Notes under the pieces: model-generated
Seen by the model: only the letters and a program-made list of their open reading frames with translations
Databases searched by the model: none
What the model was told of the DNA's origin: nothing
NCBI RefSeq assembly: GCF_014698845.1
Contig: NZ_JACJTV010000017.1
Location: 1-64,000 of the forward strand
Source: Coleofasciculus sp. FACHB-1120
Lineage (GTDB): Bacteria; Cyanobacteriota; Cyanobacteriia; Cyanobacteriales; FACHB-T130
Length of the DNA: 64,000 nucleotides
Direction of reading: 5' to 3'
Translations under genes and position numbers: made by a program
In this document: positions 1 to 64,000 of the stretch, piece after piece
Layout of the letters: every line of letters begins with the position of its first letter
Numbering within the stretch: the stretch's first letter is position 1

Positions 1-50
1 GCTTACTATATACTTTTTACTCATTGGACAGCTCGGTGGTAGTTGGTTAA

Positions 51-329
51 GACTTTTACCTTAAATACTACCCAATTTATACCCATCGATTTGCCCTTGA
101 CAGGCTACTAGAAGCGATCGCCACAGGGTCAAGATCCCTCGACCGCAGCCGCGCCCGTTATCTCCTGGCAAGCGATCTGATTGCCTCTAAGCAGGGCGAA
201 AAAGCACTGGAATGGTTAAAAGGATTAGAGTTTGAATATCGCGTCCTAGACGGACACATTGCTCTTCGGAGAGCGCAAGCTTACGAACTCACTGGCAACA
301 CCCGAAAAACCAAGGAAGCTTGGGAAGGT
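51..329 (+). other. In-frame coding extension upstream of slt, without a start codon
   Basis: The frame of the lytic transglycosylase stays open from the TAA at 48-50 up to the first usable start (TTG at 330). From about position 93 the translation looks like the family's N-terminal helical region (LDRSRARYLLASDLI, then a run ending RAQAYELTG). No ATG, GTG or TTG occurs in this frame between 51 and 330. Positions 1-90 are AT-rich, have stops in all three forward frames, and do not resemble the protein. I infer that the natural 5' end, with its signal peptide, was lost by a rearrangement or frameshift near position 90. Confidence 0.6.
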
Positions 330-2084
330 TTGTTAAAACACCATTCTCAAGATCCCGTGTCAGTCGAAGCTTTATATGTGCTGGGGAAGACGGAACCGAA
401 ATATTGGGAAGAAGCCGTTGAGAAATTTCCCAGTCATCCCCGCAGCCTGGAAATCGCCCGCGCCTTACTCAAAGACAATCCCAACCAAGCAAAATTGATG
501 GTGTCCCTGGCAAAGTATGCCTTTGACACTCCAGGAATTACCTCAGTGCTAGATAAGTTGGTAGGTTTGCCAGCAGAGCAACTCAAGCCAGAAGTATGGG
601 AAGCGATCGCTTTAGGCTACTGGGGAAACCGAAAATACGGTCAAGCCAGTACCGCTTATGCCAAAGCCCCTCGCACTCCTCACAACGTCTACCGGGTCGC
701 TAGGGGACTCGATCTCGCCGAGAAAAAAGTGAAAGCCCTCCGCGCCTATAAAGAGGTGGTGCAAAACTTCCCCAATGCGAACGAAAGTGCTAACGCGCTC
801 ATCCAGATCGCCAAAATCGGTCCCGCTATCGAGGCGGTTCCTTATCTCGACCAAGTTATCAGTCAATTCCCCGACCGAGCTGGCGAAGCCATCTTATTAG
901 AAGCGAAAATTCTCGATAGTCTTAAAAGTTCCGAATCCGCATCTGCTGCGCGTCAATCATTACTTACCAAATATGGCAAGACCGATGCAGCGGCAGAATA
1001 TCGCTGGAAATTGGCTCAATCGAAGGCACGGGGTGGAAACTACAAAGAGGCACTGCAAATCGCCAAGCCGATCGCCACTCAGAATCCTGATAGCGAATTA
1101 GCTCGTCGGGCGTCTTTTTGGGTGGGTAAGTGGTCAAACAAGCTGGGACGCAAGCAGGAGGCAAAAGCCGCTTTTGAGAACGTCGTGGCGAAGTATCCCC
1201 AGTCTTACTATGCTTGGCGGTCTGCCGTCATGCTGGGCTGGGATGTGGGAGACTTTAACAGCGTGCGTCAGCGAGATCCCAAAGTAGAATGGCCTGCCAA
1301 GCGACCGTCGCTGCCCGTAGGTTCGGCAGCTTTACAAGAACTATACAAAATGGGTCAAGGCAAAGATGCCTGGAAGCTCTGGCAAGCAGAATTTCAAAAC
1401 CGGGTCAATCCAACGGTGGCAGAACAATTTACCGATGGGTTGCTTCGACTCAGCATGGGAGACCACTTACAAGGAATTGCTAAAATCTCCAGCTTAGAAG
1501 ACCGTGAGAACCCAGACGAGCAAGCACAGTACAAAGCTCTAACGCAACAAATTGCATACTGGCAGGCGTTGTATCCGACGCTCTATGTCGAAGCGATTGA
1601 AAACTGGTCTCAAAAACATCAGCTCAATCCCTTGCTGGTGATCTCTGTGATCCGACAAGAGTCCCGATTTGAGCCAAAAATCCGCTCCACTGCCGGTGCG
1701 GTTGGCTTAATGCAGGTGATGCCGGAAACCAGTAAATGGGTTGCCGAAAACATTGGCATCAAGAAATATAGCCTGGAAAATCCTAACGACAACGTTAAAT
1801 TAGGCACCTGGTATCTGGATGAAATTCACGATCGCTACAAAAATAACTCCATGTTAGCGATCGCGAGTTACAATGCCGGTTCCGGCAATCTGTCAAAGTG
1901 GCTCCAAGGCAAAAAAGTCAGCGATCCAGATGAATTTGTCGAAGCCATTCCCTTTGATGAAACGCAGGGTTATGTCAAGAATGTGTTTGGCAACTACTGG
2001 AATTACTTACGCCTGTACAATCCAAAAATCTCTCAGCAGGTAGCAAAATACTCCGAAGGTCAGCCAACTGCATTCAAAAATTAA
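330..2084 (+). CDS. Soluble lytic transglycosylase (Slt70-like), N-terminally truncated
   Basis: Cleaves the MurNAc-GlcNAc bond of peptidoglycan with formation of 1,6-anhydro ends, normally in the periplasm. The first ~400 residues are TPR-like helical repeats forming the superhelical U/L region of Slt proteins. The C-terminal SLT (GH23) domain starts near residue 425: the catalytic Glu is E444 in the motif RQESRF, followed by GAVGLMQVMP and the substrate-groove motif ASYNAGSGN. The start at 330 (TTG) is only the first conventional start in the frame; coding similarity runs about 230 nt further upstream with no start codon. There is therefore no visible signal peptide, which is abnormal for the family. 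The gene may be a 5'-broken pseudogene, or may use a rare start codon. The catalytic domain itself looks intact. Family assignment is firm; functionality is doubtful. Confidence 0.85.
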   Translation: MLKHHSQDPVSVEALYVLGKTEPKYWEEAVEKFPSHPRSLEIARALLKDNPNQAKLMVSLAKYAFDTPGITSVLDKLVGLPAEQLKPEVWEAIALGYWGNRKYGQASTAYAKAPRTPHNVYRVARGLDLAEKKVKALRAYKEVVQNFPNANESANALIQIAKIGPAIEAVPYLDQVISQFPDRAGEAILLEAKILDSLKSSESASAARQSLLTKYGKTDAAAEYRWKLAQSKARGGNYKEALQIAKPIATQNPDSELARRASFWVGKWSNKLGRKQEAKAAFENVVAKYPQSYYAWRSAVMLGWDVGDFNSVRQRDPKVEWPAKRPSLPVGSAALQELYKMGQGKDAWKLWQAEFQNRVNPTVAEQFTDGLLRLSMGDHLQGIAKISSLEDRENPDEQAQYKALTQQIAYWQALYPTLYVEAIENWSQKHQLNPLLVISVIRQESRFEPKIRSTAGAVGLMQVMPETSKWVAENIGIKKYSLENPNDNVKLGTWYLDEIHDRYKNNSMLAIASYNAGSGNLSKWLQGKKVSDPDEFVEAIPFDETQGYVKNVFGNYWNYLRLYNPKISQQVAKYSEGQPTAFKN

Positions 2085-2200
2085 ACATTAAAAATTGGAG
2101 AAAGGCGGTGGGTGGAATGAAAGATTCTGCTTTGAGAGTTGGTAATGAGGAAAATTTCATTACCGATTACTAACCGTAGAAGTGGCTTTCTATCGCTGGA

Positions 2201-2293
2201 GCTTTCTTCAATTTTTAATTTTTAATCTCTAATTGCTGGATCTTTTTTTAATTTACTAATGTCTGGCGCTTTCTTGAATTTTTAATTTTTAAT
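2201..2293. repeat. AT-rich short repeat between slt and tatC
   Basis: Two 26-nt near-identical copies (2201-2226 and 2268-2293), each beginning GCTTTCTT and ending in two ATTTTTAAT-like units, differ at one base. They fill most of the 255-nt gap between slt and tatC. They look like a dispersed intergenic repeat rather than a protein-coding or regulatory element; no clear hairpin terminator is visible here. Confidence 0.5.
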
Positions 2294-2339
2294 GGGTATG
2301 GATACAATAGTCAAGAAATCTTCAAAGCAAACTTGACCG

Positions 2340-3143
2340 ATGACGCTTCCTTCAGAAGTCGATACCGCATCCCAGCTAAATCCAGACCTGGAGCCGGAAT
2401 CAGCGAACCGCAATCTGGAAGATGAATACCTTAATGAGCTGCCCGCTGAGACTGAGATGTCTCTATTTGACCATCTGGAGGAGTTGCGGCGGCGGATTTT
2501 CTATGCGCTGATTGCAGTTGCCTTCGGTGTCATTGGCTGCTTCCTATTTGTCAAGTCAATTGTCCAACTATTGGAGGTACCGGCGCAGGGCGTCAAGTTT
2601 CTCCAACTGGCACCGGGAGAATACTTCTTTGTCTCCATTAAAGTTGCCGGTTACAGTGGCTTGCTGGTAGCCAGCCCCTTTATCCTGTACCAGATCATCC
2701 TGTTTGTTCTCCCAGGACTCACTCGCCGCGAACGCCGCCTAGTGGGACCCGTTGTATTGGGGTCGGGTGTCCTGTTTTTGGGGGGGCTGGCATTTGCCTA
2801 TATAGCCTTAATTCCAGCCGCATTGAATTTCTTCATCAGCTACGGAGCAGATGTCGTCGAACAGCTGTGGTCAATCGACCGATATTTTGAATTCGTGCTG
2901 CTGCTGATGTTTAGCACCGGATTGGCATTTCAAATTCCGATCATCCAGCTGCTACTCGGCTTTTTGGGAATTGTCTCTTCTGGGCAAATGCTATCTGGCT
3001 GGCGGTTTGTGATCCTGGGGGCAGCTATCTTGGGTGCCATCCTGACGCCTTCTACCGACCCCCTCACCCAAAGCCTCCTCGCGGGTGCCGTATTGGGACT
3101 CTACTATAGTGGGATTGGCTTGGTTAAGCTCGTAGGGCGCTGA
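2340..3143 (+). CDS. tatC: Sec-independent protein translocase subunit TatC
   Basis: Core receptor subunit of the twin-arginine translocon, which exports folded proteins across the plasma and thylakoid membranes. The 267-aa product has a ~40-residue acidic, cyanobacterial-type N-terminal extension, then the family signature [18 protein letters not shown]. Six hydrophobic segments follow, with the conserved FYQI-like motif ([14 protein letters not shown]) and a conserved C-terminal part with [13 protein letters not shown] start at 2340. It lies upstream of petC, whose product carries a twin-arginine signal, so transporter subunit and substrate are neighbours. An isolated tatC is normal because tatA genes usually lie elsewhere in cyanobacteria. 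Confidence 0.96.
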
Positions 3144-3158
3144 GATAAGCAAAATACT

Positions 3159-3254
3159 ATGCAACTTGGACGAGTCAATTTTTCAACTGCCTCATGTTTG
3201 ACTCTCTGGAGTGCTGCTGTATTGGGGATTGCCCTGAATAGTTGCACTTTATAG
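3159..3254 (+). pseudogene. Possible remnant of a small lipoprotein gene
   Basis: A 31-codon ORF begins 15 nt after the tatC stop. Its product has a short polar start, a hydrophobic stretch and a lipobox-like LNSC at the end, then stops at once. The stop lies inside a direct duplication: AGTTGCACTTTAT at about 3239-3251 is immediately followed by a second AGTTGCACTTT. Removing one 13-nt copy reopens the frame for about 30 more codons. This fits a small lipoprotein gene inactivated by a tandem duplication, but the ORF is short and no homologue is recognised. The rest of the gap to 3583 holds no gene I can support. Confidence 0.25.
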
Positions 3255-3583
3255 TTGCACTTTGCATCCGCTTGCTTCGTTCTTCAATGCCTGGAATGCT
3301 GCTTACAGGTTGAATCAGATCAACTTCGCCATTGATCATTGACAGGTTCGGAATGACCTGCCATCTCCACGCTGACTGGCTTTTGAGTATCGATGCTGCT
3401 CGCTCGATCGGCGCGAATTACGGTTTCAACCACAAAGGCTGTTGTCATCGAGCAGGGTGAGACTATCTGCCGATTGACTCACCTGTTCGCTTTGTTTGCT
3501 CTTTGTTCGCTTTATTCGCGCTTGGTGCTGTAGACAACACCACTCAAGGGGGCGGATACTTCTGAGTTAGAACTGTACAGCTC

Positions 3584-3901
3584 CTAGAACTGTTCGAGCA
3601 TCCACTCCGAGGCTCGCTCACCCAGGTCTAGGGGGATGCTGACGGCTTTACCGAGCCGAGGGCGATCGCGCGTTTGTTCAATATAAGTTTGTACTTGGTC
3701 AGCTCCACCCCAAGCCTGGAGATACCCCGCGACAGTATCCAAGTGCGCTAGGTAGTCTACCTCCGACAGCGGAAAAGACGCCTGCTCTAAGTATTTCCAC
3801 ATTACCTGGAGGAAAATTTTTCCCTGTGTCCGCCTGATCTGAATATCGTATGAACGTCCCCACTTGTCGATCAGGAGTTGGCGAAGGTCTTGTCCTGTCA
3901 T
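3584..3901 (-). CDS. DUF3067 family protein
   Basis: A 105-aa soluble protein that I recognise as the DUF3067 family, found in cyanobacteria and plastid-bearing organisms. Visible hallmarks are the start MTGQDLRQLLIDKWG, a central KIFLQVMWKYLEQ segment, and a second half with the run YLAHLDTVAGYLQAWG. It has no signal peptide or membrane span. It is transcribed away from petC, sharing the 236-nt upstream region, and sits between tatC and petC-petA. From memory this neighbourhood recurs in cyanobacteria, which hints at a role connected with b6f or thylakoid protein assembly, but no function is established from the sequence. Confidence 0.85.
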   Translation of the reverse strand: MTGQDLRQLLIDKWGRSYDIQIRRTQGKIFLQVMWKYLEQASFPLSEVDYLAHLDTVAGYLQAWGGADQVQTYIEQTRDRPRLGKAVSIPLDLGERASEWMLEQF

Positions 3902-4137
3902 AGTTTTATCGCAATTACTTTTCTTTACATTTCGTCATAAATGGAGCGCTTCTTAAATTAATGATACGGTGCAAAAGAATGTAATAATACCCTTAGCAAG
4001 GCTGTAAACCTTTCTACAAAAGGGTTTGTGGCGAACAGGCTTGCAACTTGCTTGGTATATATTTATTGGGCAAGATTTAACAAAATCTGGGACTTAGCCC
4101 AGGGTTGTTCACATAGCTATACACTCAGACGTTACTC

Positions 4138-4677
4138 ATGGCTCAACTTTCTAGCTCGTCAGACGTTCCCGATATGGGGCGTCGTCAATTTATGAATTTG
4201 CTCACTTTTGGCACCATTACAGGAACAGCTCTGGGGGCACTGTATCCCGTTATTAAGTATTTCGTCCCCCCTTCGAGCGGTGGAACGGGTGGGGGTCTAA
4301 CTGCCAAAGATGCCATCGGCAACGATGTCATTGTGAGTGATTTTTTAGCTAATCATAATCCGGGCGATCGCACTTTGGTACAGGGCTTCAGAGGCGACCC
4401 TACCTACATTGTCGTGACCGAAGAGAAAACCATTGACAATTACGGCTTAAACGCCGTCTGCACCCACTTGGGTTGCGTTGTCCCTTGGAATTCCGGTGAG
4501 AACAAGTTTATGTGTCCCTGCCACGGTTCCCAGTATGACAGCACTGGCAAGGTGGTACGGGGACCAGCACCGCTGTCCCTGGCACTGGTTCACGCTGCGG
4601 TCGCGGAGGACAAGGTGACATTAACGCCTTGGACGGAAACCGACTTCCGTACCGGCGAAAATCCTTGGTGGACATAA
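4138..4677 (+). CDS. petC: Cytochrome b6f complex Rieske iron-sulfur protein
   Basis: The 179-aa Rieske subunit carries electrons from plastoquinol to cytochrome f in the thylakoid b6f complex. N-terminal twin-arginine signal anchor: GRRQFMNLL followed by one hydrophobic span. The soluble domain has both Rieske boxes: C108-T-H110-L-G-C113 and C126-P-C128-H129-G-S. C108, H110, C126 and H129 should ligate the 2Fe-2S cluster and C113-C128 should form the disulfide, by analogy with plant PetC. Just before the domain is the glycine-rich hinge (GGTGGG). petA follows after 181 nt in the same direction, the usual petC-petA operon. Confidence 0.98.
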
Positions 4678-4680
4678 GGT

Positions 4681-4820
4681 CATTAGTCATCGGTGCTTAG
4701 TCATCAGTCATCAGTCAGCCGTCATGGGTCATGGGTCGGTTACAAACGACCAAAAACTCAGGACGAAAAACGAAAGACAAAAAACTAAGAACGAAAAACT
4801 AAGGACAGAAAACTGATAGA
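4681..4820 (+). repeat. Short tandem repeats in the petC-petA spacer
   Basis: Most of the spacer consists of two low-complexity blocks. One is built on TCATTAGTCATCAGTCA-like units (about 4681-4738). The other is built on AAAACTAAGGACGAAAAAC-like units (about 4750-4820). Similar GTCATTAGTCAT blocks recur in this window at 20938-20986, 61613-61630 and 61770-61792. They are dispersed, heptameric-type repeats typical of cyanobacterial intergenic DNA. petA has to be transcribed through this block if the genes form one operon. Confidence 0.7.
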
Positions 4821-4858
4821 TATTGTTTGAAATTCGACCCAGAATCCCTTCTTGAGAG

Positions 4859-5848
4859 ATGAGAAAAGTTTCTTTATCGGCGATATTCAGAGTAAGCAAA
4901 CAGGCGATGATCAAAACCGCCCTGGTTGCGATCGCCACCGTGTCACTATTCCTCGCCAGCGATCTAGCCCTTCCCCAATCAGCGAGTGCCTATCCCTTCT
5001 GGGCGCAGCAAACCTATCCTGAAACCCCTCGCGAACCAACGGGGCGGATTGTGTGTGCCAACTGTCACCTCGGTGCCAAACCCACACAAATAGAAGTTCC
5101 TCAATCGGTTCTCCCAGACACCGTCTTTGAAGCCGTCGTAAAAGTTCCTTACGACACCAACACGCAGCAAGTGCAAGCAGATGGCACCAAAGGGCCCTTG
5201 AACGTGGGTGCCGTGTTAATGCTGCCAGAAGGCTTCAAAATTGCCCCCGAAGATAGAATTCCTGAAGAAATGAAGGAAAAAATCGGGGAACTCTACTACC
5301 AACCCTACAGCGAAGACAAAGAAAATATTGTCATCGTTGGTCCGATTCCAGGCGATCAATATCAGGAAATTATCTTCCCCGTTCTGTCTCCCAATCCACA
5401 GACCGATAAGAAAGTTTTCTTCGGTAAATACGCGATTCATGTTGGTGGCAACCGGGGTCGCGGTCAGGTTTACCCCACAGGCGAAAAGAGCAACAATTCC
5501 GTCTATAACGCTTCTGTAGCGGGTCGCATCACTTCCATTACCCAAGCTGAAGAAGGTGGCTCTGAAGTCACCATTCAACCAGCAGAAGGCAATGCGGTTG
5601 TTGATACAATTCCCGCAGGCCCAGAGCTAGTTGTCTCCCAAGGACAGGAAGTTAAAGCTGGCGAAGCGCTGACCTCCAATCCGAACGTCGGTGGATTTGG
5701 TCAAATGGACGCCGAAATCGTTTTGCAAAGCCCCACCCGCATCAAGTGGTTGATGGCATTTATTGCTGCAATCATGTTGTGTCAAGTCTTGCTAGTCCTG
5801 AAGAAGAAGCAAGTTGAGAGAGTGCAAGCTGCTGAGATGAATTTCTAA
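4859..5848 (+). CDS. petA: Cytochrome f (apocytochrome)
   Basis: The c-type cytochrome of the b6f complex; it passes electrons from the Rieske protein to plastocyanin or cytochrome c6. The 329-aa precursor has a 44-residue signal peptide ending SASA. The mature protein starts at Y45 (YPFWAQQTY), whose amino group is the unusual axial haem ligand. The haem-binding motif is C66-A-N-C69-H70. The C-terminus has the single transmembrane anchor (a run within [17 protein letters not shown]) followed by a stromal tail with KKKQVERVQ. Start ATG at 4859 agrees with the length of other cyanobacterial precursors. A strong terminator follows the stop by 26 nt. Confidence 0.98.
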
Positions 5849-5874
5849 GCTTAGCGTTGTACTGAATCGTTATC

Positions 5875-5903
5875 AGACAGGCAAGATGCCTGTCTTTTTT
5901 TTT
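5875..5903 (+). terminator. Rho-independent terminator after petA
   Basis: A perfect 9-bp stem (AGACAGGCA / TGCCTGTCT) with an AGA loop is followed by a run of T to about 5903. It ends the petC-petA unit. Confidence 0.9.
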
Positions 5904-6119
5904 GCGTTTGCGAACCGAAGGTCGTCCTCTTAGGACATCGCTCTTTTTAGGAAAGAAATTTAATCACAAAGCCACCGTGACGCAAGCATCCCATGAACTT
6001 TCTAGCAGATGAGATGTTAGACGTGAAGAGTGATTCAACTGGACAGTATTTGGTTTAATTTGCTTCACAGCATCGTTTGTCAAACAACGATAGCCGCCCT
6101 CAATGATTCGTGAAGGCGA

Positions 6120-6150
6120 GATCCCCGACGGCTCTAATAAGCCGGGGATC
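6120..6150. repeat. Stem-loop intergenic repeat (GATCCCC...GGGGATC)
   Basis: GATCCCCGACGGC and GCCGGGGATC flank an 8-nt loop, with a small bulge. It resembles a common cyanobacterial intergenic stem-loop and also the right-end hairpins of some IS200/IS605-type elements. The rest of 5904-6352 has a 70-codon open frame on the minus strand that I cannot relate to any protein. The region therefore holds no supported gene; it could be the decayed end of a mobile element. Confidence 0.4.
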
Positions 6151-6352
6151 TGAACCGCTGGTATCTCACCACTCAAATCGGAAGACGATAACTCTGCAAC
6201 TAATTCATCTAACCAGAGATATAAGCTTTAATTGAATACTTCTGGTAATTTTTACTATTTGTTCTAACAAAAATTTAGACCATTAAATCTATGTAGAAAC
6301 CTAACCAAATATAGTTGGCAGTATTGTTCAGTAATATTTTGCAAGAAATGTG

Positions 6353-8437
6353 ATGGAAAATCTTTGGCTCAACCTGGAAAACTGGTGGCGATCGCTTAGC
6401 AATCTTTTGCATCCCTCTATCTTCTCTAACCCGATCACCGATCCGGTTCCAGTTTTCCTGATCATTATGGCGATTATGCTAGTTGCTCCGCTATTATTTG
6501 AGCGGTTTAAGTTACCAGGCATTGTCGGCTTAATCCTAGCAGGAGTGGTGGTAGGACCTCATGGACTGGGCGTTTTAGAGCGAGATAGCACCATCATTCT
6601 GTTAGGGACAGTGGGATTGCTATTTCTCATGTTCATGGCTGGACTCGAAACCAGCCTCGACGATCTGAAATACAACGCCGACAAAGCTGCGATTTTTGGA
6701 CTCGCCACCTTTGCCCTGCCGATGGTGCTAGGTACAGTCGCCATGCTGATGCTGGGATATAGCTTTTTAGCAGCCATCTTGGTAGCTTCTTGTTTTGCCT
6801 CCCATACCCTCCTCGCACTCCCAGTCGTTACTAAACTGGGAATTATGCGAACCCAGGCGGTGACGGCTACCTTGGGCGCAACTTTGATTACGAATGTGTT
6901 GGCACTTCTGGTTCTAGCCATTGTGGTTAAAGCCCATCAAGGCAGTCTTAACCTGAGTTTTTGGCTATTTCTAATTCCATCTTTGATTGTCTATACCGTT
7001 GCCACTTTATGGGGAGTTCCCAAAATCGGTCGGTGGTTCTTTCGACGTTTTGGTCACGACGAAGGGGCAGAATTTACCTTTGTCGTCGCAACTTTATTCG
7101 TGGTTTCTTATGCTGCTGAGTTAATTGATATTGAGCCAATTATTGGAGCATTTTTGGCAGGAATTGCGATTACTCAACTCATTCCCCAACTGAGTCCCTT
7201 AATGAATCGAATTCAGTTTATTGGCAATACGTTGTTTGTGCCATTTTTTCTGATTTCGGTGGGGATGTTGATTAACCCAGGAATCTTGATCAGCGAACCG
7301 CGATCTTTGTTAGTGGCAGCGGTAATGATTGTGGCGGAAATCATCAGTAAATTTGCCGCTGCTTGGGGACCCGGTAAGCTGTTTGGCTTCCCGTTTCCCA
7401 GCATTATGGTGATGTTTGGTCTTTCTGTTGCCCAAGCTGCATCTACTTTGGCAGCGATAACAGTTGCTTACCAAATTAAATTAGTGGATCAAGTAACGGT
7501 TAATGGCATTATTGCGATGATTCTGTTTACCTGTATTGCTTCGCCTTGGGTTACAGCCCGTTGGGGTCAAGGAATGAAGCGAGAGGTGGCGAGTCCAGCC
7601 AGTCGCCCAGAAGCCGGTTTAGACGTAAGCTCTGTCCCATCTGCAAGCTTACGCATTTTAGTCCCTGTTGCCAATCCAAATACTGAAGATAATCTGCTGT
7701 ATCTTGCCCTAATTCTGGCTAAAAAAACGGAGGGAACCGTTCTACCGCTTCACATCTTATCCGATGGTCGGGGACCGATTTCATCTGAATCAAAAATACA
7801 GCAAAACCAGTTACTAGCAGCAGCAGAAACGATTGCTCATGCTGCTGTTACAGATGTTGAACCCATTGGTCGAATTGATGATTCGGTTGATAAAGGGATT
7901 TTGCGATCTGCCCAAGAGCGCGATGCTAATTTAATTATCTGTGGTTGGAAAGGTTACTCCACCTATCAGGAAAATTTCTTTGGCGGTGTGATTGATAATG
8001 TGGTGCGTCGAACAACTGTACCCGTGTTGATCTCCCGATTTCCTCATCCCATTGCGAATACACAGCGGGTATTTTTAGCATTCACTGACATAGAAGCATC
8101 ATCTTCTACCTTTAAGCAAACAGTTAAGCTAGCACAAAACATCGCTGATGAACTGAAGGCAGCACTGCAACTGTTGCAGGTACTGAAGCGTTCCCCACAA
8201 GGTTCTCTGGATCTTGACGCAGTGGGATTGAAACCCGATATTTCGGTTCAAGACGTGCGGGGAAGCTTGGTTCACAAAGTTTCAAAACTACTGCAAACGG
8301 ATGATTTGTTGATATTAACGACTGGGACTCATCCGGATAGGATGAGTTGGACAGCAGTGGGAATTGAGCCAGAAGCGATCGCTCGCAACCACAGAGAAAC
8401 TTCCATGATTGTTGTCCACTTTCCGCGACAAGTTTAA
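6353..8437 (+). CDS. Cation:proton antiporter (CPA2) with UspA-like C-terminal domain
   Basis: A Kef/NapA-type monovalent cation/H+ antiporter in the membrane. Residues ~30-410 hold about 12 hydrophobic spans with family motifs: LFERFKLPGIVGLILAGVV near the N-terminus, FLMFMAGLE in the fourth span, and the EPIIGAFLAGIAI segment. There is no TrkA-N domain; instead residues ~430-690 form two universal-stress-protein-like halves (LRILVPVANPNTED, then ANLIICGWKGY; a second half starting RVFLAFTDIE). Such tails are expected to sense nucleotides or stress in the cytosol. ATG at 6353 chosen; a GTG one codon earlier is also possible. The gene is isolated and convergent with the next one. The transported ion (Na+ or K+) cannot be read from the sequence. 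Confidence 0.92.
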   Translation: MENLWLNLENWWRSLSNLLHPSIFSNPITDPVPVFLIIMAIMLVAPLLFERFKLPGIVGLILAGVVVGPHGLGVLERDSTIILLGTVGLLFLMFMAGLETSLDDLKYNADKAAIFGLATFALPMVLGTVAMLMLGYSFLAAILVASCFASHTLLALPVVTKLGIMRTQAVTATLGATLITNVLALLVLAIVVKAHQGSLNLSFWLFLIPSLIVYTVATLWGVPKIGRWFFRRFGHDEGAEFTFVVATLFVVSYAAELIDIEPIIGAFLAGIAITQLIPQLSPLMNRIQFIGNTLFVPFFLISVGMLINPGILISEPRSLLVAAVMIVAEIISKFAAAWGPGKLFGFPFPSIMVMFGLSVAQAASTLAAITVAYQIKLVDQVTVNGIIAMILFTCIASPWVTARWGQGMKREVASPASRPEAGLDVSSVPSASLRILVPVANPNTEDNLLYLALILAKKTEGTVLPLHILSDGRGPISSESKIQQNQLLAAAETIAHAAVTDVEPIGRIDDSVDKGILRSAQERDANLIICGWKGYSTYQENFFGGVIDNVVRRTTVPVLISRFPHPIANTQRVFLAFTDIEASSSTFKQTVKLAQNIADELKAALQLLQVLKRSPQGSLDLDAVGLKPDISVQDVRGSLVHKVSKLLQTDDLLILTTGTHPDRMSWTAVGIEPEAIARNHRETSMIVVHFPRQV

Positions 8438-8667
8438 AAACCGATGTTTCAGAGGCTTTTAGAGGATGTCAGAGAAGTGTCAAAAGTTGCTTTTATCCTC
8501 CCCAGCCCCCGATAAGAGAGCGCCACTACGCTAGAAAAAAGGCGGGAGAATCAACTCATGAGTCCTTCAATTCCTTGGGAGATTCAGGGGGATGTCTACC
8601 GTTTACGCCTCTCGATTAGGACTTTTCAGACATTCTCTCATAATTTACAACTTCAATCTGGGACAAG

Positions 8668-9459
8668 CTATTTAAACACACCTTCTTGTTCGTCCTCAAA
8701 GATATATTCATAGTCAAAAACTAAAGAGTTGAGATGTCGAATAATCGTAAAACCAAAATGAGTCACTAAATCTGTGGTGAAAGTAGCGATAACTAGCTGG
8801 ATTAGCTTCTTATCGCTAACCACAGGTTTTTGTACAAAATAGTTACGTTTATCAAAAAAACGATTTTTAGAAGTAGGAACAACTATTGCATTAATTCGAT
8901 GAGCGTGTTGAATCGGTTTAATATAAGTGTTTAAAAACTCTTCTTGATTAATTTGTATCTGATAGAGTCTTTCATGTTGCAGCCAGCTCATTTTAAACAT
9001 CATTTTAATGAGTTCAAAACCCAAGATATAGTTAAACACGTTATTGCGTTCTTCGGTACTTAGAACCAGTCGTAAAGCTGATTCTAAGTATAATTCTGGT
9101 TGCCTACTTGCATCTTGAGCTGAATGGACATAAAACTGCCTAATATAACTTCTTAAAACTGATTCACTTAAGTCTAGTTGAATGTGAAATTGGGTTAAAT
9201 AGTCTTGGACTCTTTGCTGAGTATTTTTATCTTGGAGTCTTTTCGTAACTAAGCCGGTTGCCGTATAATCATCCAGAAATTCGGCTTGCATTTCTGGAGT
9301 AGCCGCACACATTAGATGGCACAATGACAGCACATAACGGCGCTGACTCCAAGGCAAACTTTCCGCCCATTTTTTAGCTTCTGGAGGGAGTTTATCCAGA
9401 ATACTTTCTGCTTCTCCAAGGTCAAACATCGCCATCATTTGAGAGATTTGTTCAGGCAT
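8668..9459 (-). CDS. Conserved cyanobacterial protein of unknown function
   Basis: A 263-aa soluble, mostly helical protein without signal peptide or membrane spans. I recognise it as a widely conserved cyanobacterial protein. Homologues are sometimes labelled cobyrinic acid a,c-diamide synthase, but there is no P-loop, CobB or glutaminase motif here, so that label looks wrong. Distinct conserved-looking stretches are RRYVLSLCHLMCAA, LRSYIRQFYVHSAQDA and LVLSTEERNNVFNYILGFE. The gene stands alone: convergent with the antiporter gene and followed upstream by 600 nt without a supported gene. The 230-nt gap at 8438-8667 shows no clear terminator. Confidence 0.85.
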   Translation of the reverse strand: MPEQISQMMAMFDLGEAESILDKLPPEAKKWAESLPWSQRRYVLSLCHLMCAATPEMQAEFLDDYTATGLVTKRLQDKNTQQRVQDYLTQFHIQLDLSESVLRSYIRQFYVHSAQDASRQPELYLESALRLVLSTEERNNVFNYILGFELIKMMFKMSWLQHERLYQIQINQEEFLNTYIKPIQHAHRINAIVVPTSKNRFFDKRNYFVQKPVVSDKKLIQLVIATFTTDLVTHFGFTIIRHLNSLVFDYEYIFEDEQEGVFK

Positions 9460-10058
9460 AACTGGAAAGATTTAGAAGTAAGGATGCAAACCTAAACATC
9501 GAGAGATAAAACCGATAGAACAATTCTTAAGTTGAGTTAACAATTGAGCTTTAAAATTTATTTTCACCTGCTTATTTAGTTACCAGGAGTTCCTAAATCT
9601 CATCTCTTGTGCCAGGAGGCATCTCCTCCAACCCCTATCCAGCAAGGAAAGAGAAGTAATTCTCTGCCTTTGTTACAAAAGAAACAAGCTGGGAGTGAGG
9701 TTTTCCAGATGCAAGAGATGAGGCAATCAAACTTATTGATGCTGATGCAGCGTTCCAGAATCCAGTCCGGGCAGAGAAGTCGTATCCCTGGTTGTACGCC
9801 TTGTTGTTCATCAAGGCGGCAACACTAGTGCGTGCCCGTTCTCCAGCGCTGGTTCGTTCTCGAATTCACTGTTTCGTCATGGCTCGCAGCGATCGCACCA
9901 GAGAGATTTAGGATCGCCTCCCTCTTAGGATTCCCAGATCAAAAGCCTGACTAACACTCACACAGGCAAAAACACCCTCGATTCATTCCCCAATCGGTTG
10001 CTTCTTGAAGCAGACTGAGGCGATGAGAGCGATCGCGCACAAGCGTTAGTGGCGTCTG
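9460..10058. other. 600-nt region without a supported gene
   Basis: Contains only weak coding signals. A stop-to-stop open frame on the plus strand at 9699-9911 (70 codons, no start at its beginning) encodes a protein-like sequence (RDEAIKLIDADAAFQNPV...), which may be a gene fragment. A 73-codon ORF at 9607-9828 in another frame is rich in Gln, Ser and Arg and looks spurious. No tRNA, terminator or repeat is visible. Confidence 0.4.
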
Positions 10059-11303
10059 TTAGCCTGGTGTCGAACTGGCAATTTTTTTAATTGCCTCTAC
10101 GTCAACATCAAATTTTTGGGTAATTTTTTCAATGACTTGGGATTCTGCTGGCGTCACTGTGCTATCTAGTTGGGAGATTGTATGGCACTGAGCTAATAGC
10201 GGCAACGCATAGTCCCGATTGAGTTGATCCAGCAGCGTATCTAAAGGCTGTTGTTGATTGATGTTATTCGCGATCGCTTCGAGAGATGCTGGGCTAAGTT
10301 TGGCAGCTTGTAACGAAGGTAAGATATCTTCCCAAGATTTGCCTGGATGACTCGCCACGATGATATGAACTAGAATCCGATCCATAATCGCTTGTTGCGC
10401 GATCGCAGTTTCTAAATACTTCTCGCTTGCTGCCTGAGACTCTACCAGCTTTTCCGTCGATGCCTCAGAATGCAGCTGTGCCTCATAAAAGCGACAAGCC
10501 GCATACCCCAGCGCATAGATCATCGTCGCATTCGCGCTAGCACCGATTGCCGCACCCGCCACTGGCGTCGCTTTTAACAAACCCAAACCCGCCTTAATTG
10601 CACGAGAACCGCCCAACGACAAACCAAAGATTCCCAGCACTTCACCCTTACGTGCGGGATCTTTCAAATCTAATCCATAAGCCGCCGCAATCTGATAAAC
10701 CATCTCTGACTGCAATAGCGTTGTTGCTGCCAAATCAACCGTCAGCAACGCCAATGCTGCTCCCGGCAACAAGCTAGTCGCCAGTCCCATCCCGCCTCCA
10801 TAAACCGCTTTCTCCATCATCAGACGATGGGCAATCTGATTCGGTTTTTCGTCGGGATACTTTTGCTGTAGCTTTTTAACATCAGCTTCAGCTTTTACCA
10901 CATCAACTTGATTGATAATCCCCAGCAACCAATTCGTGGGTAACGCCTTCGTGACGTGCCGCAAAAATGTGTTGTCGCCCACAAAAGTTACTGCGCGCCC
11001 TGCGCCTTGTGTGGTTTGTTCGAGCAATTTTTGCGCTTGTTTTCCCGCCGCTTGGGCTACGCCAGTCGTCGTTGTCGCCACAGCTTTACCTGTCTGGAAG
11101 GCGGTGTTACCAACTGCCATGCCGACTCCGGCTACTGTTTTCGCCACTGCTTGCCCAGCAGTCGCAACTGAATCGAAGAACGATGGCTTCTTGACATCCG
11201 TGGACTGCGTTAAAGACTTTTCCGCATTGTCTGTTTTTGAGTCAGAAGTTGAAGAGTTTGCTTCTGTCTCTTTTTCAGACATTATTCCCGGTTTGTCATC
11301 CAT
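10059..11303 (-). CDS. Conserved hydrophobic protein of unknown function (EcsC/DUF697-like helical region)
   Basis: A 414-aa protein with a Ser/Thr/Lys-rich N-terminus (residues 1-40), then an Ala/Gly/Val/Thr-rich segment (45-105) resembling amphipathic repeats. A hydrophobic core follows at ~165-270, with LLPGAALALLTVDLAATTLL and later GLGLLKATPVAGAAIGASA. This core resembles membrane-inserting helices of EcsC or DUF697-like proteins, but the match is by general character only. The C-terminal ~60 residues (SQLDSTVTPAESQVIEKI) have the look of a TerB-like helical module. No catalytic motif is visible. Same strand as the next gene (260 aa, upstream) with a 207-nt gap containing a perfect hairpin. 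Confidence 0.75.
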   Translation of the reverse strand: MDDKPGIMSEKETEANSSTSDSKTDNAEKSLTQSTDVKKPSFFDSVATAGQAVAKTVAGVGMAVGNTAFQTGKAVATTTTGVAQAAGKQAQKLLEQTTQGAGRAVTFVGDNTFLRHVTKALPTNWLLGIINQVDVVKAEADVKKLQQKYPDEKPNQIAHRLMMEKAVYGGGMGLATSLLPGAALALLTVDLAATTLLQSEMVYQIAAAYGLDLKDPARKGEVLGIFGLSLGGSRAIKAGLGLLKATPVAGAAIGASANATMIYALGYAACRFYEAQLHSEASTEKLVESQAASEKYLETAIAQQAIMDRILVHIIVASHPGKSWEDILPSLQAAKLSPASLEAIANNINQQQPLDTLLDQLNRDYALPLLAQCHTISQLDSTVTPAESQVIEKITQKFDVDVEAIKKIASSTPG

Positions 11304-11399
11304 TGTTTAATTCCTATTGCCCGGTAGCTTCCTTTTTGAGGATATCTCACTCAAATTCGATTCCGCCTGTATCGGGGGAAAGAAAAACCGTGAGCTTTC

Positions 11400-11437
11400 A
11401 ACCAGATTTAAATCCTGAAAAGGATTTAAATCTGGTT
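11400..11437. repeat. Perfect 17-bp inverted repeat with GAAA loop
   Basis: AACCAGATTTAAATCCT (11400-11416) and AGGATTTAAATCTGGTT (11421-11437) pair perfectly around GAAA. On the minus strand it lies 74 nt after the 260-aa gene and 97 nt before the start of the 414-aa gene. No T-run follows directly, so a simple intrinsic terminator is not certain. It may be a terminator, a processing site or a small palindromic repeat. Confidence 0.7.
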
Positions 11438-11449
11438 GGGCAACGCGAT

Positions 11450-11507
11450 CGCTTTCTATCTCCGCCTTCTATCGCTTTCTATCTCCGCCTTCTATCGCCT
11501 TCTATCG
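11450..11507. repeat. 23-bp tandem repeat at the 3' end of the 260-aa gene
   Basis: The unit CGCTTTCTATCTCCGCCTTC-TAT occurs as two identical adjacent copies (11450-11472 and 11473-11495), followed by a partial third copy ending about 11507. The array stops four bases before the stop codon of the minus-strand gene at 11511. Confidence 0.8.
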
Positions 11508-11510
11508 TCC

Positions 11511-12293
11511 TCAGCGGGTGCGAGGCAAATTGGCAGCAGGAGACACCTGCAAAATCCGGCTGTCTAGCTTGCGAACCACATCTCCTACCTGCACCGCTGG
11601 CTGTTTCCCATTGACATACATCACCGCTGTTAGCGCTCCTGTCGCATTGCGGCGAAAAGCAGCAATATCCATCCGCACAGGTTGCTGTTGGATCTTCAGA
11701 GCCAGCGTCATCCCACTAGAAGCATTCCCCAGGTTATTCAGTTCCGGCAGAGGTTTGTATTCCACAACTTCTAGTCCCTGGTATCCTTTGAGCCTCTGCC
11801 GCAGACGGCTCAACATCTGTTGTTGCTTCTGAGGATTCTGCATTTCTTGCAGACCCGCATCAAAATTAGCTTGTTCGGGCTGATTTGGCATATTTCCAGT
11901 GAAGCCCAAGACAACTTGGAAGTTCTCTGGATTAACGAAAGCAAAGAAGTTCTCCGGCTTCATGTTCGCTTGCGTTAGCTGTTGTCTGAGAACATCCAAT
12001 TTTGAGGCAATCTCAACGGCTACATCCGGTGGGAGTTCCTGAAACCCAGCAGGCAAATCTTCTAAAGTCAGCTTCGCCTCAGACGACGCTGGTTGAGTAG
12101 TCGGTGCTGGGGAGGCGGCCGGGGAGACTTCTGAAGCTGGTGCGGATGGAGCGACTTTTGGTTCTGGGGCGGGTGTTTGGACAGGTGCTTCTTGGGCAAC
12201 AATAAAGGGAGTTGCGAACGTAGATTGAAAAGAGCCACCAACCCAAAGAGCGCCGGTTAACAGGCTAAGTGTCAAAGTTACTTTTTTTAGCAC
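11511..12293 (-). CDS. Secreted proline/alanine-rich protein of unknown function
   Basis: A 260-aa product with a plausible Sec signal peptide (MLKKVTLTLSLLTGALWVGG, cleavage probably after the FATPF or later region). A Pro/Ala-rich linker (residues ~35-72) follows, then a globular domain of about 185 residues with LEDLPAGFQELPPDVAVEI and a C-terminal segment with AAFRRNATGALTAVMYVNG. No family recognised. It probably acts in the periplasm or is exported. Same direction as the 414-aa gene downstream, but a 207-nt spacer with repeats separates them. Confidence 0.8.
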   Translation of the reverse strand: MLKKVTLTLSLLTGALWVGGSFQSTFATPFIVAQEAPVQTPAPEPKVAPSAPASEVSPAASPAPTTQPASSEAKLTLEDLPAGFQELPPDVAVEIASKLDVLRQQLTQANMKPENFFAFVNPENFQVVLGFTGNMPNQPEQANFDAGLQEMQNPQKQQQMLSRLRQRLKGYQGLEVVEYKPLPELNNLGNASSGMTLALKIQQQPVRMDIAAFRRNATGALTAVMYVNGKQPAVQVGDVVRKLDSRILQVSPAANLPRTR

Positions 12294-12486
12294 AGGCTGA
12301 ACTTTACGCTTATTTCAAAGAGAGCAGGCAAATTGATCGTCAATTACCAGGATAGGCGAACCACCACCGGAACTTATTGGGAATCCCCATCCAATGCTGA
12401 CTCGCTTTCGCCGTAAAATCTTAAAATAAATTCAATTTTGCCCAGCCTGCTTCAATTTCATGTCCATCTAAGACCCCAGAATTACT

Positions 12487-14076
12487 ATGCCCATCGGCTA
12501 TCTTGCTCTTGTTCTCCATGCCCACCTCCCCTTCGTGCGGCATCCTGAAAGTGACTACGTTCTGGAAGAAGAGTGGCTGTTTGAAGCCATCACCGAAACC
12601 TACATTCCTCTGCTGCACGTATTTGAAGGGTTAAAGCGGGACGGCATCGACTTCAAGATCACCATGAGCATGACACCGCCTTTGGTGTCGATGCTGCGCG
12701 ATCCGCTACTGCAAGAGCGCTACGATGACCACTTAGCGAAACTGGAAGAACTCGTTGAACTAGAAGTTGAGCATAACGCCAATAACGGTCATATTCGCTA
12801 TCTCGCCGAACATTACGTTCAGGAATTTAGCGGGATTCGCCAAACGTGGGAACGCCATAACCGCGACTTGGTAACGGCATTTAAGCAATTTTTAGATAGT
12901 AACAACCTGGAGATCATCACCTGCGGCGCAACGCACGGCTATCTGCCGCTGATGAAGATGTATCCGCAGGCAGTCTGGGCACAAATTCAGGTTGCCGTAG
13001 AACACTACGAGCAAAACTTTGGGCGTCCTCCCAAAGGGATTTGGTTGCCGGAATGCGCCTACTATGAAGGGTTAGAGCGGATGCTCGCCGATGCGGGCTT
13101 GCGCTACTTCCTGACCGATGGACATGGCATTCTCTACGCCCGTCCCCGTCCCCGCTTTGGCTCTTATGCCCCCATCTTTACGGAAACCGGAGTTGCTGCC
13201 TTTGGTCGAGATCACGAGTCTTCTCAGCAGGTGTGGTCTTCGGAAGTAGGCTATCCTGGTGCGGCGGAATATCGGGAATTTTACAAAGATTTGGGCTGGG
13301 AAGCGGAATACGAGTACATCAAGCCCTACATCATGCCCAACGGTCAGCGGAAGAATACGGGCATCAAATATCACAAGATTACTGGGCGCGGTTTAGGGTT
13401 GGGCGATAAGCAACTTTATGACCCCTATTGGGCGAGAGAAAAGGCAGCTGAACACGCCGCCAACTTTACGTATAACCGAGAGCGGCAAGTTGAGCATTTG
13501 CACCACATTATGCAGCGTCCGCCAATCATCGTTTCGCCTTACGATGCGGAATTGTTTGGTCACTGGTGGTACGAAGGTCCTTGGTTTATCGATTATCTGT
13601 TCCGCAAGTCTTGGTATGACCAAGGCACGTATCGGATGACGCATTTGGCTGATTATTTACAAGAGAATCCTACGCAGCAAGTCTGCCGTCCTTCTCAGTC
13701 GAGTTGGGGTTATAAAGGGTTCCACGAGTATTGGCTGAATGAAACGAATGCATGGATTTATCCGCACTTGCATAAAGCAGCAGAGCGGATGATCGAGTTA
13801 GCGGGGCGGGAACCAGCGGATGAGCTGGAGTGGAAAGCGCTCAATCAAGCGGCGCGGGAAGTCTTGCTGGCACAATCTTCTGACTGGGCGTTTATTATGC
13901 GAACCGGAACGATGGTGCCTTATGCGGTGAGAAGAACGCGATCGCACTTGATGCGCTTCCACAAACTCTACGACGAGATCAAAGATGGCAAAATCGACAG
14001 CGGTTGGTTAGAAAAAGTCGAAGAAATTGACAACATCTTTCCCGAAATCAACTATCGCGCCTATCGACCCCTTTAA
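12487..14076 (+). CDS. Glycoside hydrolase family 57 protein (1,4-alpha-glucan branching enzyme type)
   Basis: Acts on alpha-1,4-glucans such as glycogen. The 529-aa length, start GYLALVLHAHLPFVRHPE and C-terminal DUF1957-like helical part fit the GH57 branching-enzyme group. The catalytic nucleophile is expected at E189 (IWLPECAYY) and the acid/base at D353 (VSPYDAELFGHWW). Other family elements are HGYLPLM (residues ~150-156) and the C-terminal SSDWAFIMRTGTMVPYA. ATG at 12487. Cyanobacteria usually carry such a protein in addition to a GH13 branching enzyme; whether this copy branches or hydrolyses cannot be read from sequence. It is convergent with the CHAT gene at only 5 nt, with no terminator between. 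Confidence 0.93.
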   Translation: MPIGYLALVLHAHLPFVRHPESDYVLEEEWLFEAITETYIPLLHVFEGLKRDGIDFKITMSMTPPLVSMLRDPLLQERYDDHLAKLEELVELEVEHNANNGHIRYLAEHYVQEFSGIRQTWERHNRDLVTAFKQFLDSNNLEIITCGATHGYLPLMKMYPQAVWAQIQVAVEHYEQNFGRPPKGIWLPECAYYEGLERMLADAGLRYFLTDGHGILYARPRPRFGSYAPIFTETGVAAFGRDHESSQQVWSSEVGYPGAAEYREFYKDLGWEAEYEYIKPYIMPNGQRKNTGIKYHKITGRGLGLGDKQLYDPYWAREKAAEHAANFTYNRERQVEHLHHIMQRPPIIVSPYDAELFGHWWYEGPWFIDYLFRKSWYDQGTYRMTHLADYLQENPTQQVCRPSQSSWGYKGFHEYWLNETNAWIYPHLHKAAERMIELAGREPADELEWKALNQAAREVLLAQSSDWAFIMRTGTMVPYAVRRTRSHLMRFHKLYDEIKDGKIDSGWLEKVEEIDNIFPEINYRAYRPL

Positions 14077-14081
14077 GTTAA

Positions 14082-15488
14082 TTACCAGGGGCTGCCTACT
14101 AAGGTAAAGGCAGCCCAATAGTAGGGGTGCGATAGATTCAGGTTCTGAATTCCTGCCAATTCTGGGGGCAGGGATATCTCCCTGGTGGGAGTGTACAACT
14201 GACCATCTTGGAGGCGGATTTTCCCTTGCAACATCTCTATCTGAGCTTGCCTAAGCGCCTCTGCTTTAATCGGCGCAGTTTTCAGATGCCGATAAAACTC
14301 TGTCATCAGTCCCAAGGTTCCTTCATCGCTGACAGACCACAAACTGGCGACAGAGGACTTAGCTCCAGATTGAACAGCTAACCCCGCAAAGCCTAATTCT
14401 GCTTGTTTATCACCGAGAGCAGTTCTACAAGCACTCAGCACTAACAGTTCCACGGGTGGAGCGTTCCACTGTAATTGCCGCATCTTATCCAGTGTTAGTT
14501 TCGAGTCCCATAATTGAACGTAGGAGTTGTTCGGGTCTCCCGGCTCAAAGAAGGCATGGGTTGCCAGGTGAATAATTTTATAGGGTTCGGAGGCGCGTTG
14601 CGATTGCAGATTCTTCAGGGTGAATTGTTGGTTTAAAAAGGATTTACCCTGCCAGAGCTTTTGCGCGATCGCAGATAATTCCACTGGCACCGCAGGTAAG
14701 GGAGTTTGCTCCTTAAATGTTGACGCACCCATTGCTAGAACTTGCGAATTCTTCAGAGAGACATAGAGGGTATCGGTCAGTTTGAAGGCAGGAATGCGCC
14801 CAATACTATACTTTTCCACCAAAAACTTTTGCCCATCATGGAAAGCTGCCAGAGGGATAGTACGCAGACCAGCACCCACACAAAAGATGAGCGTGTCTAT
14901 CTTATTTGTTTTTAAATCTGCCTCCAGTGGCGCAACAATCCAGCGATATAACTGTTGCGCGGCTGGCAGATAGCGGGAGCTATTCCGATGCCTGGGATCT
15001 ACGATATCTTCTCTAAACTTTGCCGCTTCTTTGAGCAGAACTTCACTCTTCGCTTCTGGAATCCGTTTGTGAATGAGTTGATTCCCCGGAGTAATCAACA
15101 CTAGTTCTAGTTGTTTTGCTCTAGGAACTACATAAATTAACGCTGGCTTTTTACCCGTTTGAACCGCGATTTTGCCTAGAGTATCGGCGACATCCTTGGC
15201 TGTAATTGATTCGTCAGAGAAATTTATCCGAAAGTAATCTTCATATTGTTTCTCCCAGGTTTGCTCAATTTTCGGCACTATCTCCGTCAAATTTCCTCGA
15301 TCGAAAGCGTTGTCTAATGGGGTGGGGGTAGCAGCTTGTGCTAGAAGAATCTTCCCTTTCCCACCAGAGAGGGTAGCAGTAATATCAGGTGTTGGGATGA
15401 TTGCTTGTGCCTGCACCCGTTCTGTGCTAATTCCCGCTAGGTGCAGTACTACTAGCAATAAGCTAACACTACTCACGAGTGATTTCAT
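14082..15488 (-). CDS. Secreted CHAT-domain (caspase-like) protein
   Basis: A 468-aa protein with an N-terminal signal peptide (MKSLVSSVSLLLVVLHLAG) and a C-terminal CHAT domain, a caspase-fold cysteine protease domain. The expected dyad is H311 (IIHLATHA) and C354 (LSACRTA). An N-terminal domain of about 250 residues lacks TPRs. The domain ends in the CHAT signature YYWAAFTLVGSPW. Start at 15488 chosen because GAGG lies 9-12 nt before this ATG and the signal peptide begins here; an ATG 18 codons upstream (15542) would add a polar leader. It should act outside the cytoplasm. The motif HA instead of the usual HG after the catalytic His is a small deviation. Substrate unknown. Confidence 0.9.
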   Translation of the reverse strand: MKSLVSSVSLLLVVLHLAGISTERVQAQAIIPTPDITATLSGGKGKILLAQAATPTPLDNAFDRGNLTEIVPKIEQTWEKQYEDYFRINFSDESITAKDVADTLGKIAVQTGKKPALIYVVPRAKQLELVLITPGNQLIHKRIPEAKSEVLLKEAAKFREDIVDPRHRNSSRYLPAAQQLYRWIVAPLEADLKTNKIDTLIFCVGAGLRTIPLAAFHDGQKFLVEKYSIGRIPAFKLTDTLYVSLKNSQVLAMGASTFKEQTPLPAVPVELSAIAQKLWQGKSFLNQQFTLKNLQSQRASEPYKIIHLATHAFFEPGDPNNSYVQLWDSKLTLDKMRQLQWNAPPVELLVLSACRTALGDKQAELGFAGLAVQSGAKSSVASLWSVSDEGTLGLMTEFYRHLKTAPIKAEALRQAQIEMLQGKIRLQDGQLYTPTREISLPPELAGIQNLNLSHPYYWAAFTLVGSPW

Positions 15489-15961
15489 AGCGACCTCGGT
15501 AATTTTAAGATGGCTGGAAGAGATTGAGGTTAAGCGATGCACTTCACTAATAGATAGTGTTAGCGCATATTTCTTCGAGTAACAGCAAAGGCAGCCAAAG
15601 TTCTGCCATGTGCAAGCATTTCAATGGTAAAAATTTACATACAACTCCTCTATCCTCTCTTTAAGCAGGGGAAGGGAAATTTTTCCCTCGCCGTATCTCC
15701 CTGTATCCCCTCGTTTTTCGCAGAGAAGATAAGGAATATAGCAACATCCCAGGTGTGTAGATACCACTGTAGGGACATGGCATTGCCGTGTCCCTACGGA
15801 CATTTTATTCACGAGGGTTGGGCGGGGTTCCGGACTCCTTTAAAGGGAAGTAGGGACACAGTAAACTGTTTGGAACTGGGTTTGGAACGGGGGGCATGAC
15901 AATGTCCTGTCCCTACTTCATTCCAGACTGAGCTTAAAAGAAAACCGTATAGATTAAGAAT
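15489..15961. repeat. Intergenic region with TAGGGACA...TGTCCCTA repeats
   Basis: A near-perfect palindrome GTAGGGACATGGCATTGCC... spans 15769-15797. A longer imperfect one, bounded by GTAGGGACA (about 15850) and TGTCCCTAC (about 15909-15917), lies just after it. These are copies of a dispersed cyanobacterial repeat that names itself by its TAGGGACA ends. No gene is supported: a 91-codon ORF on the plus strand at 15624-15899 runs through the repeats. Confidence 0.7.
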
Positions 15962-17374
15962 CTATCGCCGAACAATTTGATGCAATTGTTCCACTTCATC
16001 TAAAATTTTATCCATTCCGGATTCGGCAATGCCTTTGACGTAGTTAATTTTGATTTCTTCTAACATATCTATAAGTAAAGATTCGAGTTCCTGAAGATTG
16101 TGTTTTTTCTGCAATTCCCCCTCTAATGCCTTTCCAAAGCTATCAATTAACCGAGTTGTTAATTCTGTCCCAACTGGATCTTCAACCGCTTTTAGCGCGT
16201 TGCTGTAAGCAGTTTGAGATAAATTTTTAGCAAAACTTTCACTAATTTGGCTAGGTAAACGACTCAAACCCGGAACATTTTGGAATTGTTGGAAAACCGG
16301 AAGTTGCTTGAGAGTGCTTTCCAGGCTGTGATGCACTAAAGCTTCTAAATCAGGCTGAATTTGGGGGAGAACATTATGAACACTGACGTTAATCAGGCGA
16401 GTTGCGATCGCTTGCACTTCATTGGTGTTATTGATATTGATGTAGGGGCGGTGATTTCCCGGATGAAACAGCCTGCGTGCGAGATCGCCGCGTTGAATGG
16501 CTCCTTGCATTTGATTGATTACCTGTATGCCCATAATTTCAGTCAATTCTTCCGCGAAATTAGCCACAAAATCATGATTGATTTGCTGCCGGACAGGTTC
16601 AAGATTTAGTAACTCAGATTGATAGAGGCGAACCGTTACCGGAATGACTCGTAACCACCGCCACAAGGGTAGCAGCAAAAACAGGTCATACCATCGCCGC
16701 AGCATTCCTTGTAGCCAGCTAAAGTCAGGATATTGACGACTGATATAGAAAGTGCGAACCAAAAATTCTAGAGCGAATAAAATTGTAAATGGTAAGTCAA
16801 GCAACCAGAATTCATCAAAAAATTTCCCATTAATTCCCAGACTGCGATAGTAGTTACTCTGGATCAAGGGGCGAGTTTCTGTATTAAAAAAGGTGAGTTC
16901 TTGCTGCCAACCGGCTTGGGAAAGATAAGGTTGACTCCAAAATTCATTAAAAGCTTGATGGGCAGATTCTTTCCCCACGCGATCGCGCACTTGATTCTTA
17001 ATTTTTTCTAAAGAACCGCTTTTCTTTGCCAGCGCAAACGGATTATCCTCAATCATTTCATTACTACGGCTACGCAAGTCCTGTAGCAAGCTTTCTACCT
17101 CTGCTGACTCTAGCCCAGTCTGCATCACTTGCTGTTCCAGTTCGTTTACCCGATTGAGATAAGCCTGTGTTTCTCGATGCGGTTCAATTCCTTTAATGGG
17201 ATCGTACACCTGAATCAGGCTAGGAATTTCCCGAAGGTAGAAATCTCGCCAGGGTATATAACTTAGGTCAAACAACACTAAAGCGAAGTTGATCGTGGCA
17301 ATGATTGCCATCAATCTATCAAACCATCGGTGGCGGCGGACTGGAGGCTTTCTAATCGCGAGTGTTGATTGCAT
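15962..17374 (-). CDS. Conserved membrane protein of unknown function (ion-channel-like core)
   Basis: A 470-aa protein. One hydrophobic span near residues 22-42, a soluble helical domain (70-180), then a second hydrophobic region at ~190-250. That region includes LPFTILFALEFLVRTFYISR and ends in WRWLRVIPVTVRLYQS, whose spaced Arg residues resemble a voltage-sensor-like S4 segment. The last 220 residues are soluble and helical. The resemblance to voltage-gated channel segments is only a pattern: no selectivity filter is seen. The gene is followed by the dispersed repeats described for the region at 15489-15961. Confidence 0.75.
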   Translation of the reverse strand: MQSTLAIRKPPVRRHRWFDRLMAIIATINFALVLFDLSYIPWRDFYLREIPSLIQVYDPIKGIEPHRETQAYLNRVNELEQQVMQTGLESAEVESLLQDLRSRSNEMIEDNPFALAKKSGSLEKIKNQVRDRVGKESAHQAFNEFWSQPYLSQAGWQQELTFFNTETRPLIQSNYYRSLGINGKFFDEFWLLDLPFTILFALEFLVRTFYISRQYPDFSWLQGMLRRWYDLFLLLPLWRWLRVIPVTVRLYQSELLNLEPVRQQINHDFVANFAEELTEIMGIQVINQMQGAIQRGDLARRLFHPGNHRPYININNTNEVQAIATRLINVSVHNVLPQIQPDLEALVHHSLESTLKQLPVFQQFQNVPGLSRLPSQISESFAKNLSQTAYSNALKAVEDPVGTELTTRLIDSFGKALEGELQKKHNLQELESLLIDMLEEIKINYVKGIAESGMDKILDEVEQLHQIVRR

Positions 17375-17648
17375 AAGTCTGTACAGTGAGTCTATTCCTT
17401 AAAAAAGTATGGAATTCTCTGGAAAAACTCGCAATCTATACTAGGAAAGTTGACGGATGGGTAATACTTTGGCTGCAATCAGGCAAGAGGAATCCAGTTC
17501 ATAAGGCTTTATTATACTTATAATTCCTCATAAATCCGGGATGATTGAGGGGTTAGGGAAAACCTCAAGCATCGTGTTAAAAAAGAGTATTGTTATGATT
17601 CAGTGATAGTGTACGAAAAAGGCTGTTTGCCTGAAAGGGGATGCCACA

Positions 17649-17756
17649 ATGATGCTGTTTTTGGTTGTTCCAGTTTTCGATACAGCCAAATTTAGCATCT
17701 ATGACGAGGTGGGAGTGACGATTATCACAAATCCGGACAACGATTGTCACATTTGA
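17649..17756 (+). CDS. Possible 35-aa small protein
   Basis: ATG at 17649 with AAAGGGG about 9 nt upstream opens a 35-codon ORF. The product starts with a short hydrophobic stretch (MMLFLVVPVF) and ends in a polar tail with one Cys (NPDNDCHI). No family known. It sits 101 nt before the better supported 36-aa ORF. Short length makes this tentative. Confidence 0.25.
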   Translation: MMLFLVVPVFDTAKFSIYDEVGVTIITNPDNDCHI

Positions 17757-17857
17757 ACACCTCTTTCATCACAAGACTTGATTAATCAATCGCTAAGATT
17801 GGATACATCCGCAATTTTTTAGTCAAACTTCAGTCAGATATCGGTGAGGAGAAAGCC

Positions 17858-17968
17858 ATGAAAATTATCTTAACAATTCGGTGGTTAGTTCAAATAATTG
17901 TTTTGCAATTTATTACTCTTAGCGTGGCATCCATACTGCTGCTTTGGTTTGCCAGATCCGGTTGGTAA
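17858..17968 (+). CDS. 36-aa single-span membrane protein upstream of the SPFH gene
   Basis: ATG at 17858 has a good ribosome-binding site (GGTGAGGAG, with GAGGAG about 8 nt before the start). The product has a short basic start (MKIILTIRW), a continuous hydrophobic span of about 22 residues (VQIIVLQFITLSVASILLLW) and a short basic tail (FARSGW). It ends 68 nt before the stomatin-like gene at 18037 in the same direction, so co-transcription is plausible. It could be a small partner or regulator of the SPFH complex; that is inference. The rest of 17375-17857 shows no other gene. Confidence 0.55.
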   Translation: MKIILTIRWLVQIIVLQFITLSVASILLLWFARSGW

Positions 17969-18036
17969 GCGGTATCCTGCTTTAACTCTGTCAGCGAGTC
18001 TAGAATGGGCTTAGTAACGATTTCCTTTTGCCAAAT

Positions 18037-18870
18037 ATGGGCACCACTCTAGGCACACTTTTAGTTTTCTTTTTCGTTCTAGCAGCTTCTGGACTTAAAC
18101 TAGACCGAGAATACGAACGCGGCGTCATCTTTCGACTGGGTAGAACAAAGGGCGTTATGGGGCCGGGGATGTATTGGATTATTCCCTGGATCGATCAGAA
18201 AATGCAGATCGATGTCCGCACCAAAACGGTGAATATTGAACCCCAAGAAACTGTTACGGCGGACAGCGTGACGATTAAAGTGAATGCTGTTCTTTATTAC
18301 CGAATTCTTGACCCCTCAAAGGCTATTAATCGGGTTGAAGATTACAATATGGCGGTTTACCAAATCGCTTTGACAACTTTACGCAATGTGGTAGGTCAAA
18401 ATATCCTGGATGATGTCTTACAAAGCCGGGATAAAATTAACACCAAAGTCCAAGAAATTGTCGATGAAATCACAGAACCTTGGGGGATTGTGATTGAACG
18501 GGTGGAAATGAAAGACGTAGAAATTCCCCTGGCGATGCAGCGGGCCATGGCAAAAGAAGCGGAAGCAATTCGAGAAAAACGAGCCAGACTCATTAAAGCG
18601 GCGGCGGAACAGGAAGCCTCGATTAAGTTAGCAGAAGCTTCGCAAATGATTATGAAGAACCCTGCTGTATTGGAGTTGCGGCGTCTACAAATGCTGACAG
18701 AAATTGGTGCGGAAAATAACACGACGACGGTGATTATGATGCCGTCTGATATCATTCAAGCAGCAAAGAATTTGACCACTGGAATCTCGAATGGCAATCA
18801 AGCCGAGGTACGTCCTTTTCAACCAGAGGTAATTTTCACCGAGAAGCCAGTTCCGGATGACGCCCTCTAA
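18037..18870 (+). CDS. SPFH/stomatin-like (slipin) membrane protein
   Basis: A bacterial stomatin homologue that should form large membrane-bound cages or rings. Residues 1-19 are an N-terminal hydrophobic anchor (GTLLVFFFVLAASGL), then the SPFH domain beginning LDREYERGVIFRLGR, with GPGMYWIIPWIDQ and the run YYRILDPSKAINRVEDYN. A helical, Glu/Ala-rich coiled coil follows (AMAKEAEAIREKRARLIKAA). The C-terminal LPS-like segment is TVIMMPSDIIQAAKNL. ATG at 18037 chosen; a TTG three codons earlier is in frame. No NfeD partner gene is adjacent, which is usual for slipin relatives; instead a 36-aa membrane ORF precedes it. The 3' end overlaps the convergent hydroxylase gene by 35 nt. Confidence 0.93.
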   Translation: MGTTLGTLLVFFFVLAASGLKLDREYERGVIFRLGRTKGVMGPGMYWIIPWIDQKMQIDVRTKTVNIEPQETVTADSVTIKVNAVLYYRILDPSKAINRVEDYNMAVYQIALTTLRNVVGQNILDDVLQSRDKINTKVQEIVDEITEPWGIVIERVEMKDVEIPLAMQRAMAKEAEAIREKRARLIKAAAEQEASIKLAEASQMIMKNPAVLELRRLQMLTEIGAENNTTTVIMMPSDIIQAAKNLTTGISNGNQAEVRPFQPEVIFTEKPVPDDAL

Positions 18871-20239
18871 GCCCTGTCATTAGCTGCAAAGCAAAGGTCT
18901 TAACGGGACGAATTCGTCGCAGCATCCATAAACCTAAGCGGCGAATTGCTACGACTGGCAACCAATTATTAGAAAACATCCGATCGAGGAAATCGGTAAA
19001 ACCTAAAATGGTCAGGTTTTCTTGTTTACGCCAGCGTTCGTAGCGTTTAAGTACCTGTATATCACCGATATCTTCCCCTAAATTATGGGCGGATTTTAAA
19101 ACTTGGGCGATCGCTGCTGCATCCCGAATCCCCAAATTCATGCCTTGTCCTGCTACCGGATGGCAACAATGGGCAGCATCGCCAATCAGGGCGAGTCGGG
19201 GAAGGGTGTAGCGATCGCTTTGCATCAATTGCACTGGGAAAACATAGCGATCGCCTTCTAGTTCCAAACGCCCCAACAGTCCAGCCGTGCGGCGTTCCAG
19301 TTCCGCCAAAAACTCTTTTTCGTCTATTTCTTTTAAAGCTTTCGCTTCTGTATGCGGGGCAGTCCAAACAACCTGACAGCGGTTCCCCGGTAGCGGCAGA
19401 ACCCCCATCGGGCCACTCGGCCAAAAGCTTTCGTAGGCGATATTCTGGTGGGGTTTTTCTGGTTTAATCGTTGCGACCACACAGGATTGCCAGTAATGCC
19501 ATCCTTGGGTGCGGATACCAGCAGCTTGGCGGATAGGCGATCGCGCCCCATCCGCTGCTACCAGCAAGCGCGTTCTAATTTTGGCTGTTTGCTTCCCCTC
19601 ATCGCCCCCACTTTTTAAGGGGGGGATCTCCGAGGTTTGAGAGGATTGAATCCCCTCATCGCCCCCACTTTTTAAGGGGGGGTTGGGGGGGATCTCCAAG
19701 GCTTGAGAAGATTGAATTTTAGAGTGGGGAATCTCCCCTCTGACGACAATTTCGATCTCTACCGCGTCAGCTTGATAGTCGGCACTCACCACTTCCGCTG
19801 GACACAACCAAGACACATTCGGGCAATCTCTCAAGCTATCCTGCAAAGCCGTCAGCAACACCCGATGTTCCGCCCCATACCCTAGCCTTTCTGTGCCTAA
19901 ATCTTGGGGAGAAAATTGTACAATGCCAGGATAATCGGCGTCAGATAAGCGAATTTGTTGAAATGCATTGATTTGAGGCAGTATTTTATCCCAAACACCC
20001 ATACCCTCGAAAATGCGCCCCGACATGAGGGAGATGGCATAAGCGCGTCCGATGGCAACAGCAGCAGACTGGGGCGATCTCTCAATTAACGCTATCCGCA
20101 GCCCAGAATCCTTTAAGGCACAAGCGAGAGTTGCCCCAATGATTCCACCGCCCACAATCGCTAAGTCGTAGTCAAAGCCTTGCTGGGCTGCCGATGTCTG
20201 CGGCGACGAAATTGTTTGAACGGTCTGTTCCAGCGCCAT
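18836..20239 (-). CDS. FAD-dependent UbiH/Coq6-family hydroxylase
   Basis: A 467-aa flavin monooxygenase of the UbiH/UbiF/Coq6 type, expected to hydroxylate an aromatic ring of a quinone or related compound. FAD motifs: Rossmann DLAIVGGGIIGATLACAL near residue 25, the DG-like motif LLVAADGARSPIRQA, and GDAAHCCHPVAGQGMN near the C-terminus. The protein is longer than usual because about 41 residues (~175-215) are encoded by two palindrome-containing repeat units that keep the frame: IQSSQALEIPPNPPLKSGG and IQSSQTSEIPPLKSGG, each followed by DEG. They lie between the substrate and FAD motifs, in what should be a surface loop. ATG at 20239 chosen over an in-frame TTG at 20248. Convergent with the SPFH gene, overlapping it by 35 nt. 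Exact substrate unknown. Confidence 0.9.
   Translation of the reverse strand: MALEQTVQTISSPQTSAAQQGFDYDLAIVGGGIIGATLACALKDSGLRIALIERSPQSAAVAIGRAYAISLMSGRIFEGMGVWDKILPQINAFQQIRLSDADYPGIVQFSPQDLGTERLGYGAEHRVLLTALQDSLRDCPNVSWLCPAEVVSADYQADAVEIEIVVRGEIPHSKIQSSQALEIPPNPPLKSGGDEGIQSSQTSEIPPLKSGGDEGKQTAKIRTRLLVAADGARSPIRQAAGIRTQGWHYWQSCVVATIKPEKPHQNIAYESFWPSGPMGVLPLPGNRCQVVWTAPHTEAKALKEIDEKEFLAELERRTAGLLGRLELEGDRYVFPVQLMQSDRYTLPRLALIGDAAHCCHPVAGQGMNLGIRDAAAIAQVLKSAHNLGEDIGDIQVLKRYERWRKQENLTILGFTDFLDRMFSNNWLPVVAIRRLGLWMLRRIRPVKTFALQLMTGLRGRHPELASR
19594..19716 (-). repeat. Two palindrome-containing repeat units inside the hydroxylase CDS
   Basis: Two tandem units, 57 nt (19594-19650) and 66 nt (19651-19716), each start TCCCCTCATCGCCCCCACTT and contain CCCCC...GGGGG arms. 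They differ mainly by a 9-nt insertion in the second. Both lengths are multiples of three, so 123 nt (41 codons) are added to the gene without a frameshift. The encoded PPLKSGGDEG is the typical translation of a widespread cyanobacterial intergenic repeat. Confidence 0.9.
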
Positions 20240-20248
20240 TGTTAACAA

Positions 20249-20612
20249 AATTAGTCAAAACAATAAGAATATTTACTATTGTGACGCGAACAGCTGGAGC
20301 AATCAAGTTGAGCAAGCGCGATGTCTAGTAAAGAATTGCATGGCGCTCTACGGGCGCGGGCATGATATTACCCCGCCTACATTCGCTCGCCAACCTCCTG
20401 CTATCGGGAGGAAGAATTGCAGAGGCAAAGCATAGCCAGTCACAAGCCACTCACAGGTCAGTTACAGAGTGCTTCTGCTGCTTTTTTCTGGGATGGGTGT
20501 CAGCTTTGAAGAAAAGATGAGATAACTTTCTAATTGTTGAACCGGCAATTGATTTCTGCCAAACTGCACTAGGAGCTATCATCGCCCTATCAAAGTTTTG
20601 TGGAGAGATTGA
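20249..20612. other. Intergenic region between divergent genes
   Basis: 364 nt between the hydroxylase gene (minus) and the glutaredoxin-like gene (plus). It must contain both promoters. I see no ORF, clear terminator or RNA gene in it. Confidence 0.5.
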
Positions 20613-20897
20613 GTGCGGTTAATTCTGTACAGCAAGCCGGGTTGTCACTTGTGCGAGGGGTTACAAGAAAAACTCGAACAGGTTTCAAACCCCCCCATCG
20701 AACTGGAAATCCGGGATATCACGACCCGCGAAGATTGGTTTCAAGCCTATCAATATGAAATTCCCGTCCTGTTTAGGGTTCGATCGCAGCGTACAGATCG
20801 AGTAGAAGAACCGTTGCCCCGTCCTTCGCCCCGCGCTACGGTGCAACAGTTGGAGCAAATGTTACAGAAATATTTGCTGGTAAAGGATAAAGAATAA
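20613..20897 (+). CDS. Glutaredoxin family protein
   Basis: A 94-aa thioredoxin-fold protein with a CxxC redox motif at C11-H-L-C14, in the context LILYSKPGCHLCEGL, and a likely cis-Pro region YEIPVLF. It belongs to the short DUF836/glutaredoxin-like group and should act as a cytosolic thiol-disulfide oxidoreductase. GTG start at 20613 is supported by GGAGAG a few bases upstream. murE follows 110 nt later; no functional link is evident. Confidence 0.88.
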   Translation: MRLILYSKPGCHLCEGLQEKLEQVSNPPIELEIRDITTREDWFQAYQYEIPVLFRVRSQRTDRVEEPLPRPSPRATVQQLEQMLQKYLLVKDKE

Positions 20898-20937
20898 GCG
20901 CGAGTCGTTATGAGTCTAAAATCCGCGTGCTAAACGA

Positions 20938-20986
20938 TACCAATGACTCATGACTGACTCATAACCAATGACCCATGACTCATGAC
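20938..20986 (+). repeat. ATGACTCATGAC-type tandem repeat before murE
   Basis: Several units of CAATGACTCATGACT, CATAACCAATGAC and CCATGACTCATGAC fill the gap between the glutaredoxin gene and murE. One in-frame ATG inside the block (20975) could be mistaken for the murE start. Confidence 0.65.
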
Positions 20987-21007
20987 GATTGTGAGGAGTT
21001 ACTAAAG

Positions 21008-22504
21008 ATGAAATTGCGAGAGTTATTAGCAACCATTCCCCAGATTGAGCAACCCTCTAGTCAGACTGCCCTGGAATTAGAAGTTAAAGGCTTAACGACA
21101 AATTCCCATGCTTGTCAACCGGGAGATTTGTTTATCGGAATGCCCGGAACGCGAGTGGATGGAGGAGAGTTTTGGGAAGGAGCGATCGCATCTGGTGCAG
21201 TCGCCGCCCTGATTTCTTCTCAAGCTGCCCAGAAACAGCCTCCCAAAGGGGAAGACGCCTGCGTAATCCCAGTTGCAGACATGACTCAAGCTTGTGCCCA
21301 AGTCGCTGCTGCCTTTTATGGCTACCCCGCACAACAGCTAAAACTGATTGGTGTCACCGGCACGAATGGCAAAACGACAACAACTCATTTAATCGAATTT
21401 TTCCTAACTCGGAGCCAGTTACCAACGGCTTTATTTGGGACGCTGTATGCCCGTTGGGCTGGCTTTACACAAACTGCTGCCCACACGACGCCTTTTGCGG
21501 TCGAACTGCAAAAACAACTGGCAGAAGCGATCGCAGCCGGATCTCAGATGGGTGTGATGGAAGTGAGTTCTCACGCTTTGGCGCAAGGTCGGATTTTGGG
21601 TTGTCCGTTCTCGGTTGCGGTGTTCACCAATCTCACCCAGGATCATCTAGACTTCCACTCGGACATGGAAGATTACTTCAAGGCAAAAGCTTTGCTGTTT
21701 AGCCCTGAGTATCTTAAGGGGCGGGCGGTGATTAATTCCGATGACTCCTACGGACAGCGGTTGATCGAGGGGTTAAATCCAGACCAAGTGTGGCGCTACA
21801 GCGTCAACGATACAACTGCCGATTTGTGGATGAGCGACCTGAGTTATGAGCCAACGGGAGTCAGCGGGGTAATGCATACCCCTAAAGGGGACGTGGCTTT
21901 CCGTTCGCCCCTGGTCGGGCAGTACAATCTGGAAAATTTACTTGCCGCTGTGGGAGCAGTATTGGATTTGGGAGTAGATTTGGAGTTAATTGCGGCGGCG
22001 CTGCCCGAATTTTTGGGAGTACCAGGACGGATGGAACGAGTGCAAATTAGTTCCCAGCAAGAGATTAGCGTTATTGTCGATTATGCTCACACGCCGGACA
22101 GTTTGGAGAATTTGCTAAAAGCGGCGCGTCCGTTTATTCCCGGTAAGATGATCTGCGTTTTTGGTTGTGGAGGCGATCGCGATCGCACCAAACGTCCGCA
22201 AATGGGTCAAATTGCCGCGCAGTTAGCAGACAAAGCTGTTGTTACCTCCGACAATCCCCGCACGGAAGATCCAGAACGGATTTTGCAAGATATTGTTGCC
22301 GGGATACCAACCACGACTCAACCAGTCGTGGTGATTAGCGATCGCGCGACTGCCATTCACACCGCTATTTTAGAAGCCCAGCCGGGTGATGGCGTCCTCA
22401 TCGCGGGTAAAGGTCATGAAGACTACCAAATCTTAGGAACGGAAAAAATCCACTTTGACGATCGAGAACAAGCACGGGATGCCTTATTAAAGCGGATGCC
22501 TTAG
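21008..22504 (+). CDS. murE: UDP-N-acetylmuramoyl-tripeptide synthetase (MurE, meso-diaminopimelate-adding)
   Basis: Adds the third amino acid to UDP-MurNAc-L-Ala-D-Glu in the cytosol, using ATP. The 498-aa protein has the Mur ligase ATP motif GVTGTNGKTTTTHLIEFFL, the central domain run VFTNLTQDHLDFHSDMEDY, and the C-terminal domain with IVDYAHTPDSLENLL. The motif DNPRTEDPERI contains the DNPR signature for meso-diaminopimelate rather than lysine. Start at 21008 chosen because GAGGAG precedes this ATG by 10 nt; the ATG at 20975 lies in a repeat. Single gene; the other mur genes are not in the window. Confidence 0.97.
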   Translation: MKLRELLATIPQIEQPSSQTALELEVKGLTTNSHACQPGDLFIGMPGTRVDGGEFWEGAIASGAVAALISSQAAQKQPPKGEDACVIPVADMTQACAQVAAAFYGYPAQQLKLIGVTGTNGKTTTTHLIEFFLTRSQLPTALFGTLYARWAGFTQTAAHTTPFAVELQKQLAEAIAAGSQMGVMEVSSHALAQGRILGCPFSVAVFTNLTQDHLDFHSDMEDYFKAKALLFSPEYLKGRAVINSDDSYGQRLIEGLNPDQVWRYSVNDTTADLWMSDLSYEPTGVSGVMHTPKGDVAFRSPLVGQYNLENLLAAVGAVLDLGVDLELIAAALPEFLGVPGRMERVQISSQQEISVIVDYAHTPDSLENLLKAARPFIPGKMICVFGCGGDRDRTKRPQMGQIAAQLADKAVVTSDNPRTEDPERILQDIVAGIPTTTQPVVVISDRATAIHTAILEAQPGDGVLIAGKGHEDYQILGTEKIHFDDREQARDALLKRMP

Positions 22505-22844
22505 TTGAAGCAGTTATAGATTTTAGAGTGGAGCAGTTAACTTGTAACTAGGCGGATCGGCGCAATTCAATCTAACTTGTTGTCTGAGAGTGTCTGAGAA
22601 ATGGGGATGGATAACCGGGAAACGATGCAAGAGACACTAGGTAGATAGGAGGTATCTTGTTTCTCTCAATCCGTGCTTCGCACCGCTGTGCTGCTACCAA
22701 CACTTGCGAAGGAGTCCCCAGTCAAGACTCTTCAAGCACCAGCAAAGTTGATTTTCACCTGTCTGTTTAGAAATCAGTGCATTTTCAGTGCATTTAACAA
22801 GTCACCTTTTCATCCAAAACCAACATCTAAAATCATAAAATCTT
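22505..22844. other. Intergenic region before the kinase-like gene
   Basis: 340 nt with no supported gene. A 95-codon ORF starting at 22673 overlaps the 5' part of the kinase-like gene in another frame and looks spurious. There is a short direct repeat CAGTGCATTT around 22777-22796. Confidence 0.4.
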
Positions 22845-24497
22845 ATGGATTCATCCCTTTATCAACTGGCTCTGCGTGTAGAGCCAGCGCCTCAGCCGCT
22901 TGCAGTGAGTCCAAACACCCTCAAGTCCTTGTTATGGGCGCTGATGGATGTACTGATTGACCAACAACTGCCAGCTAAACTCTGGGTAAAGCTACCACCT
23001 GGGGAAGGCTGGCAGGCGCAGATAGAACAATATCAGGCACGGGCACAGGTTGGGCATACGATTTATGTCTGTAACGGCAAAGAGGGACGGGAGCAGGAGA
23101 AAGTAGAAGAAGGGGAAAGTGAGAGCCGGGGAGAGTTAGAGAATTCCTCTTATCCGCTTACCCGATCCTCAAAGCTCTCCGCTACCGCCTCGCAGATTAT
23201 TCCAGTTCAGCTGAAGCCGGAAAGCGCAATTTCCAGGGAATATTTTTTGTTAGTGCTATCCGAAAACTTTTGTGGCTTAATTTTGGCTCATCGACCCCGC
23301 AGCGCCAAGCCAGCCGCCCAAGCAACCTCAAAGGATTTGGATCAAATCAAAAATTTAGGCTCAAAAGAGTTTCTTGCTTCTCAGTACCGGAATAAGAGCG
23401 CCCTAGGCAATCCTTACGGGGCACAGTCCGGCGTTAGCGAAAGCGTTTTGGCTTTGCAAAAGCAAATGGCTACAGCAGCTACAGAGGACAAGAGAGGACG
23501 ACCGCTGCTGACAGTTTGTGCTTTCGACAAGCTAGTAATTCAGGAGGTTTTGCAGGGAATTCGACCCGCGATCGCGACCACTGAAGAGACGATTCTCAGC
23601 AACTGGGACAAGCTATTTACCTTACCCCAATCACCTGATTCAGTACAAAATCGAGCGATCGCATCCATCCTGACTCAGTTACTGGTAAAACAAGTCCAGC
23701 AGCAAGAAGAAATCGGGCGGGGTGCTGCCGCTAATCAGGCATCAACAACAGAAATCGCCGAACTCCAGCGGCAAAATCAAGCTTTGCTGGATGAAGTGCG
23801 CTTTAAAGATGAACTACTAAGTAATGCGCTGTTAGAGCTGCGGACGCCCCTAACCAACATGAAAACTGCGCTGACGCTGCTAGAGTCGGCACAACTCAAA
23901 CCCACCCAGCGCCATCGCTACCTGCATTTGCTACATACACAGTGCGATCGCCAGGTTTCTTTGATTAGTGGTTTGATGGAGCTAGTCCAGCTAGATCGGG
24001 CAACAACACCCACGACTTTGCATCCGGTGCAGTTAGCAGATATTGTGCCTGGAGTTGTCAGCACCTATCAAGCGATCGCTCAAGAAAAAGGCATCCAACT
24101 CGGCTATACAGTCAGTCCTGACCTTCCTATCGTCTCCTGCTTAGAGGCATGGCTGCGACAAATTATCATCAATTTGCTACACAACAGCATTAAATTCACT
24201 CCCACTGGCGGTCAGGTGGTAGTACGCACCAAGCAACAAGGCGATTACGTACAGTTGGAATTCCGCGATACCGGCATCGGCATTGCCCCGAACGAATTGC
24301 CCAAGATTTTTGACCGTTTTTATCGCGGACGCCTAGCACCGGGCGAAGAAGTTTTCGGTGCCGGGTTAGGTTTAACCATTGTCCAGCAACTTCTCCTGCG
24401 TTGCGCTGGCTCTATTTCTGTCACCAGTAAATTGGGTCAGGGTTCTACTTTCAAAGTGTTGTTACCCGTTCACCATTCGACATCTGTTCAGCCCTAA
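22845..24497 (+). CDS. Sensor histidine kinase-like protein lacking the H-box histidine
   Basis: A 550-aa cytosolic protein with no membrane span. An N-terminal input region of ~310 residues has no recognised motif. A dimerisation helix follows, with FKDELLSNALLELRTPLTNM: the usual phosphoacceptor His before ELRTPL is Leu (L330). The C-terminal HATPase domain is intact: N box NLLHNSIKFTPTGGQ, G1 box DTGIGI, F box KIFDRFYRG, G2 box GAGLGLTIVQQLL. So it can probably bind ATP but may not autophosphorylate at the normal site. It may act as a partner, phosphatase or ligand-binding regulator; related cyanobacterial proteins may share the loss. ATG at 22845. No response regulator is adjacent. Confidence 0.85.
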   Translation: MDSSLYQLALRVEPAPQPLAVSPNTLKSLLWALMDVLIDQQLPAKLWVKLPPGEGWQAQIEQYQARAQVGHTIYVCNGKEGREQEKVEEGESESRGELENSSYPLTRSSKLSATASQIIPVQLKPESAISREYFLLVLSENFCGLILAHRPRSAKPAAQATSKDLDQIKNLGSKEFLASQYRNKSALGNPYGAQSGVSESVLALQKQMATAATEDKRGRPLLTVCAFDKLVIQEVLQGIRPAIATTEETILSNWDKLFTLPQSPDSVQNRAIASILTQLLVKQVQQQEEIGRGAAANQASTTEIAELQRQNQALLDEVRFKDELLSNALLELRTPLTNMKTALTLLESAQLKPTQRHRYLHLLHTQCDRQVSLISGLMELVQLDRATTPTTLHPVQLADIVPGVVSTYQAIAQEKGIQLGYTVSPDLPIVSCLEAWLRQIIINLLHNSIKFTPTGGQVVVRTKQQGDYVQLEFRDTGIGIAPNELPKIFDRFYRGRLAPGEEVFGAGLGLTIVQQLLLRCAGSISVTSKLGQGSTFKVLLPVHHSTSVQP

Positions 24498-24656
24498 TTT
24501 AGGTATCTGAATACCATTTCACGGGATGTCTGCTATAGATCCATCTATACCATTTCTCAGCTGGCTGGAATATATTGCGGTTCTAACGGTAGGGGATTTT
24601 TGATTGCCATGCCCCTACAGATGTATCGCACCCCACCCTTGAATGGTGATAAATGC

Positions 24657-26960
24657 CTATGTTTCCACCGACTCAAAGGTAATTGACATCGCTGCCAAGT
24701 CTTGAGTATCGACACGATTCATTACCCCCAGCCCCCGAACCTCTGCCTTCTCACCGCCAGAGCTATTTCCAGCGCCTCGGTTAAAGTCTTCTAGCAAACC
24801 GTCGATTAACTTGGTTGGTTCCTCACCCAGCGTCATTGGCAACCCTGATGCTTGCCCTCGTACCCTCGCCACTTCCTGCAATGCCTTGAGCGCTTGCTTA
24901 AGAGGAGTGGCACTGGCTATGATCAGAACCTCTACCATGCCGACGGGTTTTGCGACTTTAAATCTGAACTTATCTCTTCCCGGTTGCGGGATTTGTAGCG
25001 TTTCTCCGGCTTTTACTAGAGTCGTATTCTCTTCCACCGTCCAGGTATTCGGAAAAATGATCGTCATTTCTCCTTCAGGATCGATTACCAAAACGGATAC
25101 GTGAAGATCCCGATTTTCTTGGTTCGTCACCATAAACTGAAGCGGCGTTCCCAAGGGGAGTTTTAAGTTGTCGGAACGCAATCGATCGCGGCTGAGGTTT
25201 GAGTTTTGAGTTGAAGAATTGCTGCTGTTTTGTGCGCCGCGAACCGGGAAAGTTATTGCAATTGTCTCCCCTTCTGCTCTTTTCATGGAAGCCACCACAT
25301 TCAGCCGAGAGGAACCGGGATTGAGTATCATCTTGGCAATGTGAGCTGCTAGCAGTGACTTAAATTTCGGGGTGAGACGGGCGATCGCCGCTTCTATCGA
25401 TTCACCAGATGCACCAAAAGAGCCAGGAATTTGTTCTAGTGCTGGAGTGAATAAGCCGACACTGCCCATATCGGGCACAGAGGTTAAATTAGGAGCCTCT
25501 CCATTTTGCTGAAATTGACGATTCTCCTGGGTGATGCGACCTAAGAGGTAGGCGACATATTCTTCCTGTTGTACAGGCAAGACATTGAGGCGCACAATTG
25601 CCTTAAGCGCTTGTTCTGCCTTGGCTGTGTCGTTACCCAGCGATGGATCTAGACCAATCGGTAAGGTCATATCGCTGGGAATCCCGCGCATTCTCTCTTG
25701 CAGCAATGTTCCCAGTTGCGGGGGCGAGGAAACCCCGCCCCTCTCTGTATTTAGGAGTTTGCCTCGTGCCGTTAATCCTTTGCGCGAGTTCGCTTCCAAC
25801 TGTACCAATCCCTGCTCCTTGCCTTGAGCGTCTATCACTGTCAAAATGGCACCTCGATCAAAAGCCGGGATACTTTGGGAATTGACACCTCCCAACCACA
25901 ACTGCACTCCATCTCCCTCAACTTTGGTGATTACCGCTTCCGCCGGGAGAGTCTGTTGGTTCAGGAAGTAAGCGGGTTCCTGTTCGTTGCTTTTTTGCTT
26001 AGCTTCATATTCTGGAATTTGACCCGTAGAAGAAATCTGATTAGTGGTACGGGCAATATTTGCGATCGCACTCGCCACGGGTTCATCCCCGGTTTGCTGC
26101 CAAAGATACTGCGTCATCACATAAGTAAACGCCCCCGCCGCAAAGCCGTTGAAGCGCTGATCCGCCGCCAGTTGCTTGCGATCGGCGGCAGCAATGACGA
26201 TCCCTTTGGCAACTCCTGCCCTGCGTGCCTGAATATACTCATCCGGTGATAGATTCAACCGCGATAGCAATTGACGTTGATATTCTTTCTCCACTGGGCT
26301 GACTTTAACTTGCACGCCACCATCCAGCGCCCTGACGTTCAAATTCCCCCGTTTTCCGCCCCCAGCATGACAACTATCTAGAACCATTGTCAGGTTTTCT
26401 GTTTTTACCGCTGACGCCAGCAAAAACAGCGTGTGTCCTGTGATATCGGATGCAATACCCCCACGGCGACGGGCAACCAAAGGTAGAGAGTTATCGGCAG
26501 GGACAATGGTACTGTTTAAACAACTTTCGCTCAGTTTTAAGACCACTTCATCGCATTCTGGGCTGTCATCTACCCGCGAACCGTGCCCGGAGAAGTGAAA
26601 CACCACAACATCTCCCGGCTTCGCTTGCCCAATCAGATATTCGTCAAATGCACCCAAGATACCTTCACGAGTGGCTTGGGCATCTGTCAGGATATGGACA
26701 TCGTTCTTGTTGAAGCCAAAGCGGTGAATCAGCAGATGTTGCTGCATTTCCACGTCGGTAATGCAACCCGCTAAGCGATCGCTACTATTTTGATAAGCGT
26801 TAATTCCCACCAGCAGCGCCAGTTTGCGGGGTGTGCTTTGCGCGAGGACTTTGCCATAGCGATCGCCCTTTCGCATCACATCCAGATGGCTTAAACCCAA
26901 AGTTGCCAGCGTCGATCCGGCAAATTGCAAAAACTGACGGCGCTTGATGTGAGACATCAT
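24657..26960 (-). CDS. Orthocaspase (caspase-like peptidase) with Tat signal and DUF4384-like domain
   Basis: A 767-aa caspase-family cysteine protease. N-terminus carries a twin-arginine signal (KRRQFLQFAG, then a hydrophobic segment). The p20-like domain (~40-300) starts KLALLVGINAYQ and contains the catalytic His in HFSGHGSR (H126) and Cys in DSCHAGGG (C197). The C-terminal part (~600-700) has LPLGTPLQFMVTNQENRDLH and then PEGEMTIIFPN, typical of DUF4384-type C-terminal domains. GAGGAAA stands 6-9 nt before ATG 26960; a TTG one codon earlier is also in frame. Predicted to work outside the cytoplasm after folded export. It shares a 132-nt divergent promoter region with a 79-aa gene. Substrates unknown; orthocaspases usually cleave after Arg or Lys. 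Confidence 0.93.
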   Translation of the reverse strand: MMSHIKRRQFLQFAGSTLATLGLSHLDVMRKGDRYGKVLAQSTPRKLALLVGINAYQNSSDRLAGCITDVEMQQHLLIHRFGFNKNDVHILTDAQATREGILGAFDEYLIGQAKPGDVVVFHFSGHGSRVDDSPECDEVVLKLSESCLNSTIVPADNSLPLVARRRGGIASDITGHTLFLLASAVKTENLTMVLDSCHAGGGKRGNLNVRALDGGVQVKVSPVEKEYQRQLLSRLNLSPDEYIQARRAGVAKGIVIAAADRKQLAADQRFNGFAAGAFTYVMTQYLWQQTGDEPVASAIANIARTTNQISSTGQIPEYEAKQKSNEQEPAYFLNQQTLPAEAVITKVEGDGVQLWLGGVNSQSIPAFDRGAILTVIDAQGKEQGLVQLEANSRKGLTARGKLLNTERGGVSSPPQLGTLLQERMRGIPSDMTLPIGLDPSLGNDTAKAEQALKAIVRLNVLPVQQEEYVAYLLGRITQENRQFQQNGEAPNLTSVPDMGSVGLFTPALEQIPGSFGASGESIEAAIARLTPKFKSLLAAHIAKMILNPGSSRLNVVASMKRAEGETIAITFPVRGAQNSSNSSTQNSNLSRDRLRSDNLKLPLGTPLQFMVTNQENRDLHVSVLVIDPEGEMTIIFPNTWTVEENTTLVKAGETLQIPQPGRDKFRFKVAKPVGMVEVLIIASATPLKQALKALQEVARVRGQASGLPMTLGEEPTKLIDGLLEDFNRGAGNSSGGEKAEVRGLGVMNRVDTQDLAAMSITFESVET

Positions 26961-27092
26961 CAATGTTTCCTCAAGTGGTGCAGGATGAAAGGTGGAGATT
27001 AGGGAAATCTTGTGTTTAACGAGCTATGTTGACGACGGCACAGATTAGTGACATGGTTAACTGTGTTCTATTTATATAGGAAGTCGTTAACG

Positions 27093-27332
27093 ATGCGCTG
27101 CGCTATTTCGAGTCGTGCTGGTCAAGTTTTGGCAAACGGAAATTTTATCATTCAAAAAGATGAAAATGGTGAACTAAGGTTAGATTTCCGCACAGATGGC
27201 GGCAAAATCCTCCAAGGAGGAATCATCGAGCCGGATGGCGACTTGACCTCAGCCAGTAAAGTTCTCTATCGCCAGTTTTTTGAAGCTTGGGGAGTCAGCG
27301 ATCTCGCACTGACCGCTATGCCTAAGTTCTAG
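27093..27332 (+). CDS. Small conserved-looking protein of unknown function, divergent from orthocaspase
   Basis: A 79-aa soluble protein (MRCAISSRAGQVLANGNF at the start, ending ALTAMPKF) with no signal peptide. ATG at 27093 has AGGAAG about 10 nt upstream; a GTG 15 codons earlier (27048) would place coding over the likely promoter. No family recognised. It is a separate transcript, divergent from the orthocaspase and sandwiched between it and the TPR-CHAT gene, so a connection with them is possible but unproven. Confidence 0.65.
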   Translation: MRCAISSRAGQVLANGNFIIQKDENGELRLDFRTDGGKILQGGIIEPDGDLTSASKVLYRQFFEAWGVSDLALTAMPKF

Positions 27333-27560
27333 CGTCAACTTTTGGTGAATCCTTATTTTATTTGTCAGGTTGGTAATGGCTAATAAAGAATGGGTAGAAG
27401 GATGAAAACAACCAATTATCCATTACCGACAAATCATCAAAGAAGTAACTAGCTAGATTCGATTTCACTTATTTATCCTAGTTTTTGTGGGAAATCTTTG
27501 TAATTAACTAAAAATAAATTTCCGAACAAATACTTTTCAAACACTCAGTTGAATATTGCC

Positions 27561-30017
27561 TTATTCAGCTTCGCCAATCAAAGTAAATGCCGCCCACTGC
27601 ACGGGATCTGAATATTGTTGCTGTTTCATTGTCGTCAGCATCGCATTTCGCAATGCTGTAGCTTTATCAGCGTTTTGCTGAAGATTTTTATAAAATTCCG
27701 TCATCAGAAAAGCAGTGGAGTTATCCGGGACTTGCCACAGGGAGACAACTACGCTAGGCACCCCAGCGGAAATTAAAGAACGAGATAAACCGATGACACC
27801 ATCCCCAGTGATACGTCCTCGCCCGGTGTCGCAAGCACTCAGAACCACTAATTCAGCATTCAATTTTAGATTAAGGATTTCTTCAGCCGTGAGCAACCCG
27901 TCGTCGTTGTTAGATGGAGCGAGAGCGATCGCGCTTCCCAATCCTCGGTAATCATCTAATAAACCATGAGTGGCTAGATGAATGATTCTCGCTTTAGGCA
28001 ATGCTTGCGCGATCGCTACTTTAGTCGCTTTGCTACCAGTAATCGCTTGAGTTTTGAGTAGTTTAGCAATATCTTTTGCTTCCTGTTCCGCCCACGGCAA
28101 ATTAGATAACGGTTGCGCTGATTCTCCAGGGTTCAGCACCACTTTGGGCATTGTCGGATTGCCCACTACCAATGCCCCTTGTAGAGATGCGATTGATTGC
28201 TTCTCTACACGTTGCCTTTGCTGATGGGTTAAATCCAGCACTTGAATTGAAGGAGCCGTGAGAATAGTATGTTTTTCAATCAGGTATTTGCCATTGGCAT
28301 CTTGGAGAGCTGGGAAGGGAACTAGGAATAGTTCTGTTTGAGGGATAAAAATTACACGAGCATCTGGATCATCTGGCAGCTCTTTGGCGATGGGTTCAAT
28401 TAGCAGTTGATGCAGCTGCTGTAGCCGTTTAGTCGGGTTTGCTTCCTCTATTAGCGCTACTTGAATGCCACCCCGTCCCCTTACGCCCATAGATTGGCGG
28501 GTGTTGACAACAAGGTTTTTTAGAGAAAAATTCTCTTTTTGCCACAAGGGTTTGAGGTCGCTGCGACGAAATGCCACTTCACCTGTGGGTTTGATAATCC
28601 AAATATAAAGTTCTGATTCCTTGGTTTGTTGTTTACCTTGAACTTTGAAGTAATCGTAAATAATCGAATATTGAACGAGGGTGGAATTTTGAGTTTTGGC
28701 AATTTGTTGAATCTGTGAAATCGTCGGTTGTAGATACTTTGCCGGTAACGTCTCTACATTCGGGGATAATCGCCTCGATAGCAACTCCACAAACGCCCGT
28801 GCCCGACCTCGCTCGGCAATTTCCAGCGCTGCATCAGTTTTATTCTGAGCAATGAGGACTTGTTGTAAAGTACGGTAGGTGCGAGCTTGTTCCTCGAAAA
28901 TTGAAACTTTATTGGCATCATCGCTGCTTAATCTTTCTCGGAGAGATTCCAAAACTTCAATTCCATCAATTAGAGTTTTCTCTGCTACCGCGAGATTGCC
29001 AGATTTGTAGAGAGTAACTCCTAGATTGTTCAGAGCCAGCCCCTCACCTTGGCGGTCTTTAATCTCCCGCGCGATCGCCAACAACTGCTGTGTGTACTCA
29101 ATTGCCCGTGGAAAGTCCCCCAGAGCAAAGTAAGCTCCTCCCAGATTTCCCAGAGCTTTCCCCTCACTTTGGCGGTCTTTAATCTCCCGTGCGATCCTCA
29201 ACCACTGCTGTTGGTACTCAATCGCCTTGGCATAGTCCCTTAGGGAATCGTAAGCAAGTCCCAGATTTCCCAGAGCTGCTCCTTCGCTTTGGCGGTCTTT
29301 AATCTCCCGTGCAATCGTCAACCACTGCTGTTGGTACTCAATCGCCTTGGCATAGTCCCCCAGGGAACGATAAGCAAGTCCCAGAATTCCCAGAGCTGCT
29401 CCCTCGCCTTTACGGTCTTTAATCTCCCGCGCGATCGCCAACAACTGCTGTGTGTACTCAATTGCCCGTGGAAAGTCCCCCAGAGCAAAGTAAGCTCCTC
29501 CCAGATTTCCCAGAGCTGCTCCCTCGCCTTTACGGTCTTTAATCTCCCGCTCGATCGCCAACGACTGCTGTGTGTACTCAATCGCCTTGGCATAGTCTCC
29601 CAGGGAACGGTAAGCAAGCCCCAGATTTCCCAAAGCCTTCCCCTCACTTTGACGGTCTTTAATCTCCCGCGCGATCGCCAACCACTGCTGGGAGTACTCA
29701 ATCGCCTTGGCATAGTCGCCTAGGGAATAGTAAGCAACGCCCAGATTTCCCAGAGCCTTCCCCTCATTTTGGCGGTCTTTAATCTCTCGATAGATAATCA
29801 GTGCCTGTTGCCAAGACTGTAATGCCGCCTCAAATTGACTGGTTTGATGCTGCTGAATCCCTTGGTCTAGCAGTCGGTCGGCTTCCGCTTTCCGGTCAGC
29901 TTGGGTTTGAGCTAATACCCGTGGCGTTCTTAGTGCTGGAAAATTGGTAGCCAAAGGCGTCGAGACAGTGGCAACAAGAGTGATGAAGGCGATTAGGCTG
30001 ATTCTACGAGAATGCAT
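27561..30017 (-). CDS. Secreted TPR-CHAT protease
   Basis: An 818-aa protein with an N-terminal signal peptide (RRISLIAFITLVATVSTPLA). An array of about eight 40-residue TPRs follows (~45-375); repeats share GNLGLAYRSLGDYAKAIEY and LAIAREIKDRQ. Then a linker and the C-terminal CHAT domain (~520-818) with dyad H684 (HLATHG) and C729 (LSACDTG), ending QWAAFTLIGEAE. TPR-CHAT proteins are caspase-like proteases in which the TPRs bind the activator or substrate (HetF in heterocyst-forming species, the Csx29/gRAMP-associated TPR-CHAT protein in type III-E CRISPR). The repeats are nearly identical at DNA level, a sign of recent expansion. A CHAT-only paralogue lies 68 nt upstream on the same strand. 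Confidence 0.93.
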   Translation of the reverse strand: MHSRRISLIAFITLVATVSTPLATNFPALRTPRVLAQTQADRKAEADRLLDQGIQQHQTSQFEAALQSWQQALIIYREIKDRQNEGKALGNLGVAYYSLGDYAKAIEYSQQWLAIAREIKDRQSEGKALGNLGLAYRSLGDYAKAIEYTQQSLAIEREIKDRKGEGAALGNLGGAYFALGDFPRAIEYTQQLLAIAREIKDRKGEGAALGILGLAYRSLGDYAKAIEYQQQWLTIAREIKDRQSEGAALGNLGLAYDSLRDYAKAIEYQQQWLRIAREIKDRQSEGKALGNLGGAYFALGDFPRAIEYTQQLLAIAREIKDRQGEGLALNNLGVTLYKSGNLAVAEKTLIDGIEVLESLRERLSSDDANKVSIFEEQARTYRTLQQVLIAQNKTDAALEIAERGRARAFVELLSRRLSPNVETLPAKYLQPTISQIQQIAKTQNSTLVQYSIIYDYFKVQGKQQTKESELYIWIIKPTGEVAFRRSDLKPLWQKENFSLKNLVVNTRQSMGVRGRGGIQVALIEEANPTKRLQQLHQLLIEPIAKELPDDPDARVIFIPQTELFLVPFPALQDANGKYLIEKHTILTAPSIQVLDLTHQQRQRVEKQSIASLQGALVVGNPTMPKVVLNPGESAQPLSNLPWAEQEAKDIAKLLKTQAITGSKATKVAIAQALPKARIIHLATHGLLDDYRGLGSAIALAPSNNDDGLLTAEEILNLKLNAELVVLSACDTGRGRITGDGVIGLSRSLISAGVPSVVVSLWQVPDNSTAFLMTEFYKNLQQNADKATALRNAMLTTMKQQQYSDPVQWAAFTLIGEAE
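29051..29770 (-). repeat. 120-nt TPR-coding tandem repeat array
   Basis: Six units of exactly 120 nt, marked by CGGTCTTTAATCTC at 29053, 29173, 29293, 29413, 29533, 29653 and again at 29773 (start of a more divergent unit). The units are close in DNA sequence. The block at about 29053-29157 and the block at about 29413-29517 are identical over roughly 105 nt although three units apart, which suggests unequal recombination or gene conversion. Confidence 0.9.
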
Positions 30018-30084
30018 AGCTGGCTAGGTAGATGAATTGCGTTGTCAAATAGCTGGGATGAAGATAGGCACAGAGGCGCTGTCT

Positions 30085-31404
30085 CTACGGTTCGCCGATG
30101 AGAATGAAAGCCGCCCAGTTTATTGGGTTGGGGTGTTGTTTCATCGTCGCTAGCATGGCGCTTCGCAGTGCAGCAGCTTTATCGGGATTCGATTGAAGAT
30201 TTTTATAAAACTCGGTCATCAGGAAGGCAGTCTGCTCATCCGGCATAGACCCTAGGGGGGCAATGACGCTAGGAACTCCCGCTGCCATAAAAGAGCGCGT
30301 TAGCCCAATCACGCCATCCTCGGTAATTCGACCCAAACCTGCATCACAGGCGCTCAGGACAACTAGCTCGGCGTTTAGCTTCAGATTCAAGATTTCTTCT
30401 GCTGTCAGCAACCCATCATCGGTATTAGAGGGAGCGAGAGCGATCGCATTTCTCAATGCCTCCTCCTCATCGATTAACCCAGTGGTTGCGAGATGAATAA
30501 TTCGCGCTTGGGGCATTTGCTGCACAATCGCGGTCTCAGTTGCTGCGTCGCCGATAAGTGCTTGAGTATTGAAGAGATTAGCGATCGCGTTTGCTTCCTG
30601 TTCCGCTCCGGGCAGTTGCTGTAACAACACCGGCTTTTGTCCTATCTTGGGAGGAACGCTGGGCATCGTCGGATTCCCCACAACCAGCACATTCTTGGCG
30701 GTTCCTTGGATTCGCTGCCGTTGCTTGGCAAGTAAATCCAGTGCTTGAATCGAGGGAGCGGTGAAAATTGCGTGTCGCTCGATTAGGTATTTGCCTTGTT
30801 TATCTTGCAGCGCTGCGAAGGGAAGCAGAAACAGGGATTTTTGCGGGATAAAGGCGACACGAGCGTTCGCAGCTTTTGGCAACAATTCCGCAATCGGCTC
30901 AATGAGCAGCTGATGAAGTTGTTGTAACTGTTTACTTGGGCGATTGTCCTGTTTTGTCGTCACGAAGATGCCACTCTTATTTGCAGCACTCCCGAACCCC
31001 ATCGCCGCACGGCTACTACTCACCAAATCTGAGAGGGAGGTATTTTGCTTCTGCCACAACGGTCTCAGGTTAACCTGTCGTAAGCTGACTTCACCTGTGG
31101 GTTGAACCACCCAAATCAGCAGTTCTGATTCCTGGGTTTGTTCTTTTCCTTGAACGGGGAACGTCTCGTAATTAATTGAGTATTCAACGAGTGTGGCATT
31201 GTGTTCTTTAGCAACTTGTCTAATTTGTTCAATATTGAGTGGATTGACGGTCGCTGGAGCCTCTGGAGTTTTTGCCAACATAGGAGACCCAGAGAAAACG
31301 GCTGAAATCTTCCCAGGAAAAGCGGTTAAGACAGTCGCAGCAAAGGTAACAAGTAAAGGTGTAAGGCTTTGCGCCCTGACAAGGCTGATTTTCCGGAGTT
31401 GCAT
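30085..31404 (-). CDS. CHAT-domain protein without TPRs, catalytic His replaced by Thr
   Basis: A 439-aa paralogue of the neighbouring TPR-CHAT protein: signal-like N-terminus, then directly the sequence matching the region after the TPR array (IRQVAKEHNATLVEYSINYE), and a full CHAT domain ending NWAAFILIGEP. The expected catalytic His is Thr: HLATTG (T308) against HLATHG in both other TPR-CHAT proteins in this window. The Cys is present (C353 in LSACDAG), and the spacing of 45 residues is identical. I therefore expect a proteolytically inactive pseudoenzyme. Start ATG at 31404 chosen; a TTG three codons upstream is in frame. It precedes the TPR-CHAT gene by 68 nt on the same strand and may be co-transcribed with it. 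Confidence 0.88.
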   Translation of the reverse strand: MQLRKISLVRAQSLTPLLVTFAATVLTAFPGKISAVFSGSPMLAKTPEAPATVNPLNIEQIRQVAKEHNATLVEYSINYETFPVQGKEQTQESELLIWVVQPTGEVSLRQVNLRPLWQKQNTSLSDLVSSSRAAMGFGSAANKSGIFVTTKQDNRPSKQLQQLHQLLIEPIAELLPKAANARVAFIPQKSLFLLPFAALQDKQGKYLIERHAIFTAPSIQALDLLAKQRQRIQGTAKNVLVVGNPTMPSVPPKIGQKPVLLQQLPGAEQEANAIANLFNTQALIGDAATETAIVQQMPQARIIHLATTGLIDEEEALRNAIALAPSNTDDGLLTAEEILNLKLNAELVVLSACDAGLGRITEDGVIGLTRSFMAAGVPSVIAPLGSMPDEQTAFLMTEFYKNLQSNPDKAAALRSAMLATMKQHPNPINWAAFILIGEP

Positions 31405-31693
31405 TGCTGACAAGGTAACAAGGGTAGGTAGATATGCGGCAGTGTTTACACTGTCTTAGCCCAGGGAATCAGGTGTGTCCAGTGTTGGATCTATCCTGGG
31501 GTAGTGGCTACCAAACCCACAGACTAGGCGCTCAGGGCAGAGGCACTCTGATGCGCTGTTTGTGCTTCCTCTTGGGCACCCCAATATCTTGAAACCCAGT
31601 TAAAACTCTATCCAAATGCTGCTCATCCACAGCATTTTTTGATTAGAGTGGAATTATTACCTGTATTGCTTGCTGTCCTTTAGCCCAAAGACC

Positions 31694-32893
31694 ATGAGTT
31701 TACTTGTCAAACAGCTGACCACTTATCTAGCTTTGCTGGCTATCGGCGGTGGTGCAGGAATATATGCCAGTCGCTATTTTGCAGCAGACAACCCCAGTAT
31801 CGATGGCAGAAGACCATCAGCGATTCCAGCAGCGCTACAGCAAATCTCCCCACCCCAGAATCAGAATCGCGCTCCCCAAGAAAACCTGAATTTCATTGCC
31901 GAAGCAGCTGAAAAAGTTGGCCCTGCTGTCGTGCGAATTGATGCGGCTCGTACCGTATCGCAGGACATTCCAGATACTTTCAGAAGCCCATTTTTCCGAC
32001 GATTTTTTGGGAATGAAATGCCGGTTCCGGAAGAACGGGTGGAACGAGGTACTGGATCGGGCTTCATTCTCAGTGCTGATGGTCGCCTGATGACAAATGC
32101 CCACGTTGTCGCGGGGTCAGATAAGGTCAAGGTGACGCTCAAAGATGGGCGGACGATGGAAGGTCGAGTCGTGGGAAGCGATCCGGTTACGGATGTGGCA
32201 GTTGTCAAAATTGATGCGACAAAGTTGCCGACGGTACGCTTGGGAGACTCCAATAACTTAATACCGGGACAGTGGGCGATCGCAATTGGCAATCCCCTCG
32301 GTCTAGATAACACGGTGACGGTGGGTATCGTCAGCGCAACGGGTCGCTCCAGTTCCCAGGTGGGTGTCCCGGATAAGCGAGTCAGATTTATCCAAACCGA
32401 TGCCGCCATCAACCCCGGTAACTCTGGGGGTCCCTTGTTAAATGCCAGGGGTGAAGTGATTGGGATTAATACAGCCATTCGAGCCAATGCTCAGGGACTC
32501 GGTTTTGCCATCCCGATTGAAACCGCCGAACGAGTCGCCAATCAGCTATTTAGCAAAGGTCGCGTCGAGCATCCCTACATGGGAATTCAAATGGTAACGC
32601 TGACGTCGGAGCTAAAAGACGAGATTAACAAAGACAATGACGCAGGCTTCAAAGTCACGCAGGACAAAGGCGTTGTTATCGTCCGAGTGGTCAAAAACTC
32701 ACCCGCAGAACGCGCTGGCTTGCGTGCAGGAGATGTTATCCAGAAAGTTGGCGGTCAAGCTGTCGCGAGTGCCGATCAAGTGCAAGAGCGGGTAGAAGCG
32801 AGTACGGTCGGCTCCAGATTAGAAGTGGAAGTCAACCGTAGCGGTCAGACTGAAACGGTTCAAGTGCAACCTGGTGCTTTCCCAGTAGAGTAG
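31694..32893 (+). CDS. HtrA/Deg-family serine protease with PDZ domain
   Basis: A 399-aa trypsin-like protease of the cyanobacterial HtrA/HhoA/HhoB group, acting in the periplasm or lumen on misfolded proteins. N-terminal hydrophobic segment (TTYLALLAIGGGAGIYA) serves as signal or anchor. Catalytic triad: H137 (TNAHVV), D167 (VTDVAVVKI) and S244 (GNSGGPLL). A single PDZ domain occupies the last ~95 residues (GLRAGDVIQKVGGQAVASA). ATG at 31694 chosen over a TTG eight codons upstream. I cannot tell which of the three paralogues this is. Divergent from the CHAT pseudoprotease gene, convergent with dnaK. Confidence 0.93.
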   Translation: MSLLVKQLTTYLALLAIGGGAGIYASRYFAADNPSIDGRRPSAIPAALQQISPPQNQNRAPQENLNFIAEAAEKVGPAVVRIDAARTVSQDIPDTFRSPFFRRFFGNEMPVPEERVERGTGSGFILSADGRLMTNAHVVAGSDKVKVTLKDGRTMEGRVVGSDPVTDVAVVKIDATKLPTVRLGDSNNLIPGQWAIAIGNPLGLDNTVTVGIVSATGRSSSQVGVPDKRVRFIQTDAAINPGNSGGPLLNARGEVIGINTAIRANAQGLGFAIPIETAERVANQLFSKGRVEHPYMGIQMVTLTSELKDEINKDNDAGFKVTQDKGVVIVRVVKNSPAERAGLRAGDVIQKVGGQAVASADQVQERVEASTVGSRLEVEVNRSGQTETVQVQPGAFPVE

Positions 32894-32916
32894 CAGCCAG
32901 ATTTTTCTTTTAAAAG

Positions 32917-32951
32917 CAAAGGTACGCCGAGTCAACCTCGGCGTACCTTTG
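32917..32951. terminator. Bidirectional terminator between htrA and dnaK
   Basis: A perfect 15-bp stem (CAAAGGTACGCCGAG / CTCGGCGTACCTTTG) with a TCAAC loop, with A/T-rich flanks on both sides, sits between the two convergent genes. Confidence 0.85.
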
Positions 32952-33041
32952 TGCTTTCCTCTGCTTTCAAAAAAGGGCTGATGAGCGCCCAAAAGCCCTT
33001 CATCAACCCTTATTTGCAATTAGCGATTAGCACTTAGCTAA

Positions 33042-34964
33042 TTACTTGTTTTCCGTTTCGGTAAAATCAGCGTCAATCACATCATCCCCAGTACCAGGAG
33101 CCTGACCGGAACCGCCACCTGGGGTGCCGGTGCCATCGCCAGGAGCTGCACCTGCGCCTGCTTGTTGATAGATGTTAGTGCCGATGGTGTAGAGAGCCTG
33201 CTGTAGCTCTGTGGTGAGCGTCTTGATGCGGTCATCGTCTTCTTTCGCGATCGCATCCCGCAGGTCTTTGACCAATCCATCTACCTTAGTCTTGTCAGCA
33301 GCGGGAACCTTGTCGCCCAAGTCAGCCATTTGCTTCTCAGCTTGGTAAACGAGGGAGTCAGCTTGGTTCTTGCGGTCAATCTTCTCACGACGCTCCCGGT
33401 CAGTGGAGGCATTTTGTTCGGCTTCCTTAACCATCCGCTCCACTTCGTTTTGTGGCAGGGTGGAAGCACCCGTGATGCTGATCGATTGCTCTTTGCCAGT
33501 ACCGCGATCCTTAGCAGTAACGTTCAGGATACCGTTGGCATCGATATCGAAGGTAACTTCAACTTGTGGCATTCCACGAGGAGCTAGAGGAATCCCATCT
33601 AGACGGAAGATTCCCAACTCTTTGTTGTTGGCTGCCATCTCCCGCTCGCCTTGCAGAATCTTGATTTCCACGTTGGTCTGATTATCTACAGCTGTAGAGA
33701 ATACCTCAGACTTCTTGGTGGGAATCGTGGTGTTGCGGGGGATAATCTTGGTCATCACGCCGCCGAGGGTTTCCACACCCAAAGATAGGGGGGTAACGTC
33801 AAGCAGCAAGATGTTGGTTACTTCACCCGACAGCACACCCGCTTGAATGGCAGCACCTACGGCTACCACTTCATCTGGGTTTACGCTTTGGTTAGGATCT
33901 TTGCCCAGAATCCGCTTCACCAATTCTTGTACTGCGGGAATCCGGGTGGAACCACCCACTAGCACAACTTCATTGATGGCAGCTTTATCTAACTTGGCAT
34001 CCCGCAGAGCATTCTGTACGGGAATGCCGCAGCGATCGATCAAGTCGGAGCAGAGTCCTTCAAACTGAGCGCGAGTCAACGTCATATCCAGGTGCTTAGG
34101 ACCATCCTGGGTTGCCGTGATGAAGGGCAGGTTGATTTCGGCTTGGGTGACGCTTGAAAGTTCAATTTTGGCTTTTTCAGCGGCTTCAGTGAGGCGCTGG
34201 AGGGCTTGACGGTCTTTGCGGAGGTCAATGCCTTCAGCTTTTCTGAATTCTTCGGCTAAGTAGTCAACGATTTTCTTGTCGAAGTCGTCACCACCCAGGT
34301 GAGTGTCACCAGAGGTTGCTAATACTTCAAACACGCCTTCGCCTACTTCTAGGATGGACACGTCGAAGGTACCGCCACCGAGGTCAAATACCAGAATGGT
34401 TTCGTTGCTCTTCTTACTATCAAAACCGTAAGCCAAAGAAGCGGCGGTTGGCTCGTTGATAATCCGCATTACTTCAATCCCGGCAATCTTACCAGCATCT
34501 TTGGTGGCTTGGCGCTGGGAGTCGTTGAAGTAGGCGGGAACGGTGATTACAGCCTGGGTAACGGTTTCTCCAAGGTACTTGCTGGCATCATCCACCAGCT
34601 TGCGAAGCACTTGGGCAGAAATTTCTTCGGGTGCAAACTGCTTGCTCTGGGCGGGGCAGTCTAGCTTAACGTTGCCGTTGCTGTCGCGCAGCACTTTGTA
34701 GGAAACTTCGGTGGCTTCGTGGGTGATTTCTTCAAATTTGCGTCCGATAAAACGCTTGACCGAATAGAAGGTGTTTTCGGGGTTCATCACCGACTGACGC
34801 TTAGCAATTTGACCCACTAAGCGATCGCCATTTTTGGCAAATGCCACGACAGATGGGGTTGTCCGAAAACCTTCTGCGTTGGCGATGACAGTGGGTTTAC
34901 CACCTTCCATCACTGCTACGCAGGAGTTTGTCGTACCTAAGTCAATTCCAACTACTTTTGCCAT
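33042..34964 (-). CDS. dnaK: Chaperone protein DnaK (Hsp70)
   Basis: A 640-aa cytosolic Hsp70 chaperone. N-terminal ATPase motifs: [57 protein letters not shown] and [14 protein letters not shown]. Substrate-binding domain begins near 390 with [17 protein letters not shown]. The C-terminal tail is Gly/Pro-rich and ends [14 protein letters not shown], close to the normal EEVKDADFE motif. Length and tail match the main (DnaK2-type) cyanobacterial paralogue. No grpE or dnaJ is adjacent. 660 nt separate it from the divergent dusB gene. Confidence 0.97.
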
Positions 34965-35623
34965 AGGGGTATTTCGGCTTCCTAGTAACTACAAAAACTT
35001 TTGAGGGCGGATACGGAACTACAGATTGAACCAATCGGGTTAAATCAGCAGCTCTTTCCAGATTCAATAACCATTGGTGCGTGCGTACCGATCTATCGAT
35101 CTATATAGTGTGCGGGATTAGCCACTCTCGTATTGTGGGGTTTTCCGAACCTGGGGAAGGTCGGTTAACCTTCAAGAGGCATCCCCTTTGGCTCAATCAC
35201 TTAACAATCTGCTGATTGCTTTCACTGTGTCTACTGTAAGGAAATCCCAGGCTTTAGGTATGGGGGCAAGCCGTAATTAAATAGGTGTATTTGCCGTCTA
35301 GAAGAGTTCAACGCGATTGCGCTACCGCGCAGCCTTCGGATCGCGATTAGCCTGTTGGATTCTCTCGCAACACCACCTGAATCATCGATCGTCCGGTTGG
35401 TTCGTTCTGATTTGTATTATGTGTATTACAAAGGATGTGTTTTCAGATGCATCGTTCGGAATGATGCTGTTTGATTGAGCTTTGGGTGATGGGCTTGGTG
35501 CTGTAACTGAGTTTCGCCAGGTTGACGAGATCCGGCGCTACTTCCGCTCCCAATCGTTCAACCGAATAGTTCAACAGCGATCGCTCGTAAAATGGAAAAG
35601 CCCGGTTGACCGCGATAGAACCT
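34965..35623. other. Long divergent promoter region of dnaK and dusB
   Basis: About 660 nt upstream of both dnaK (minus) and dusB (plus). It contains no supported gene: a 114-codon minus-strand ORF at 35443-35787 runs antisense into dusB. The 5' flank of dnaK has a CGATCTAT-type duplication (about 35090-35106). I see no CIRCE element (TTAGCACTC-N9-GAGTGCTAA). Confidence 0.5.
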
Positions 35624-36682
35624 ATGGTTACTCTTTCTCCTACCCTGCAATCCCGACTCTCGACACCACTAAAAATTGGCTCTTTTGAAGTGAAAAGCCG
35701 GGTTTTACAATCGCCCCTTTCTGGCGTTACTGATATGGTGTTTCGTCGTCTGGTGCGTCGCCATGCGCCCGACTCGATGATGTACACCGAGATGGTGAAC
35801 GCGACGGGACTCCATTACGTGAAGGAACTCCCCAAAATTATGGAGGTAGATCCGAACGAAAGACCGATTAGCATTCAGTTGTTTGACTGTCGCCCCGATT
35901 TCTTGGCAGAAGCGGCTGTAATGGCTGTCAAAGAAGGCGCTGATACGGTTGATATCAACATGGGTTGCCCGGTCAACAAAATTACCAAAAACGGCGGTGG
36001 TTCTTCGTTGTTGCGGCAACCAGAGGTCGCTGAGGCAATTGTCCGGGCGGTCGTGAAGGCGGTGAATGTGCCGGTGACGGTAAAAACGCGCATCGGTTGG
36101 ACAGATAAGGAAATTAATATTCTGGACTTTGCCAAGCGCATGGAAGATGCGGGGGCGCAAATGATTACAGTCCACGGTCGCACCCGTTCCCAAGGTTACA
36201 CCGGCCCTGCCAAGTGGGAGTGGATTGGGAAAGTGAAGGAAATTCTGTCGATTCCAGTGATTGCCAATGGCGATATGTTTTCTGTGGAAGCGGCGGTGAA
36301 GTGTTTGGAACAAACCGGCGCGGATGGCGTAATGTGTTCGAGAGGAACTCTGGGTTATCCCTTTTTGGTGGGAGAAATTGATTATTTCTTGAAAACTGGG
36401 CAGGAAAAGACGCCACCAACGCCGATACAACGACTGGAATGTGCCAAAGAGCATTTGCAAGCATTGTGGGAATATAAAGGCGATCGCGGCATTCGGCAGG
36501 CGCGGAAACACATGACTTGGTATGCCAAGAGTTTTGCCGGTGCTGCGGAGTTGCGGGGACATTTAGCGGTGATCGAAAACCTTGAGCAGGGGTTGGAGAC
36601 CATCGATCGGGCGATTGAACGACTGGCTAATTCTACTGGGCAGGAGGTTGAAGAAGAGGAGTTAGCATTGGTGGAAGTTTGA
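35624..36682 (+). CDS. dusB: tRNA-dihydrouridine synthase DusB
   Basis: A flavoenzyme that reduces uridines in the D-loop of tRNA. The TIM-barrel family motifs are VLQSPLSGVTDMVFR near residue 23, VDINMGCPVNKITKNGGGSSLL with the catalytic Cys, HGRTRSQGYTG, and IPVIANGDMFS followed by GVMCSRGTLG. ATG at 35624 chosen (352 aa); a TTG six codons earlier starts the open frame. Followed after 90 nt by a kinase gene in the same direction. Confidence 0.93.
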   Translation: MVTLSPTLQSRLSTPLKIGSFEVKSRVLQSPLSGVTDMVFRRLVRRHAPDSMMYTEMVNATGLHYVKELPKIMEVDPNERPISIQLFDCRPDFLAEAAVMAVKEGADTVDINMGCPVNKITKNGGGSSLLRQPEVAEAIVRAVVKAVNVPVTVKTRIGWTDKEINILDFAKRMEDAGAQMITVHGRTRSQGYTGPAKWEWIGKVKEILSIPVIANGDMFSVEAAVKCLEQTGADGVMCSRGTLGYPFLVGEIDYFLKTGQEKTPPTPIQRLECAKEHLQALWEYKGDRGIRQARKHMTWYAKSFAGAAELRGHLAVIENLEQGLETIDRAIERLANSTGQEVEEEELALVEV

Positions 36683-36772
36683 ACCACTCTAGACGTAGAG
36701 GGCGCGAAGGAGAAGAAGGGAAGGGAAGCGATCGCCTAGAATAGACGCCATCTACCTGCATTGTTTGCTGTC

Positions 36773-38533
36773 ATGAGCAACTCCTCACACACTTCCACTC
36801 CCCGTGCCCGCTATCAAACCATTCGAGAACTTGGGCGCAATCGCGCCGGGGGTCGCATCACTTATCTGGCAAGGGATAACGTCACAGAGCAGTCAGTTAT
36901 CCTAAAGCGATTTCTCTTTGCCCAAGTTGGGTCTGAATGGTCGGGTTTTAAAGCTTATGAGCGCGAGATTCAAGTGCTACGAGGACTCGATCATCCGGGA
37001 ATTCCCCGGATGATCGATTCCTTTGAAACCCAAGCTGGTTTCTGCATGGTGCAAGAGCATAAAGATGCCCTGCCTTTATCCTCTCCGCGCAGTTTTGACC
37101 CGGATGATATCCAGAAAATTGCTGCTTCTGTCCTAGAAATTCTTGTTTATTTACAAAACCGCATTCCCTCTGTAATTCACCGGGATATTAAACCTGAAAA
37201 TATCCTCGTGGACGAGCAAATGAATGTTTATCTGGTGGATTTTGGCTTAGCTCGAATTGGCAGTGGGGAAATGGCAATGAGCAGCGTCGCCGCCGGGACA
37301 TTTGGGTTCATGGCACCCGAACAGATATACAATCGCCAGCTAAACGAAGCAACCGATTTATATGGTTTAGGTGCAACACTCATTTGCTTGTTAACAGGGA
37401 CAAAATCAACGGCAATTGACACCTTGTTTGATGAGGATGGGCGGCTTAATTTCAAACCGCTGCTTCCCAAGCTGAGCCTGCGTTTTGTAGATTGGCTCTC
37501 AAAAATGGTGGAACCCAAAGCAAAAGACCGTTTCCCCAATGCTATGGCTGCTTTGGAAGCTCTCAAGCCGATTTATGTTAATCGCTTACCGGAAGTTAAA
37601 TTTAGCCAACTTGCTTTGGAATTTAAAACAACACAACTAGGCGAAAAATTAACCCAAACCGTTAGTGTTAATAACTCCGTGCCAGACACCTTGCTAGAAG
37701 GGTCTTGGGAAGTAGCCCCCCACGACAGCGATCCGCGCTATTCCAATTCTCATGCTTGGATTTCCTTTGAACCAGCCACATTTAAGAGTAATCATTCTGA
37801 TTGCAAAATCACCGTGAATACGAATAAGTTGATGGCAGAAAAAACCTACAGCCGTCAGATTTTATTACACACCAATTCTTCACCAGAAACTTACCCGATC
37901 ACGATTACAGTTCGCACAACTCTGCTTGAAACCCCAAAACCGCCTTATATTTCAATGGTTTTGCTGTTAGCAATTGCTGTGGCAATGACTGGGTTTTGGA
38001 CAGGTGCGATCGCTTGGATGGTGGCAATTCTATTCAAGTTTGCCTCTTGGACATCTGTAGCGATTTTTGAAGTTGCAGTAATCGCAGTGTTTGCGGCTTG
38101 GTTCCTCGCTGGAACTCTACTGGCAGCAGTTGGCATCAGAACTGTACTAGGCATCAAAATTTCAGCTTGGTTGACAACTGTGACGATGTTGGTTGTTTTG
38201 TTGTCATCAGGGTTCTTACCGGCAGCGATTACTGCCTTAGGAACCTTAGCCGGTCTAGTAATCGGGTTTCTAAATGGGGCGGTCATTAAGAATTATAAGG
38301 AAAGAGGATTTCCTGAAAAAATTGCCGTTGGCAGCGCACTTCTGATTACAAGTTTAGGCATAAGCTTAGGCACTGGATTTAATGTCGGATTCTTCAATTT
38401 CTTTCTGTTTTCATCCCTAGTAGGAACCAGTTTATCCTTAGCTGCTATCATGTATTATCCATATCAACAGCGAGAAAAATTGATGGCTAACTATCGCCAT
38501 GCGACACGAACTAGGCGTCTGATTAAGCCATAG
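36773..38533 (+). CDS. Serine/threonine protein kinase with C-terminal membrane spans
   Basis: A 586-aa membrane-associated Hanks-type kinase. Kinase domain ~10-265: ATP Lys in SVILKRF (K45), catalytic loop HRDIKPENIL (D138), DFG motif VDFGLARIG (D156), and APEQIYNRQ in the activation/P+1 region. The Gly-rich loop is atypical (LGRNRAGGRITY). A ~110-residue beta-rich linker (280-390), then about five or six hydrophobic spans (~400-570), with LLLAIAVAMTGFWTGAIAW and AAWFLAGTLLAAVG. Start: ATG at 36773 selected; a TTG four codons earlier is in frame. Target proteins unknown. Confidence 0.92.
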   Translation: MSNSSHTSTPRARYQTIRELGRNRAGGRITYLARDNVTEQSVILKRFLFAQVGSEWSGFKAYEREIQVLRGLDHPGIPRMIDSFETQAGFCMVQEHKDALPLSSPRSFDPDDIQKIAASVLEILVYLQNRIPSVIHRDIKPENILVDEQMNVYLVDFGLARIGSGEMAMSSVAAGTFGFMAPEQIYNRQLNEATDLYGLGATLICLLTGTKSTAIDTLFDEDGRLNFKPLLPKLSLRFVDWLSKMVEPKAKDRFPNAMAALEALKPIYVNRLPEVKFSQLALEFKTTQLGEKLTQTVSVNNSVPDTLLEGSWEVAPHDSDPRYSNSHAWISFEPATFKSNHSDCKITVNTNKLMAEKTYSRQILLHTNSSPETYPITITVRTTLLETPKPPYISMVLLLAIAVAMTGFWTGAIAWMVAILFKFASWTSVAIFEVAVIAVFAAWFLAGTLLAAVGIRTVLGIKISAWLTTVTMLVVLLSSGFLPAAITALGTLAGLVIGFLNGAVIKNYKERGFPEKIAVGSALLITSLGISLGTGFNVGFFNFFLFSSLVGTSLSLAAIMYYPYQQREKLMANYRHATRTRRLIKP

Positions 38534-38547
38534 CCAATGCAAGTAAA

Positions 38548-38584
38548 AAGCGAATTGTAAAAGGACGCTCTTTTAAATTCGCTT
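38548..38584. terminator. Bidirectional terminator between kinase and EamA genes
   Basis: AAGCGAATTGTAAAAG (38548-38563) pairs with CTTTTAAATTCGCTT (38570-38584) with one bulged base. It lies between two convergent genes. Confidence 0.75.
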
Positions 38585-38594
38585 CATTATGCAT

Positions 38595-39518
38595 TTAACG
38601 AGCTTTTCCTAAGGCGATCGCTATCGAACCAGATATTACAAAAATCGCCCCTACCACTCCTAAAACAGTCAGGCGTTCCGGTGCAATGAGGGTGGGTAGA
38701 AACATTGACACTGCTGACACAGAGATTAAAGTGACAATGGGAGTTGTCGCTAATACTGCACTCACTCGCGATGCTTCCCAATGTTCCAAAGATTCGGCAA
38801 AAGCACCGTAAGCGATGATGGTATTCAAAGCACAGAAAAGCAGCATTCCTAAATGTAAAGGCTTCAGCGTGAGAATAGGTTGAGGTGCGGCAAAAGGGCT
38901 AAATAAAATCGTACAGCCGCCATAAATTAGCAGCATAATATTTGAAGACGGTAATTTTTGCAAAAGCTGCTTTTGCGCTAAAGCATAAATCGCCCAGGTT
39001 ACTGCTGCAAAAAAGATAAATCCGCAGCCGATTAAATATTTGCCTTGTGCTGTCAGTAAGTTGGCTAATTGTTCGTGAAAGAACAGCGCAAATCCTAGGG
39101 TGAGTACGCTTAAACCCGCCCATTGACGTAGGGTATAACGTTCTTTGAAAACAACCAATCCTCCTAAACCCATTAAAACTGGGGCGAGTTGAATGAGAAC
39201 TTGGGCGTTAGCAGGTGAAGTTTGGTGTAAACCTTGCAGGAAAAGGATATAGTTAATTGCCAAGAATATAATTGCGATCGCTAACAACCCCAGCGGCATT
39301 GAGCGCAATTTTTCGACAGGTGGTAGTTGCTTTCGTGCGGATAAATAAATGGCTAGCAGCCCAAACGATACTAAAAAGCGAAACCAAGTGACGGTGTAAA
39401 CATCGAGTGCCTGTAGCGTTACCGTCAGGGCAATGGGCAGAATTCCCCACAAAAATACAGTCACAAGCGATAAGGCTAGCCCTAATCGCCATCTACCGGA
39501 ACTAGCGTGAAGTGGCAT
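38595..39518 (-). CDS. EamA/DMT-family transporter
   Basis: A 307-aa integral membrane protein with ten hydrophobic segments in two homologous EamA halves. Recognisable features are SLVTVFLWGILPIALTV at the start of the first half and a WAIYALAQKQ segment at the start of the second. Members export or import metabolites; the substrate cannot be predicted. ATG at 39518. Downstream of ligA by 89 nt on the same strand. Confidence 0.9.
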   Translation of the reverse strand: MPLHASSGRWRLGLALSLVTVFLWGILPIALTVTLQALDVYTVTWFRFLVSFGLLAIYLSARKQLPPVEKLRSMPLGLLAIAIIFLAINYILFLQGLHQTSPANAQVLIQLAPVLMGLGGLVVFKERYTLRQWAGLSVLTLGFALFFHEQLANLLTAQGKYLIGCGFIFFAAVTWAIYALAQKQLLQKLPSSNIMLLIYGGCTILFSPFAAPQPILTLKPLHLGMLLFCALNTIIAYGAFAESLEHWEASRVSAVLATTPIVTLISVSAVSMFLPTLIAPERLTVLGVVGAIFVISGSIAIALGKAR

Positions 39519-39607
39519 TGGTATATTCTGATAAAAAGGGAAAAGGAGCGATACGTTTTGTGGCGCACGCTCCTACAATTTTTCCTTGGTGTGTTTGCTG
39601 TTGACAT

Positions 39608-41659
<2,052 letters not shown>

Positions 41660-41745
41660 TCAAAACTCTATCGTTTCCGCTTTTAGTCTAACTGCCATCA
41701 CCGGATATAGAACCGTTCTCGATGGGGTTAAATACAACTGGAACC

Positions 41746-41964
41746 TCACCCCCAACCCCTCTCCGCAAGCGGAGAGGGGCGATTTTCTCCTCACAAGTGT
41801 AGATTTTTTAGATTTGGGTATAGGAGTGGGAGAAAGCTGATTTTTCCGTTGATGATTAATTCCCTTGTCCCTTTGTCCTTCAAAAAGCTACTTGTTAAAA
41901 ACCTTCACTTGTGCGGCTATTTCCTCCCCTCCCTGCTTGCGGGGAGGGGTTGGGGGTGGGGTGA
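41746..41964. repeat. Inverted pair of CTCACCCCCAACCCCTC repeats
   Basis: The first copy (about 41746-41779) reads CTCACCCCCAACCCCTCTCC then a CGCAAGCG-centred palindrome. The second (about 41925-41964) is the reverse complement type: GGGGAGGGGTTGGGGGTGGG. This is a common cyanobacterial dispersed repeat. The pair fills much of the 498-nt gap 41654-42151, which otherwise holds no gene. A decayed relative lies at 53130-53160. Confidence 0.8.
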
Positions 41965-42151
41965 GATTCGGATTGCATTCAAGCGCAAATTGCGATATCT
42001 CTGGTCTTTTAATCAAGCTTTAAAGGGTATTTATACTTGGCTTTACCCAGCCTAATGCTCAAGCTTAATCTCGGCACCGTACTTTACTAAGTACATTTAC
42101 CGATGAATTTCATATCAACCCCAGCTTGAGCCGATTGGTGAGGAAAGCAAT

Positions 42152-43387
42152 ATGTGGCGCGTTTTTAAGCTAGCTTTATTAACAACAGCAGCTTTGGCAG
42201 TTTTTCCAGTGGGTGAAGCAACCGCGGCAACTTTGACGGGTGCCCCTCCAATTGTGATTGGACACCGGGGTGCTAGTGGTTATCGTCCCGAACATACGTT
42301 AGCAGCCTATGAGCTGGCGATTGAGATGGGCGCTGATTATATTGAACCCGACTTGGTTTCGACAAAAGACGGCGTTCTAATTGCTCGCCATGAAAATGAA
42401 ATTTCTGGAACAACGGACGTTGCAAATCGCCCAGAATTTGCTAACAGGAAGACAACCAAAACAATTGATGGAAAACCAGTCACCGGCTGGTTTACCGAAG
42501 ATTTTACCTTAGCCGAAATCAAGACTCTCCGGGCGAAAGAGCGTATCCCTGAATTGCGCCCCGGATCTACTCAGTATGATGGCTTGTATGAAGTTCCGAC
42601 TTTACAAGAAGTTATCGACCTAGCAAAGAAAAAAAGTGCCGAAAAAGGTCGCACGATTGGCATTTATCCAGAAACGAAGCATCCCACTTACTTTGATTCC
42701 ATCGGATTATCGTTAGAGGAACCTTTGGTAAAAATCCTCAGCGAGAACGGTTACACCGATGCGGATGATGCAGTTTTCATTCAATCCTTTGAAGTTGCAA
42801 ACTTGCAATTTCTGAAAACACTAACGAATGTACCGTTGGTTCAGTTGTTTGATGCAAGTACTGCCAAACCCTATGATTTTGTTGTCAGTGGTGATTCTCG
42901 CACCTATGGCGATCTAATCACTTCTTCAGGATTGAATGCGATCGCGCAATATGCCAGCGGAATTGGCCCCTGGAAACGCCTGATTATTCCGGCTGACACT
43001 GTTGACAACAATGGCGATGGTCAGCCTGACGATCTGAATGGAGATGGGGTAATTAGCGATGCTGACAAGCCATTGTTAGAACCCACATCCCTAATTAACG
43101 ACGCCCATGCGGCGGGTTTACTGGTTCATGCTTACACTTTCCGCAGTGAAGACTTTTTCCTCGCTCCAGACTACAACGGCAACCCAGAGCTGGAGTACGA
43201 ACAATTCTTTAAATTAGGGATTGATGGCGTCTTTAGCGACTTTCCAGATACCGCCGTTGCGGTTCGCAACCGTATCGCTGGCGATCCCAGCAAAGATGTT
43301 CCCGAACCCACTTCGTTACTGGCATTTGGTATTCTCCCAATCGCAGAGGTATTGCGCCGTCGCCAAAATAAATTCAAAAAGGCTTGA
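42152..43387 (+). CDS. Secreted glycerophosphodiester phosphodiesterase family protein with PEP-CTERM tail
   Basis: A 411-aa GDPD-family protein expected to hydrolyse glycerophosphodiesters outside the cell. Signal peptide in residues 1-25. Catalytic motif [19 protein letters not shown] (H38 in HRG), with metal ligands in [20 protein letters not shown]. Late in the protein is a calcium-binding, EF-hand/dockerin-like run ([19 protein letters not shown]). The end is a PEP-CTERM sorting signal: [20 protein letters not shown], a PEP motif, one hydrophobic stretch and a basic cluster. It should therefore be exported and sorted by an exosortase system. ATG at 42152 with GTGAGGAAAGC upstream. A terminator follows. 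Confidence 0.93.
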
Positions 43388-43497
43388 TTAAGTAGCCGTC
43401 CTACACTGGCGCTACTCAGATAACTTTCACCTATTAGCTTTCCTCTGTAGATGTTGGGCTAAACATCGCCGAACGCATCTATCCGAACGCACCGATA

Positions 43498-43522
43498 AAG
43501 TCCGCTTCAGCGGGCTTTTTTT
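43498..43522 (+). terminator. Terminator after the GDPD gene
   Basis: AAGTCCGC / GCGGGCTT stem with one mismatch or G-T pair and a TTCA loop, followed by a T-run. The gap 43388-43772 otherwise shows no gene. Confidence 0.75.
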
Positions 43523-43772
43523 ATGGCTATTCAGTAATTAAACGGCACGCCCTAGTTACAAGTATCACTACATATCTTTGAGTTTCACCAGTAGCATATA
43601 GCGATCGCGCAGTTACTCAAGACGCAAGCCATTATCGGACAAGTTACTGGATAATCTTAACGGGAGCGTGTACCGAGAGCGATCGCGCTTTCTTTCCACA
43701 GCACCACTGGACACTCCCTATCAGTCCGGGCTAAGACAGTAAACTGCACTCAATCAATATCTTCCCTCAGCT

Positions 43773-46733
43773 ATGCGCCCTCAACTCGGAATCTTCGCGC
43801 TTATCGCCTTCCTAGCTACCATTTCAGCGCCTTTGAACTTTAGTTCGTCATTTTCCACAACCCAGGTGTTGGCGCAAACTTCAGCTTCTGCTTTGCGAGA
43901 AGCTGAACGCCTTTTAGAGCAAGGCATTCAGCAGATTGATAACCGTCAATTTGACAAAGCCTTTCAGTCGTTGCAACAGGCATTGACGAGTTATCGAGAA
44001 CTCAAAGACCGTCAGGGAGAGGGAACCGCTTTAGCAAACCTGGCAAACGTTTACTATTCGCTGCAAGCCTACGCGAAATCGATTGAGTTGCACCAACAAA
44101 GTTTAGCGATCGCGCGGGAGATTGCCGATCGTACCTTAGAAGCGAAGAATCTCAGACACTTGGGAAGTGCGTACTCGGCGCTGGGACAACATCCTCAAGC
44201 AATTGAGTATCTGCAACAAAGTTTAGCTGTTGCACGGGAAATTAAAAATACTAAAAGTGAAGCTGCTGCTCTTGGTATGTTGGCTCTTGCTCACCAACGA
44301 GTAGGAGACTATCAGAAAGCGATTGATTCTTGGCAGCAAGCACTCCCTATTTTTCAGCAACTCAAAGAACGTAGGGCTGAAGGAGCTGCTCTCACATCTA
44401 TTGGAAGTTACTATCAGTTGCTGGAAAATTACCCTGAAGCTCGAAAGTTCTTCCAACAAGGTTTAGTCGTTGCCCAAGAACTGAAAGATCGCTCTAGCCA
44501 ACAGATAATTCTTGCACTTCTGGGTCATGTTCATGAATCCCTCGCTGAATACTCCCAATCTATTGATAAATATCAACAAAGTTTAGTTATGGCGCGGGAA
44601 ATGGGGGAATCCGCTATTGAAGTAGAAATTTTGAATAATTTGGCTGGGATTTATGCCAATCTATCAAGATATCAGGAGGCAATTGAATATTACCAGCAAA
44701 GCTTAACCATTGCCAAGAAAATTAACGCTCGCCAATCAGAAGCGGGTATTCTGTCTAATTTAGGCACTGTATATAAAAATTTGAATGATTCTCCCCAAGC
44801 CATTCGCTATTATCAACAGAGCTTGGCAATTACCGATGAACCCAATAATCAACAAAGTGCCTTGGAAGTTCGAGAAAAACGGAAGTTATATGCCCAAACA
44901 ATCCTAAACTTAGGAAACATTTATCAAGAAATGGGCACAACCGAGAAAGCAAAAGAATTTTACCAAGAAAGCTTGAAAATTGCCCAAGAAATCAACGACC
45001 GAGATTTGCAAGCAGATATATTAAACTTTTGGGGAATTCTCTCCTATCAAAATCTGGGAGACTACCGACAAGCCAGTGAATACTATCAACAAAGCTTAGC
45101 CTTAGCCAAACAAAATAATAATAAACGCGGGGAAGCAAAAGCGATAGGCAATTTGGGACTCGTTTATGATTCTATGGGTGACTACAATAAAGCGATTAAT
45201 TACTTCCAGCAGGATCTCGCACTTTCTCGCGAACTTAAAAATAAACGCGGGGAAGCCATCGCCTTAAACAATTTAGGGCTAACTTTTATGCATTCTGGTA
45301 AGCTAACAGAAGCCGAAACATATTTAAAAAATGGAATTGAGGTATTAGAATCTGTCCGAGCTGGATTAGGTAGAAATGATGCTAGTAAAGTATCACTTTT
45401 TGAAGATCAAGCAAACACTTATCGCAATTTACAACAAGTTTTAATTGCCCAAAATAAAATAGAAGCCGCTTTGGAAATCTCTGAACGAGGGAGAGCAAGA
45501 GCCTTCGTTGAGTTATTAGCTTCACGGTTATCTGAATCATCCGTTCAACCTACACTTACCTCACCGAATATCAACAAAATTAAAGAAATCGCCAAACTTC
45601 AGAACTCCACCCTGGTTGAATATTCTATTGTCTACGAAGACCAAAATGCTGAAGGGAAAAAAACACAATCCCAAACATCTGAAATCTATATTTGGGTAGT
45701 GAAACCAACAGGCGAAATTGCCTTTCGTAAAGTCAATCTTAAAGCTTTGCGGCAGCAAAAAAAGAGTTCTCTAGAAGAGCTTGTTGTCAGCAGCCGCGAA
45801 TCGATTGGTGTTAGAGGTCGTGGTTTAGCTGTAGAGGCTAAAGTTAGTGGAAGTCAAGAAAAACAAGGTTTTAAGGAACTTCACGAACTACTCATTAAAC
45901 CAATTTCTGACCTCCTCCCAAAAGACCTAAATGCTCGGATTATCTTTATTCCACAAAGCGAACTGTTTCTAGTTCCTTTCCCAGCATTGCAAGATGCTTC
46001 TGGCAAATACTTAATCGAACAACATACTATCCTCACGGCACCTTCAATTCAGGTACTGGATTTAACAAGTCAGCAACAACAGCTTGTAGGAACGCGAAGT
46101 TCTACTTCTGTACAAAATCAAGATGTGCTGATAGTTGGAAATCCTACAATGCCGAGTGTTCCTGCCAAAATTGGCGATCCGCCGACTCAGTTATCTAGCT
46201 TACCGGGTGCGGAACGAGAAGCTTTAGCGATCGCGCCTCTGTTTAAGACTAAAGCTTTCACCGGCTCTCAGGCAACGAAAGCAGCGATTCTGCAACAAAT
46301 ACCCACAGCACGAATCATTCATCTCGCGACTCATGGCTTACTAGATGATATTCGAGGATTGGGAAGTGCGATCGCATTGGCTCCATCTGGCAACGATAAC
46401 GGCTTACTCACCGCTGAAGAAATTCTAGACTTGAGATTCAATGCCGAATTAGTAGTCCTGAGTGCTTGCGACACAGGTAGAGGCAGAATCACTGGCGATG
46501 GCGTGATCGGCTTATCTCGCAGCTTAATGAGCGCGGGTGTACCCAGTGTAATTGTGTCTCTCTGGCAAGTGCCAGACGCTCCTACAGCCTCATTGATGAC
46601 AGAATTTTATCAAAATCTTCAAAAAACACCCGATAAAGCCGCCGCCCTGCGGAGTGCCATGCTAAGCACCATGAAGCAACATCCAGATCCTAAAGACTGG
46701 GGGGCATTCACTTTAATTGGAGAAGCCGAATAA
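43773..46733 (+). CDS. Secreted TPR-CHAT protease
   Basis: A 986-aa protein with signal peptide (GIFALIAFLATISAPLNF), about ten to eleven 40-residue TPRs (~45-560) and a C-terminal CHAT domain. The predicted dyad is H854 (HLATHG) and C899 (LSACDTG), 45 residues apart as in the 818-aa protein; the domain ends DWGAFTLIGEAE. Unlike the 818-aa protein, its TPRs have diverged, so they are older. It is a paralogue of the two proteins at 27-31 kb but lies on the other strand, 12 kb away. ATG at 43773. Confidence 0.93.
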   Translation: MRPQLGIFALIAFLATISAPLNFSSSFSTTQVLAQTSASALREAERLLEQGIQQIDNRQFDKAFQSLQQALTSYRELKDRQGEGTALANLANVYYSLQAYAKSIELHQQSLAIAREIADRTLEAKNLRHLGSAYSALGQHPQAIEYLQQSLAVAREIKNTKSEAAALGMLALAHQRVGDYQKAIDSWQQALPIFQQLKERRAEGAALTSIGSYYQLLENYPEARKFFQQGLVVAQELKDRSSQQIILALLGHVHESLAEYSQSIDKYQQSLVMAREMGESAIEVEILNNLAGIYANLSRYQEAIEYYQQSLTIAKKINARQSEAGILSNLGTVYKNLNDSPQAIRYYQQSLAITDEPNNQQSALEVREKRKLYAQTILNLGNIYQEMGTTEKAKEFYQESLKIAQEINDRDLQADILNFWGILSYQNLGDYRQASEYYQQSLALAKQNNNKRGEAKAIGNLGLVYDSMGDYNKAINYFQQDLALSRELKNKRGEAIALNNLGLTFMHSGKLTEAETYLKNGIEVLESVRAGLGRNDASKVSLFEDQANTYRNLQQVLIAQNKIEAALEISERGRARAFVELLASRLSESSVQPTLTSPNINKIKEIAKLQNSTLVEYSIVYEDQNAEGKKTQSQTSEIYIWVVKPTGEIAFRKVNLKALRQQKKSSLEELVVSSRESIGVRGRGLAVEAKVSGSQEKQGFKELHELLIKPISDLLPKDLNARIIFIPQSELFLVPFPALQDASGKYLIEQHTILTAPSIQVLDLTSQQQQLVGTRSSTSVQNQDVLIVGNPTMPSVPAKIGDPPTQLSSLPGAEREALAIAPLFKTKAFTGSQATKAAILQQIPTARIIHLATHGLLDDIRGLGSAIALAPSGNDNGLLTAEEILDLRFNAELVVLSACDTGRGRITGDGVIGLSRSLMSAGVPSVIVSLWQVPDAPTASLMTEFYQNLQKTPDKAAALRSAMLSTMKQHPDPKDWGAFTLIGEAE

Positions 46734-47034
46734 TTAAAATTGAAGAATTTCCCGGCGTTGCACATCGGATCGATGATAGTGCCATTTTCAATTGGGTAAG
46801 GTACGCAGATGAAACCTAACCCCTAACCCTGCTTCCCGACGTGGGAAGGGAAGGAGGAATAATTCAAAGCCTCTCTCCTTGTAGGAGAGAGGTTTGGAGA
46901 GAGGTCAAAACTGTGCCGCATCCAACCGAGAACCGCGATAACGTCGCACCAAGAGGCTAAGTTTTCCTCTTCTTTGAGCGAAACTAAAAAGAATCATCGC
47001 CCGATTGTGCAACTCCAATTCCCATGCTTAATTT
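46734..47034. repeat. Intergenic repeats after the TPR-CHAT gene
   Basis: A 9-bp perfect inverted repeat CCTCTCTCC (46870-46878) / GGAGAGAGG (46884-46892) with TTGTA loop lies in a block starting TAACCCCTAACCCTGCTTCC, a dispersed CCTAACCC-type repeat. No gene in this 301-nt gap. Confidence 0.6.
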
Positions 47035-47958
47035 TCAATTCTGCTTCACCTTGGCAATTACCGTGCGGTGACGATGAGTATTGCAGCTGATTGTCGGCAT
47101 AGTGAAACCGGAATCTACTAGCGCTTGTTCAATATCTAACGCAAAATACTCATCTAAATAAGGCTCGGTACTCTTGAGCAACGTCAAAATGTAGGGCGGC
47201 ATTTTGGTATAAATCTCAGATTTGGGATTCATATCCATAATTGCCAAACAGCCACCGGGACGCAGTACGCGCCGCGCTTCGCGGAAAATCTGCATAGTTG
47301 CTGACTGGGGCAACTCGTGGCACATCAAAAAGATAGAAACCAAATCAAACGAGGCATCTGGCAAACCTGTAGATTCAGCAGCAGCATGAACCCAGGAAAT
47401 CGATTTTTGGTGCTGTTGGGATTGGTACTGGGCAACTGCTAGAAAATAGGGTGACAGATCCAAACCCGTCAACTTTGCTTGGGGATAAACATCTTGGAGG
47501 GCAAATGTACTCATCCCTACACTGCACCCCAAATCTAAAATATCTTGTGGTTGAGTAGAAATTTGGCTTTTGAGAATATCGAAATAACTCTGGCGCAGTC
47601 GGGCATCTCCTTGCGCCCCCGCATCAGGCCAAATTCCTGCGTGAACGGCATGAGCAGCAACTTCTACTTCCCAAGCTGCTTCCCAGCTTAAGTTACCACT
47701 TTCGTAAGCATGGAACGAGCGCAGGTAATAATCCGGGTAAGCTAGCTGGGGATTTTGTACCTGAGTCAGATAGCTTTCCCAATCGTATTGCGAAAGCGTC
47801 TGTACTTGCTTTCTCCAAGGCACTCCAATCTTCTCGGCGCGTTTAATCATCATTGAACGCGCTTGGTATTTGGCTAGATTGGCTAATGGTTTAATCGCTA
47901 GCAATCCGTTGACCAAGCGTGAAGATAATCCAAGTTCAGTATTTACTGGGGTAGTCAT
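47035..47958 (-). CDS. Class I SAM-dependent methyltransferase
   Basis: A 307-aa cytosolic methyltransferase with motif I ILDLGCSVGMSTFAL, acidic strand-2 end LTGLDLSPYFLAVA, and the post-I segment SFDLVSIFLMCHELP. The N-terminal ~100 residues form a helical cap. Start at 47958 chosen (MTTPVNTELGL): the open frame continues 47 codons further upstream, but that part reads through intergenic repeats (LLLTITHYPLLITYYL). Substrate unknown. Confidence 0.88.
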   Translation of the reverse strand: MTTPVNTELGLSSRLVNGLLAIKPLANLAKYQARSMMIKRAEKIGVPWRKQVQTLSQYDWESYLTQVQNPQLAYPDYYLRSFHAYESGNLSWEAAWEVEVAAHAVHAGIWPDAGAQGDARLRQSYFDILKSQISTQPQDILDLGCSVGMSTFALQDVYPQAKLTGLDLSPYFLAVAQYQSQQHQKSISWVHAAAESTGLPDASFDLVSIFLMCHELPQSATMQIFREARRVLRPGGCLAIMDMNPKSEIYTKMPPYILTLLKSTEPYLDEYFALDIEQALVDSGFTMPTISCNTHRHRTVIAKVKQN

Positions 47959-48107
47959 CAGGTAATAGGTAATGAGTAATGGGTAATGGGTAATAGTAAG
48001 TAACAAATGACCTTGTGACCCATTCCCAATTCTGAATAAAGATATCTCAGTAGGATGAGCTTTCATCCCACCAAAGCTTGAAGGGTGGGCAATGCCCACC
48101 CTTCAAG
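47959..48107. repeat. TAATGGG tandem repeats and a 15-bp palindrome
   Basis: Heptameric GTAATGG/GTAATAG-type units fill 47960-47997. Further on, CTTGAAGGGTGGGCA (48077-48091) and TGCCCACCCTTCAAG (48093-48107) form a perfect inverted repeat, which may terminate transcription of the DUF3352 gene on the minus strand. Confidence 0.7.
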
Positions 48108-48139
48108 AATATTACCAATTACCCATTCCCAACGACTTC

Positions 48140-49807
48140 CTATTTGCCCGTTTTAGGCTTGAGTGAAAGTAATACCTCAACTTGACCCGTCGATGCGTCT
48201 GGTTGAGTAACGGTCAAACCAATACCATGCATGGAATTCAGAATTGCAGTGGTTTCAGGCGTGATGGAACTCTTTTGTGCTGGAGGTAGCTGGCGATTCA
48301 CCAAAGACATGGTTTTGTCCATGTCGAGGTAAAAATAGCCTGCGTTTGGCTTCTGCAAAGACCCTGTGACCGTTTTAAAGGATGTGCTATTGTCCAAAGG
48401 CTGGCTGGGCTTGTTTGCCATGATATCGGCGATGGGGCCACCAATCGCCACATACATCGTGTTTTGATCGATCCAACCATGCCCTAAGAAAGCGCCTTGT
48501 TGCGGGATTTGCCATTCGGTGACGGTTTTACCCTGAATTTTTCTAGGCGCTACGGTGATTGAGTTTCCTTTAGCGATCGCATCCAGTTTGTTGAAGGTGG
48601 CTTCAGCCGTTTTGCGATCGCTGGTTTGAAATACCAAAGCTCCACCAAATCCAACGGGTGCTAAGATTCCCTTGGTCGATGGAATTGCCGCGAGAGCAAA
48701 TTCCCCATCCATCCATCCGAAGATATCTTTATCTAGGTCAAGATTGACGAGTTTGAGTTGCTGTCTTGCCATGTCAAACCCCTGCTGGGCTTGGGGATCG
48801 GCTTTGGATTGTTCGACAACCGTTGCCCAAGTTTGGCTAATCCCATTTCCAGCGATGAGGGCAATTGTCTCAGCCGGAAGTTGAGACGCAACTTTGCCGG
48901 GAGAAGCCTTGTACTGAACTTTCATTACCGAGGGATCTACCTTCGCGATCGCCTTCATTCTCACACCGGCATTATCAATCCCAACACCCATCACCACCGA
49001 CTTCACAGCCTTTAGCTGCTTCAAGGTTTCTGGAGGAAGCGCGGGCGTATTCGGATTGTTTGCCAGTGCTTGCTGCACCGTCCCCGCATAATCGGGGATA
49101 TAGAATTGAGCGATGGAGTTTTGTACGTCTACACCCTTAGTCAGAAGGCTGGCTGCACCTGCTTTGCTAGCAAATGAAGGTTGTCCTTTAAAGGTATCAA
49201 TGGCGAGTTGCACCGCTTCTTTTTCATCAGACATCACTAAATGACTATCTAACAAAGCCGTGTAGGTTTTGCCACTTTTATCTGTGGTTTCCTCTATCTT
49301 GATGCCTTTGTAATCTATTTGTTTGGTTCCAGCTTTCTTGGCTTTCAGCTTATTTGCAAAACTTAAAGCGCTTACTTTGTCTTTGACGCCAACCACCATC
49401 AACATCCGGACTTCCGGTGACGATTTGGGGGGTGTCGCTTGTGCCGGTTTTACAGTCGGTGATGGCAGAACGGCAAACATCACGCTACCCAGCCAAGGCT
49501 TAACATCTTTTTCATAATTGATGTTGGATTCAGTCAACATCTCTTTGTTGAAATCCTTCAGCCCTTTATCAACCAATTTTTGGGCTTCCGGAGTCCCAAA
49601 CTGTTGCAATTGCGCCCAGTTTTTCGGATCGGTGGAGACAAAACCCGCCATTAATGCTTCATCTGGCACCACTTTGGCACTCGCGAGAGGGCTGGTTGCA
49701 TCGCTAAAAGCCCCCTTCAAGTAAAGATAAGTACCAATGCCTCCCGCTACCACAACGGCGGTGCCAACAATAATAGGAACTATACGATTTGGTTTTCTTT
49801 CAGACAT
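48140..49807 (-). CDS. DUF3352 domain-containing membrane-anchored protein
   Basis: A 555-aa protein with one N-terminal membrane anchor (RIVPIIVGTAVVVAGGIGTY) and a long extracytoplasmic DUF3352 domain. The domain begins VVPDEALMAGFVSTDPKNW. The family is common in cyanobacteria, of unknown function. Basic N-terminus and a single TM predict a periplasmic or lumenal globular part. ATG at 49807. A 14-bp inverted repeat lies about 80 nt upstream of the start. Confidence 0.9.
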   Translation of the reverse strand: MSERKPNRIVPIIVGTAVVVAGGIGTYLYLKGAFSDATSPLASAKVVPDEALMAGFVSTDPKNWAQLQQFGTPEAQKLVDKGLKDFNKEMLTESNINYEKDVKPWLGSVMFAVLPSPTVKPAQATPPKSSPEVRMLMVVGVKDKVSALSFANKLKAKKAGTKQIDYKGIKIEETTDKSGKTYTALLDSHLVMSDEKEAVQLAIDTFKGQPSFASKAGAASLLTKGVDVQNSIAQFYIPDYAGTVQQALANNPNTPALPPETLKQLKAVKSVVMGVGIDNAGVRMKAIAKVDPSVMKVQYKASPGKVASQLPAETIALIAGNGISQTWATVVEQSKADPQAQQGFDMARQQLKLVNLDLDKDIFGWMDGEFALAAIPSTKGILAPVGFGGALVFQTSDRKTAEATFNKLDAIAKGNSITVAPRKIQGKTVTEWQIPQQGAFLGHGWIDQNTMYVAIGGPIADIMANKPSQPLDNSTSFKTVTGSLQKPNAGYFYLDMDKTMSLVNRQLPPAQKSSITPETTAILNSMHGIGLTVTQPDASTGQVEVLLSLKPKTGK

Positions 49808-49883
49808 TTAAATTTTTCCTTTGATTATTACTGCTTGTGATTGTTATCGATAGATCCACAAAGGGCATTGTGGATTTTGCGGA

Positions 49884-49943
49884 TTTAGTAGAAATCTCTG
49901 TAAGAAAAATTAGTGATTTTGCTTAGTTAAGATTTCTACTAAA
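49884..49943. repeat. 14-bp inverted repeat upstream of the DUF3352 gene
   Basis: TTTAGTAGAAATCT (49884-49897) and AGATTTCTACTAAA (49930-49943) are perfect complements with a 32-nt spacer. They lie within 140 nt of the DUF3352 start. The spacing would suit an operator pair or a long hairpin. The rest of 49808-50397 contains no gene. Confidence 0.6.
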
Positions 49944-50397
49944 AGGATTGTTATTGGAATACTTCAACTTGATTTGGGTAAACTCCGCAAACCGGAAATA
50001 TGAAGTTTAAATACAAAAATTGCTTGTGGTACGGTGTGACAGGTTTCGCGTCAGATAAGGGATAAGGCTAAGCGAATCGCGCTTTAAAATCCTTTCAGCC
50101 ATAAATTGCCCAGGAAAATCGATATTTTCTCCTCTTTCACTTAGAAGGGGCGTGTTTGTGTCATGCCCTTACAAGTCAGCACTTTTTTGAGAGCGCAAGT
50201 AGACACAACGCGAAGTTAAGCTTGAAAATCATCGCGCCTGAAGTGACACATCTGGGTGTCCGCTACAAATTGGATACCCCGTGCGTCGCCGTGCTTAGAA
50301 GAGAAGTCCACGCAGTCTGAAGGCGTTAACCTAAAGAGATAACCTCCTTAGCCCTGATTCTCGGCTATACTTCGGAGTCTTACAGGTCAATCTCACC

Positions 50398-53058
50398 ATG
50401 AAGTTGCAGACTTATTTCGATTCAGAAAATAACGGTCACAAATCCTTTGAACTGCCCGGTGCCCGTCCCCACTACAACCCAGATCGACCCGGACAAGTCG
50501 AGCATATTTTCCTGGATTTAGCCCTGGATATTCCCAACCAAACCGTTGGCGGTACTTGTGCCATTACTTTATTGCCGGTGCGGAGTGGGATTGACCGTTT
50601 AACTTTAGATGCCGTCAACCTAAATATTCAGTCAGTGCAGGTTGACGAGATGCCGCAGAGCTTTGACTATGATGGCGAACAACTGCACATCCAGATGCAG
50701 ACACCTACTCAGATGGGGAAATCGATCGAGATAGCGATCGCCTACTCGGTGGAAAAACCCCAGCGCGGTATCTACTTTATTTCCCCCAACAAACACTATC
50801 CCGACAAACCCGTTCAAGTTTGGACACAGGGAGAAGATGAGGATTCCCGCTTCTGGTTCCCCTGCTTTGACTATCCCGGACAGTTAGCCACTTCAGAAAT
50901 TCGGGTCAAAGTTCCCAAACTCCTAGTCGCCATCTCCAACGGATTGCTAATTAAAACTGAGGAAGATAACCACTACAAAACTTATCACTGGTTGCAAGAG
51001 CAAGTTCATCCCACCTACTTGATGACTCTCGCGGTGGGTGACTTTGCCGAAATTCAAGATGAGTGGAACGGCAAACCTGTCACCTACTATGTGGAGAAAG
51101 GCAGAGAAGAAGATGCCCGCCGTAGTATGGGCAAAACGCCGGAAATGATTGAATTTTTCAGCGAAAAATTTGGTTATCCCTACCCTTATCCCAAATACGC
51201 CCAAGTGTGCGTCGATGACTTCATCTTCGGTGGGATGGAGAACACCTCCACCACGCTGCTAACCGATCGCTGCTTGCTGGATAAACGGGCATCTTTAGAT
51301 AATCGCACCACAGAAAGCTTAGTCGCTCACGAACTCGCCCACCAGTGGTTTGGAGATCTAGTCGTCATCAAGCACTGGTCTCATGCTTGGATTAAAGAAG
51401 GGATGGCTTCTTACTCAGAAGTGCTATGGACGCAACAAGAGTACGGTTCGCAAGACGCAGCCTATTACCTGCTCAATGAAGCTCGTAGCTACCTTGTAGA
51501 AGATAGCAGCCGTTACCGTCGCCCGATTGTCACTCACGTCTATCGCGAGGCGATTGAACTGTACGACCGCCACCTCTATGAAAAAGGTGCTTGTGTCTAT
51601 CACATGATGCGGGCGGAGTTGGGAGACGAGCTATTTTTTAAAGCAATCCACACCTTTGTTCAGGACAACGCCCATAAAACAGTCGAAACTGTTGACCTGC
51701 TACGATCCATTGAAAAAGCGACGGGTCGCAACCTACTATTTTTATTTGACCAGTACGTTTATCGCGGCGGTCATCCAGATTTCAAAGTTGCTTATTCCTG
51801 GGATACGGATAGCAAGTTGGCTAAAGTTACCGTTACTCAAACTCAAGCCACCAGCGACACCAACGGCAGCCGTAGTGATTTATTTGACCTAAAAATTCCC
51901 ATCGCCTTTGGCTATGTCTCAGGAAGTTCCTCTAACGAGAATCATCTAGAGACGCGAGATTCCTCGCCTGAACAATCCTCCACCGTCAATTTCAAAACTT
52001 TCGCGGTGAGAGTTCACGAACGGGAACAAAGCTTTTACTTCCCCCTCGAAGAAAAACCCCATTTTATTAGCTTTGACATCGGGAATAATTGCCTAAAAAC
52101 GGTGTCCTTAGAGTACCCAGTTCAAGAACTCAAAGCCCAACTGCAATCCGATCCCGATCCCGTTTCCCGCATCTACGCGGCTGAGGCGTTGGCGAAAAAA
52201 GGCGGATTGGAGGTCGTCAAAGCGCTTTCTTTTGCCCTTAAGAACGATTCTTTCTGGGGTGTCCGGGCGGAAGTTGCTAAACAGTTGGCAGAAGTTAAAC
52301 TCGATCAAGCGTTTGATGGTCTAGTTGCGGGTCTAAAAGATAAAGAAGCCTTAGTGCGTCGTGCAGTGGTGCAAGCACTGGGAACGATTAAAACCCACGA
52401 CAGCTACAAAGCACTGAAACCATTGGTAGAAGACGGCGACGCCAGCTACTATGTGGAGTCAGCAGCCGTGAATGCGATTGGCGGAATTGGGGCAGCAAAT
52501 CTAGACGAAAAGCCCAAAGAAGAGAAAGTGCTGAAGCTGCTGCAAACGGTACTTAAAGAAAAGGCGGGTTGGAACGAAGTTGTCAGAACTGGCGCGATCG
52601 CTGGTTTGTCTCAACTCAAAACTTCACCCCAAGCGCTGGATCTGATTCTTGAGTATACCGCCCAACGCATCCCGCAAGCGTTGCGTCTAGCAGCGATTCG
52701 CGCCTTAGGAAGCATTTCAACGGGTCAGAATAATGTCAACTTGGAACGAATTCTCGAACAACTTGCAGAACTCTCCAAAGAGACCTTTTTCTTAACCCAA
52801 GTATCAGTCGCGATCGCGCTAGGGCAAATGGAGACAGCCAAAGCGATTGGGATTTTGCGAAGTCTTGCCGACCAAACCCCCGATGGGCGAGTCCGTCGTA
52901 TCGCGGAGGAAGCGGTTGGGCGAGTGCAAAAAAATGTGGGTTCGGATCAAGCGCTCAAGCAATTGCGAGACGAACTCGACCAAATCAAGAAGCAAAACCA
53001 GGAACTCAAAAGCCGCTTGGAAAACCTAGAAGCGAAGTCCAGCACCTCAGCTAGCTAA
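50398..53058 (+). CDS. M1 family aminopeptidase with C-terminal HEAT repeats
   Basis: An 886-aa zinc metallopeptidase removing N-terminal residues from peptides. Substrate motif GGMEN (in IFGGMENTSTTLL), zinc motif H311-E312-L-A-H315 with E334 (WIKEGMASYSE). The first ~500 residues are the M1 beta-sandwich and catalytic domains. The C-terminal part is not the usual M1 arch: from ~600 it consists of HEAT repeats (VSRIYAAEALAKKGGLEVV, VRRAVVQALGTIKTHD), then a coiled coil (LRDELDQIKKQNQELKSRL). No signal peptide. ATG at 50398. Confidence 0.94.
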   Translation: MKLQTYFDSENNGHKSFELPGARPHYNPDRPGQVEHIFLDLALDIPNQTVGGTCAITLLPVRSGIDRLTLDAVNLNIQSVQVDEMPQSFDYDGEQLHIQMQTPTQMGKSIEIAIAYSVEKPQRGIYFISPNKHYPDKPVQVWTQGEDEDSRFWFPCFDYPGQLATSEIRVKVPKLLVAISNGLLIKTEEDNHYKTYHWLQEQVHPTYLMTLAVGDFAEIQDEWNGKPVTYYVEKGREEDARRSMGKTPEMIEFFSEKFGYPYPYPKYAQVCVDDFIFGGMENTSTTLLTDRCLLDKRASLDNRTTESLVAHELAHQWFGDLVVIKHWSHAWIKEGMASYSEVLWTQQEYGSQDAAYYLLNEARSYLVEDSSRYRRPIVTHVYREAIELYDRHLYEKGACVYHMMRAELGDELFFKAIHTFVQDNAHKTVETVDLLRSIEKATGRNLLFLFDQYVYRGGHPDFKVAYSWDTDSKLAKVTVTQTQATSDTNGSRSDLFDLKIPIAFGYVSGSSSNENHLETRDSSPEQSSTVNFKTFAVRVHEREQSFYFPLEEKPHFISFDIGNNCLKTVSLEYPVQELKAQLQSDPDPVSRIYAAEALAKKGGLEVVKALSFALKNDSFWGVRAEVAKQLAEVKLDQAFDGLVAGLKDKEALVRRAVVQALGTIKTHDSYKALKPLVEDGDASYYVESAAVNAIGGIGAANLDEKPKEEKVLKLLQTVLKEKAGWNEVVRTGAIAGLSQLKTSPQALDLILEYTAQRIPQALRLAAIRALGSISTGQNNVNLERILEQLAELSKETFFLTQVSVAIALGQMETAKAIGILRSLADQTPDGRVRRIAEEAVGRVQKNVGSDQALKQLRDELDQIKKQNQELKSRLENLEAKSSTSAS

Positions 53059-53173
53059 CTCCTAGCGATCGCATCAACCCGATCTCTCCCTCAACCGACC
53101 CTAACCGGAAAACTAGGATCTCCTTTCCTTGTCGGAGAAGAGTTGGGGGAGAGAACCGATAAGTATTGCCTCT

Positions 53174-54430
53174 CTACACTTTCGTTTGTTCCCTTTGAGG
53201 CTCCCCTGCGAGTTGCCGATTCGATTTACCGCCGGGAATTAGGATTTCCAATCCACGGGCGATTAACGGTAGAAACCCGATAACCAACACCACGCCTAAC
53301 ACGTTGAATATCACCTGAGCATTGGCAATTTGGCGGGCAACATCAGCCCCCCCAGAAATCCACTGGGCGAGGCTTGCTAATTGAGCTGCAAATAAGATTC
53401 CCGTGGCGGCGGTGATCACATTGAAAATCAAATGAAAGATACCCGTCCGCAAAGCTTCGCGCGATCGCCCAATCGTCGCTACCAGCGTGTCAGCGCAGGT
53501 GCCAACTTCCGCCCCCAGCATCAAGGCAACGCCTGCGGGCAATGAGATCAAGCCAGAAGCTGCCAGCGTAATGATAATGGCTACTGTGGCGGAAGAGGAT
53601 TGAATCAAGATGGTAAACAGCGCCCCAACTAAAGCGCCCAGCAGCGGGTTTTCCCCTAAGGTTCTCATCCAATCAATAAAGGGTTGGTAGTCCCGGAACG
53701 GTTTCATCGCCCCGTCAATCGTGTCTAGACCGAAGAAGAGCAAGCCTACCCCCAACAAAATTAAACCGATGTTCTTCCAGCGGTCTGTCTTGCCCAAAAA
53801 ATGCAACAAGAAGCCAAGGAACAGGGCGATAGGTGCATATTCGTTAATCTTAAAAGCGATCAGTTCAGCGCCGATGGTCGTCCCGATGTTGGAACCCAGA
53901 ACAATGCCGAGAGACTGCACAAACGTCAGCAACCCAGCACTCACCATCGCGATTGTCATGATGATCGTGACCGACGATGAATCTAATATGGTTGTCGCCA
54001 CCGTGCCAGTTGCCACTGCGGCGAAGCGATTGCTGGTGAACTTGTTGATGAGAGTCTTTGCGCGATCGCCTGCGATCGCTTCGAGTCCCTCAGCTAGACG
54101 GGTCACACCATACAAGAACAGCACCAGACCCGCCAGCACACCCATGACAATTTTGAAAATATCAATCTTTCCTTTGGTTTCTCCTTCAGACGAGGCATTC
54201 TCAGCCTTGTCACTTTTTCCCTTTTCTGCACCTTCTGCGGAAGCAGGATTCTGCTGTGGCGCATCAGTTCCAGCCGGAGGCTGAGCGTTGACACTGACTT
54301 CTAACGCGGGTGCGTTAAAGAAGTGGAAATTGTTTCCTGATAGGGAAGGACTAACAATCAAAGCTGTAACGACAAGGCTCAAACTCAATAACTTGAGTAT
54401 TTTTTTCTTTGAATTTTTTGAAAACAACAT
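53174..54430 (-). CDS. Na/Pi-cotransporter family protein
   Basis: A 418-aa membrane protein of the Na+/phosphate symporter (PNaS) family. An N-terminal hydrophobic signal or span is followed by an Ala/Glu/Lys-rich polar linker (~45-85), then about eight hydrophobic spans with two inverted repeats marked by SSSV (TILDSSSVTIIMTIAMVSA) and QSSSA (ILIQSSSATVAIIITLAAS). These QSSS-type motifs are the sodium/phosphate signatures. Start at 54430 chosen because GAGGGG stands about 9 nt upstream; a GTG 14 codons earlier is in frame. There is no C-terminal PhoU domain. Confidence 0.9.
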   Translation of the reverse strand: MLFSKNSKKKILKLLSLSLVVTALIVSPSLSGNNFHFFNAPALEVSVNAQPPAGTDAPQQNPASAEGAEKGKSDKAENASSEGETKGKIDIFKIVMGVLAGLVLFLYGVTRLAEGLEAIAGDRAKTLINKFTSNRFAAVATGTVATTILDSSSVTIIMTIAMVSAGLLTFVQSLGIVLGSNIGTTIGAELIAFKINEYAPIALFLGFLLHFLGKTDRWKNIGLILLGVGLLFFGLDTIDGAMKPFRDYQPFIDWMRTLGENPLLGALVGALFTILIQSSSATVAIIITLAASGLISLPAGVALMLGAEVGTCADTLVATIGRSREALRTGIFHLIFNVITAATGILFAAQLASLAQWISGGADVARQIANAQVIFNVLGVVLVIGFLPLIARGLEILIPGGKSNRQLAGEPQREQTKV

Positions 54431-54472
54431 GAATGACCCCTCAAAACAACGGTTAGATAAGTTCTCAATCAC

Positions 54473-55085
54473 AGCTAAGGACGGAGTAAATGCTCATGGC
54501 AAAGCAAAGCCATAGCACTCGTCATGCTGACCTAAACCAAATTGCTATTAATAAAACTCGCTATCGGACTGGCGCTACGCTTTGACTACCTTGCCAAATG
54601 TCTAGACTCGAAACAGCATTTTCGAGCTGCTAGGCAGACACTAAAGATTTTCGATGTCTCTCCCCGACTGTGCTTACCTCCTCAGAGGGAGATTCACGGC
54701 TCTAATACACTATTTATTCGTAATTTAAAATATACTTAAGATTATTTTAATTTCTCCCTTAAGAAGAATTAATAGCTGCTTTTTTGGCTGGCTAAGGATT
54801 TTAGCGATTTTGTCATGGAACCTTGACACAGAAAAAATAGCGGGTGAGGGGAGCTGCTTGAGTTCTTAGAACAGACAGGCGATCCCCGCAAGTGTCTGTA
54901 GTTTTGTATACTATAGTTAATAAAACGTTAAAAATTTGGTAAAAATCAATTAGTAAAGTTACGAAAAAATGCGGTCGAAATCCCTCGAAATTAGTGTTAT
55001 TCGATTGATTAAGTTAAATAGTGGCTCGAATACTACAAGAAGCCGCTAATTGTGAATCAGTTAGGTTAAAGAGGCAAGCACAAGC
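54473..55085. other. 613-nt intergenic region between divergent genes
   Basis: AT-rich; separates the Na/Pi gene (minus) from the ABC1 kinase gene (plus). A 65-codon ORF at 54542-54739 is not convincing. I see no RNA gene, terminator or clear Pho box. Confidence 0.5.
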
Positions 55086-56798
55086 GTGAATCGGTACTCC
55101 CTCACTTTCCAGTCTCGGCGCTACAATCCCGAAGCGATCGCCCAGTACTTCCGTTATCGTCCCTGGCGGGTTCTCTGGCGAGCCATCAAAATTATCTGGT
55201 TATTTGCAGGGTTTGTTCTTGGCTTAAAGTGGGACGATTGGCTGAACCAGGAATGGAAGAATCGGGAGAAACGCGCCACGCAGCTGCGGGAAATCCTCAC
55301 TCGCCTGGGTCCAACCTTTATTAAAGTCGGTCAAGCTCTTTCTACACGACCCGACTTAGTGCGAAAAGACTTTTTAGAAGAACTCATCAAATTACAAGAC
55401 CAACTGCCGCCATTTGATAATGCGATCGCATTCAATATCATTGAAACCGAGCTAGAACGCTCAATAGAAGAAATCTATAGCGAAATATCCCCAGAGCCAC
55501 TTGCCGCCGCCAGTCTGGGTCAAGTTTATCGAGCGCGTCTCCACACCGGCGAAGAAGTCGCCGTCAAGGTGCAACGCCCCAACTTGCTACCCACCATTAC
55601 CCTCGACCTTTACTTAATGCGGTGGATGGCAGCTTGGCTGAGTCCTTGGCTTCCCCTAAATTTAGGGCATAACCTGACTCTGATCGTCGATGAATTCGGT
55701 TACAAGTTATTTGAAGAAATTGACTACCTCAACGAAGGACGGAACGCCGAAAAGTTTGCCACTAATTTTCGCGACGACCCCAGCGTTAAAGTCCCAGCCA
55801 TCTACTGGCGCTACACCAACATGCGCGTTCTGACTTTAGAGTGGATTAACGGCTTCAAGCTGAACGATACCGAACGGATTAAAGCAGCCGGATTGGAAAC
55901 CGATACCTTGATCGAGATTGGCGTCACTGCTGGTCTGCGGCAGCTATTGGAATACGGCTTTTTCCATGCTGACCCCCATCCGGGTAACTTGTTTGCCATG
56001 CCAGATGGTCGCATGGCTTATATAGACTTCGGCATGATGGATCAGATGGAGGAGAATACGAAAGAAACCCTCGTCAGTGCCGTTGTTCACCTAATTAACA
56101 AAGACTATATTGAGTTAGCCAAAGACTTTGTTAAGCTGGGGTTTTTGACGCCAGAAACGGATATTGTTCCGATCATTCCAGCGCTAGAAAGCGTGTTAGG
56201 GGATGTCATCGGCGAAAGCGTACAGGACTTTAACTTTAAGACAATTACAGACAAGTTCTCGGAACTGATGTATGACTATCCGTTCCGAATTCCGGCTAAG
56301 TTTGCCTTAATTATTCGTTCTCTGGTGACACAGGAGGGATTAGCTCTCAGCTTGAATCCCAATTTCAAAATTGTCGAAGTTGCCTATCCCTACATAGCGC
56401 GGCGTCTGCTGACTGGCGAATCCCCAGAAATGCGGCGACGTTTGATTGAAGTCTTGTTCAAAGACGGCAAATTCCAATGGCAGCGCTTAGAGAACATGAT
56501 AGCGATCGCTCGCTCAGATGATAACTTCGATCTGTTGCCCACAGCTCAACTGGGTTTACAGTTTCTCCTCTCTGAAGAAGGACAATTTCTGCGACGCCAA
56601 GTCCTAATTGCCTTGACAGAAGATGACCGACTTCATACCGAAGAAGTGCGACGCCTCTGGAATCTAGTCAAAGATGACCTGAAACCGTCACGGTTGTTTA
56701 ATGTAGCCCTTGGAGCCTTGACGGAACTCTCCACGGATGGAGTCGCAGCCCTATTACCTTCTTTTGCCACACTTGCTGCCTTTCAGGAGAGAGAATAG
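55086..56798 (+). CDS. ABC1/UbiB family atypical kinase (AarF domain)
   Basis: A 570-aa ABC1-kinase-like protein. The family motif KxGQ appears as FIKVGQALSTRPDLV; the Ala-rich nucleotide loop is PEPLAAASLGQVYRA; VKVQRP contains the ATP Lys; catalytic loop FFHADPHPGN and metal-binding YIDFGMM follow. In cyanobacteria and plastids such proteins regulate prenyl-lipid (quinone, tocopherol) metabolism or assist ubiquinone synthesis in bacteria. A C-terminal hydrophobic stretch is modest. GTG start at 55086. Several paralogues are usual in a cyanobacterium. Confidence 0.95.
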   Translation: MNRYSLTFQSRRYNPEAIAQYFRYRPWRVLWRAIKIIWLFAGFVLGLKWDDWLNQEWKNREKRATQLREILTRLGPTFIKVGQALSTRPDLVRKDFLEELIKLQDQLPPFDNAIAFNIIETELERSIEEIYSEISPEPLAAASLGQVYRARLHTGEEVAVKVQRPNLLPTITLDLYLMRWMAAWLSPWLPLNLGHNLTLIVDEFGYKLFEEIDYLNEGRNAEKFATNFRDDPSVKVPAIYWRYTNMRVLTLEWINGFKLNDTERIKAAGLETDTLIEIGVTAGLRQLLEYGFFHADPHPGNLFAMPDGRMAYIDFGMMDQMEENTKETLVSAVVHLINKDYIELAKDFVKLGFLTPETDIVPIIPALESVLGDVIGESVQDFNFKTITDKFSELMYDYPFRIPAKFALIIRSLVTQEGLALSLNPNFKIVEVAYPYIARRLLTGESPEMRRRLIEVLFKDGKFQWQRLENMIAIARSDDNFDLLPTAQLGLQFLLSEEGQFLRRQVLIALTEDDRLHTEEVRRLWNLVKDDLKPSRLFNVALGALTELSTDGVAALLPSFATLAAFQERE

Positions 56799-56811
56799 AT
56801 TGTTGGGTTTT

Positions 56812-56860
56812 AGGGAATCGGTAATCGGTAATTGGTAATTCCATTACCGATTCCCTGTTA
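56812..56860. repeat. GGTAATTGGTAAT-type repeat and hairpin
   Basis: GGGAATCGGTAATCGGTAAT followed by TACCGATTCCC makes an imperfect hairpin in the 94-nt gap after the ABC1 gene; it belongs to the same TAAT repeat family as 47960-47997. Confidence 0.55.
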
Positions 56861-56892
56861 CCCTTTTACCCGTTACTCATTAGGAGTGTTTA

Positions 56893-57264
56893 GTGTATTA
56901 TTTTCCAGATCCGCCGTATTTTTTACTGGTTTTCGGTTTGTTTGCTGGAATAACCTGTGGGCTGGCTTTTGAAGCCACCCTCAAACAGCAAGTACGAGAA
57001 TGGTCAAAGAACCGCTCCACCCGAACTTTGGCTCAGATGCAAGGGATACAATTACAGTTGCCATTCCTGGGAATTTGTGGCGGAATCTGTCTATTTCTAG
57101 TAGCTGGATTAGAGGTTTTTGGCTTTCCCGGATGGCTGTCTTTTGGAACTTCGATGCCGCTCACCCTATTTATTGGCTTGTTAGTTTGGTCGCAACTCAA
57201 AAGCCTTTTAGGTCAACTAGAACGTGGTGGCTCCCGCGCACTTGATTTAGATGTTTGGGAATAA
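56893..57264 (+). CDS. Small membrane protein of unknown function
   Basis: A 123-aa protein with GTG start at 56893. Three hydrophobic segments: YFLLVFGLFAGITCGLAF, FLGICGGICLFLVAGLEVF, and a third ending LFIGLLVWSQL. Between the first two is a polar stretch (ATLKQQVREWSKNRST). No family recognised. It follows the ABC1 kinase gene by 94 nt and may be co-transcribed. Confidence 0.75.
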   Translation: MYYFPDPPYFLLVFGLFAGITCGLAFEATLKQQVREWSKNRSTRTLAQMQGIQLQLPFLGICGGICLFLVAGLEVFGFPGWLSFGTSMPLTLFIGLLVWSQLKSLLGQLERGGSRALDLDVWE

Positions 57265-57290
57265 ACGATTAGCGATTGGCATTGCTATTT

Positions 57291-57330
57291 AAAAGAGACA
57301 GGGTAAGCAATTGCTTACCCTATCTCTTTT
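57291..57330. terminator. Bidirectional terminator
   Basis: AAAAGAGACAGGGTAAGCAA and TTGCTTACCCTATCTCTTTT form a 20-nt-arm palindrome with one mismatch. It lies between convergent genes and has A- and T-rich ends on both strands. Confidence 0.85.
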
Positions 57331-57363
57331 AGGTTAGATATCGATGATTATTCGGAAACAAAA

Positions 57364-58059
57364 TTAGTAGACATCCGCAAAGTCCCAACCATCAACATAG
57401 CCTAAAGGTCCTGGCGTCGCCCCAGGAACAACAACTTTATACCACTTGTTGCTCCATTGGTTTTGGTCTGGATGGAAGTCTAGAGTTGTGCCAGTTGGTA
57501 AAGTTTTAATAATCCGACCCGAACATGGCGATGACCGAACGTTTAACGGGCCTTTTCTAACGCGAACCTTTCCAGGGGCGAGAGGATTAATTATCATCCA
57601 TCCTTGAGAGCGATTGGTTTCACAAGCATTGGTAGAATTGAATCCGTAAGTTACACGAATCCAAGTATAACCATTGCCTTGCTGAGTGCCTCCGCTAGGA
57701 TCGTTGAGAACATCAGCTCCTGGTTTAGCAACGCGGAGGATACGGCAGCTGGTACTGGGACAAGAGCGAATGTTTACGGTACTCAGGACGTTATAAACCC
57801 GACCATCATCCGTCGCTGTGCCAGCGATACCTGCACCGAGAGCATTTGCCGTACCAACTCTAGCTTTGATCGCTTCGCGGGCTGTTTGAGCTTCAGTAAC
57901 CCCTCCCGCCTGTTCTGGTGCGACAGTTCTAGGAGCAAATTTGTTACCATCTTGAGAAGGTTCAGCTAAATTTTTAGGGACGGACAAACCTACTGCAAGG
58001 GCTAGTAGCGTAACCGTTGTGGCACATCCACCAATTACTTTAAGAGATCCAAGGCGCAT
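57364..58059 (-). CDS. Secreted protein with two SH3b-like domains
   Basis: A 231-aa protein with signal peptide (LKVIGGCATTVTLLALAVGL). Two bacterial SH3-type modules: the first marked by STVNIRSCPSTSCRILRVAK, the second by GPLNVRSSPCSGRIIKTLPT. Such modules bind cell-wall material or peptides. Cys pairs within the modules could form disulfides. It probably works in the periplasm or outside. No catalytic domain. Confidence 0.88.
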   Translation of the reverse strand: MRLGSLKVIGGCATTVTLLALAVGLSVPKNLAEPSQDGNKFAPRTVAPEQAGGVTEAQTAREAIKARVGTANALGAGIAGTATDDGRVYNVLSTVNIRSCPSTSCRILRVAKPGADVLNDPSGGTQQGNGYTWIRVTYGFNSTNACETNRSQGWMIINPLAPGKVRVRKGPLNVRSSPCSGRIIKTLPTGTTLDFHPDQNQWSNKWYKVVVPGATPGPLGYVDGWDFADVY

Positions 58060-58252
58060 AGCAGTTCTTTTCCTTTAAGTCAGTCTGTGAAGGTCGTTTT
58101 CCTTCCGCATGTTATTAAACACAGTGCTGCAAACTGATTTTTCGGACTTGCCTAGAATCGAGAATTACATATCCATCTAAAGGTAGATTTAGAAGTCAGT
58201 TAGGAACCTTTTGAGTCTAATTTTTATCTTTATTCCAACTTTCCGGCTATAG

Positions 58253-58292
58253 AAAAAGGCGATCGCCTTTACAACTGAAAGCGATCGCCTTT
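58253..58292 (-). terminator. HIP1-based terminator after gmk
   Basis: On the minus strand AAAGGCGATCGC and GCGATCGCCTTT pair over 12 bp with a 14-nt loop, then a T-run. The arms contain HIP1 palindromes. It ends the remA-gmk unit. Confidence 0.8.
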
Positions 58293-58314
58293 GTGATTTA
58301 AAGCGAGAAAAAAT

Positions 58315-58878
58315 TCAACAGCTTGCCGGTGTGAAGATAGCGGCTTCGATACGATTCAGGGCTTTTTCCAGATCGTCGTTCATGATTTGAATATCGAATT
58401 CACTCGCCGCAGCAATTTCGGCTTCGGCACGGTTAAGCCGTCGCGCGATCGCGACCTCTGAATCTTGCCCGCGTCCTCGGATTCGATTCTCTAGTTCGCT
58501 AACGGAAGGCGGTAGGATAAAAATCTGTAGAGCGCTTGGGAAATTTTGTCTGATCTGCCGCGCCCCTTCTAGTTCAATTTCTAATATCACCCACTGACCC
58601 TGCTGGATTTGCTCCTCCACTTGTCCTCGCAGGGTTCCGTAACAGTTACCAGCAAACTCAGCCCACTCCAGCAATTCACCGGCTTTCACCATTTGGTCAA
58701 ACTGGTTGCGGCTGACAAAATAATAGTGTTTGCCCTCAATTTCACCGAGACGAGGGGCGCGAGTCGTCGCGGATACAGAAAAATACAGTTCCGGATGACG
58801 CTGCAAGAGCGATCGCAGCAATGTACCTTTGCCCACGCCACTCGGCCCAGTCAAAACAATCAGTCTGCCAGTTTTCAT
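58315..58878 (-). CDS. gmk: Guanylate kinase
   Basis: A 187-aa cytosolic enzyme that phosphorylates GMP to GDP. P-loop [11 protein letters not shown] (residues 9-19), GMP-binding [15 protein letters not shown], then the lid region RGRGQD and the helix [14 protein letters not shown]. Full family length. ATG at 58878. It is preceded by remA with a 49-nt gap on the same strand, an arrangement also known in Firmicutes. Confidence 0.97.
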
Positions 58879-58927
58879 GCTCCTGTCACCCGTGAAAATG
58901 CCTATTTTATTGCTTTAGCCGATTGCC

Positions 58928-59194
58928 TTAATTGTTGCTGGCATTCGCGTCTTTGCCAATCACAAAGCGATGGGCAACGGTTTCAGGCTGAATGGCGGAG
59001 AGAATGATGTGGCTTGAATCGGTAATAATCACCGCGCGAGTGCGACGCCCATAAGTCGCATCAATCAACTGTCCTCTATCTCTAGCATCGGTGATAATCC
59101 GTTTAATGGGCGCAGATTCTGGACTGACAATGGCAACCACTCGGTTTGCAGACACGATGTTACCAAAACCGATATTGATTAACTGAATGTCCAT
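58928..59194 (-). CDS. remA: RemA/DUF370 family protein
   Basis: An 88-aa small DNA-binding regulator. Family start [20 protein letters not shown], then [15 protein letters not shown] with basic residues, and the central loop [17 protein letters not shown]. In Bacillus, RemA activates biofilm-matrix genes and sits before gmk; here gmk follows 49 nt later. Its role in cyanobacteria is not established. ATG at 59194. Confidence 0.92.
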
Positions 59195-59605
59195 AAAAAA
59201 CTAGCGGCATAACCGCCTAAAAAGCTTATTTAAGTCTAGTTCCCATGTTATCTACAAAATTTTTGACTTACAAGCCTAAAATCCACAAAAACTCGCGTTT
59301 TTAAGGGATCGCTGCTTTTTTTTCCCTTTTACCCCTATTATCTATGCCGAAAGACAGAGGTAAGCTTTGCAGGCACCTTAAACCTCAACCGCAGAAACTT
59401 TGAACGCGATCGCACTCGGCTTAAAAACTCATCGCCGTCGCCAATCTGCCTAAGCCAATCTCTCTAAACAGAAACGGGTGATACTCATTAACGCACAAGC
59501 CTCCTTTAAAATAGCTTTGTGCATTTTTTTGCCGGAAGTAACCTCAAACTGAGAGGATAGAAAGAGACTACTCCTCGAAATCTTTACAAAAAATACCGAT
59601 CGCGC
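59195..59605. other. Divergent promoter region remA/rqcH
   Basis: 411 nt without a supported gene. Two plausible promoters, one for each direction, must be here; nothing specific can be assigned. Confidence 0.5.
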
Positions 59606-61426
59606 GTGCAACTCGTTGACTTTACTACCTTAACTGCCGCTTGTTCTGAACTGCGTGCTGAGTGGATACCGGCGCGGCTGGAACAAGTTTATCAGCGCGA
59701 TCGCTTTACAATTTCCATCGCCCTGCGAACCCTGAAGCGGCGGAGTTGGCTTACAGTTTCTTGGCATCCGCAAGCTGCGCGTGTTTGCATTGGCGATCCA
59801 CCTCCCCGCACGCCAGATACATTTACCTTCAGCGATCAGTTACGACATCAGTTGGGTGGCTTTGCTTTGGTGGCGATAGAAGCAAGTAGCGCTGACGCAA
59901 ATACACCTTCAGCGATCGCACCTTGGGAACGAGTGATCGATTTACAATTTGCCAGACGTCCTGGAGATCCGGCTATCTGGCACCTGTACGTTGAAATCAT
60001 GGGCAAATACAGCAACGTCATCCTTACAGGTGCAGACAACCTTATTGTTACCGCCGCCCATCAAGTCAACGCCCAACAATCTAGCGTCCGTACCATCCTG
60101 ACCGGACAGCCATACGAATCTCCACCCGCCCTCACTGCAACTATCCCGACTTTAAACGAATCCCAAGAACGCTGGCAAGAACGGCTGAGTTTAATTCCCG
60201 CAGCACTGCGGCGTCAGATACTGAAAAATTACCGGGGTTTGAGTCCAGCGCTGGTTGTCTCAATAGTACAAGCCGCTGGTCTAGATCCAGAGCAATCCAC
60301 CGATACCCTCAAACAATCTGACTGGGACGCTTTATTTCTCCGATGGCAAGAATGGCTGCAAGCAATTCTGAAAAGCCAATCCTCCCAGTCTTCTATCCCC
60401 TCGCCTACGACACTCCAGGCTCAGGGGGAGACTGGGGCAGTTTTTCATCCCGGCTGGACACCCGAAGGATACAACGTCTTGGGCTGGGGCATCGTTAAGC
60501 CTGCTGAATCAGTCCAAGAATTACTCAACCGCTACTACACCGATCGACTCAATCAACAAGAATTTAACCAGATTCATCATCAGTTGAGCCAGAAACTCAA
60601 CAACGTTCTGGAAAAATTAAGGCTGAAGGCGTCTACCTTTACGGAACGCTTGCAGCAATCCGATCAAGCAGACCAACATCGGCAACAGGCAGATTTGCTG
60701 ATGGCTTACCTTCAAAACTGGGAACCAGGGATGAAGTCAATTGACCTCAATGATTTTGATACCGGCAAACCCGTCACCATTCCCCTCGACCCTGAAAAAA
60801 ATGCCGTCCAAAATGCCCAATCCCTCTACAAGCGAAATCAAAAGCTGAAACGCGCTCGCTCAGCCGTTGAACCGTTACTGAAAGAGGTGCAAGCGGAAAT
60901 AGACTACTTGGAGCAAGTAGAAGCAACCCTGACACAGCTGGATTCTTACGATGATCCAGAAGATTTACAAACACTCTTAGAAATCCGCGATGAGCTGATA
61001 CAGCAGCAGTATCTACAAGATCCGGACAATCGCAGCCGTAGGGATGAGGAGGGAAGCCACCCTTATCGTTACCAGACGCCTAGCGGCTTTGAGTTATTAA
61101 TTGGGCGCAATAACCGCCAGAACGACCAGCTAACCTTTCGGATGGCTGGGGATTACGACCTCTGGTTTCACACCCAGGAGATTCCTGGAAGTCATGGGTT
61201 GCTCAGGGTTGCGCCCGGTTCTGTCCCGGAAGAAGCCGATTTGCAATTTGCTGCCGATTTAATTTCCTATTACAGCCGCGCCAGACAAAGCGATCGCGTG
61301 CCAGTTGTCTACACGGAACCCAAACACGTCTACAAACCCAAGGGTGCCAAACCGGGGATCGCTATTTATAAGCAGGAGCGCATTATTTGGGGGAGTCCTC
61401 CCGCAGCGATCAACTATCTAAGGTAG
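59606..61426 (+). CDS. rqcH: Rqc2 homologue RqcH (NFACT protein)
   Basis: A 606-aa ribosome-quality-control factor that recruits tRNA to stalled 50S subunits and drives Ala tailing. NFACT-N domain in the first ~170 residues (IGDPPPRTPDTFTF), HhH region ~170-225, a long coiled coil (~310-460; NAQSLYKRNQKLKRARSAVE), and C-terminal NFACT-R domain with the signature DLWFHTQEIPGSHGLLRVAP. GTG start at 59606. The family is also annotated as fibronectin/fibrinogen-binding FbpA. Isolated gene. Confidence 0.95.
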   Translation: MQLVDFTTLTAACSELRAEWIPARLEQVYQRDRFTISIALRTLKRRSWLTVSWHPQAARVCIGDPPPRTPDTFTFSDQLRHQLGGFALVAIEASSADANTPSAIAPWERVIDLQFARRPGDPAIWHLYVEIMGKYSNVILTGADNLIVTAAHQVNAQQSSVRTILTGQPYESPPALTATIPTLNESQERWQERLSLIPAALRRQILKNYRGLSPALVVSIVQAAGLDPEQSTDTLKQSDWDALFLRWQEWLQAILKSQSSQSSIPSPTTLQAQGETGAVFHPGWTPEGYNVLGWGIVKPAESVQELLNRYYTDRLNQQEFNQIHHQLSQKLNNVLEKLRLKASTFTERLQQSDQADQHRQQADLLMAYLQNWEPGMKSIDLNDFDTGKPVTIPLDPEKNAVQNAQSLYKRNQKLKRARSAVEPLLKEVQAEIDYLEQVEATLTQLDSYDDPEDLQTLLEIRDELIQQQYLQDPDNRSRRDEEGSHPYRYQTPSGFELLIGRNNRQNDQLTFRMAGDYDLWFHTQEIPGSHGLLRVAPGSVPEEADLQFAADLISYYSRARQSDRVPVVYTEPKHVYKPKGAKPGIAIYKQERIIWGSPPAAINYLR

Positions 61427-61574
61427 GAATTTTACAAAAAAATGTAAATATTTCTTACTAAAAATGTGTATTTCCTGTTACAGTAAATATTAAAGAAATC
61501 TTACGGCTGGCGGTTGGGAACGCGCAGCTCTGGATTTCCTCGGATTAACGACAACAAAAATAAAGATTTTGTTC

Positions 61575-61604
61575 AACCAGCTGTCACATCAGCTGGTTTT
61601 TTTT
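61575..61604 (+). terminator. Terminator downstream of rqcH, possibly of a small RNA
   Basis: AACCAGCTG / CAGCTGGTT stem with a 6-nt loop followed by a run of T. It lies 149 nt after the rqcH stop. The intervening DNA has an AT-rich, promoter-like beginning (about 61436-61495) and then a GC-richer stretch, so it could instead end a separate ~100-nt RNA. Confidence 0.75.
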
Positions 61605-61798
61605 CAGTGGTGAGTAGTCATTAGTCATATTGCAAGCCCTCCCTTTCAGATGCCCGATCTAAGTCAGGCATCTCGCCTATAAGAATCCTTTAGGACTGAA
61701 TCTGGGAGTATCCCCAATTAAGAGGAACGCGACCCCGCAAGCAAAGCGCGGCGTGGCGTTCTGCCAATCACGCATGACTAATGACTAATGGCGCTTCA
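61605..61798. repeat. Intergenic repeats before the porin 3' end
   Basis: TAGTCATTAGTCAT-type units at 61613-61630 and 61770-61792 flank a GAACGC...GCGTTC imperfect palindrome (about 61729-61763). This is the dispersed TCATTAG family also seen at 4681. Confidence 0.6.
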
Positions 61799-63808
61799 CT
61801 AGAATGTAAATGTGGTGCGGATAGTGCCGATCACAATATCATCGTTACGATTATTGTGGTCGGGAGCGGTGAGCCAGATAACCCCAGGCGTGATGGCGAT
61901 ATTGTCCGTCAATTGATACTGATAGAACGCTTCAATGTGCAATGAAGTATCGTTATCTTCTCCCACTGGCGGGATGGGGATGCCTGCTGCGGTTAATGCG
62001 CCGATTGCGCCCGGATTAATATCGATGGTTGAGTTAGTGACTTTCGGCTCCATGCCAACGACAATGCCAGCCAAGTTGCCTTGTTTACCCAAATCTGGGA
62101 AGGCTAGGGTGACAGCCCAGTTCCAGATGTCAACTTTGCCACGATCAATGAGTCCTCCTAAAGTAGAGAGGTTGCGCGTGTTGGTGTAGCCAACCCAGCC
62201 ACCCAAAACAAAGCGATCGCTCAGTTGCCAGGATAACTCCACACCGTAAGAATTGCTGCTCACGGGGAGATTGGTGCTGAACCCTAAGTTCGTTAAACCC
62301 CCGCCGACTGAACTACCGTCAATATCGGTATCAAAGAAGCGGGCAAGTCCGCCCTGGAAATTCGCGAGATTGCTACCCGTGCCGGTGTCATTGTTGTTGT
62401 AGGAATGAACGTAGGTTAAACCCAACTTCAAGCGATCGCTTGGCTTGATCAGTAGCTGTGCCAAAGCACCGTAAGGCCCATTGAACAAACCACCATCTTC
62501 TCCGGGGTTGGCGGCATCACCCGCTAAATAGCCTAAGCTAAGTTCAAAGCGATCGCCCAACTGCTGCCTTAGTCCAAGTCCAGCACCTTCTGCTAGGTAA
62601 TAAATCGGGGGGCGTGTTCCAAACGTGGATAGTGCCCCAGTCGTACCGTCACCGTCGAGGAAGTTGACGGTATCGGTAAAGTCATCCGCCGCACCTGCAT
62701 TTGCCGCAAGTACGACTTCTGTTCTCTCACCGAGGGGGAAAGCGTACAGAAATGCATCGACGAAAAGATCATTATCAGTCGCACCTGAGAAAAACAGGTT
62801 GCCTTCTGGTGTCAGGGTGCGTTCGGTAAGAGAACCTAGCCCTTCCGCTTGCAATCGCGTTCTCAGCACATCTTTCCCGGTGAAGCTAGTTTCAAAATTC
62901 AGACGGGTACGATGACCAAAAATCGTTACATTGTCGATGTCATCGCCATTAGCATCTTCGCCGTTGAAAATCCCTGCCAGCGCAAAGATCGCTTCTCCCT
63001 GTAGTTTGGTGGTAGTGGAAAATTGATGGCTTTCCAGAAAAGCGGTGCGACCTTCTAAATTATCGACCCGTGTCCGCAATGTCGCCAGTTCTACGCCAAA
63101 TTCATCAATCAATCGCTGTAATGTAGCTAAATCCGCTTTGGTGACGAAATCTGCCGAACTGGCGGCAATCAATTTCTCGATTTGTTGCAGACAAGCATTC
63201 AACCCCGCAGCAAATTCATACCGACTGAGTGCCCGATTGCCGCGAAAGGTGCCATCGGGATATCCTGCAATACAACCGTAACGTTCTACAAGCGATCGCA
63301 GCGCTTCATACGCCCAATCGGTCGGTTCTACGTCTTGCAGTTGGGAAACATTTGTGACTTGTTCCAGAGAACTATCTGCGCCCTCTGGATTGGTATAAAC
63401 ATCGATTTGTTCTAAAACCTCGGCATCAGTCGTCACTGATGTCGGGGTGGTAGCTGGGATTTGGGCTAAATCTGTCACTGTTGACTGATTTGGCGTCATC
63501 ACCACTGATGCTGGTGTTTCTATCTCGACAACAGATGTCTCTTTCAACTTCATCTCGGAATTGGTAATCGGCGCAGCTTCAACGGCTACCGTGTTTGATA
63601 CCAATTCTTCATTTTTTTGATGCGATATCTGAGATTCTTGTTTGCCCTCATCAAGCGGGAGAGTGGGAGCGATCGCTTCCTCGATTGTGTTCTCCACTTC
63701 CATCACCGCTGGAGTTTCAGTTGCGAATGCCCCAGCATCCATTACCAGCATTGCACCGAACACGGCTGGGCTTACTAGCAGCGCATTCCACAGACTTTTA
63801 AAGTTCAT
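61799..63808 (-). CDS. SLH-domain OprB-type porin (iron-uptake porin group)
   Basis: A 669-aa outer-membrane porin. Signal peptide ending near AGAFA, an acidic disordered stretch (30-165), an SLH motif at ~165-220 (PTDWAYEALRSLVERYGCIA, then YPDGTFRGNRALSRYEFAAG), a coiled coil (~225-260), and a beta-barrel of ~400 residues ending in the aromatic F required for OMP insertion (TIRTTFTF). The SLH domain should bind pyruvylated cell-wall polymer. GAGG sits in the 5' leader, within an 11-nt perfect complement to the Yfr1 sRNA core. ATG at 63808. Confidence 0.94.
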   Translation of the reverse strand: MNFKSLWNALLVSPAVFGAMLVMDAGAFATETPAVMEVENTIEEAIAPTLPLDEGKQESQISHQKNEELVSNTVAVEAAPITNSEMKLKETSVVEIETPASVVMTPNQSTVTDLAQIPATTPTSVTTDAEVLEQIDVYTNPEGADSSLEQVTNVSQLQDVEPTDWAYEALRSLVERYGCIAGYPDGTFRGNRALSRYEFAAGLNACLQQIEKLIAASSADFVTKADLATLQRLIDEFGVELATLRTRVDNLEGRTAFLESHQFSTTTKLQGEAIFALAGIFNGEDANGDDIDNVTIFGHRTRLNFETSFTGKDVLRTRLQAEGLGSLTERTLTPEGNLFFSGATDNDLFVDAFLYAFPLGERTEVVLAANAGAADDFTDTVNFLDGDGTTGALSTFGTRPPIYYLAEGAGLGLRQQLGDRFELSLGYLAGDAANPGEDGGLFNGPYGALAQLLIKPSDRLKLGLTYVHSYNNNDTGTGSNLANFQGGLARFFDTDIDGSSVGGGLTNLGFSTNLPVSSNSYGVELSWQLSDRFVLGGWVGYTNTRNLSTLGGLIDRGKVDIWNWAVTLAFPDLGKQGNLAGIVVGMEPKVTNSTIDINPGAIGALTAAGIPIPPVGEDNDTSLHIEAFYQYQLTDNIAITPGVIWLTAPDHNNRNDDIVIGTIRTTFTF

Positions 63809-63813
63809 TTCTC

Positions 63814-63824
63814 ACTCCTCACAC
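63814..63824 (-). promoter_or_regulatory. Predicted Yfr1 sRNA target site over the porin ribosome-binding site
   Basis: The porin mRNA leader reads GTGTGAGGAGT, then GAGAA and the ATG. This 11-mer is the exact complement of ACTCCTCACAC, the ultraconserved unpaired core of the cyanobacterial sRNA Yfr1. It covers the Shine-Dalgarno. In Prochlorococcus Yfr1 is known to pair with outer-membrane protein mRNAs. Binding here would block translation; not tested. Confidence 0.7.
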
Positions 63825-64000
63825 CCTTTCAAGATTCTCAGCTGCGACTGACTGCTCTACAGTTTGCCGAAGACAATTTATTGACAATTCTGCTGAATTT
63901 TGATTATAAACTGCCCTTTTCCAATGAAAAGCATCCGTTGCTGCTGAGAAGTTTTGCTTTTAAACACTTAAGAGACAAGATTTCTCCAACTTTTACAATC

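Follow-up and report, generated by a model that had tools for sequence, protein, structure and literature searches.

How a conserved cyanobacterial gene came to carry two palindromic repeat units within its coding sequence, and what kept its reading frame open, is the question raised by a FAD-dependent hydroxylase gene of Coleofasciculus sp. FACHB-1120. Short palindromic repeats that lie between genes and also in frame within unrelated conserved genes are known from Rickettsia as Rickettsia palindromic elements (RPEs) (PMC10969869, PMC3733652). According to a review, such in-frame capture happens unusually often in Rickettsia, while its occurrence in other prokaryotes is put forward only as a conjecture (PMC10969869). 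The locus was analysed in a window of 64,000 nucleotides, which is the whole stretch of DNA considered here, together with the 6.2-Mb genome to which it belongs and the genomes of relatives.

Two in-frame repeat units in a hydroxylase gene

The gene lies at 18839-20239 on the minus strand and is an uninterrupted ORF with an ATG start and 467 codons, the stop not counted. Its product is a PRK07364/NF005612 FAD-dependent hydroxylase (full-length NCBIfam match, E 2e-197, over the curated cut-off), which is also matched by the UbiH/UbiF/VisC/COQ6 family and has UbiI (4k22) and UbiH (7mwa) as its nearest solved structures. The closest 80 relatives of the gene were all cyanobacterial records (80 of 80).

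The initial annotation had described in-frame units of 57 and 66 nt adding 41 residues between conserved FAD motifs at 19594-19716; this description was correct apart from the position, which is one base off and should read 19595-19717. There, two units are arranged head to tail in frame (66 + 57 nt, together 41 codons in 123 nt), with the GxGxxG motif on one side and the DG motif on the other, and are read as IQSSQALEIPPNPPLKSGGDEG followed by IQSSQTSEIPPLKSGGDEG. The first unit (66 nt, 19652-19717, minus strand) contains the core GATCCCCCCCAACCCCCCCTTAAAAAGTGGGGG (33 nt, 19662-19694, minus strand), with runs of C7, C7 and GTG5, and the second unit (57 nt, 19595-19651, minus strand) contains the shortened core GATCCCCCCCTTAAAAAGTGGGGG (24 nt, 19605-19628, minus strand). 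The units abut without a gap, share the core and, upstream of it, 23 nt of flank, and differ by three substitutions in 57 aligned bases and one 9-nt gap. The gap is a contraction between the two C7 runs (CCCCCCCAACCCCCCC to CCCCCCC), which is an ordinary slippage-type change. Single-strand folds of the units were no better than those of shuffled sequences (z -0.8 to -1.7), and a special hairpin stability was not found. The loop peptide SGGDEGIQSSQTSEIPPLK has tryptic cut sites on both sides.

The repeat belongs to a dispersed family

Since the two units are the only good copies of the core in the 64-kb window, the proposal that their palindrome belongs to a dispersed repeat had to lean on a genome search. 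When one mismatch was allowed, CCCCCTTNNNAAGNGGGG gave 56 + 51 = 107 strand matches in the 6.2-Mb genome versus 4 + 0 for the reversed control, and this count, which had been suggested as a check, bears the proposal out. The core has the consensus GATC-C6/7-(A/T)A-C6/7-TTNNNAA-G6/7. Related genomes gave 41 (sister species), 154 (another genus of the family) and 583 (a genome of another family) strand matches, and 244 copies of the repeat were counted in a genome of another family versus none in the control. Approximately 43 loci of the FACHB-1120 genome hold a good copy, ca. 30 of them outside long ORFs, as judged from the DNA stretches around the copies. Weak pattern matches in L174, L180 (position 3375), L181 (position 4193) and L182 looked like chance and were left out of the count.

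Some features of the family were seen in passing. The core also occurs between genes as part of a larger element with TACCGTGTACACACA ends (L005, L014, L016, L017, L019 and L020 of the same genome), which has a second, oppositely placed palindrome ca. 33 nt away and looks like a many-copy MITE. Runs of seven C or G seemed commoner in the in-gene than in the intergenic copies of this genome, an impression from small numbers. In the window itself, arrays with a 120-nt period (40 codons) at 29013-29912 and 44070-44992 probably encode tandem protein repeats of the TPR kind.

The pair of units is best read as a local duplication

The initial annotation implied two insertions, and comparison with other genomes did not bear this out. 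In the sister genome G001, the only other genome of the genus compared, the orthologue (L103; 98% identical protein) carries exactly one unit at the same place. This unit is of the 66-nt form, with the same structure as the first unit including the AA between the two C runs, the same 23-nt flank and substitutions of its own in the core; the 57-nt unit, shorter by 9 nt between the two C7 runs, has no counterpart in the sister. The second unit is therefore best read as a local tandem duplication. The shared 23-nt flank leads to the same reading, since the part shared genome-wide is only the core of ca. 31 nt.

The core is missing from a further three genomes of the family, of which two show a 38-residue base segment at this place and one a short, different extension. 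Alignment with orthologues lacking the insert, another check suggested at the outset, showed the bare 38-residue base segment in many of them. The hydroxylase copy did not provide a sharp empty site, the flanks of the nearest core-less genomes being different too. The simplest history that these sequences suggest would be one old insertion before the species split, a tandem duplication in the FACHB-1120 lineage and the loss of AACCCCCCC between two C7 runs in one of the copies. A change from one unit to two is the direction that we infer, although the loss of a unit in the sister would be equally parsimonious when judged from a single sister genome.

A recent insertion with an empty site in a GH38 gene

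A GH38 mannosidase-like gene of the same genome (L015, contig C31 near position 3340) is 105 nt (35 codons) longer than its counterpart in the sister genome (L213). The surplus consists of a 94-nt element holding the core and an 11-bp direct repeat, CGTCCTTACCC, which is present once in the sister, where the empty site is intact. The first 25 nt of the element were found elsewhere in the sister genome with 96% identity, the matches of the element elsewhere cover mainly the core of ca. 31 nt that is common to most other copies (shared core, 30-33 nt), and the ends of the insert are partly complementary as judged by eye. By this comparison, the GH38 copy is a clean, recent in-frame insertion, the 11-bp target duplication marking a transposition-like event. 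Among the copies, including that of the hydroxylase gene, the target duplication is demonstrated for the GH38 copy alone; the hydroxylase copy presumably arrived by the same route.

In-frame copies in other genes and the constraint on them

Ten of the ca. 43 loci lie in frame deep within long ORFs and are read as PPLPPLKKGG-like peptides. They are in the genes for the FAD hydroxylase, a RluA-family pseudouridine synthase, PhnE, SMC, CobN, the GH38 mannosidase-like protein, an ABC ATPase and three NRPSs, the calls for the NRPSs being based on ORF continuity only. L162 (HpsB) and L178 (porin) were left out of this number, because their repeat is close to the N-terminus and the position of the real start codon is in doubt. 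In addition, a decayed copy is present in the leucyl-tRNA synthetase (LeuRS) gene. When seven of these genes (RluA, PhnE, SMC, CobN, GH38, ABC ATPase and LeuRS) were aligned with orthologues from the sister and from other genera, conserved sequence resumed on both sides of the insert. The in-frame copies in about nine further genes of this genome thus represent a genome-wide, RPE-like behaviour in cyanobacteria.

Similar cases were found in other genomes. PhnE of G002 has a tandem duplication of the unit inside the gene, and in G006, which belongs to another family, 2 of ca. 10 sampled loci were in frame inside long ORFs, one of them holding a series of units. Among the cases seen, amplification inside a gene went furthest in an ATPase-like ORF of 492 amino acids in G006 (L251), with several tandem in-frame units (NPPNPPLSRGGEEIQPPYPRRGEEIQPLSPPLSKGG).

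The insert residues were compared with the rest of the proteins between FACHB-1120 and the sister. In the seven genes, with insert borders partly set by hand, pN/pS was 0.62 for the inserts (57 nonsynonymous and 31 synonymous differences) versus 0.16 for the rest (258 and 489; Fisher P = 8e-8). That the frame is kept while the residues appear hardly constrained fits a tolerated loop. The initial annotation had seen in the 9-nt difference a sign of selection for an open frame after insertion. The gap is real and the frame is kept; the open frame itself is better described as survivorship because frame-breaking events in a needed gene go unseen, and the inserted residues are weakly constrained.

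The insert is predicted to form a disordered loop

An AlphaFold2 model built with 62 sequences had a mean pLDDT of 84 and a pTM of 0.85, with a confident core fold. Residues 172-212 (19604-19726, minus strand) were predicted to be disordered (pLDDT <50) between strands 160-167 and 216-228. Modelling the protein to see whether the insert is a surface loop had been suggested as a check, and such a loop is what is predicted. Between the same two matched stretches, the chain of UbiI has 15 residues and the hydroxylase has 66. The model thus predicts that the insert is a disordered hairpin loop compatible with the protein fold.

This loop also accommodates other sequences. Among the 62 orthologues, inserts of more than 8 residues are confined to the loop after residues 164-168, where at least 10 sequences have them; outside it there are only short N-terminal variations and an 8-residue insert after residue 116. 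The latter (GKMPVPK type) is a second fixed site, occupied in 13 of the 62 orthologues (L026, L041, L075, L080, L084 and others), and is possibly repeat-derived. The hydroxylase orthologues of G004 and G036 have a sequence of CCAAAATC heptamers in the same loop, and a pair of these heptamers gave 149 matches in G004 and 269 in G036 (controls, 0 and 3), and 22 in the FACHB-1120 genome (control, 3). In G004, heptamer-type NPKSKI peptides also stand at the loops of PhnE, SMC and LeuRS that hold the palindrome in FACHB-1120 (L211, L207 and L195 versus L010, L012 and L175). In further orthologues the hydroxylase loop contains an ATTACC-type tandem sequence (L024), other palindromes (L025 and L038) or G/C-rich inserts (L040, L108 and L110).

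Palindrome-like loop inserts of G051/G025 and G007 were also considered as dispersed repeats. The patterns tried did not support this, and these are claimed only as G/C-rich inserts: in G051 the copy scan returned the insert itself as the sole exact match, plus two matches with 2 mismatches; in G025 it returned no match, and in G007 just the insert itself. Taken over the hydroxylase, PhnE, SMC and LeuRS, we lean slightly towards the view that cyanobacterial repeat families unrelated to one another share some protein loops as landing sites.

Weighing the possible origins of the insert

The reading that we favour, with a probability of roughly 85%, is that a small, non-autonomous mobile repeat inserted once in frame, was locally duplicated and is tolerated as a translated loop. 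The repeat would have inserted, in frame, in the hairpin loop of the hydroxylase in an ancestor common to the two species of the genus. A tandem duplication of the unit would have followed in the FACHB-1120 lineage, and one copy would have lost 9 nt from between its C7 runs. Translation would turn the insert into a flexible loop rich in Pro and Gly and tolerated by the enzyme, with selection removing frame-breaking changes and barely acting on the residues. In about nine other genes of the genome the in-frame copies would have arisen by the same process, at least one of them recently and with an 11-bp target duplication.

Two units that are three substitutions and a 9-nt gap apart could also stem from two separate, adjacent insertions of the repeat. 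This origin is improbable given that the units share a 23-nt flank besides the core and follow each other directly, head to tail, that the single unit of the sister has the same flank, and that the part shared across the genome is only the core of ca. 31 nt. We consider it just as improbable that the loop was domesticated and is retained for a function, for example that of a binding or regulatory linker. The insert is older than the split of the two species and was later enlarged, and its pN/pS of 0.62 is below 1, as such a role would have it; however, its residues evolve much more quickly than those of the remaining protein, many orthologues do with the 38-residue base segment and no insert, and the segment is predicted to be disordered.

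The length and sequence of the loop vary across cyanobacteria, and local drift and slippage in a variable loop might have made the C/G runs without any mobile element. A core that matches a family of ca. 43 loci in the same genome, with a near-zero control, makes this highly improbable. An assembly or sequencing artefact is the least probable of all, although the segment is repetitive and rich in homopolymers: the 123 nt stay open, the substitutions are not the same in the two units, and one unit with substitutions of its own occupies this place in an independent genome. The insert, for which an artefact had been named at the outset as a refuting case, thus stands as real. The single insertion with local duplication accordingly remains our preferred history.

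Relation to known repeats and implications

The resemblance to RPEs proposed in the initial annotation held in part. Like RPEs, the cyanobacterial repeat is found in frame in unrelated, otherwise conserved genes (ten loci, with seven other genes aligned), which are intact, and its insert is compatible with the protein fold, being a low-confidence loop in the model. Unlike RPEs, which are ca. 150 bp long and were described from Rickettsia, it has a core of 30-33 nt made of C, C and G runs in units of 57 and 66 nt, its host is a cyanobacterium, and tandem multiplication takes place within the gene. On these comparisons, the repeat works like RPEs while standing outside the RPE family by size and host.

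Other known repeats share some of its features. It resembles MITEs in the 11-bp target duplication of the GH38 copy and in the larger elements with TACCGTGTACACACA-type ends that hold other copies of the core; no clear terminal inverted repeats were seen in the core itself. The SDRs of Nostoc and relatives (Elhai et al. 2008) are likewise very small mobile cyanobacterial repeats, a likeness drawn from their description; in the passages of PMC4390886 concerned, SDR5 is cited as inserting precisely within HIP1 sites. An intrastrand triplex motif that is G/C-rich and abundant in Microcystis, Anabaena and Nostoc has been linked to local genome instability in E. coli (PMC4666352, 2015), and the passages of that paper on the motif concern mainly intergenic change in E. 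coli and do not mention in-frame gene copies. The repeat described here is similarly G/C-rich, and the runs C7, C7 and GTG5 of the first unit could supply hairpin arms and a third run, although the energy of the simple hairpin did not exceed that of shuffled sequences. Triplex-type instability could lie behind the tandem duplications, including those in PhnE of G002 and in G006.

A search of the literature on in-frame palindromes in cyanobacteria found nothing on point, which is weak evidence of novelty as most subscription journals lay outside the search. The present case is a free-living cyanobacterium with in-frame palindrome capture in about ten genes, including the essential-looking SMC and leucyl-tRNA synthetase. 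PPLKKGG-type stretches in cyanobacterial proteins should be annotated with caution, as they are repeat-derived. A datable recent event with its empty site makes it testable which loops accept repeats, how fast the repeats decay and whether any function is gained. If the loops are indeed shared landing sites, mobile repeats of several kinds would, throughout the phylum, be adding length to the same proteins at identical positions.
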